IMG/VR virus record: IMGVR_UViG_3300021376_000248
Coordinates: 1 to 29,962 of that record
Direction: 5' to 3' (one strand)
Length of the DNA: 29,962 nt
Source: a virus
Made by a program: the position numbers and the translations under genes
Part shown: piece by piece, positions 1 through 29,962 of the stretch
Layout of the letters: each line of letters opens with the position of its first letter
Numbering within the stretch: position 1 is the stretch's first letter
Notes under the pieces: model-generated
What the model was told of the DNA's origin: nothing
Databases searched by the model: none
What the model saw: only the letters and a program-made list of their open reading frames with translations

Positions 1-3000
1 CTGCTCATTCAGCAATTACCAACAATTATCTTGGTCAAGGATCGCTATTTAATATACAATCTGCAGATATTAGCAGATCTCGTCATTATTATGGTTCTGG
101 AACAATATTTGCAATCAATGGTGTTGCAGAATCGTTTGGTGCAAATCCACCAGAACAAATTCTACCAATCAATCTTAATGGTTTTGCTAGCACTTCGTTT
201 ACTCCAAATTGGAATTCGTTTGGAACAATACGTGTAGAATCTGAACAGGCGTATGTAATTACCACAAATGCTTATTCTGGATTTGGTCGTCTATTTGAGA
301 TATCTAGTAAGGAAGAAAGGAGAACTTACTCTTACAATACTTCTTCGGTTGTTGAATACGCTCATCTTGATTATGGTTTAGTATCAAATAATCATACAAC
401 CAGTTATGATTACGAAGGAATTCTCAACAATCCTTCAATTACTGATGATTATGAGTACATTATTCCTAACATCACCAGATACCCATTTGGCGATTTCAAT
501 GTATTTGGAGCATCTAAAACTAACTTCTCCCTACTGCAAATTGGGGGCGGAGTTATTGGTCCTATTACAGGAGAAATTATTGTTAGATTCCCACCATTCC
601 ACGCTGGTGAAGGAGTTCTATTCGGACTTGGAGGATCTGCAGAATCTGCATCTGTTTCTTATCCATCAGATACCAATATATTCAAGATTACTGGATCTGC
701 CACAGAACTTGTTGGATTTGCATCTGCTTCTACATTAAAAATTAGTATATTTGGAGAAGGGCAAGAAACAATTCGCAATGCCTCAGAACGCTTTGTTATT
801 ATTGATATCTTTGGATCTGCTAAAGAAACACATACCGAATCTTATATTGGTTCTGGTCGTATATTTGCGTTTGCTGGTGCAGCAGAAGCAGTTGGTTTTG
901 ATGAAGATATTATTGCTGCCAATATTAAGATTTCTGGCACAGGCACAGAAAGAACCTCCGCATTCGTACCTGTTCAAGGAGGTATTCTATTTGGAATTGG
1001 CGGAGCGTCTGAATCTTCTACAACTGCAGAGACCAAACTTGCAAATATCATTCTATCTGGAGAAGCAAAAACCAGAAGAATTCCAAACTTTAATGGTTCT
1101 GGATCTATTAAATCTCTATCTGGTGCCGCAATTGCTGCTGCCTATAGTCCAGACGAAGAACAAGTTCTTATCAACCTCAAAGGATTTGCAAGGCAGACGT
1201 TTACATCGAGAAATATTGGAACTGGTGCTCTACAAATATTTGGAGAAGATTCTACTTCAATCCTCACGTTTGTTGAGAAACCAACAGTTGAGATTGATAT
1301 ATTTGGAGAAGCAAAAACTAATAGAGTTCCAAACTTTAATGGTTCTGGATCTATTAAATCTCTATCTGGTGCCGCAATTGCTGCTGCTTACAGTCCAGAC
1401 GAAGAACAAGTTCTTCTTGCCTTTAGTGGAGTTGCAAGACAAACATTTACATCGACAAATATTGGAGATGCTTCTCTACGAATACTTGGAGAAGATGCCA
1501 CCCCAATCCTTACATTTGCAGAACAATCTACTGTCAGAATATTTGTTTCTGGGCAAGCAGGAGAGCGTTTCGTACCAAATTGGAACGGATTTGGCACACT
1601 ATTTGCCTTTGATGGTGCAGCAGAATCTTTCGGAGTCAATCCTCCAGATCAAACGACAGATCTTAAATTCTCTGGATTTGCATCAGAATCGTTCTCTTAT
1701 GGAAATTATGATGGTCTCTCAGACATTAAACTATTTGGCGAGATTGAAATTCCAATCCGCACATTTGCTGAGCAGCCAACTGTTGAAATTGATATATTTG
1801 GAACAGTAATTGAAAGTAATACAGAATCTTATGCTGGTTCTGGATCAATCTTTGCGATCTCTGGTGCTGCAGAATCTGTGGGGTATGTTATACCCGAGAT
1901 TACAACAGACATTAAACTATCTGGTGACCTTGTTGAATCTGTTGGATTTAGAGAAGTTGGTTCTGGATTCATTACCAATATTTCTGGAACAACATCTCCA
2001 GAAATTCTTACGTTTGCTGAACAACCAATTGTTGAGATTAATGTATTTGGAGTTGGAAAAACTAACTTCTCCTTACTCCATATTGGTTCTGGTTCCATAT
2101 TCTCTGTTGGTGGGGCAGCAGAAGCAACTTCTGTCAATCCTCCAGACATCACAACAGATATTCAGATTTCTGGATCTAGAGAATCTGAAAGAATTAGTCG
2201 TTCAGAAATTGGATCTGGATTTACCACCGTATATGGTAATGTCTTTGATGTACGATTCATTCCAAACTTCAATGGATCTGGAACAATTTACATTGATACA
2301 ACAACTTCCTATAGCGAAACCGACACTTACATTGGATCTGGTTCTATATTTGCAGTCGAAGGAGCAGCAGAATCTCTCACTGTTAATCCAGATGAAAGAC
2401 AAATTCTATTCTCCTTTGTTGGTAAAGCACAGGAGCGCATCGCAAATTCGGAAGTTAAAACTGTTGAACTTGATATTACTGGAGAAGTTTCTAATGTTCA
2501 TATCGTTAGATTTGAACGTGGAGATGGATTTATTAAGGCATCTGGTATTGGCAAAACCAACTTCTCCTTACGCCACATTGGTTCAGGATTTATTTCCAAT
2601 CTATCTGGTGCTGCAGAATCTGTCTCTTACAATCCACTTGAAGAGCAACTTCTCTTCTCGTTCAAAGGATTTGTTGTTGAAAGACATACCGAATCTTACT
2701 TTGGCAAAGGAATTCTATATGGGGTTTCTGGTGCATCAGAATCTACAGCAGTCGTACCAGAAACCCAAGTTTCTACGAGCGAAGCACAGAATCTATTCAG
2801 ATTTGCAGGTAATGATGTAGATAGCACTTCTAAGGCATATGTCGGAAGAGGAAATCTATTCTCAATTGGAAATGCTATTGATAGAGAAACATTTGCACAC
2901 GAATCTGTTGGAACTATTTCTATATCTGGATCTGCTAATTATGTAGAAGTTGATAATTACGTTGGTTCTGGTGTTATATCTACGATTTCTGGAGCAGCAG

Positions 3001-3599
3001 AAGTTGTTTCTACAGCAGAATCCTTTATCACTAACATTAAAATTTCTGGATCTGCTGCAACATTTGTTGTTACTCCTTACAAAGGAAGTGGGGTTATATT
3101 CTCAATTGGAGGAACGGCAGAATCTGCATCTGTTTCTTACCCAACAGGTGGTCTATTTAAAATCGGTGGTCTTGCCAAATCATCTAAAACTAAAACACAT
3201 CTTGGAGAAATTACAACTACCCTTCAAGGGTCTGCTGGTGTTGCATTTATTAGAATTCCTTACATTGGATCTGGAAATATTGATATTTCTGGAGAAGCCC
3301 AACTTAAAGAATCCAACGTCTATGTTGGCGCTGGTTCCATCCGCAAGCAGAGCAAGTCGGAACAACCTATTGTTGGTCTCTCCCACATTGGTAATGGGGC
3401 AATTGAAATTTATGGAGAATCTAAAAATAATGCATCCGTTATTTACCGTGGTTCTGGTAGAGTATTTAACTTTGGTAGAGTTAAAGAAGTGTCTCCACCA
3501 GAAAAATATATTGGATTTGGTGTGTTGGTTCTTAATGGTCAATCGATTGATAGAAGAGTACATGCATCCCCAGAAAGAACATATGGATGGATTGTTTGA
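1..3599 (+). CDS. Giant repeat-rich fibre-like virion protein, 5' end cut off by the window
   Basis: The frame whose first complete codon is at position 3 is open from the left edge to the stop at 3597-3599, giving about 1198 residues of the C-terminal part of a longer protein. It is built of more than twenty copies of a short degenerate module, of the form YxGSGxIFxIxGAAES, alternating with a second short strand-like module such as IxISGxAxER. Many copies are separated by about 20 or 40 residues, which suggests a beta-solenoid or stacked beta-sandwich shaft. An 82-residue block is duplicated almost exactly (1059-1550). I cannot name the family. Its place immediately before other fibre-like genes of a T4-like phage suggests a long tail fibre or other virion fibre. 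Function is inferred from context and repetitiveness alone. Long open frames also run through +1 and +2 here, but they are Leu-rich shadows of the biased repeat codons. Confidence 0.85.
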   Translation, partial: AHSAITNNYLGQGSLFNIQSADISRSRHYYGSGTIFAINGVAESFGANPPEQILPINLNGFASTSFTPNWNSFGTIRVESEQAYVITTNAYSGFGRLFEISSKEERRTYSYNTSSVVEYAHLDYGLVSNNHTTSYDYEGILNNPSITDDYEYIIPNITRYPFGDFNVFGASKTNFSLLQIGGGVIGPITGEIIVRFPPFHAGEGVLFGLGGSAESASVSYPSDTNIFKITGSATELVGFASASTLKISIFGEGQETIRNASERFVIIDIFGSAKETHTESYIGSGRIFAFAGAAEAVGFDEDIIAANIKISGTGTERTSAFVPVQGGILFGIGGASESSTTAETKLANIILSGEAKTRRIPNFNGSGSIKSLSGAAIAAAYSPDEEQVLINLKGFARQTFTSRNIGTGALQIFGEDSTSILTFVEKPTVEIDIFGEAKTNRVPNFNGSGSIKSLSGAAIAAAYSPDEEQVLLAFSGVARQTFTSTNIGDASLRILGEDATPILTFAEQSTVRIFVSGQAGERFVPNWNGFGTLFAFDGAAESFGVNPPDQTTDLKFSGFASESFSYGNYDGLSDIKLFGEIEIPIRTFAEQPTVEIDIFGTVIESNTESYAGSGSIFAISGAAESVGYVIPEITTDIKLSGDLVESVGFREVGSGFITNISGTTSPEILTFAEQPIVEINVFGVGKTNFSLLHIGSGSIFSVGGAAEATSVNPPDITTDIQISGSRESERISRSEIGSGFTTVYGNVFDVRFIPNFNGSGTIYIDTTTSYSETDTYIGSGSIFAVEGAAESLTVNPDERQILFSFVGKAQERIANSEVKTVELDITGEVSNVHIVRFERGDGFIKASGIGKTNFSLRHIGSGFISNLSGAAESVSYNPLEEQLLFSFKGFVVERHTESYFGKGILYGVSGASESTAVVPETQVSTSEAQNLFRFAGNDVDSTSKAYVGRGNLFSIGNAIDRETFAHESVGTISISGSANYVEVDNYVGSGVISTISGAAEVVSTAESFITNIKISGSAATFVVTPYKGSGVIFSIGGTAESASVSYPTGGLFKIGGLAKSSKTKTHLGEITTTLQGSAGVAFIRIPYIGSGNIDISGEAQLKESNVYVGAGSIRKQSKSEQPIVGLSHIGNGAIEIYGESKNNASVIYRGSGRVFNFGRVKEVSPPEKYIGFGVLVLNGQSIDRRVHASPERTYGWIV
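1059..1550 (+). repeat. Tandem near-identical 246-bp (82-codon) duplication inside the giant repeat gene
   Basis: Two adjacent units, 1059-1304 and 1305-1550, both begin with codons for GEAKT and then carry the same stretch, PNFNGSGSIKSLSGAA, followed by AIAAAYSPDEEQVL. The central stretch (from 1083 and from 1329) is nearly identical at DNA level. The second halves (QTFTS..NIG, LGED or FGED) have drifted more. This looks like a recent in-frame duplication or gene conversion between repeat modules. Confidence 0.85.
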
Positions 3600-3602
3600 T
3601 AT

Positions 3603-3610
3603 TATAAATA
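3603..3610 (+). promoter_or_regulatory. T4-type late promoter TATAAATA
   Basis: Exact match to the T4 late promoter octamer, four bases after the stop of the giant repeat gene and 22 bases before the ATG at 3632. A start about six bases downstream would leave a short leader, which supports ATG 3632 rather than the TTG at 3614 as the start of the next gene. Confidence 0.7.
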
Positions 3611-3631
3611 TTTTTGGTATCTTATAGAAAT

Positions 3632-4090
3632 ATGACCACCCAGGTACAATTTAGAAGGGGTACTACCGCCGAGCACGCTCTATTTACTGGAGCACAAGGT
3701 GAACTTACAATTGACACCGACAAAAAGATGGCCGTCATTCATGACGGGTCAACTACTGGAGGATTTGATGTTTTTAGAGCAAGGTGGCAGTACATTAATA
3801 CATCACAAGTATTAGGAACCAGTTTAAGATATTTGGTTGATACTTCTGGTGGTCCATTAACATTGACATTACCTTTGTATAATAATCAACTCGTTCCAAA
3901 ACCTGGAGACACTGTGGAATTTGTTGATACTGCTTTTACTTGGGATATAAATAATGTTACAATCGTTGATCCTATTAATAGACAGTTTCAAAACACTTTC
4001 CAAGTTGTTAGTTCGCCATTAATATTTGACTTGAAGGGAGCACGAGTTCAATTAATCTGGGATGGAAATTACTGGAGGGTACTCATATGA
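3632..4090 (+). CDS. Small fibre protein with Mtd-like N-terminal domain
   Basis: A 152-residue protein. Residues 1 to about 50 carry the pattern VQFRRGTTAEHALF, then GELTIDTDKKMAVIHDG, typical of the short domain found at the N-terminus of phage tropism determinants and many tail fibres (Mtd N-terminal-like). From about residue 60 onward there is a second beta domain (LTLPL, PGDTVEFVD, NNVTIVD, QLIWDGNYWRV) that resembles the protein encoded at 8181-8504. ATG 3632 is preferred because an in-frame TTG at 3614 lies too close to the late promoter. The next gene starts in a 4-base ATGA overlap with this stop, so the two are probably translationally coupled. The role as a fibre or baseplate-attached component is inferred from domain type and context. 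Confidence 0.8.
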   Translation: MTTQVQFRRGTTAEHALFTGAQGELTIDTDKKMAVIHDGSTTGGFDVFRARWQYINTSQVLGTSLRYLVDTSGGPLTLTLPLYNNQLVPKPGDTVEFVDTAFTWDINNVTIVDPINRQFQNTFQVVSSPLIFDLKGARVQLIWDGNYWRVLI

Positions 4091-4476
4091 CAATGTATAT
4101 AAGCGATAGTTTTAGATCTGGATCAACTGAATCTGGATTCGCTGCTAATAACTATACTCTGGGTAATGATTTTACCATCCACGCTCTTCGTAGAGATGCT
4201 GATGGTATGTTGGTGTATACAAATATCAGAAGTATTACTAACGAAGTTGCGGATTTTTATAGGTTAGACGGCACACCCTACTTAGATATTGCAACTGGTG
4301 TTTACGATTATGTAGAAGAAACTACAGAGGAAAAATCATTTTACAATCATCCACAAGATAAATATCAACAGTACAGGTTTGATAGTCGTAAAGTGACATA
4401 TTTTATTGATGATGATGGTTATTTTGTTATTCGCTTCAACGAAGCATATAATCACACCTCAGCAGGTCCCAAATAA
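4087..4476 (+). CDS. Hypothetical phage protein, 129 residues
   Basis: Starts at the ATG inside the ATGA overlap with the previous stop. The protein is acidic and aromatic-rich, with no signal peptide or membrane segment and no motif I recognise. It lies between a small fibre protein and the 1088-residue fibre protein, and is separated from the latter by 12 bases that contain its ribosome-binding site (AAGGAA). It is likely a minor virion or fibre-associated protein, by position only. Confidence 0.75.
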   Translation: MTMYISDSFRSGSTESGFAANNYTLGNDFTIHALRRDADGMLVYTNIRSITNEVADFYRLDGTPYLDIATGVYDYVEETTEEKSFYNHPQDKYQQYRFDSRKVTYFIDDDGYFVIRFNEAYNHTSAGPK

Positions 4477-4488
4477 TAAGGAACGAAA

Positions 4489-7400
4489 ATGGCAGATTTC
4501 AGATTAGGTAGATTAAAATTTAATTGGAGAGGTGATTGGGTAGTCAATACAGCATATGTCATTGATGACATTGTAAAGTTTGGCGCCAACACTTACGTGT
4601 GTATTTCAAATCACACATCCGTATCCAACCAAACTTTTTGGTATTCCAACGATGCCAGTAAATGGTCATTACATACGGAAGGCATTTACAATAAAGGAAA
4701 TTGGGCGGCATCTACTTTCTATAAACTAAACGATATTGTAAAGTATGGTAACATTCTTTATAGAACAATCGTTCCTCATACATCTGCCGCAACTTTTGTA
4801 GAGGCAAACTTTGCTTCATACTTAGACGGATTGAGGTTTGAAGATACTTGGAATGCTACAAGCGAATTTCAACCAGGAGATATTGTAACTCATGGTGGTT
4901 ACAGTTATGTTTCAAAATCAATCAACACAAATAAAGCTCCCAATCTAAATTTAATTACTGATTGGGAAATTTTAACTACAGGTTTTAAAGTTGTTGGTAC
5001 TTGGGATGTTGGGACCAACTACAAACCTGGAGATGTTGTACTACTTGGCGGCAACTCTTATGTTGCAAATATTACCAACTCTGGTACTCTTCCTTCCTCA
5101 AGTCCAACTACTTGGAGTTTTATTGTAGGTGGATTTACTTGGAAAGGAACTTGGAATTCTGGTACGCTGTATCAACCTGGAGATGCTATTTCAAGAAATA
5201 GTAATAGTTACATTAACGTAGCAACTTCTACAAATGATCCACCAGAACTTGATACTACTGGAACATATTGGAATTCTCTCGCTCAAGGTGCTCAAACAAA
5301 CGTATTGACATCTGCTGGTGATACTGTCTATCAAAGTGGATCTGGTCCAGCAAGATTGCCGATCGGTACAGTAGGTCAAACCCTAACTGTTTCTTCTGCT
5401 GGTTATCCCGAATGGAAAGATAATAACAAAACAGACCCCGTTTACTATGTAACTACAAACGGAAGCGATTTGAACGATGGGGAAAATATTACTGGCGCAT
5501 GGGCATCTTTAAGACATGCCTGTGATAACATTACTGGTCCTGCAACAATTTACGTTAAAGCAGGAACTTACTTTGAAACTCTTCCTATTATTATACCAGA
5601 CAATGTTTCTATTGTTGGTGATAACATAAGAACATCTGTCATTAAACCCAAAACTGGAAACAGTTCAACCGTAAGGCTTACTTTAGGAACAACTCCAGCA
5701 GCACAATATAGAGTATTGGGAGATGTTATTTCAGCAGGTGGCGGCGTAGCAAAAACTGCCATGATTTTAGATGTTGAAGCTGGTGGTGCTCAAATTATTA
5801 TTAAACCATTAACTGGTGGAGCATGGACAACTAGTGATACATATGAAACTGGTGTTGTTGATACTACAATCACTGCCGTTGAACCAATTACAAATGAAAA
5901 TTCTACCATGTTCTTTATGAGCAACAAAACAATGCTCAAAGATCTAGTTATGGATGGAATGAACGGATTTGTTCCATCAACAACTGATCCAAAAGACATG
6001 AACACCGCTACTATTAAGGGCGTATTTTTACGACTATATCCAAACTCCCCAACAACAAAATCGCCATATATTTCTCAGTGTTCTGCATTTTCAAATACTG
6101 GTGTTGGTGCTATTGTTGACGGCGATGTTCATGCAAAATGGGATGGGACTGCAACCAAATCAAACAAATCTATGTTGTTTGACTCGTTTACCCAAATTCA
6201 TGAGCAGGGTGGCGTAGGATTCTGGATTACAAATAATGGTAATTCAGAAATTGTATCTTCCTTCACTTATTATGCTCACATTTCTTATGCTGCAACTCGT
6301 GGAGGAGCTATTAGATCTCTTGCAGGCAACTCTTCTTGGGGTACTTACGCTATTGTTTCCTCTGGATTTAATACTAACGAGGCAACTTTAGATGGACAAA
6401 TCGATGGTAAAGAATTAAATTATATTACAGCTTCTCTTGTAGGTAATTTTGATACTGACGAAAGAATTACTGGATTAACTTCTGGCGCAATTGGAGAAAT
6501 TGTTAGTTGGCAAGCATCAAACCAAAAAATTCTTTACAGACCTTTGAAGGGAACCTTTGCTCAAAATGAAGGGATTATTGGTCAAACTACATCCGCAACA
6601 GCTACCTTGGTCAACAATGCTACAGCAAACCAAGGACAATCAGGATTCACACTATCTATAAAAGGGTTGGGCGCAGCTCCAAAAGCAGGTGGTTCAATTG
6701 AATTTATTACTGGTCCTGGTGGTTTAGGTGAAGAACCATTTACATTTGTTGTTGCAAACTCTTCTTATAAAGCACCAATTGGAAGAGGAACAATCAGTAT
6801 CACAAGAGGTTTATTAGGTTCCACTGCTGCATCTCATGATGGACTCTCAAGTTTGACTAGATATCAAACAGGAACTACAACAACTTTAACTGCTGCAATT
6901 AATTCCGCTTCTGAATCTACCATTTTTGTTACTTCAATTACAGGAATTACGGTTGGAGGTTTTATAATTGTAAACAACGAAATGATGAAAGTAGATTCGT
7001 TCCCAACTGCTACGTCAATTGTAGTATTACGAGGTCAGGAAGGAACAACAGCTGCTGTTCATGCTTCTGGTGCAACCGCGAGAGCAATCCAAATTAAAGT
7101 TCCAAATCAGACAACAACTCTTGGTGATATGACTCCAACATCGTCAACAATTAGAGTAGTATCTTCAAATGGTGTCTTAGTTACTGATTTTGTCAAATTA
7201 GATAACGAGTTTATGCAAGTAACTAATGTAGCTACCGACACTACAGGAAGTGTTTTAGTTGTTCTAACTCAAACAAAACCAACACCAACATTTGATACAC
7301 AAAGTTTTAAGATTAGATACTTGTATTCTCAAGTAAGATTAACTGGTCACGATTTCTTGAATATTGGAACTGGTGGGAAAACTACAACCAATTTCCCTGG

Positions 7401-7755
7401 ATTGCCTCTTGTAGCGGCAGCTCAAGGTAACGAAGTTACTGAGCAATTCCCAGGTCGTGTATTCTTTGTATCAACAGATCAAGATGGCAACTTTACCGTT
7501 GGTCGTTACTTTAAGGTTAATCAGGCAACTGGTAGTACAACTTTGAACGCATCTTCATTCGATTTGTCTGGTCTGTCATCTCTACGACTTGGTTCAATTG
7601 GTGCTCAACTTGGAGAAAGTATTAGTGAATTTTCTTCTGATACGACTTTATCTGCTAATAGCAACACCAAAGTTCCTACACAAAAAGCTGTGAAAACATA
7701 CATAGACAAGAAAACCAAAACAAAAGGATTTACCTTCTGGGCTGGTGGCGCCTGA
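4489..7755 (+). CDS. Large tail-fibre protein with five carbohydrate-binding-like repeats and a probable beta-helix
   Basis: A 1088-residue protein preceded by AAGGAA. Residues about 11-270 hold five consecutive repeats of roughly 50 residues, each with the core W....Y..GD.V..G...Y, as in chitin-binding-type modules (CBM5/12-like): GDWVVNTAYVIDDIVKFG, GNWAASTFYKLNDIVKYG, TWNATSEFQPGDIVTHGG, TWDVGTNYKPGDVVLLGG and TWNSGTLYQPGDAISRNS. From about 316 comes VYYVTTNGSDLNDG, then PATIYVKAGTYFE and PDNVSIVGDN, the signature of a right-handed beta-helix of the pectinesterase/lyase kind. I see no clear catalytic set. Residues about 800-930 hold two copies of a beta domain with a VNNEM or LDNEF core. 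The C-terminus (NTKVPTQKAVKTYIDK) resembles tail-fibre ends. It probably binds surface polysaccharide. Enzymatic activity is possible but not shown. Confidence 0.85.
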   Translation: MADFRLGRLKFNWRGDWVVNTAYVIDDIVKFGANTYVCISNHTSVSNQTFWYSNDASKWSLHTEGIYNKGNWAASTFYKLNDIVKYGNILYRTIVPHTSAATFVEANFASYLDGLRFEDTWNATSEFQPGDIVTHGGYSYVSKSINTNKAPNLNLITDWEILTTGFKVVGTWDVGTNYKPGDVVLLGGNSYVANITNSGTLPSSSPTTWSFIVGGFTWKGTWNSGTLYQPGDAISRNSNSYINVATSTNDPPELDTTGTYWNSLAQGAQTNVLTSAGDTVYQSGSGPARLPIGTVGQTLTVSSAGYPEWKDNNKTDPVYYVTTNGSDLNDGENITGAWASLRHACDNITGPATIYVKAGTYFETLPIIIPDNVSIVGDNIRTSVIKPKTGNSSTVRLTLGTTPAAQYRVLGDVISAGGGVAKTAMILDVEAGGAQIIIKPLTGGAWTTSDTYETGVVDTTITAVEPITNENSTMFFMSNKTMLKDLVMDGMNGFVPSTTDPKDMNTATIKGVFLRLYPNSPTTKSPYISQCSAFSNTGVGAIVDGDVHAKWDGTATKSNKSMLFDSFTQIHEQGGVGFWITNNGNSEIVSSFTYYAHISYAATRGGAIRSLAGNSSWGTYAIVSSGFNTNEATLDGQIDGKELNYITASLVGNFDTDERITGLTSGAIGEIVSWQASNQKILYRPLKGTFAQNEGIIGQTTSATATLVNNATANQGQSGFTLSIKGLGAAPKAGGSIEFITGPGGLGEEPFTFVVANSSYKAPIGRGTISITRGLLGSTAASHDGLSSLTRYQTGTTTTLTAAINSASESTIFVTSITGITVGGFIIVNNEMMKVDSFPTATSIVVLRGQEGTTAAVHASGATARAIQIKVPNQTTTLGDMTPTSSTIRVVSSNGVLVTDFVKLDNEFMQVTNVATDTTGSVLVVLTQTKPTPTFDTQSFKIRYLYSQVRLTGHDFLNIGTGGKTTTNFPGLPLVAAAQGNEVTEQFPGRVFFVSTDQDGNFTVGRYFKVNQATGSTTLNASSFDLSGLSSLRLGSIGAQLGESISEFSSDTTLSANSNTKVPTQKAVKTYIDKKTKTKGFTFWAGGA

Positions 7756-7761
7756 TTGATT

Positions 7762-7786
7762 GGGGAGTATTTAACTCCCCTCATTT
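7762..7786 (+). terminator. Possible rho-independent terminator after the 1088-residue fibre gene
   Basis: GGGGAGT (7762-7768) pairs with ACTCCCC (7774-7780) around a five-base loop. Only a short T-rich tract (TCATTT) follows, so termination may be partial. It sits directly upstream of a late promoter and so separates two transcription units. Confidence 0.6.
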
Positions 7787-7793
7787 ATAAATA
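7786..7793 (+). promoter_or_regulatory. T4-type late promoter TATAAATA
   Basis: Exact octamer immediately after the 7762-7780 hairpin and 35 bases before the ATG at 7829. It would drive the small structural genes and the Cys-rich fibre genes that follow. Confidence 0.7.
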
Positions 7794-7828
7794 CTAATAA
7801 ACAAACGGATTATCAAGGAGAATATTAA

Positions 7829-8152
7829 ATGGCTTCTGGAATTTTGGGGACACAAACCTCATTAACTGCCAACGCACTAACAACAATTTTTACTGTGCCT
7901 GCAGATGTTGTAGCTTATGTAAATTTTAACGTTGTTAATACAAACGCTACACCTGTAAATGTTAGGATTGCTCTTGCAGCAGCTGCTACCCCAACTGCCG
8001 CAGAGTATATTGAATACAATGCTAAGATTGCTGGTTTTGGAGTTCTTGAAAGAACTGGTATTGCCCTACAGGCAACAAAAAGAATTGTTGCTTTTGCGGA
8101 TACTGCTGGTGTAAGCATCTCCGTTTATGGCGTAGAAGAATCAACTATTTGA
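7829..8152 (+). CDS. Small beta-domain virion protein, 107 residues
   Basis: Preceded by a good ribosome-binding site (AAGGAG, seven to eight bases upstream). It is a single domain rich in Ala, Val and Thr, with FTVPA, NVRIAL, EYIEYN, then GVLERTGI, RIVAFAD and SVYGVEE. The same order of elements occurs twice in the fibre protein at 19236-20369 (VRIRIGVSS, SNYIIYD, SLVVFSDF and ARMRIGVSD, SNYLEYE, SLIVYGDT), so this is a one-domain relative of that protein. I know no function. It is probably a structural protein that decorates or links fibres. No signal peptide is evident. Confidence 0.8.
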   Translation: MASGILGTQTSLTANALTTIFTVPADVVAYVNFNVVNTNATPVNVRIALAAAATPTAAEYIEYNAKIAGFGVLERTGIALQATKRIVAFADTAGVSISVYGVEESTI

Positions 8153-8158
8153 TAAATA
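8151..8158 (+). promoter_or_regulatory. Near-consensus late promoter GATAAATA
   Basis: Seven of eight bases match TATAAATA. It overlaps the stop of the preceding gene and lies 22 bases upstream of the ATG at 8181, a spacing similar to the exact copies in this window. Confidence 0.45.
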
Positions 8159-8180
8159 CTAATAAAGGAGATTAAAGTCA

Positions 8181-8504
8181 ATGGGACGTTCACTTTCAGA
8201 AATAACTGAAACAAAGGTATCGGTAGCACTAACAACAGCACATACTGCGTTAGCTAATCAAATCTTGTTAATTGATACAACATCTGCCTCGTTTAATATT
8301 ACCTTACCAGCAAACCCTAGCATTGGTGATCGTATCAATCTTATTGATGCTGCTGGTAACTGTGGTGTTAATAAAGCTGTAGTTTTGAGGAATGGCAACA
8401 AGATTGCTAATTTAGCAGAAGATTTGGATTTTGATATTAAAAATGCATCACTTGAATTAATTTATACTGGTTCTGCTTACGGTTGGTCTATTCTTAGTAA
8501 CTAA
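8181..8504 (+). CDS. Small fibre-type beta-domain protein, 107 residues
   Basis: Strong ribosome-binding site AAAGGAG upstream of the ATG. The sequence pattern is ILLIDTTS, NITLPANPSIGDRINLID, AVVLRNGNKI, ELIYTGSAYGWSI. This is the pattern of a small beta domain common in phage fibres, and it matches the C-terminal domain of the protein at 3632-4090 (LTLTLPL, PGDTVEFVD, VTIVD, QLIWDGNYWRV). It is probably a trimer-forming or receptor-proximal fibre domain produced as a separate protein. Function is inferred from resemblance to its neighbours. Confidence 0.8.
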   Translation: MGRSLSEITETKVSVALTTAHTALANQILLIDTTSASFNITLPANPSIGDRINLIDAAGNCGVNKAVVLRNGNKIANLAEDLDFDIKNASLELIYTGSAYGWSILSN

Positions 8505-8521
8505 TACATAGGTATAATTAG

Positions 8522-9451
8522 ATGTCCAGTTTAAGAAATCTTTTAGATGCTGCAGATGTTAATTCAGTACCTTCCCCCACATTTTATGGTGAAGTAAATT
8601 CTCACCAAATTTGGTTTAGAGGTGGTCACTGTTGGACTTTTGACAATAGTTATGAGTATCACAGACAATATCTTACGTGGTGCGTTCCAGCAAAATGTGT
8701 TTGTAAGGTTAAGTTTGAAATTTGGGGCGGCGGTGGCGGCGGCGGGGGTTCTTGCTGCTGTATGACAAGTTGGCCAGGAGCTTCTGGACAATATCAACAA
8801 TGTACTGTCTGTGCAGCAGATCGAGGGGTTAATCAACTGGATTGTTGTTGCTATGACATCTGTGTTGCGTCAGGGACTTGCAGACACCCAGGAAACGGTG
8901 GATATGATGGTTGTAAGACATTTATTATTGGTCCAGGATTAGATGCCTTCTGTGCCTGTGGTGGATGCACTGGATATAGTTGCTGTTTTGGTCATGCGTT
9001 TTATGCTGGTGCATGTCAAACTAGATTAAACTGGATGGTTGGAGAACCATGGAATAGATGGCAAACAGACAAATATTCTTGCTGTCGTGAAATAAGAGCG
9101 TGTTGTAATGCTGAAGGAAAGGATTACTGGGGAAATTTGGGAGGTTACAACCAATCAGATTGCCAAGATTGTGGAAACTGGTGCTGGATGAAGAGATTTG
9201 CTCCTTCTGCACCAAATCAAGATGCAAGAATGGGAACGTGGTCTACAATTAGATATCACACGATGGCTTCTTGCGGCAGAACAGAAACACTGTGGTTAAC
9301 TGGCAATAATGGTGGATTAAGTAGTGATTGTTTTAGAAATGGTCCTCCTGGTATGGGCGCTATGGGTTCAGATACGTATGGCGGTGGTTGCTGCTGTGGT
9401 AGCGAGGGTGCATATGGATTAGTTAAAATTTCAGTATTCTGTAAACAATAA
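8522..9451 (+). CDS. Gly/Cys-rich fibre-like protein, copy 1 of 3
   Basis: A 309-residue protein with 34 cysteines by hand count, many in pairs or triplets (SCCC, DCCC, GCCCG). After an N-terminal head beginning SSLRNLL comes TWCVPAKC, then a polyglycine stretch FEIWGGGGGGGGSCCC. Further on are GCKTFIIGPGLDAFCA and a C-terminal GGGCCCGSEGAYGLVKI. The same landmarks occur in the two following genes, so the three are tandem paralogues. No signal peptide is visible, so the cysteines would be made in a reducing cytoplasm and may pair only after virion release, or bind metal. A receptor-binding tip or adhesin is the likely role, from Gly-rich composition and context. The start has only a weak AGG upstream but aligns with the other copies. 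Confidence 0.85.
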   Translation: MSSLRNLLDAADVNSVPSPTFYGEVNSHQIWFRGGHCWTFDNSYEYHRQYLTWCVPAKCVCKVKFEIWGGGGGGGGSCCCMTSWPGASGQYQQCTVCAADRGVNQLDCCCYDICVASGTCRHPGNGGYDGCKTFIIGPGLDAFCACGGCTGYSCCFGHAFYAGACQTRLNWMVGEPWNRWQTDKYSCCREIRACCNAEGKDYWGNLGGYNQSDCQDCGNWCWMKRFAPSAPNQDARMGTWSTIRYHTMASCGRTETLWLTGNNGGLSSDCFRNGPPGMGAMGSDTYGGGCCCGSEGAYGLVKISVFCKQ

Positions 9452-9468
9452 AGAGGATTTGTAAAGAA

Positions 9469-10404
9469 ATGGCTAATCTAAGAGGGTTATTAGGAAAAGA
9501 ATTTGGATCTACACTTTTAACTACTGCTGGTGAGGTAGGGTCTTTAAGTAGAGTAAGAGATGGCAAGCAATTTGTTTTCCATCCATATTGTAATCTAAAC
9601 AACTGTGAAGCAAACTATCATGAATATTGTTTACTGAACTGGTGTGTTCCTTGTGGAACGACTCAGATAACATTTGAGTTATGGGGTGGCGGGGGATCTG
9701 GAGCTGGCGGTTGCTGCTGTCAGCAAGGGATACCAGGAGGATCTGGAGCGTATGTAAGAAAAACAATTACTACATGCGGAGATTCTGGATGGCAAGGTGG
9801 GTGTCGTTATGCATTGTTTGTTGCTCCACCAACATGTTGTTCTGCGTGTTGTGTAGGTATTCAGGGGTGTAAAACTTATATTACTGGTCCAGCAATATCT
9901 AATCTTTGTGCAGAAGGTGGATTACCAGGCAAAACTTGCTGTTATGCTTTTTGGTCTACTGAATTTAGATGTCAAGATAGAGTTTACTTTACTGGTGCTG
10001 GTGGTTATAGTCCAACTGCTAATTGTTCCTGTGGATTTGGTGGAGATTGCATAATTCCTGGTAGACCAGGATTCTTTAGAATATATAATACATCAAATAA
10101 TTGTAATGCTAAAATAGGTTTAGCATATCCAGCAAAACTGATTGATGATCTAGGTGGTCACATAATGTCAAAAAATATGGGCAATTCTTGTATTAATGAC
10201 TATACATATTGTCAGGGAACGACTCCGTATGCATATAATATGAACTGTAATAATACTTTGCCTGGCGTTGGATCTCCTTCATCAACTAGTTGTGCTGGTG
10301 GATGTTGTTATGGATGGCGAGGGGGTGGAGGTTTAATTAGAATTACATATTGTTCCTGCTGGATTGGATTAAATCAAAATTGTGCGTATCATTTCTGTAA
10401 CTAA
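9469..10404 (+). CDS. Gly/Cys-rich fibre-like protein, copy 2 of 3
   Basis: A 311-residue paralogue of the preceding protein, with 33 cysteines by hand count. It shares the head ANLRGLLG, NWCVPCGT, FELWGGGGSGAGGCCC, IPGGSGAYV, GCKTYITGPAISNLCAEGG and the end GGCCYGWRGGGGLIRI. The region between about residues 170 and 270 differs strongly from copies 1 and 3, as expected for a receptor-facing part under diversifying selection. A short Cys-containing tail (CSCWIGLNQNCAYHFCN) extends beyond the common end and is absent from copy 3. AGAGGA upstream of the ATG serves as ribosome-binding site. Function is inferred as for copy 1. Confidence 0.85.
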   Translation: MANLRGLLGKEFGSTLLTTAGEVGSLSRVRDGKQFVFHPYCNLNNCEANYHEYCLLNWCVPCGTTQITFELWGGGGSGAGGCCCQQGIPGGSGAYVRKTITTCGDSGWQGGCRYALFVAPPTCCSACCVGIQGCKTYITGPAISNLCAEGGLPGKTCCYAFWSTEFRCQDRVYFTGAGGYSPTANCSCGFGGDCIIPGRPGFFRIYNTSNNCNAKIGLAYPAKLIDDLGGHIMSKNMGNSCINDYTYCQGTTPYAYNMNCNNTLPGVGSPSSTSCAGGCCYGWRGGGGLIRITYCSCWIGLNQNCAYHFCN

Positions 10405-10428
10405 ATACGTTTAATAAAGGAAGTACAA

Positions 10429-11343
10429 ATGGCTAGTTTAAGAACACTCCTAGGTATCGTGACAGAGAGCTCTCTGGCATCTGCTTCTGCACCAGATGCT
10501 TTTTCTAAGTTGCCACCATACCCATCTCCAGGGCGCTGCGTTCAGTATATCTCTGCTCTCCATGGAGCTACTTGTCAAGGTTATGATACAAGTTTTGATT
10601 ACTATGCATATCAAGCTTGGTGCGTTCCTGCTGGGGTCTCGGATGTAATTTTTGAAATCTGGGGAGCTGGCGGCGGCGGAGGTTCTAGTTGCTGCTGTGG
10701 AAGGGCAATTCCAGGTGGTTCTGGGGCATATGCTGTAAAAAGAATAAGAGGTACTCTTTCTGGAACTACTTCTAGTATTCAAGGGTGCTGTTATTCTATT
10801 GACGTTGCTCAACCTGGAAATGGCAGAGATGGTAATACTTGTGGTCAACAAGGCGGAAAAACTTTTATTACAGGATTTGGATTAACTAATTTTTGTGCAG
10901 AAGGCGGTCATGGTGGTTGTTCTTGCTGCTATGCCTGCTGCTGCACTTGGTACAATATAGTGCAGAATGGAGGAACTACGCGAACTGGTTGTTTAGGCGG
11001 TTGTTGTGCCTCGTATTTTGGAGCAGATAGCGGCGCCTTTGGAACCCCAGGAGCAGCATATTTTTGGTGCTACGATAATCATTGTTGGAACAAACAGTTT
11101 ATCCCATATCCAGCTGGTCTCGTAAATGGTAAAGGCGGATGGTTGCCAGCAAATGTCTGTGAAAATAGTGGTTGTGGTTATTGCTTAAATCATTATGCTA
11201 TGACTCAATTGCCTTGGGGCGGTGGATTCACAGAAAATAATTATATTCCTGGTGTTGGGGGATCTAGTGGTTGGACATGTGGTGGTGGTTGTTGCTATGG
11301 TCAACAAGGAACCCCAGGACTAATTCGTATTAGTTTCAAGTAA
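10429..11343 (+). CDS. Gly/Cys-rich fibre-like protein, copy 3 of 3
   Basis: A 304-residue paralogue with 27 cysteines by hand count. Landmarks in order are ASLRTLLG, AWCVPAGVSD, FEIWGAGGGGGSSCCC, IPGGSGAYAV, GGKTFITGFGLTNFCAEGG, a CSCCYACCC cluster near residue 165, and the end GGGCCYGQQGTPGLIRI. It is closer to copy 2 than to copy 1 in the AEGG and GLIRI regions. AAAGGAAG upstream of the ATG is the ribosome-binding site. As with its paralogues, it is likely a virion adhesin or fibre tip. The abundance of adjacent cysteines is very unusual for a virion protein and is the main feature to explain. Confidence 0.85.
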   Translation: MASLRTLLGIVTESSLASASAPDAFSKLPPYPSPGRCVQYISALHGATCQGYDTSFDYYAYQAWCVPAGVSDVIFEIWGAGGGGGSSCCCGRAIPGGSGAYAVKRIRGTLSGTTSSIQGCCYSIDVAQPGNGRDGNTCGQQGGKTFITGFGLTNFCAEGGHGGCSCCYACCCTWYNIVQNGGTTRTGCLGGCCASYFGADSGAFGTPGAAYFWCYDNHCWNKQFIPYPAGLVNGKGGWLPANVCENSGCGYCLNHYAMTQLPWGGGFTENNYIPGVGGSSGWTCGGGCCYGQQGTPGLIRISFK

Positions 11344-11351
11344 TATAAATA
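11344..11351 (+). promoter_or_regulatory. T4-type late promoter TATAAATA
   Basis: Exact octamer directly after the stop of the third Cys-rich gene and 25 bases before the ATG at 11377. It gives the 229-residue gene its own late transcription. Confidence 0.7.
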
Positions 11352-11376
11352 ATCATATAAAGGACATACAAGGATT

Positions 11377-12066
11377 ATGGCAATTAAAATTATTTCAAAT
11401 AAATTTTCATATGATTTACCAGATGATTATCTTTCACAAACATCTGCAAAAAAATTAACTGCGGAGTGGGAGTATAACGGTCCAGAAAAACTTTTTGTTT
11501 TTATTGATAATGAAACTGGAGCATTAAAATATTTTCAATCATATATTCCTCACGATGGTACAGAGGAATCTGCACAGGGTGCGGTTATAAGAGCAGGATT
11601 AGATTCCACTGCTGTTCTTCTTACTCCTGGAACTGATGATACTCATGCGTTAGTTGCATCTCTTTTCATGGCATTTGATACATCAAGAGTTGCTGGTTAT
11701 CCGCAGAAAGAGTATAAAATTGATGGCGTAACTTTATATGAGCGCCCAGATCCAACACCACCTGATCATACATACGAAGCACCAGAAATAAAATATGATT
11801 TAGAAAAAGGGGAATTTGTAAAACCATTTTCTTGGAAAAAACCATGGGTTACTGAGGAACAGCATAGAACAGTTAGAGATAGTATTATTGAGGACGCGAA
11901 GAGAGATTTAGATAACGAAGAACTTTCCGAAGAAGTACGTGCAAAACTACCAGAGTTTATTAAAAAATTAGAAGAAACTTACGAAAAGTTTGCTGGTTGG
12001 GAAGTTTATATGATTCCATTCCCAGATGATCCTAGAACTCCCCAAATCGATGGATTTACATGGTGA
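11377..12066 (+). CDS. Hypothetical protein, 229 residues, last gene of the adhesin region
   Basis: I do not recognise a family. The N-terminal half is mixed alpha/beta, with a segment (HALVASLFMAFDTSRVAGYP) that contains the only moderately hydrophobic stretch. Pro-rich RPDPTPPDH follows at about residue 127. The C-terminal third is charged and helical (EELSEEVRAKLPEFIKKLEE), ending in IPFPDDPRTPQIDGF. There is no signal peptide. It lies directly behind the three adhesin-like genes, has its own late promoter and is closed by a strong terminator. By position it could be a tail-fibre assembly chaperone or a fibre-associated protein, since many phage fibre genes are followed by such a helper. 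That is inference only. Confidence 0.75.
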   Translation: MAIKIISNKFSYDLPDDYLSQTSAKKLTAEWEYNGPEKLFVFIDNETGALKYFQSYIPHDGTEESAQGAVIRAGLDSTAVLLTPGTDDTHALVASLFMAFDTSRVAGYPQKEYKIDGVTLYERPDPTPPDHTYEAPEIKYDLEKGEFVKPFSWKKPWVTEEQHRTVRDSIIEDAKRDLDNEELSEEVRAKLPEFIKKLEETYEKFAGWEVYMIPFPDDPRTPQIDGFTW

Positions 12067-12071
12067 TATTT

Positions 12072-12099
12072 AAAGAGGCGGATATCCGCCTCTTTTTTT
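12072..12099 (+). terminator. Strong rho-independent terminator
   Basis: AAAGAGGCGGAT (12072-12083) is followed directly by its reverse complement ATCCGCCTCTTT, a perfect palindrome, and then by more T residues up to 12099. This is the strongest terminator in the window. It separates the adhesin region from the sugar module. Confidence 0.9.
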
Positions 12100-12102
12100 G
12101 TG

Positions 12103-12110
12103 TCTAAATA
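12103..12110 (+). promoter_or_regulatory. Candidate late promoter TCTAAATA
   Basis: Seven of eight bases match TATAAATA. It lies just after the terminator and 39 bases upstream of the glycosyltransferase ATG at 12150. It is the only late-promoter-like site before the sugar operon, so if functional it would drive the operon from 12150 to 18410. Confidence 0.4.
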
Positions 12111-12149
12111 ACTATGTGTTAAAATAAATCATTTATTAATTGACCCGAT

Positions 12150-13286
12150 ATGAGACCAAAATCATTTTTTGTGAACGGTGGTGCAGGCAGAGTATTATGT
12201 TCTATCCCAGCGTTTGAAAGGTATAAAGAAGATCATCCAGACGAAGATTTTGTTATTGTATGCGAAGGAGGCACAGATTTTTTTAAAGGTCATCCTAAAT
12301 TATATTCTCACGTATACGATAATTGGCATAAAAATCTTTTTAAAGATAAGTTAGTGCATACAGATATTGAAACTCCAGAACCATATCGTATTTGGGAATA
12401 TTATAATCAAAAATGCAATTTGTCGCAAGCATTTGATATTGCTATTAATAAGAAGGGTATTAGAGATCTTCCAAAACCAACAATTAAATTATCTAGAGAA
12501 GAAGAAATCAATGGTAAATTTCTTGTAGCGGAAGTAAGGGAAAAAACAAAAAAAGAAAAAACGGTTGTTTTTCAACCATTTGGTAGAGGAGTACAGAATT
12601 TAGGTAATTTAATTATAGATTCTTCGGGAAGAAGTTTTGAATATGCAAGCGTTTTAAGTATTGTCAAAAAATTACAGAAAAAATATTCTGTAATAGTAAT
12701 GACAGAACTTGCATTAAATTTTGAGGTCGAAGGAATTAAAGATCCCGTCGCTGTGCCATCTGGATTACCAATTAGACATTGGGCGGGCGTTATTAAAGAT
12801 GCGGATTTATTTATTGGTTGTGATTCTGTTGGTCAGCACATTGCGTATTCTGTCGATACGCCAGCAGTAGTTGTAGTTGGTTCTACCTTTAAAGAAAATA
12901 TTTCATATCCAGATTCAGAAAAATTTGAAGTCCTAGATATGGGAGAGGGTCTTAGAGTTTATGATCCAATAAGAATTTCTATGGATGAAGAATCTGCTAG
13001 AACCAATGATGGTATTATGGTAATGAATGAAAAAATTGAAGAGGTTATTTTAAAATCAGTTGATAAACTGATGAATAAATACTATAAGAAACCTTTAATG
13101 AAGGTTATTCCTCCAACACAAGAAGAACAATCGTCTTGCTGTCCACCCAATTTAACAGGACAAAATTCTTCTAGTAATCCAAATTTAATCCCAGCATTAC
13201 TGGAAAATAACAATCAAAATATTTTTGATAAAATTGGCAAATCTCCTGCATCTGGATTTGCAAACACTGTAAACATTAAAAAATGA
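12150..13286 (+). CDS. Glycosyltransferase family 9-like protein (heptosyltransferase-like)
   Basis: A 378-residue protein with the two-domain GT-B outline of ADP-heptose:LPS heptosyltransferases. The N-terminal GGAGRVLCSIPAF (residues 10-22) corresponds to the GxGDxxxxxPA motif of the family. The C-terminal domain has VVFQPFGRG near 145 and LFIGCDSVGQHIAYSV near 221-236, the conserved (V/C)D....H.A nucleotide-sugar region with Asp225. In WaaC-type enzymes the N-terminal motif carries a catalytic Asp; here that position is Arg14. The last 60 or so residues form a Pro/Ser/Asn-rich tail with a CC pair, beyond the normal fold. I see no clear ribosome-binding site. Donor and acceptor are unknown. 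Heptose is suggested by the adjacent hld-like genes. Confidence 0.8.
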   Translation: MRPKSFFVNGGAGRVLCSIPAFERYKEDHPDEDFVIVCEGGTDFFKGHPKLYSHVYDNWHKNLFKDKLVHTDIETPEPYRIWEYYNQKCNLSQAFDIAINKKGIRDLPKPTIKLSREEEINGKFLVAEVREKTKKEKTVVFQPFGRGVQNLGNLIIDSSGRSFEYASVLSIVKKLQKKYSVIVMTELALNFEVEGIKDPVAVPSGLPIRHWAGVIKDADLFIGCDSVGQHIAYSVDTPAVVVVGSTFKENISYPDSEKFEVLDMGEGLRVYDPIRISMDEESARTNDGIMVMNEKIEEVILKSVDKLMNKYYKKPLMKVIPPTQEEQSSCCPPNLTGQNSSSNPNLIPALLENNNQNIFDKIGKSPASGFANTVNIKK

Positions 13287-13300
13287 TTTGAGGTATATAA

Positions 13301-15001
13301 ATGTCAATTATTGCATCAATTGCCCGTGGTCACAACGGTAGTACGACTTTGCTTGTTGATGGGGAAGTTGTTTTTTACTTAGAAGAAGAACGCTTATCAA
13401 GATTTAAATACGATGGATCTCCATTATTAGGACTAGCGAAGGTATTTGAATACGTTGATCACATTGATCATTTGGTTGTTTGTCATACTCATCGAGCGGG
13501 ATCTAAGTTGGATTGGACTGGCGAGGATATGTATGAGGGGTGGGTAAGAAAGTTAGCAAAGAAAAAGTTTAAATTTGAAACGCACTTCATTGATGTCGCA
13601 CACCACGAAATGCACGCTGCTTGTGGTTTTTATAACTCTGGATTTGAAACTGCCGCTTGTGTAATTGCAGATGGTGCAGGTAGTTTCTTACAATTAGAAG
13701 GGTGTCCAGATATTTCTTATGAATTTGAAACAATTTTCCAAGCAAGTTATCCTAATGATTTTGATACCATATACAAACATATCGGCACAAAGGCAGCAAT
13801 TGGTTTTCATGAAATAGAATCTGGAGTTTTCCTAACTGAATATCCAGGTTTGACTAAAATGTATGAAGCAGTAACTCAATATTGTGGATTTCCTGCTATT
13901 GAAGCTGGTAAATTAATGGGTCTAGCACCATATGGAAATCCAAACGATGATCTACCTTCATTTTTTGAGGGTGAATATGGGAATAGAAGTTTAATTATTC
14001 CAACTTATCCAAACGCAGCTCAAATTAATGTTAATCGCTATCCTATTTTAGCATATGATGTTAAAAAGCATATGAAAGGAGTAAATGAATACACTCAAAT
14101 TCAAAAAGATTTAGCATATAAAATTCAAGAAGAATCTTCAAATAGAATGGTTCAATTGATTCGCAAAGCACACGAGGAAACGGGGGAGAAAAATATTGTA
14201 GTTTGTGGTGGTTATGGATTAAATTGTGTAGCGAATTATAAGTATTGGAAAGAATTCCCAAATCTCAATATTTACTGTGAACCAATTTCTCATGATGGTG
14301 GTACATCTATTGGTGGGGCAAAGTATATTTGGAATCAACTAACCGAAAACACTAAAACTTCTAAACAATCTTCTGTGTATTATGGACCTCAATATGATCC
14401 ATCTACTTATGAAAATGATTTAAAAGGTCTAAATGTTACTGATACTTCTTATGATGAAGTTGCAAAACTAATTCGTGAAGGTAATATTGTTACCCTGTAT
14501 CAGGGTCGTTCTGAGGGTGGTCCTCGTGCTCTTGGTAATCGTTCAATTTTGTTTGATCCAACTATTAAGGATGGAAAGGATATTGTAAATACTGTGAAGC
14601 GCCGCGAATGGTTCCGTCCATTCGCTTGCTCAATTAAAAAAGAAGCAGTTCACGAATGGTTTGATCTTGCTGGTAGAGATGAAACTCCACATATGATGTT
14701 TGCTGTATCTTGTTTAGACGGTGTAGCAGAAAAAATTCCTTCCGTAATTCACGTTGACGGAACTTGCCGTATTCAAACAGTAACTAAAAAGCAAAATGAA
14801 CATTATTATAATTTAATTGATGCATTTGAAAAGTTAAGCGAAGTTCCAATTCTTTTCAATACCAGTTTTAATCTTGGTGGAGATCCTTTAGTCGAAACAA
14901 TCGAAGATGCAATCAAAACATTAACCGAAAGTGATATCGAATACTTATACTTACCAGAAATTCAAAAATTAGTAAAAATTAGTAACTCAGATAAAGAATG
15001 A
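13301..15001 (+). CDS. O-carbamoyltransferase, NodU/CmcH family, copy 1
   Basis: A 566-residue protein of the usual length for the family, which transfers carbamoyl from carbamoyl phosphate (via carbamoyl-AMP) to a sugar hydroxyl. The Kae1-like N-terminal domain has the start IASIARGHNGSTTLLVDG with His11, EEERLSRFK, the metal site HHEMHA (His101, His102, His105) and Asp124 in IADGAG. The YrdC-like C-terminal domain has GRSEGGPRALGNRS (402-415), FRPFACSI, VDGTCRIQT and LFNTSFNLGGDP. The ATG is preceded by GAGG. It follows the glycosyltransferase by 14 bases and precedes a second carbamoyltransferase by 3 bases, so all three are in one operon. It uses CGT/CGC arginine codons around the GRSEGG motif, where copy 2 uses AGA/CGA. 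Confidence 0.92.
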   Translation: MSIIASIARGHNGSTTLLVDGEVVFYLEEERLSRFKYDGSPLLGLAKVFEYVDHIDHLVVCHTHRAGSKLDWTGEDMYEGWVRKLAKKKFKFETHFIDVAHHEMHAACGFYNSGFETAACVIADGAGSFLQLEGCPDISYEFETIFQASYPNDFDTIYKHIGTKAAIGFHEIESGVFLTEYPGLTKMYEAVTQYCGFPAIEAGKLMGLAPYGNPNDDLPSFFEGEYGNRSLIIPTYPNAAQINVNRYPILAYDVKKHMKGVNEYTQIQKDLAYKIQEESSNRMVQLIRKAHEETGEKNIVVCGGYGLNCVANYKYWKEFPNLNIYCEPISHDGGTSIGGAKYIWNQLTENTKTSKQSSVYYGPQYDPSTYENDLKGLNVTDTSYDEVAKLIREGNIVTLYQGRSEGGPRALGNRSILFDPTIKDGKDIVNTVKRREWFRPFACSIKKEAVHEWFDLAGRDETPHMMFAVSCLDGVAEKIPSVIHVDGTCRIQTVTKKQNEHYYNLIDAFEKLSEVPILFNTSFNLGGDPLVETIEDAIKTLTESDIEYLYLPEIQKLVKISNSDKE

Positions 15002-15004
15002 TTT

Positions 15005-16675
15005 ATGTGGACACTTGGAGTAAATACATCACATGATGGTGCAATTTGTTTAATGAAAAATGATCAGATTATTTTACACTTGCAAGAAGAAAGAATTTCC
15101 CACAAAAAACATGATAAAGAAATTATATACTTACTTGATTTAATTTCAAAATATACAAAACATTTAGATTTGGTTGCCTATACTCATTTATATAATAAAC
15201 AAACTGATTTTGGAACATATTATAAATTATTCTCCAAGAATGGAATTGTTGTAAAAAAATATATAAATCTTTCAGAATACCATCATTCACTACACGCCCT
15301 ATGTGCTTTTTATAACTCTGGTTTTGATGATGCGGCATGTGTTGTGGTTGATGGAGCGGGATCAGATTTTGAATTTGGAAAAGAAAATGAGTCCATTTTT
15401 ATTATGTCTTTTCCTGTAGATTATGAATGTTTGTATAAATCTGTTATTGGATATGGAATTGATACTATAGATAACAAAAATCATCCATTTGTTGATCCAG
15501 TTTCAAAAATTGGTGCTGGTATGATTTATTCTGGCGTGACAGAATATCTTGGTTGGGATGGTTTAGAATGTGGAAAAACAATGGGATTATCTTCATATGG
15601 AAAAGAAGACGAAAATATAAAAATAATGCTATCGGAATCTGGTGGCAATGAAAATTTATTTAATTTGTGGGATTTCAACCAATTTCAACATGTTGGCGCT
15701 AGAATGAAGCAGTATGAATATCTTTCACACTACAAAGATAAAAAAGATTTAGAAAGAAAAAAACAAAATTTATGCTATGCTTTACAGAAACAATTTGAGC
15801 AATATATGCTTCAATTAATTTACAAAGCTATTTCTATTACTAATAAAAAAAATATCCTTTTAACTGGAGGGTGTGCATTAAATTGTGTTAATAACTATCG
15901 CCTGTTAAAAAATTTGCCTCCAGATATTAAATTATATGTTGAACCAATATCTGATGATTCTGGTACAGCAATGGGTGCTGCAAAGATGGCTTATTACCAA
16001 AACGAAAGAAAAAAATATATACCAAAATATAAAAAAACAAATATAAAAAATTTGTATTTTGGGCAACCAATTAAATATGAATACAATTTATATGAGTGGG
16101 AGATACAATCGGATTGTTCTTTTAAAGATGCCGCTCAACTAATTGCTGATGGTAATATAGTTGCTTTGTGTCAAGGTAGATCAGAAGCAGGTCCACGAGC
16201 TTTGGGAAATAGATCTATTCTATTTGATCCCAGAAATCCTAATGGAAAAGATATAGTAAACCGAGTAAAAAAAAGAGAATACTTTAGACCATTTGCTGGA
16301 ACTGTTTTATTAGAACATGCTAAGGAATGGTTTGATATGGATAAATTAGAAGAAAGTCCATTCATGATGTATGCAGTTGATGTGTTAGAATCTAAAAGAA
16401 ATTTAATACCAGCAATTACTCATGTAGATGGAACTTGTAGAATTCAAACTTTAACTGAGGAGCAAAATTTAAATTACTACACCTTAATTAAAGAATTTTA
16501 TAATCTTACAGGTGTTCCAATTTTATTTAATACTTCATTTAATTTAGCTGGTGATACAATGGTAGAAGATATGGACGATGCCTTCAAAACAATGCGGTGC
16601 AGCGAAATTCAATATTTAATTCTTCCAGAAATTAGTAGTATGATTTATTTTCCTAATGAAAAAAATATTTGTTAA
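15005..16675 (+). CDS. O-carbamoyltransferase, NodU/CmcH family, copy 2
   Basis: A 556-residue protein with the same architecture as the preceding gene. It has LGVNTSHDGAICLM with His10, LQEERISHKK, HHSLHA (His93, His94, His97), Asp116 in VVDGAG, GRSEAGPRALGNRS (391-404), YFRPFAGTV, VDGTCRIQT and LFNTSFNLAGDT. All the metal-binding and YrdC-type signatures seen in copy 1 are kept, so it looks active. The middle of the protein and the codon choice differ (very A-rich, AGA arginines), so this is not a recent tandem duplication; the two probably carbamoylate different positions or sugars. The next start codon lies 20 bases inside its 3' end, which implies translational coupling. Confidence 0.92.
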   Translation: MWTLGVNTSHDGAICLMKNDQIILHLQEERISHKKHDKEIIYLLDLISKYTKHLDLVAYTHLYNKQTDFGTYYKLFSKNGIVVKKYINLSEYHHSLHALCAFYNSGFDDAACVVVDGAGSDFEFGKENESIFIMSFPVDYECLYKSVIGYGIDTIDNKNHPFVDPVSKIGAGMIYSGVTEYLGWDGLECGKTMGLSSYGKEDENIKIMLSESGGNENLFNLWDFNQFQHVGARMKQYEYLSHYKDKKDLERKKQNLCYALQKQFEQYMLQLIYKAISITNKKNILLTGGCALNCVNNYRLLKNLPPDIKLYVEPISDDSGTAMGAAKMAYYQNERKKYIPKYKKTNIKNLYFGQPIKYEYNLYEWEIQSDCSFKDAAQLIADGNIVALCQGRSEAGPRALGNRSILFDPRNPNGKDIVNRVKKREYFRPFAGTVLLEHAKEWFDMDKLEESPFMMYAVDVLESKRNLIPAITHVDGTCRIQTLTEEQNLNYYTLIKEFYNLTGVPILFNTSFNLAGDTMVEDMDDAFKTMRCSEIQYLILPEISSMIYFPNEKNIC

Positions 16676-17054
16676 TGGTTGTTTTGATGTGTTGCATCCT
16701 GGTCATTTTAAACTTTTTGAATACGCTAAATCTCTTGGCGATTATTTAATTGTTGCAATAGATTCAGATAGAAAAGTGTCTGAGATGAAGGGAAGTGGCA
16801 GACCAATATTTTGTCAAGAGGACAGAGCATATATTTTAGAAACAATTAAATATATTGATGCTGTCCACATATTTGATAGTAAGCAGGGATTGGAAAATTT
16901 GATAAAAATTATAAATCCTGATATACTAGTAGTAGGATCTGATTGGAAAGGAAAAGAAGTAGTAGGTGCAGAACATGCAAAAGAAGTTCGGTTTTTCGAC
17001 AGAGTTGGAACTTTCTCCACAACCAAAACAATACAAGGTTCTTCTTATAGGTGA
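16656..17054 (+). CDS. Heptose-1-phosphate nucleotidyltransferase, HldE C-terminal-domain type
   Basis: A 132-residue single-domain cytidylyltransferase-fold protein. It has NGCFDVLHPGH with the nucleotide-binding HPGH at residues 14-17, GDYLIVAIDSD, KGSGRP, DILVVGSDWKG and the ending STTKTI (121-126). The GCFD, GxGRP and STT signatures fit the adenylyltransferase half of HldE, which makes ADP-heptose from heptose 1-phosphate. The DWKGK part also resembles TagD-type glycerol-3-phosphate cytidylyltransferases, so the substrate is not certain. The adjacent kinase and HldD-like epimerase favour heptose. It starts 20 bases within the previous gene and overlaps the kinase gene by about 80 bases. 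In most bacteria this domain is fused behind the kinase; here it stands alone and in front. Confidence 0.85.
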   Translation: MKKIFVNGCFDVLHPGHFKLFEYAKSLGDYLIVAIDSDRKVSEMKGSGRPIFCQEDRAYILETIKYIDAVHIFDSKQGLENLIKIINPDILVVGSDWKGKEVVGAEHAKEVRFFDRVGTFSTTKTIQGSSYR

Positions 17055-17763
17055 TAGTTGTATTGATCGTTACGTCTATGGTAAATGCTCTAGATTGAGT
17101 CCAGAGGCACCAGTTCCTGTACTAGAATTTTCTAGGGCACACCAAACAATGGGCATGGCGTGGAACGTTCGGGTTAATCTTCTAGCATTTGGTATCGAAG
17201 TTTATATGTTGACAAATCACAACCATCCAATCAAAACTAGATACGTTGATGAAAAATCAAATCATCAGATTATGAGATTAGATGAAAACGATCAAGTAGA
17301 CGAATTTGATTATGATTTGCCAGATCAAACAGAATATGACGCTTTAGTTATATCAGATTATAATAAAGGATTTCTAACTCAAGAAAAACTTTTTAAATTA
17401 GTTGCTTGGTTTAATGGTCCAGTATTTGTTGATAGTAAAAAAACTATTCTCCCAATTGATTGTTACTTGAAGTTAAACGATATAGAATCTAGTAAGTTGG
17501 TGGGAGATTACCCCTTTCTTATTACAACTAAAGGATCTGCGGGAGCAACATACAAAGGCAAAGTTTATCCAGGAATTAAAGTTCCTGTGTTTGATGTTGC
17601 GGGTGCTGGGGATACTTTTTTATCTGCTCTCGTTTATTTTTATTTGAAACTTGGCACAATAGAATATGCTATACCATATGCAAATAGAGCAGCCGCTATA
17701 GCAGTTCAAAACTCTGGAACATATATTCTTACTAATGAGGACGTAAATGATTTATGTAATTGA
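16975..17763 (+). CDS. Sugar kinase, HldE N-terminal-domain (PfkB) type
   Basis: A 262-residue protein when started at ATG 16975; an in-frame GTG at 16966 is an alternative. [32 protein letters not shown] matches in pattern the substrate-side start of D-glycero-beta-D-manno-heptose 7-phosphate kinases (shown here as [14 protein letters not shown] and SPEAPVPVL, residues 21-50). The ATP-site motif is DVAGAGDTF (207-215), with Asp213 as the expected catalytic base. [10 protein letters not shown] and VFVDSKK also fit. It is shorter than the usual kinase half (about 310-320 residues): the central lid region is reduced, the expected TPN.E segment is missing, and the GGAAN motif reads MGMAWN. Activity is therefore less certain than fold. 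Its start overlaps the previous gene in another frame by about 80 bases. Confidence 0.82.
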   Translation: [262 protein letters not shown]

Positions 17764-18073
17764 TATTGATGGGACGATTTGTGATAGTCCAGAATCTCTT
17801 AAAGATGGTAATTATGATACCAGTATTCCAAAGGTAGATAGAATTCAAAAAATTAATGCCCTGTATGATGATGGGCACACAATTAAGTATTTCACTGCAA
17901 GAGGAATGGGTAGATATAATTCAGGTATCTTAGCACAAAAAATTTTTTATAACACAACTTACGACCAATTGATATTATGGGGATGTAAATTTCATAATTT
18001 AATTATGGGTAAACCATCTGGAGATATATACATAGATGATAAAGGGGTGAATGCTAATGACTTCTTCAATTAA
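17747..18073 (+). CDS. Small HAD-family phosphatase-like protein
   Basis: A 108-residue minimal HAD fold. It has VIDIDGTICDS with the nucleophile pair Asp6 and Asp8, IKYFTARGMGR as motif II with Thr, and GDIYIDDKGVNANDF with the motif IV acidic pair (97-98). There is no cap domain. Such small HADs are common in capsule and sugar-nucleotide operons. In this operon it is the best candidate for the heptose-1,7-bisphosphate phosphatase step (GmhB role), but it is shorter than GmhB and lacks its zinc-binding cysteines, so the substrate is only inferred. It begins 17 bases inside the kinase gene and its end overlaps the cupin gene, consistent with coupled translation. Confidence 0.82.
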   Translation: MIYVIDIDGTICDSPESLKDGNYDTSIPKVDRIQKINALYDDGHTIKYFTARGMGRYNSGILAQKIFYNTTYDQLILWGCKFHNLIMGKPSGDIYIDDKGVNANDFFN

Positions 18074-18410
18074 AGTTGTCCCTAAAGGATGGGGATTTGA
18101 AAAATGGATTGTTAATAATGAACAGTATTGTGGAAAACTTTTATATTTTGTAAAAGATAAAAGTTGCTCCTGGCATTATCATAATATAAAAGACGAAACG
18201 TTTTATATTCAATCTGGAAAACTTATTTTGTTTTACGGAGAAGATGATGATATTAATTTAGCACAAAAAAAAGTTTTGAGGAAGGGCGATCATTTTCATG
18301 TTCATGTAGGACTTAGACATAAAATGTATGCTTTAGAAGATACCGAAATGTTTGAATTTTCAACTAAACATCTTGATATTGATAGTATTAGAGTTATAAA
18401 GGGCGATTAA
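18057..18410 (+). CDS. Small cupin protein (sugar isomerase/epimerase-like)
   Basis: A 117-residue single cupin domain. Motif 1 is CSWHYHNIKDETFYIQSG with metal ligands His40, His42 and Glu47. Motif 2 is GDHFHVHVGLRHKM with His88 as the likely fourth ligand. The start PKGWGFEKWIVNNEQYCGK resembles the C-terminal cupin of mannose-6-phosphate isomerase/GDP-mannose pyrophosphorylase proteins. ATG 18057 is chosen over ATG 18051 because AGGGG at 18043-18047 is then correctly spaced. The gene overlaps the HAD gene by 17 bases. Its role is probably sugar-phosphate isomerisation or regulation in this operon; the substrate cannot be told. Its 3' end overlaps the opposite-strand epimerase gene by 17 bases. 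Confidence 0.82.
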   Translation: MTSSIKVVPKGWGFEKWIVNNEQYCGKLLYFVKDKSCSWHYHNIKDETFYIQSGKLILFYGEDDDINLAQKKVLRKGDHFHVHVGLRHKMYALEDTEMFEFSTKHLDIDSIRVIKGD

Positions 18411-19182
18411 TATAATCTTCTATGTTAGTAAAATTATAATCTATCCAATTCATATTTGCACAAGTATTGCTTTGATATTTACCTTTTAAATTTTCGGGGA
18501 ACGGAATTGTTTCAATTTTTGCTCCCTCTTTTTTTGCAATCAATTCTGCAACATTTTGAAAAGACGTTGATATTCCAGTCCCCAAATCATAAATTCCAGA
18601 TGGTTGATTATTGGTTAAAAGAATATCAACTATATCACCAACGTATATAAAATCTCTATAAAAATTTTGTGACCCTTCAAAAACTTTTATTGTTTTATCT
18701 TGTTTTGCTTGCCAAGTAAATTTACTAATTGGACTTGCTTGATCCTTTTTATGCTCTTCATTTTCTCCATAAACATTAAAAAATCTATAACCACAAATAT
18801 TTTTAAATTTATCTATATTATCTTGAACATAATAATCTATTTGTGTTTTAGTGATAGCGTAATAATTTAAAGGATTAATTTCTTTAGATAATGAGTGACC
18901 ATATACAGAAGCAGAAGAAGCATATTTAACTGGTATCTGATATTCAATTGCTTTTTCAAATAATCCAATTGTATATTCTACATTGTATTTGTGGAGTTTA
19001 CTAATATCTTTTTCTGTAGTGGAGGATATTGCTCCTAGATGAATGATTTCGTCTATAGTATTCCAACTTTTAAAGTGCTCCAAAACTGGAAACGCATTTA
19101 CATAATCTACTGCTACACTATCTCCAATAGTGCTGGCAAAATGCTGTCCAATAAACCCCTTGCATCCAGTAAGAAAAATCAT
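18394..19182 (-). CDS. hldD: ADP-L-glycero-D-manno-heptose 6-epimerase (HldD/RfaD-like)
   Basis: A 262-residue short-chain dehydrogenase-type protein, the only minus-strand gene in the window. The Rossmann motif is GCKGFIG (6-12). EIIHLGAISSTTEKD, YASSASVYG and the YAITK catalytic pair (Tyr108, Lys112) follow. FFNVYGENEEHKKDQAS and FEGSQNFYRDFIYVGD come next, then GIYDLGTG, SFQNVAELIA and IPFPENLKGKYQ. This order of motifs is specific to HldD and includes the Lys after EEH that corresponds to the HldD-specific second catalytic Lys. It is about 50 residues shorter than the E. coli enzyme. ATG 19182 is chosen because the Rossmann fold starts there. It inverts C6 of ADP-heptose. It converges on the cupin gene (17-base overlap) and diverges from the fibre gene at 19236. 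Confidence 0.9.
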   Translation of the reverse strand: MIFLTGCKGFIGQHFASTIGDSVAVDYVNAFPVLEHFKSWNTIDEIIHLGAISSTTEKDISKLHKYNVEYTIGLFEKAIEYQIPVKYASSASVYGHSLSKEINPLNYYAITKTQIDYYVQDNIDKFKNICGYRFFNVYGENEEHKKDQASPISKFTWQAKQDKTIKVFEGSQNFYRDFIYVGDIVDILLTNNQPSGIYDLGTGISTSFQNVAELIAKKEGAKIETIPFPENLKGKYQSNTCANMNWIDYNFTNIEDYINRPL

Positions 19183-19192
19183 ATTTTTAGTC

Positions 19193-19204
19193 CATTTATA
19201 AATA
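19193..19204. promoter_or_regulatory. Overlapping divergent late promoters
   Basis: On the plus strand TATAAATA (19197-19204) is an exact late octamer 31 bases before the ATG at 19236. On the minus strand TATAAATG (19200-19193) matches seven of eight bases but lies only 10 bases before the epimerase start at 19182, which would leave almost no leader. The plus-strand site is convincing, the minus-strand one tentative. The whole gap between the two genes (19183-19235) holds nothing else I can identify. Confidence 0.6.
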
Positions 19205-19235
19205 AGTATAACATAGAATAATAGCGTCTTGTAGA

Positions 19236-20369
19236 ATGACAGCACCCACATTTGGATATTTAGCGTCCATCACTCCAAGTAAAAAACTTAAAACTGTATT
19301 GCATGTCGCCCCAGCATCTAAACTTGTTCAGGGAAAAATAACAGTAACGCATAAAAATCCCTGTCCAGTAAGAATCAGAATTGGAGTTTCTTCTGGTTCA
19401 TTAACAACATTCTCAGCATCAAATTATATTATATACGATTTAGTTCTTGATCCAGGAGAAAGTTACGAATCTGATGTAGTATATTATGGAAATAATCAAT
19501 CATTGGTTGTTTTTAGTGATTTTGATAACACCAGTTTTATTATTAATGGAGAACAGATAGATAATCCAGTAAATTCTGGATTTTTGGCATCTTCTAAAAT
19601 TATAACGGTAAGGAAGAATCTTTCTCTTTTTACAGTTCCAGCAGGTAGAGAAGTAAATCTTTCTGTATTTGCAACTAATCAAGGTCCTAACCAAGCAAGA
19701 ATGAGAATTGGTGTTTCCGATACTGGAACCACTTTACCATCATCAAATTACTTAGAATATGAAACACAATTAAATCCTCGTTCTACATATCAGCGAACTG
19801 ATATTAAAATGAGTGGCGGGCAATCTTTAATTGTTTATGGAGATACAACTGATCTCAGTTTTGCTGCTTATGGTAAATTTAATTTTAATATAGTTGCTAC
19901 TGATTTGTCGGTTAATGGAAACTTGAATGTTTTACAGAACGCGACTATACAGCAAGATCTTTCTGTAGGCGACGATCTTTATGTAACAGGAACTTCGGAG
20001 TTTGTTGATAACGTTACATTAAATAAAGATTTATCCGTTTACGGTGGGTTATTTGTTGGTCCGAATAATGCGCCTAAATTTACGGTTTCTCCTACCACAG
20101 GGAATTTAGTTTCTTCTGGTTCTTTAACCTTAACTGGTGGAATTACTGCTACGGGAAATCTATCAATTAATAATAAATTTACTGTCGCTTCAACTAGTGG
20201 TGACACCACTATTGCTGGCAATATTTCCTTATCTGGTGGGATTACATCTAATTTAAATGTTCTAAATAATAGGGTAATAAACATAGCAGAACCTACCAGT
20301 TCATCTGATGCTGCTACTCGTAAATATGTTGACAATAAATCCATCGCTTTGGCAATTGCTCTCTCATAA
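19236..20369 (+). CDS. Fibre protein with two copies of a small beta domain and a repetitive shaft
   Basis: A 377-residue protein. Residues about 5-110 and 112-220 are two copies of the domain found alone in the protein at 7829-8152 (VRIRIGVSS, SNYIIYD, SLVVFSD; then FTVPAGREV, ARMRIGVSD, SNYLEYE, SLIVYGD). Residues about 225-340 are a repetitive shaft of short strands (LSVNGNLNVLQNATI, LSVGDDLYVTG, LSVYGGLFVG, GSLTLTGGITATGNLSI), as in many phage tail fibres. The C-terminus NRVINIAEPTSSSDAATRKYVD is a common fibre-end motif. It is transcribed from the exact late promoter at 19197 and followed after 22 bases by the giant 1667-residue gene. A tail-fibre or baseplate-attached role is inferred. 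Confidence 0.82.
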   Translation: MTAPTFGYLASITPSKKLKTVLHVAPASKLVQGKITVTHKNPCPVRIRIGVSSGSLTTFSASNYIIYDLVLDPGESYESDVVYYGNNQSLVVFSDFDNTSFIINGEQIDNPVNSGFLASSKIITVRKNLSLFTVPAGREVNLSVFATNQGPNQARMRIGVSDTGTTLPSSNYLEYETQLNPRSTYQRTDIKMSGGQSLIVYGDTTDLSFAAYGKFNFNIVATDLSVNGNLNVLQNATIQQDLSVGDDLYVTGTSEFVDNVTLNKDLSVYGGLFVGPNNAPKFTVSPTTGNLVSSGSLTLTGGITATGNLSINNKFTVASTSGDTTIAGNISLSGGITSNLNVLNNRVINIAEPTSSSDAATRKYVDNKSIALAIALS

Positions 20370-20391
20370 AAGGAAACATCGGAGTTTATAA

Positions 20392-23300
20392 ATGGCTAAA
20401 AGACAAATTAGAGATTATGTGTTTACACCAGGGATTTCTGGTGCTGGGACAATTAAAATTCTTGATAAAATTTCCAAAGAGCAACTTTTGCTCATAACAA
20501 ATACTACTGCGAATGAAATTTTATATTCATTTAATGACCCATCAAAACCAATCCTAGTATCATTTACAGATACTACCTTTTCTCCTGATCCCGATTTTCC
20601 TTATGCAGATACGCTGTCAAATGGTGTAACAACTATTACACTTGGTTTTAGTACCACTCAATATCATTCTACAGATGATATACAAATTTTTATAGAAGGA
20701 GAAGAGATAAGAACAAGACCATATGATTTTGGAACTGATGCTATTGAGCGTCAAAGAATGGCATCTCCTCAATCTATGATTGACGCTGATTTTGAGTATG
20801 GAATTCAACCAACAAAATGGCAGACAATTGATTTAATGCGAGGTTATCCATCAATTTACGAACAACCTGGGGCTGATTTAGCGGTTTCTTCTCTTACTAC
20901 AGATGCAAGTAATACCACTAACAATATTGGACCATCAATAATTACTATTGGTACAGAAACTGCTCATGGTTTTTCTGTTGGTGATCCCATAACTCTTAGA
21001 GGAGTATTAGATAGCGTACCTGGATTTTCTAAGGCGGAAGGATCTTTTATTGTTAGTGCTATTGTAGATACAAGGAACTTTCAATTTTTTGCTAAGGGAA
21101 GAGTTGGTACAACTCCAGCAACTAATTTATTTTCTTCGAGTGTTCAATTAAGGAGAGCTGGTTTTTATACTGGATCAGAAATTGGTAGTCCAACTTTTAG
21201 CGTTGCCTCAAACGGAGCTAACGGTCAGGTAACAGCTAGAGGCAATCATCCATCTGGAAGTACTTTAATTGGCGTTAATACAGGAACTATGCCTCCAATA
21301 GGATCGCCAGTAACTGGTACTGGTATGGCTGCTGGCGCACAGGTCTCTGCTGTTGTAAATTTAAGTGCTACCCTTGCTATCACATCTACTTTTACAGCAC
21401 CAGTATCTACAATCACTCTTAATGAAACTAATGGTATTGCAATAGGATCTGCATTAGATAACGGTTCTGGAACAACAATTTTTGTTACTAATATTGATGG
21501 AAACGACATTACCTTATCATCACCATATACATTAAATAGAAGTGGTAATAGTTTTGTTTCTGCCCCACAACCTGCGGCACCAGTTAATTTTGGGTTAGGT
21601 GGTGGAGCTAAGTTTGATGTTGACAGAGATAGTGGTGCATATACAAATGTAAGAATTAATCCAAGTCATTTTTATGGATCATTAACTGGTGCTTATAGTG
21701 GAATCGTTGGTACTGGAGCAACATTTGACGTAGAAAGAAATGGGCAAGTAGGATCAGTAGCGGCATCATATGTAAATGTAAACATAGGTAATTCTGGCAG
21801 TGGATATTCCCCAACAGAAACAATTACAATCCCTGGAACTTCCGTTGGTGGAACAAGTCCAGCAAATGATATTGTAATTACTATTTTAACTGTAAGCACT
21901 AACGGTAGTATTCTTACTTTCAGTTTTACTGGCACTCCTTCTACATTTGCTGCCAATAGGGGATCTAATTTTAGTGTTGGTGAAAAAATTGTAATTTTCG
22001 GCAATGCTCTTGGCGGCACTTCTCCACTAAATGATCTTAGTATTATTATAACTGGAGTAAATGCATCTGGAGGCATTACAACTTTCCTGGCAGTAGGAGA
22101 TGCAGTTCCTTCAACTCAACAATATAATTTCTTAGAGGGAACTACAACTAGTAGTGGTGTTAACGCTTCTTTTAATGTACTACGTACAGGAAGTGGTGTT
22201 AGGGTAGCACAAGTTGATGAAATTACTATTGGAGGAGTAGTAGAAACTGGTGATGTTTTTACAGTTACTCTTAATGGTGTTGCACATACTTACATTGCTT
22301 TAGCTGGTAATACTTTGACTGCAGTAAGAAATGGTCTTATTTCAGTTATTAATGGTAATCAATCTGCAGTATTTGCCGAAGTTGGTCCTTCTCCAGAAGT
22401 ACTAGTTTTAACCGCAGTAAATGCTGGAACTGCGTTCACTTGTACTGTTTCTACAACAGACGACGGTGGTGCTGCTGCGGATGGACAAACAATTGTTAGA
22501 GTTAATGTAGTACCCAATCAAACAGGGAATACAACTCCATCGTATAGTGTAACCGTTCTTAATGGTGGATCTGGTTATCAACCAGGTGATACTGTAACAA
22601 TTTTGGGTACAGAGTTGGGGGGAGATGTTACAAATAATTTAACTATTACTGTAGGTTCGGTCAATGCGACGGGATCAATACAAACGATAACATTTAGTGG
22701 TACTGCTTCAAGCGGTAACGCATTGTTCTTAGGTATGCCAGTTAATCCAACTGCTTTTAATGCAACTTTCTTACCAAAAATTGTTAGTAATCAATATGCT
22801 CCCACAATCGTAAATTCTGGATTTGGATATTTAATCGGATATCAATTTAAAATTGCTGGTTCTGCATTAGGTGGCGCATCGCCAACTAATGATATGACAA
22901 TTACAGTAACTAATATCAATGCAGCTGGGTCAATCACAGAAGTAACTGCTACTGGAAATCCTCTTTCTGCAGATAGTTTAGTGTTTTTCCCATCTATTGC
23001 AATCACAACACCATCAACAAGTGCTGTTTCAAATAATACATCTTTATCTTTCCTTGCAATTGCTAAATTACTAGTAACATTTTCATCAAACCATGGGTTG
23101 GTTCCTGGCAATGCAATTTTAAGTGCGATTACATCTACTGGAACAAATCATAATCTTGCTTCTGGTCCATTCTTTATTGATGAAGTTCCATCATTAAATT
23201 CATTTATTTTTACTGTAAGATCTACAGGTACAATAGCAGCGACCCCATCTATAACAGGAGTAATTTATGCCAGAACGGATAGTTTCTATACGCATAGACC

Positions 23301-25395
23301 GTTTGATGGTGGGGTACAATTAGGAACTGGTGGTCCCGCACATGGATTGCAAGCAATCCGTCAATCTAAAAAATACATTAGATACCAATCTGGTAAAGGT
23401 ATTATGTATACAACTGGTGCTCTATTTGCACCTAGTTATGATTTGAGATCTGTTACTGCTTCTGGAACGACAATAGGGAGTGTAATTACTGTTGTTACTG
23501 ATGAGGTTGATCACGGATTACAAGTTGGTGCTGAAATAGCATTAGTTGGTTTAAATACATCTGGATATAATGGGCATTATATTGTTGCAAGTATCGTTGA
23601 TGAAATAACATTTACTGTGTTGGCAGTTTATAATTTGGGTAATACCGTTGCAGAATTTGGTGTTCAACCACAAGTTTCATTATATAAATGGAAAGGAGCT
23701 ACAGTTCGTGCTGGAGCTTTTGATGATCAAAATGGTATATTCTTCCAATATGATGGAACTAATCTTGCTGTTGGTCTTAGATCTTCGACATATCAACTTG
23801 CTGGAACAGTTAGTGCAACACCAAACTCTAATACAATTAGTGGAACTAACACTAGATTTGCCGATCAGTTAGTGGTAGGAGATAGAATTGTTATTCGAGG
23901 TATGTCTCACGTTGTAACTAAAATTGATTCTCAATCTCTTATGTTTGTCAATCCAGATTACAGAGGTATTGATCCCGTTGCAAATATTAAAGCTGCCTTG
24001 ACAAGAGAAACTATTATTCCACAATACCAATGGAATATTGATAAGGGAGATGGCACTGGTAAGAGTGGATATGATGTTAAGGTTAATAAAATGCAAATGA
24101 TTGGATTCCAATACTCTTGGTATGGTGCTGGGTTTATTGATTGGATGTTCCGTGGTCCATCTGGTAACTTTATTTTCCTACACAGATTGAAGAATAACAA
24201 CACAAACACAGAAGCTTTTATGAGATCTGGTAACTTGCCAGTTAGATATGAAGTTCTTAATGAAGGACCAAAAACAAAATTAACCTCCCCTATAACTGCA
24301 ACATCAACTTCTCTTCCAGTTGAAAACACAACTTTATTCCCTTCAAATGGGGTTGTTTACGTTGATAACGAATTGATTAGATATTCTGATAAAAATGCTA
24401 CCTCATTATTTGGTTTGACTAGATCTGCTAGTTTACAAAACTTTGTTGCGGGTGCCAATAGAACATATGCTGCTGGTTCTGCTGCAGCACATAGCAAAAA
24501 TACTGGTGTAATTATGATCAGTAACACCGCAACCCCGCAGGTAAGTCATTGGGGTTCTGCGTTTATAACTGACGGTGGTTTTGATGAAGATCGTGGTTAT
24601 ATTTTCAACTATCAAGCAAATACGGTTTCTATTTCAACAACAAAATCTACGGTATTTTTAATTCGTCTTGCTCCAAGTGTATCCAATGCTCTCACAGGAG
24701 ATCTTGGGCAAAGAGAATTGATTAATAGAGCGCAACTTTTACTTCAAGGTATTGAGGTTACCACCCAAGGTGGATCTTCAAACCAGGGAGTAGTTATTGA
24801 AGGTGTTTTAAACCCACAGAATTATCCAGTTAACCCAGCAGACATTCAGTGGTTTGGTTTGAATACTGCTGGTGCTGGTGGTCAACCTTCATTTGCTCAA
24901 ATTGCTCGTGGAAATACTGTTTCGTGGAAAGGTTCTGCTTCTCCTATCACTGCTGCTAATGCCATAAGCCAAGGCAATACTCAATTTATAGTATTTAACA
25001 GATCTCAAGTTGGTGGCGTACAAATTGGATTCTCTGTTTCTGGTAGTGGCGTCCCTGGGGGAACGACTGTTGTTAACTTCTTCAATTTTGATTCTTCACG
25101 ACTTTATATCCAGTTTTCTCAGTCAGTCAATCCTGGTTCTGCTGGGTCTACCACTTATACATTCTCACCTCAGGTCGCAGCTCTCCCTGGAGAACAGGTA
25201 TTCTCATTTGTCGCATCACCAGGACAGCGAGATGAATTGAGCCTCACTACACTAAAAGAACTAACAAATACTCCTATTGGAGGAAGAGGAACGTTCCCAA
25301 ATGGTCCTGACGTATTGGCAATCAATGCCTATCTAACTGGTGGATCTAACGTTACCTCAACAATTGTATTGAGATGGGGTGAAGCACAAGCTTGA
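20392..25395 (+). CDS. Giant virion structural protein, 1667 residues
   Basis: Start chosen at the ATG preceded by AAAGGA and GGAG. The N-terminal 160 residues (KRQIRDYVFTPGISGAG; RQRMASPQSMIDADFEYG; QPTKWQTIDLMRGYPS) and the C-terminal part (YKWKGATVRAGAFDDQNGIFFQYDG; MQMIGFQYSWYGAGFIDWMF) are of the kind conserved among large structural proteins of T4-like cyanophages. Between them lie repetitive beta regions: four copies of a module G.GY..G....I.G..LGG...ND..I.V near residues 466, 521, 723 and 807, and near 1321 a VDNEL domain shared with the 1088-residue protein. It lies just upstream of the neck genes and shares a transcription unit with the 19236 fibre gene. It is probably a baseplate or tail component. 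The exact role is unknown. Confidence 0.85.
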   Translation: MAKRQIRDYVFTPGISGAGTIKILDKISKEQLLLITNTTANEILYSFNDPSKPILVSFTDTTFSPDPDFPYADTLSNGVTTITLGFSTTQYHSTDDIQIFIEGEEIRTRPYDFGTDAIERQRMASPQSMIDADFEYGIQPTKWQTIDLMRGYPSIYEQPGADLAVSSLTTDASNTTNNIGPSIITIGTETAHGFSVGDPITLRGVLDSVPGFSKAEGSFIVSAIVDTRNFQFFAKGRVGTTPATNLFSSSVQLRRAGFYTGSEIGSPTFSVASNGANGQVTARGNHPSGSTLIGVNTGTMPPIGSPVTGTGMAAGAQVSAVVNLSATLAITSTFTAPVSTITLNETNGIAIGSALDNGSGTTIFVTNIDGNDITLSSPYTLNRSGNSFVSAPQPAAPVNFGLGGGAKFDVDRDSGAYTNVRINPSHFYGSLTGAYSGIVGTGATFDVERNGQVGSVAASYVNVNIGNSGSGYSPTETITIPGTSVGGTSPANDIVITILTVSTNGSILTFSFTGTPSTFAANRGSNFSVGEKIVIFGNALGGTSPLNDLSIIITGVNASGGITTFLAVGDAVPSTQQYNFLEGTTTSSGVNASFNVLRTGSGVRVAQVDEITIGGVVETGDVFTVTLNGVAHTYIALAGNTLTAVRNGLISVINGNQSAVFAEVGPSPEVLVLTAVNAGTAFTCTVSTTDDGGAAADGQTIVRVNVVPNQTGNTTPSYSVTVLNGGSGYQPGDTVTILGTELGGDVTNNLTITVGSVNATGSIQTITFSGTASSGNALFLGMPVNPTAFNATFLPKIVSNQYAPTIVNSGFGYLIGYQFKIAGSALGGASPTNDMTITVTNINAAGSITEVTATGNPLSADSLVFFPSIAITTPSTSAVSNNTSLSFLAIAKLLVTFSSNHGLVPGNAILSAITSTGTNHNLASGPFFIDEVPSLNSFIFTVRSTGTIAATPSITGVIYARTDSFYTHRPFDGGVQLGTGGPAHGLQAIRQSKKYIRYQSGKGIMYTTGALFAPSYDLRSVTASGTTIGSVITVVTDEVDHGLQVGAEIALVGLNTSGYNGHYIVASIVDEITFTVLAVYNLGNTVAEFGVQPQVSLYKWKGATVRAGAFDDQNGIFFQYDGTNLAVGLRSSTYQLAGTVSATPNSNTISGTNTRFADQLVVGDRIVIRGMSHVVTKIDSQSLMFVNPDYRGIDPVANIKAALTRETIIPQYQWNIDKGDGTGKSGYDVKVNKMQMIGFQYSWYGAGFIDWMFRGPSGNFIFLHRLKNNNTNTEAFMRSGNLPVRYEVLNEGPKTKLTSPITATSTSLPVENTTLFPSNGVVYVDNELIRYSDKNATSLFGLTRSASLQNFVAGANRTYAAGSAAAHSKNTGVIMISNTATPQVSHWGSAFITDGGFDEDRGYIFNYQANTVSISTTKSTVFLIRLAPSVSNALTGDLGQRELINRAQLLLQGIEVTTQGGSSNQGVVIEGVLNPQNYPVNPADIQWFGLNTAGAGGQPSFAQIARGNTVSWKGSASPITAANAISQGNTQFIVFNRSQVGGVQIGFSVSGSGVPGGTTVVNFFNFDSSRLYIQFSQSVNPGSAGSTTYTFSPQVAALPGEQVFSFVASPGQRDELSLTTLKELTNTPIGGRGTFPNGPDVLAINAYLTGGSNVTSTIVLRWGEAQA

Positions 25396-25403
25396 TATAA
25401 ATA
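25396..25403 (+). promoter_or_regulatory. T4-type late promoter TATAAATA (upstream copy)
   Basis: Exact octamer beginning at the base after the stop codon of the 1667-residue gene. It is the first of two copies 18 bases apart. A transcript starting here would include the full hairpin at 25419-25442. Confidence 0.6.
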
Positions 25404-25413
25404 CTGATAAATT

Positions 25414-25421
25414 TATAAATA
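25414..25421 (+). promoter_or_regulatory. T4-type late promoter TATAAATA (downstream copy)
   Basis: Exact octamer 27 bases before the gp13 ATG. Its last three bases form the foot of the following terminator stem. A start about six bases downstream would fall inside the 5' arm of that hairpin. Confidence 0.7.
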
Positions 25422-25448
25422 CCTCTAGGAAACTAGGGGTATTTTTTT
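25419..25448 (+). terminator. Rho-independent terminator abutting the gp13 start codon
   Basis: ATACCTCTAG (25419-25428) pairs with CTAGGGGTAT (25433-25442), with one G-T pair, around a GAAA tetraloop. A run of T residues to 25448 follows and the gp13 ATG begins at 25449. The only ribosome-binding site for gp13, AGGGG, lies in the 3' arm of the stem. Confidence 0.8.
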
Positions 25449-26279
25449 ATGGCAAAACCATCAACCCGACAGGAGTTGAAAGAGTATTGTTTAAGAAAAC
25501 TCGGTCACCCAGTATTAGAAATTAATGTTGATGATGATCAAATTGAAGACGCAATCGATGATGCTCTTCAATATTATCAAGAATATCATTATGATGGTGT
25601 AGAAACCATGTATTTAAAGCATGAGATTACAGCAGATGATGTAACAAGATTTAATTCATCTGATGAAACTACAAATACACCAGCACCCGATGCTGCTGTT
25701 TGGACAAATAGAAATAACTTTATTGAAGTTCCTGATCATGTCATTGGTATTACAAAAGTATTTGGTGTTTCTTCTAATTGGGTTCGTAATGATTTGTTTG
25801 GTTTGAGCAATCAATATTTCCTGATGGATATTTTTTCATTCTCGTCTGGATTTGCTTTTGGCAATTTTGATATGACAAATTACTATATGATTCGCCAGTA
25901 TTTTGAAACTCTTGATATGGTTGTTAATACTGGTGCTCTTGTTCAATTTAGATTCAACAAACGTCAAGATCGTTTATATATTGATGTCGATAAATCTAGA
26001 ATTGTTGCTGGCAATTACCTTTTAATTGAATGTCACAGAGCATTAGATCCACAAACTTGGTCTGAAGTTTATAATGATAGTTTTATTAAACCTTATGTAA
26101 CTGCATTAATTAAACGTCAATGGGGACAGAATTTAATTAAATTTAATGGGGTACAACTTCCAGGTGGCGTTTCTATAAACGGTAGGCAGTTGTTTGAAGA
26201 CGGACAGAGAGAAATAGATATTCTATTAGAAAAAAGTTCTTCTTATTATCAATTACCTGCAATAGACATGATCGGATGA
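25449..26279 (+). CDS. 13: Neck protein gp13
   Basis: A 276-residue protein, comparable to T4 gp13 (309). It begins KPSTRQELKEYCLRKLGHPV, then has an acidic helix EINVDDDQIEDAIDDALQYYQEYHYDG, typical of the T4-like gp13 family. Gp13 and gp14 form the neck that completes the filled head and joins it to the tail. The pattern DRLYIDVDKSRI, then WSEVYNDSFIKPYVTALIKRQWGQN in the C-terminal half, also fits. It starts a gp13-gp14-gp15-gp16 series in T4 order with overlapping starts and stops, which makes the assignment firm. Transcription is from the double late promoter, and AGGGG eight bases upstream of the ATG is the ribosome-binding site. Confidence 0.9.
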   Translation: MAKPSTRQELKEYCLRKLGHPVLEINVDDDQIEDAIDDALQYYQEYHYDGVETMYLKHEITADDVTRFNSSDETTNTPAPDAAVWTNRNNFIEVPDHVIGITKVFGVSSNWVRNDLFGLSNQYFLMDIFSFSSGFAFGNFDMTNYYMIRQYFETLDMVVNTGALVQFRFNKRQDRLYIDVDKSRIVAGNYLLIECHRALDPQTWSEVYNDSFIKPYVTALIKRQWGQNLIKFNGVQLPGGVSINGRQLFEDGQREIDILLEKSSSYYQLPAIDMIG

Positions 26280-27154
26280 AAAGCATTTACTTTCCACAGT
26301 TTGGTGGTGTTAACAGCGAACAACAATTAATTCAAAGTTTGGTTGATGAACAAATCAAACTATTTGGTTCTGATGTTTATTACGTTCCAAGAGAATCGGT
26401 AACTGATAAAACATTGGACGACGTTATTTCGTCAGAATTTAATACCCAATATATGATTGAAATGCTTCTTATCAATGTAGAAGGATTTGGATCTCCCTCA
26501 GAATTTGTAAGTAAATTTGGGTTGCGAGTTACTGATGAAATAACATTTGTCGTTTCATCAAACCGTTGGAGTCAGATTTTTTCAAACTTTGCTGAGATTA
26601 CGAAAGTTGATGGAAGACCTAACGAAGGAGATTTAATTTATTTTCCATTAAATCAAACGTTATATGAAATAAAATTTGTTGAGATAAGACAACCATTCTA
26701 TCCTCTTGGAAAATTGTATTATTATACCATGACTGCTGAAATTTATCAGTTAGGTAATGATGAATTTGAAACTGGTATTCCAGAGATTGATGAAATTGAA
26801 GAAATTTATAGTCCAACAATAAACGTCTTTATGAATACTACTCAATCGGGAGAGTACATTCAGGGAGAAACTATTACTGGTTCTCTATCTGGTTCTACCG
26901 CAGAAGTTAGTTTTTGGAATCGTGATACCGATGTATTGACATTATTAAACAGAAAAGGAAGTTTCAGACCAAATGAAAACTTAGTTGGATCTATTAGTGC
27001 GGCATCTAGAACTATTGTAAAGATTGATAATTTAACGCAAGAAAATGTTGGATATGCTGATAATAAATATATTGAAGAGAAAGCCGATGATCTTCTTGAT
27101 TTTACAGAAAGAAATCCATTCGGTGAATATGGAAAATTAAAAGGTGACTTTTGA
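26276..27154 (+). CDS. 14: Neck protein gp14
   Basis: A 292-residue protein against 256 in T4. It begins IYFPQFGGVNSEQQLIQSLVDEQIKLFGSDVYYVPR in pattern (here IYFPQFG, EQQLIQSLVDEQIKLFG, VYYVPR), characteristic of T4-like gp14. LIYFPLNQTLYEIKFVE and PFYPLGKLYYYTMTAEIY follow, typical of the family. A segment around residues 190-250 (GEYIQGETITGSLSGSTAEV) resembles small beta insertions of other phage proteins and accounts for the extra length. The start is in an ATGA overlap with gp13. The stop TGA (27152-27154) abuts the gp15 ATG, so all are coupled. Acts with gp13 in the neck. Confidence 0.9.
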   Translation: MKSIYFPQFGGVNSEQQLIQSLVDEQIKLFGSDVYYVPRESVTDKTLDDVISSEFNTQYMIEMLLINVEGFGSPSEFVSKFGLRVTDEITFVVSSNRWSQIFSNFAEITKVDGRPNEGDLIYFPLNQTLYEIKFVEIRQPFYPLGKLYYYTMTAEIYQLGNDEFETGIPEIDEIEEIYSPTINVFMNTTQSGEYIQGETITGSLSGSTAEVSFWNRDTDVLTLLNRKGSFRPNENLVGSISAASRTIVKIDNLTQENVGYADNKYIEEKADDLLDFTERNPFGEYGKLKGDF

Positions 27155-27957
27155 TGTTAGGACCACATTTTTACAACGAAGCTATTAGAAAAACCGTAGT
27201 TTCTTTTGGAACTCTTTTTAATAATATAGAAATTAAGAAGAAAGACCCAACACTAGGAACACTACTGGAAACAGAAAAAGTTCCGTTGGCTTACGGTCCA
27301 CAAGAAAAGTTTTTATATAGATTAGACGAAAATCCTACTGGTACAAAAAGAGTAGCAATTACTTTGCCACGAATGTATTTTGAAATGACTGGGGTATCTT
27401 ATGATAGTAGCAGAAAAACTAGTCCCATACAAAAATATAAAACAATTATTAATGATAATGGTACTGAAGTAAGAGTCCAATACGTCCCTGTTCCATACAA
27501 TATGGAATTTGAATTGGGTATTATTGCAAAATCTCAAGACGACGGACTACAAATTCTTGAACAGATTTTACCATACTTTCAACCAAATTTTAATTTAACT
27601 ATCAATTTCATTCCAGACATGAGTGAAAAAAAAGATGTGGCTATTGTTTTAAACAGTATAGATTATGCTGATAGTTGGACCGAGGATTTTATGCAAAAAA
27701 GGAGCATTGTTTGGTCATTAAAATTTACCGCCAAATCTTATGTTTATGGTCCATTCAATAAAGCAGATATTATCAGAAAAGCAATTATATATGAAACAGT
27801 GGGTGACGCTGATACAAATAAGAGAAATGCCAGATATACCTATACTCCTAAAGCATTGAAAGATAATAATAACGATGGTGTTATTAATGCTGCGGATGAT
27901 TTACTAGTAACAGCTGATGATGATTTTGGATTTAATGAAGGTATAGACATGCTATGA
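27154..27957 (+). CDS. 15: Proximal tail sheath stabiliser gp15
   Basis: A 267-residue protein starting at ATG 27154, which shares one base with the gp14 stop; an in-frame TTG at 27151 is less likely. The length is close to T4 gp15 (272). It begins MLGPHFYNEAIRKTVVSFGTLF and has RVAITLPRMYFEM, the patch PVPYNMEFELGI, and DSWTEDFMQKRSIVWSLKF, all in the pattern of T4 gp15, which caps the finished tail and joins it to the neck. The order gp13-14-15-16 supports it. The C-terminal tail (DADTNKRNARYTYTPK, NNNDGVINAADD) contains an EF-hand-like acidic loop, DNNNDGVINAADD, whose role is unknown. Confidence 0.9.
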   Translation: MLGPHFYNEAIRKTVVSFGTLFNNIEIKKKDPTLGTLLETEKVPLAYGPQEKFLYRLDENPTGTKRVAITLPRMYFEMTGVSYDSSRKTSPIQKYKTIINDNGTEVRVQYVPVPYNMEFELGIIAKSQDDGLQILEQILPYFQPNFNLTINFIPDMSEKKDVAIVLNSIDYADSWTEDFMQKRSIVWSLKFTAKSYVYGPFNKADIIRKAIIYETVGDADTNKRNARYTYTPKALKDNNNDGVINAADDLLVTADDDFGFNEGIDML

Positions 27958-28370
27958 AAAATGAGTTTGAAAAAAATATGGAACAAATATTTGATATTAA
28001 TGTTTCCGAAAAAGAATCTATTGTAATAAATTCAAATAAAAAAGAAATAAAAGAAGATCCAACCGAAGATTATGAATATACCAGGGGTCAGTTATACGAC
28101 CTCATAGAGAAGGGTCAGGAGGCGGTACAAGGCGCTCTAGAGGTTGCTCAAGAGTCAGGTCACCCCAGAGCATATGAAGTCGCTGTGAACGCTATGAAGC
28201 AGGTCTCAGACATGACTGATAAATTAATTGACCTACAACAGAAGATGAAGAATCTTAGTAAAGAAGAATCTAAAAAAGGACCAACCTCTGTTACTAACAA
28301 CGCTATCTTTTTGGGAAGCACTGCAGACCTACAGAAGATGCTAAAGCGTGGGAAAGTAGAGGAAGAATAA
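27954..28370 (+). CDS. 16: Small terminase subunit gp16
   Basis: A 138-residue protein, shorter than T4 gp16 (164). It starts in a 4-base overlap with gp15. It has a disordered acidic N-terminus, then YTRGQLYDLIEKGQEAVQGALEVAQESGHPRAYEVAVNAMKQVSDMTDKLIDLQQ in pattern (YTRGQLYDLIEKGQEA, SGHPRAYEVAVNAMKQ), predicted to form the long antiparallel helices of small terminase rings. The ending FLGSTADLQKMLKRG is also typical of T4-like cyanophage gp16. It recognises DNA and regulates the gp17 motor. Three small genes separate it from gp17, unlike in T4, where the two are adjacent. Confidence 0.88.
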   Translation: MKNEFEKNMEQIFDINVSEKESIVINSNKKEIKEDPTEDYEYTRGQLYDLIEKGQEAVQGALEVAQESGHPRAYEVAVNAMKQVSDMTDKLIDLQQKMKNLSKEESKKGPTSVTNNAIFLGSTADLQKMLKRGKVEEE

Positions 28371-28379
28371 ATATAAAAT
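28367..28379 (+). promoter_or_regulatory. Weak late-promoter-like tract
   Basis: AATAAATA (28367-28374) and TATAAAAT (28372-28379) overlap the gp16 stop and each approach the TATAAATA octamer with one or two mismatches, 12-17 bases before the next ATG. The short distance makes function doubtful. Confidence 0.25.
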
Positions 28380-28391
28380 AAATGGTAAAAA

Positions 28392-28649
28392 ATGTCTTAT
28401 ATTAGACACGATAAAGATAACAATCCAGTTGTCCCACAACCAACATCCAATACTATAACACTTTACGGTGGAACTGAAGGTTGGTCTGCAATTACATACA
28501 AAGCATGGAATGGGAATTACGTTGCTAGAAATTTAGATAATACAGTAAGAACTCCTGGAACATATCAAGCAAGAAAATCTGATAATACAGTCAGAACTCC
28601 TGCCGCGTATCAACGTCACGATAAAGATAATAATCCTATCTTAAGTTAG
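28392..28649 (+). CDS. Short repeat protein, 85 residues
   Basis: I do not recognise the family. The protein is built largely from a 15-residue unit. YVARNLDNTVRTPGT (43-57) and YQARKSDNTVRTPAA (58-72) are followed by a shortened YQRHDKDNNPILS (73-85). The N-terminus carries a matching YIRHDKDNNPVVP (3-15), so first and last units are nearly the same. The middle (TITLYGGTEGWSAITYKAWNG) is non-repetitive. It is basic, has no signal peptide and sits between gp16 and gp17. It might be a small virion or DNA-associated protein; this is by position only. No good ribosome-binding site is seen, but GGTAAAAA precedes the ATG. Confidence 0.65.
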   Translation: MSYIRHDKDNNPVVPQPTSNTITLYGGTEGWSAITYKAWNGNYVARNLDNTVRTPGTYQARKSDNTVRTPAAYQRHDKDNNPILS

Positions 28650-28657
28650 ATTCTATA

Positions 28658-29230
28658 ATGAAAACCATCAAAGAAATTAGAGAAGCGGCAAACGCAGCAC
28701 AGCAAGCAGCGATTGCTGTAAATATGAAGAAGGCAGGTAAAAAACCCAAGGATATGAAAGAGAATCATATCGCTGTTGCTATGGGTAGAGAGATTGATGA
28801 TGAAGGTGGAATGATTATGAGTCAACTTGATACTATTGAAAATGCTGTTCAGCGTCTTCGTGGCGTAGTGCAAGACCCTAAAATGCAACTTCCTGGTTGG
28901 GTGCAATCTAAAGTAACTCTTGCTTGTGACTACATTGATACGGCAGCAGATTATATGACTAGCAAAACTGAAGAAGTTGACTACGTAGACGAATCTGCTT
29001 GGACTAAGAAGGAAGGGCAAAATAAAAATGGAGGACTCAACGAAAAAGGTAGAAAATCTTACGAGCGCGAAAATCCTGGAAGCGACCTTAAAGCACCTTC
29101 AAAAAAGGTTGGAAACCCCCGCAGGGCGTCATTCTGTGCCAGAATGAAAGGAATGCGTAAGAGACAAAAAGATAGCAATAACACTGGTGAAGATCGCTTA
29201 TCTAAATCATTGAGAGCTTGGAATTGCTGA
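28658..29230 (+). CDS. Conserved phage protein, 190 residues, possible DUF6321-like C-terminus
   Basis: Basic, two-part protein. The N-terminal half is helical: KTIKEIREAANAAQQAAIAV, then a unit with GMIMSQLDTIENAVQRL, and PGWVQSKVTLACDYIDTAADYM (about 78-100), a pattern I know from other marine phage proteins. The C-terminal third, GGLNEKGRKSYERENPGSDL followed by GNPRRASFCARMKGMRKRQK and the ending LSKSLRAWNC, resembles the domain named DUF6321; that assignment is from memory and needs a profile search. The molecular role is unknown. Location between the terminase genes and high charge suggest DNA contact or packaging. Confidence 0.75.
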   Translation: MKTIKEIREAANAAQQAAIAVNMKKAGKKPKDMKENHIAVAMGREIDDEGGMIMSQLDTIENAVQRLRGVVQDPKMQLPGWVQSKVTLACDYIDTAADYMTSKTEEVDYVDESAWTKKEGQNKNGGLNEKGRKSYERENPGSDLKAPSKKVGNPRRASFCARMKGMRKRQKDSNNTGEDRLSKSLRAWNC

Positions 29231-29232
29231 CA

Positions 29233-29257
29233 TTTGTTACTTGACAAACATTTTTTT
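29233..29257 (+). terminator. Weak terminator-like hairpin
   Basis: TTTGT (29233-29237) can pair with ACAAA (29244-29248) around a six-base loop, followed by seven T residues at 29251-29257. The stem is short and AT-rich, so it may not terminate. It overlaps the -35 box of the promoter below. Confidence 0.3.
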
Positions 29258-29269
29258 GTAATATATAGT
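29241..29269 (+). promoter_or_regulatory. Sigma70-type promoter before the zinc-ribbon gene and gp17
   Basis: TTGACA at 29241-29246, a 17-base spacer and TATAGT at 29264-29269 make a near-perfect bacterial sigma70 promoter on the plus strand. The expected start is near 29276, 20 bases before the ATG at 29296. It contrasts with the TATAAATA late promoters elsewhere and could give early or host-driven expression of the next two genes. The remainder of the 65-base gap holds only the small hairpin above and a short inverted repeat, CTTAC/GTAAG, just before the ATG. Confidence 0.65.
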
Positions 29270-29295
29270 AATACTTCAATCTTACTGTAAGTTTT

Positions 29296-29535
29296 ATGCA
29301 AACAAAAACTTGCCCTAAATGCGGGGCTTGCTGGATTGGTGGTCAGCATTTTTGGTCTGGCACTACCAAGAAAGGCAACGAGACAGAGCTTGCTAGTTTA
29401 GTTTGTGATAACGAAAGAATAGGCGATGATACATGTATTAACCCAGCAAAAGGAACAACAAAAGGTGACGGGTGGAAAAAAAGGTTAAATACATTAATAG
29501 TATTTGAAAAACAATCAAAAAAATCAGATGAATGA
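29296..29535 (+). CDS. Small Cys-rich zinc-ribbon-like protein, 79 residues
   Basis: CPKCGAC at residues 6-12 followed by VCDN (Cys37) and TCINP (Cys47) gives the pattern of a small zinc ribbon, with a basic C-terminal tail KGDGWKKRLNTLIVFEKQSKK. The family is unknown to me. It is preceded by the sigma70-like promoter and overlaps the gp17 start by 8 bases in another frame. Zinc binding is inferred from the cysteine spacing. A DNA- or RNA-binding role in packaging or regulation is possible but not shown. Confidence 0.7.
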   Translation: MQTKTCPKCGACWIGGQHFWSGTTKKGNETELASLVCDNERIGDDTCINPAKGTTKGDGWKKRLNTLIVFEKQSKKSDE

Positions 29536-29962
29536 TAGTAGTGTTTACTTAGGTAACCCTCTTCTTAAAAAAGCTAATGTTCCTATTGAATTTACAAAAG
29601 CACAAATAGAAGAGTATATTAAATGTAAAGATGATCCAGTATATTTTGCAAACAGTTATGTAAAAATTGTTTCTGTTGATGAAGGATTAATTCCTTTTAA
29701 GATGTATGATTTTCAAAAAGAATTGGTTCGAAGATTTCATCATAACAGATTTAATATAGCTAAATTACCCAGACAAACTGGTAAGTCAACAACTGTTGTT
29801 TCTTACCTACTCCATTATGCTTTATTTAATGATAGTGCAAACATTGGTATTCTTGCCAACAAAGCATCCACTGCTCGTGACCTATTAGGAAGATTACAGA
29901 CAGCATACGAGAATCTTCCTAAATGGTTACAGCAAGGTGTGATCGTTTGGAACAAGGGTTCT
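29528..29962 (+). CDS. 17: Large terminase subunit gp17, N-terminal part (cut by the right edge)
   Basis: The frame from ATG 29528 is open to the window end (145 residues of about 550-610 expected). KMYDFQKELVRRF (59-70) is the adenine-binding Q-like motif, and KLPRQTGKSTTVVSYLLHYAL contains the Walker A motif RQTGKST (82-88). ANIGILANKASTARDLLGRLQTAYENLP follows, as in the ATPase domain of T4-like gp17, shown here as IGILANKASTARDLLG. It is the motor that drives DNA into the prohead and cuts headful lengths; the nuclease half lies beyond the window. Its start lies inside the end of the zinc-ribbon gene, so expression is coupled to that gene and to the promoter at 29241. Confidence 0.95.
   Translation, partial: MNDSSVYLGNPLLKKANVPIEFTKAQIEEYIKCKDDPVYFANSYVKIVSVDEGLIPFKMYDFQKELVRRFHHNRFNIAKLPRQTGKSTTVVSYLLHYALFNDSANIGILANKASTARDLLGRLQTAYENLPKWLQQGVIVWNKGS

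Follow-up and report, generated by a model that had tools for sequence, protein, structure and literature searches.

A cupin as candidate replacement for GmhA in a predicted ADP-heptose gene block among the fibre genes of T4-like cyanophages

Introduction

One of the closest described counterparts of the genes considered here is the GmhA-HldE-GmhB-HldD pathway to ADP-heptose. A precedent for protein heptosylation from ADP-heptose is provided by TibC, which heptosylates serines of an adhesin (PMC4358343). In cyanophages, Sullivan et al. (2010; PMC3037559) counted T4-GC 304, 305, 307, and 308 among seven "LPS genes" that occur together, leaving open whether these have a function or are "stuffer DNA". 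SynMITS9220M01 has also been reported with heptose genes (PMC7378029). Given that the co-occurrence of four of the genes was noted in 2010, the cluster itself is not new.

The window, by which we mean the whole stretch of 29,962 bases that was analysed, is a genome fragment of a T4-like cyanophage whose nearest named relatives are the Synechococcus phages S-CAM3 and S-CAM1. The initial annotation took the make-up of its glycosylation genes to be new. That view could not be upheld, as the block is annotated in P-SSM2, S-SSM7, S-CAM1, and S-CAM3, and was partly noted in the 2010 study (PMC3037559). The most original result of our analysis is instead the cupin as a proposed replacement for GmhA; the pathway itself is a variant of one already known.

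Results

Layout of the block

The module lies after a strong terminator and is flanked by fibre genes and neck genes. Its features are:

8522-11343, + strand: three tandem Gly/Cys-rich fibre-type proteins, the proposed acceptors (phrog_4205; E 8e-67, 2e-80, and 7e-72)
11377-12066, + strand: phrog_9740 protein ("FIBup"), upstream of the module
12072-12095, + strand: intrinsic terminator (10-bp stem and T tract), dividing the fibre genes from the module
12150-13286, + strand: heptosyltransferase-like glycosyltransferase of GT9 fold, its C-terminal tail disordered (AlphaFold model and VIA Z scores)
13301-15001, + strand: O-carbamoyltransferase 1, NodU/TobZ type (PF02543 and PF16861 above cut-off, PF16861 E 9e-59; phrog_1601)
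15005-16675, + strand: O-carbamoyltransferase 2, NodU/TobZ type (PF02543 and PF16861 above cut-off, PF16861 E 6e-60)
16656-17054, + strand: predicted HldE-C type heptose-1-phosphate adenylyltransferase (RfaE-domain-II; TIGR02199, 8e-35)
about 16975-17763, + strand: predicted HldE-N type heptose-7-phosphate kinase (RfaE-domain-I; TIGR02198, 1e-38)
17747-18073, + strand: small HAD phosphatase, EcbF/BcbF type (EcbF/BcbF-like, 4e-5), proposed heptose-1,7-bisphosphate phosphatase
18051-18410, + strand: cupin of 119 aa, proposed sedoheptulose-7-phosphate ketol-isomerase (conserved metal site; GmhA replacement pattern)
18394-19182, - strand (convergent): predicted HldD-type ADP-heptose 6-epimerase (TIGR02197, 1e-57)
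19236-20369, + strand: tail fibre gene at the end of the block (phrog_11338; TATAAATA at 19197)

Every gene that had been listed for positions 12150 to 19182 (nucleotidyltransferase, kinase, HldD, HAD, cupin, GT9-like transferase, and two carbamoyltransferases) is present and belongs to a recognisable family. The module was also correctly placed among fibre genes, with phrog_4205 and phrog_9740 genes upstream and the phrog_11338 tail fibre gene downstream, and the terminator said to precede it is real. A late-promoter-like site had been proposed as well (CTAAATA at 12104), and we rejected it since the motif occurs in the window no more often than expected by chance. The TATAAATA sites nearest to the module are at 11344 and 19197.

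S-CAM1, S-CAM3, P-SSM2, S-SSM7, and Sf-FS3 all carry the same genes, identically ordered and likewise set between fibre genes. As this ordered block recurs in five named isolates and in many IMG/VR contigs, a chance origin of the gene set is excluded. The catalytic motifs of the nucleotidyltransferase, kinase, HAD, and HldD are all kept across at least eight relatives. In S-SM2, P-TIM68, and S-T4, the same five heptose genes lie inside larger glycosyltransferase clusters, which indicates that the heptose is not always destined for fibres; in Bellamy, the cupin gene lies with a HAD and further sugar genes in a cluster of that type.

The initial annotation had suggested a survey of related phages for co-occurrence with the adhesin set. 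In 80 IMG/VR loci seeded on the GT9-like gene, a carbamoyltransferase is present in 77 and phrog_9740 in 71, and in most of the related loci phrog_4205 fibre genes adjoin the pair formed by the GT9-like and carbamoyltransferase genes. About half of the 80 have no visible heptose cassette, in some cases because the contig ends. The pair thus follows the fibres with or without the cassette, which makes the heptose genes look like an add-on.

In S-SSM7, Sf-FS3, P-SSM2, and many viral contigs, genes encoding 2OG-Fe(II) oxygenases are interspersed among the others. Speculatively, they would fit hydroxylation of the acceptor protein.

Kinase, nucleotidyltransferase, epimerase, and phosphatase

The top-scoring NCBIfam families of the kinase, nucleotidyltransferase, and HldD are in each case heptose families (TIGR02198, TIGR02199, and TIGR02197, respectively), with scores below the equivalog cut-offs. 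The nucleotidyltransferase has a GxFDxLHPGH motif that is invariant across the relatives aligned, as is the GAGD motif of the kinase, whose best PDB match is Burkholderia cenocepacia HldA (4e84, 2.5e-26). The start of the kinase is uncertain (GTG at 16966 or ATG at 16975, both overlapping the nucleotidyltransferase gene). Compared with HldA-type kinases, the protein lacks about 60 residues, and its substrate may therefore differ. HldD matches the E. coli enzyme (1eq2) at 1.4e-57 and keeps the equivalents of Y140, K144, and K178: Y108 and K112 make up the YxxxK pair, and the counterpart of K178 in the alignment is K145.

GmhB (HAD-IIIA, TIGR00213) was found in none of nine complete relatives, and the HAD of the block is of the EcbF/BcbF type. 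Its DxDxT, TAR, KP, and DK motifs are conserved among relatives, and its profile matches 9iqw at 1.6e-18. The name "phosphoheptose isomerase" that it bears in GenBank and PHROG is a misnomer, as motifs and solved relatives identify it as a HAD.

The transferase and the carbamoyltransferases

The GT9-like protein scores 20 bits against Pfam PF01075, below the gathering cut-off of 22, and a sequence search against the PDB returned no matches. Judged by its AlphaFold model (pLDDT 85), however, the predicted fold is clearly that of a GT9 GT-B enzyme despite the sub-threshold Pfam score. GT9-type entries give VIA Z scores of 18-23.5 (23.5 for GT9 3tov, 21.0 for WaaF, 19.5 for TibC, and 19.4 for WaaC), whereas the next unrelated GT-B protein gives 12.4. 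An invariant Arg14 occupies the apparent site of the catalytic Asp (D13 of WaaC, D110 of TibC), as judged by eye. Across 50 homologues, C224 is the only invariant cysteine; C17, C38, and C89 are nearly so and are spread along the N-terminal half. Membership of the TibC family was rejected, as the four-cysteine iron finger is absent. Given the apparent replacement of the catalytic Asp by arginine and the lack of both the finger and the N-terminal barrel, the catalytic detail may differ.

Both carbamoyltransferase genes encode Carbam_trans_N and Carbam_trans_C domains that score above cut-off, and the two proteins are 40% identical. A second full-length copy was not found in the S-CAM1, S-CAM3, or P-SSM2 loci. 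A role in pyrimidine synthesis, as stated for genes of S-SZBM1 and Nanhaivirus ms29, was rejected here on the grounds of the two-domain NodU/TobZ architecture.

The cupin and its relation to sugar isomerases

The cupin is about 60% identical among the cyanophages compared. It has an H-x-H-x4-E...H metal site with an upstream lysine, and its K-x12-H-x-H-x4-E spacing is that of L-ribose isomerase. The residues concerned (K29, H42, H44, E49, and H90) are conserved across 70 homologues, with Lys29, His44, Glu49, and His90 invariant and His42 present in at least 90%. In a profile search of the PDB, sugar isomerases headed the matches, L-ribose isomerase and D-lyxose isomerase among them, with weak E values (6e-4 to 0.02), and the score against the D-lyxose isomerase family of Pfam (PF07385, Lyx_isomer) is 15.1, below the gathering cut-off of 20.8.

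The AlphaFold models were built from alignments of IMG/VR and GTDB loci, and that of the cupin has a pLDDT of 96. D-lyxose isomerases holding fructose and mannose are among its first Foldseek matches. In VIA-align, many cupins rank together and the isomerases are not singled out, so the fold alone does not settle the function. Cysteine dioxygenase, the PHROG name, is not supported as the nearest relative by sequence; such enzymes do turn up in the fold comparisons, along with numerous other cupins. Some family members occur away from heptose genes (loci L018, L030, and L032), and in two GmhA-positive genomes (G242 and G190) the cupin is unlinked. Consequently, not every member need be an isomerase. 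A literature search for cupin, GmhA, and heptose found no paper, and a prior description elsewhere is possible.

Absence of GmhA from the viral loci and most hosts

Family searches (Pfam and NCBIfam) found no GmhA-type (SIS) isomerase in the block. A GmhA elsewhere in the genome was considered, the window being a fragment; none of nine complete relatives has a SIS_2 domain. When 80 IMG/VR loci were collected by using the kinase, rather than the cupin, as seed, the nucleotidyltransferase was present in 79, the cupin in 74, and GmhA/SIS in none. The contigs of the six loci that lack a cupin stop within a few kilobases of the kinase. Several other viral contigs (L313, L314, L316, and L318) have kinase, cupin, HAD, nucleotidyltransferase, and HldD genes within about 3 kb, in an order unlike that of the cyanophages; these sets amount to five genes for five steps.

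We also considered a GmhA supplied by the host. A GmhA-like gene occurs in 28 of 101 host-family genomes, never above the curated cut-off, and host supply is therefore possible in some cases and not general. An HldE kinase match was obtained in 5 of the 101, one of them on a phage-like contig. From these two counts, we conclude that the phage cannot generally rely on host enzymes. A cupin of Prochlorococcus AG-409-P03 was rejected as a host gene, since the contig on which it lies resembles phage DNA and includes a UvsX-like gene. Sedoheptulose 7-phosphate is a Calvin-cycle intermediate, and the substrate should therefore be present in the host.

According to a paper citing Snyder 2009 (PMC4515613), the LPS of marine Synechococcus WH8102 and CC9311 contains neither heptose nor KDO, in agreement with the earlier remark that host LPS lacks a heptose core. 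Phages isolated on WH8102 (Sf-FS3, Sf-CH5, and Sf-CH8) nevertheless carry heptose-cassette genes.

Cupin and GmhA in Patescibacteria

Among GTDB genomes, the cupin has relatives in Peribacteria and Peregrinibacteria that share one open frame with an HldE-type kinase, next to GmhB, HldE-C, and a GT9 gene. We searched 192 genomes of the class and 333 of the phylum for kinase and GmhA, and then looked again for both cupin and GmhA in 27 genomes that have the kinase. A linked cupin was present in nine (seven cupin-kinase fusions, one kinase-cupin fusion, and one adjacent pair). No GmhA reaches E<1e-50 in any of the nine; G016 does encode a SIS protein, which is weaker and not linked to the kinase. 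The other 18 all have GmhA (17 at E<=2e-54 and one at 2e-29), in most cases as the immediate neighbour of the kinase. An unlinked cupin is also present in two of them (G242 and G190, above), and several more have weak, distant cupin matches. Fisher's exact test for the exclusion yields 2e-7; treating G016 as GmhA-positive changes this to 4e-6. Neither value is a true probability, given that the genomes are related. With the four genomes that had been found via the cupin (G011, G013, G014, and G016) removed, the comparison is 5 versus 18 and the same test gives 1 in 33,649, again among related genomes.

The positional evidence outweighs this genome count. The operon reads RmlD-like/cupin/kinase/GmhB/nucleotidyltransferase in L057 versus RmlD-like/GmhA/kinase/GmhB/nucleotidyltransferase in L061, and L059 has a GmhA-kinase fusion where other genomes have cupin-kinase. 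A shared slot, combined with alternative fusions to the same kinase, is the signature of non-orthologous replacement. The cupin-fused kinases are near-canonical HldE proteins (TIGR02198, 1e-95 to 1e-102), and canonical GmhB and HldE-nucleotidyltransferase genes adjoin them.

Discussion

We infer enzyme activities, the HAD step, and the acceptor from the gene content, motifs, folds, synteny, and replacement pattern observed. In the proposed route, the cupin, acting in place of GmhA, would convert sedoheptulose 7-phosphate of the host to D-glycero-D-manno-heptose 7-phosphate. The HldE-type kinase would phosphorylate C1, the small HAD, in place of GmhB, would remove the phosphate at C7, the HldE-type nucleotidyltransferase would adenylylate the resulting heptose 1-phosphate, and HldD would epimerise the product to ADP-L-glycero-D-manno-heptose. 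The GT9-fold enzyme would then transfer the heptose, most likely to the neighbouring Gly/Cys-rich fibre proteins, and the NodU/TobZ-type carbamoyltransferases would carbamoylate it.

Comparative genomics lends strong support to an ADP-heptose pathway in which non-canonical families apparently take two of the five steps, and we consider it highly probable that the pathway is independent of GmhA. The initial annotation had suggested such a pathway, with transfer and decoration steps, apart from GmhA. Families and synteny support the pathway; the gap is probably only apparent, since the cupin would perform the GmhA step, and the pathway therefore looks complete. It seems likely to us that the block is a self-contained glycosylation cassette in which ADP-heptose is made, transferred, and carbamoylated, with the neighbouring fibres as the likeliest acceptors. 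Decoration of the phage's own fibres with the carbamoylated heptose is the best use that we can suggest on the basis of synteny, the fold of the GT9-like enzyme, and the lack of heptose in host LPS, with a chance that we would put at even or slightly better. The full proposal, a complete, Calvin-cycle-fed pathway with an unrecognised cupin isomerase class that serves to O-heptosylate and carbamoylate the phage's own tail fibres, is tentative and somewhat more likely to fail in one of its parts than to hold in all.

It is conceivable, though we think it unlikely, that ADP-heptose is made and the sugar goes to the host surface late in infection, where remodelling of LPS or capsule might, for example, block superinfection or keep progeny from adhering to debris. 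GT9 enzymes are classically builders of the LPS core, Sullivan et al. (2010) name these genes LPS genes (PMC3037559), and related genes of S-SM2, P-TIM68, S-T4, and Bellamy sit among many glycosyltransferases. The set in the window, however, is accompanied by no other glycosyltransferase, flippase, or polymerase, the GT9-carbamoyltransferase pair tracks fibre genes, and the LPS of marine Synechococcus is reported to lack a heptose core (PMC4515613).

The activated sugar may also be something else (a different heptose, a hexose, or a pentose), with the cupin acting as its epimerase, ketoisomerase, or stability factor. The truncated kinase, a HAD that is not GmhB, the sub-equivalog NCBIfam scores of kinase, nucleotidyltransferase, and HldD, and the many functions of cupins would all suit such a sugar, but we regard it as improbable, because the same three enzymes each score best to heptose families and the Patescibacteria cupin is fused to near-canonical HldE kinases beside canonical GmhB and HldE-nucleotidyltransferase genes. 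Least probable by far is that the phages picked these genes up as cargo without any selected function. Their distribution among cyanophages is sporadic, and the choice between function and stuffer is left open in the 2010 paper (PMC3037559); yet the catalytic residues do not vary despite 40-60% divergence, and the genes stay together, whether their order is fixed or the complete set is rearranged.

The cupin is a specific candidate for a second, unrelated enzyme class at the first committed step of the pathway, and its activity as an isomerase would explain how phages and some Patescibacteria have the pathway free of GmhA. The assignments would also correct two names in cyanophage records, "cysteine dioxygenase" for the cupin and "phosphoheptose isomerase" for the HAD. 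If the sugar is placed on fibres, these abundant marine phages would encode a system for protein heptosylation, which would affect their adsorption and host range.

Comparison with known systems

The cassette has the order and place of T4-GC 302-308 of P-SSM2 and S-SSM7, as described by Sullivan et al. (2010; PMC3037559). There, the genes are "LPS genes" of unknown function, and the accessible text gives cupin T4-GC 307 no isomerase role. With the TibC/AAH autotransporter heptosyltransferases (PMC4358343), the phage enzyme shares the GT9-like catalytic fold (Z 19.5); it differs in having neither their N-terminal barrel nor their four-cysteine iron finger and in the apparent loss of the catalytic Asp. 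The carbamoyltransferase pair has both domains of the NodU/TobZ O-carbamoyltransferases above curated cut-offs, although the proteins score below the NodU equivalog cut-off and stand in the window as two tandem copies. The likeness to D-lyxose/D-mannose isomerase and the cupin phosphomannose isomerase lies in the cupin fold and the metal site with its upstream lysine, and the proposed reaction is of the same aldose-ketose type; the phage protein differs in being a single 119-aa domain that scores below the Lyx_isomer cut-off and in its putative heptose-phosphate substrate. Finally, compared with the GmhA-HldE-GmhB-HldD pathway, the phage kinase, nucleotidyltransferase, and epimerase are HldE/HldD relatives with intact motifs, the first two encoded by separate, overlapping genes, whereas GmhA and GmhB are absent, with a cupin and a small EcbF/BcbF-type HAD in their stead.

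Distribution of the heptose cassette and its cupin

The heptose cassette is also present on the MAG contigs L011, L012, L013, L016, and L033, which are labelled as Euryarchaeota, Planctomycetaceae, and Rhodobacteraceae. In L016 and L033, it takes the form of the cyanophage fibre-type block, and all of these look like phage contigs that were binned into MAGs. Similarly, contig 3 of the Prochlorococcus single-cell genome AG-409-P03 (L042/L043) carries the cupin, the kinase, and other sugar genes. As this contig also encodes a UvsX-like protein, it is phage-like in appearance, and is likely to be a phage captured within the single-cell genome. The cupin family is also found alone, apart from heptose genes, in Woesearchaeota and Planctomycetales (L018, L030, and L032).

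Two of the names given to cassette genes, both in the window and in its GenBank cyanophage relatives (L001, L003, and L004), appear to be wrong, namely “phosphoheptose isomerase” for the small HAD protein (17747-18073) and “cysteine dioxygenase” for the cupin (18051-18410). Such names in cyanophage records could mislead pathway reconstructions.

Neighbouring genes and promoter motifs

2OG-Fe(II) oxygenases resembling prolyl hydroxylases are interspersed among the fibre and heptose genes of L004, L007, L003, and many other viral loci, suggesting that the same acceptor proteins may be hydroxylated. Within the glycosyltransferase clusters of S-SM2 (L006) and P-TIM68 (L008), the heptose genes are accompanied by transketolase-like genes and, in S-SM2, by an aldolase-like gene. 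It may be that these supply another sugar precursor.

All seven matches to the T4-type late-promoter core, TATAAATA, in the window (3603, 3946, 7786, 11344, 19197, 25396, and 25414) lie on the plus strand, with their total being within chance expectation.

A 1088-residue tail fibre protein of the window (4489-7755) matches the carbohydrate-binding module CBM_5_12 (PF02839) three times (5.9e-19). This seems unusual for a cyanophage fibre.
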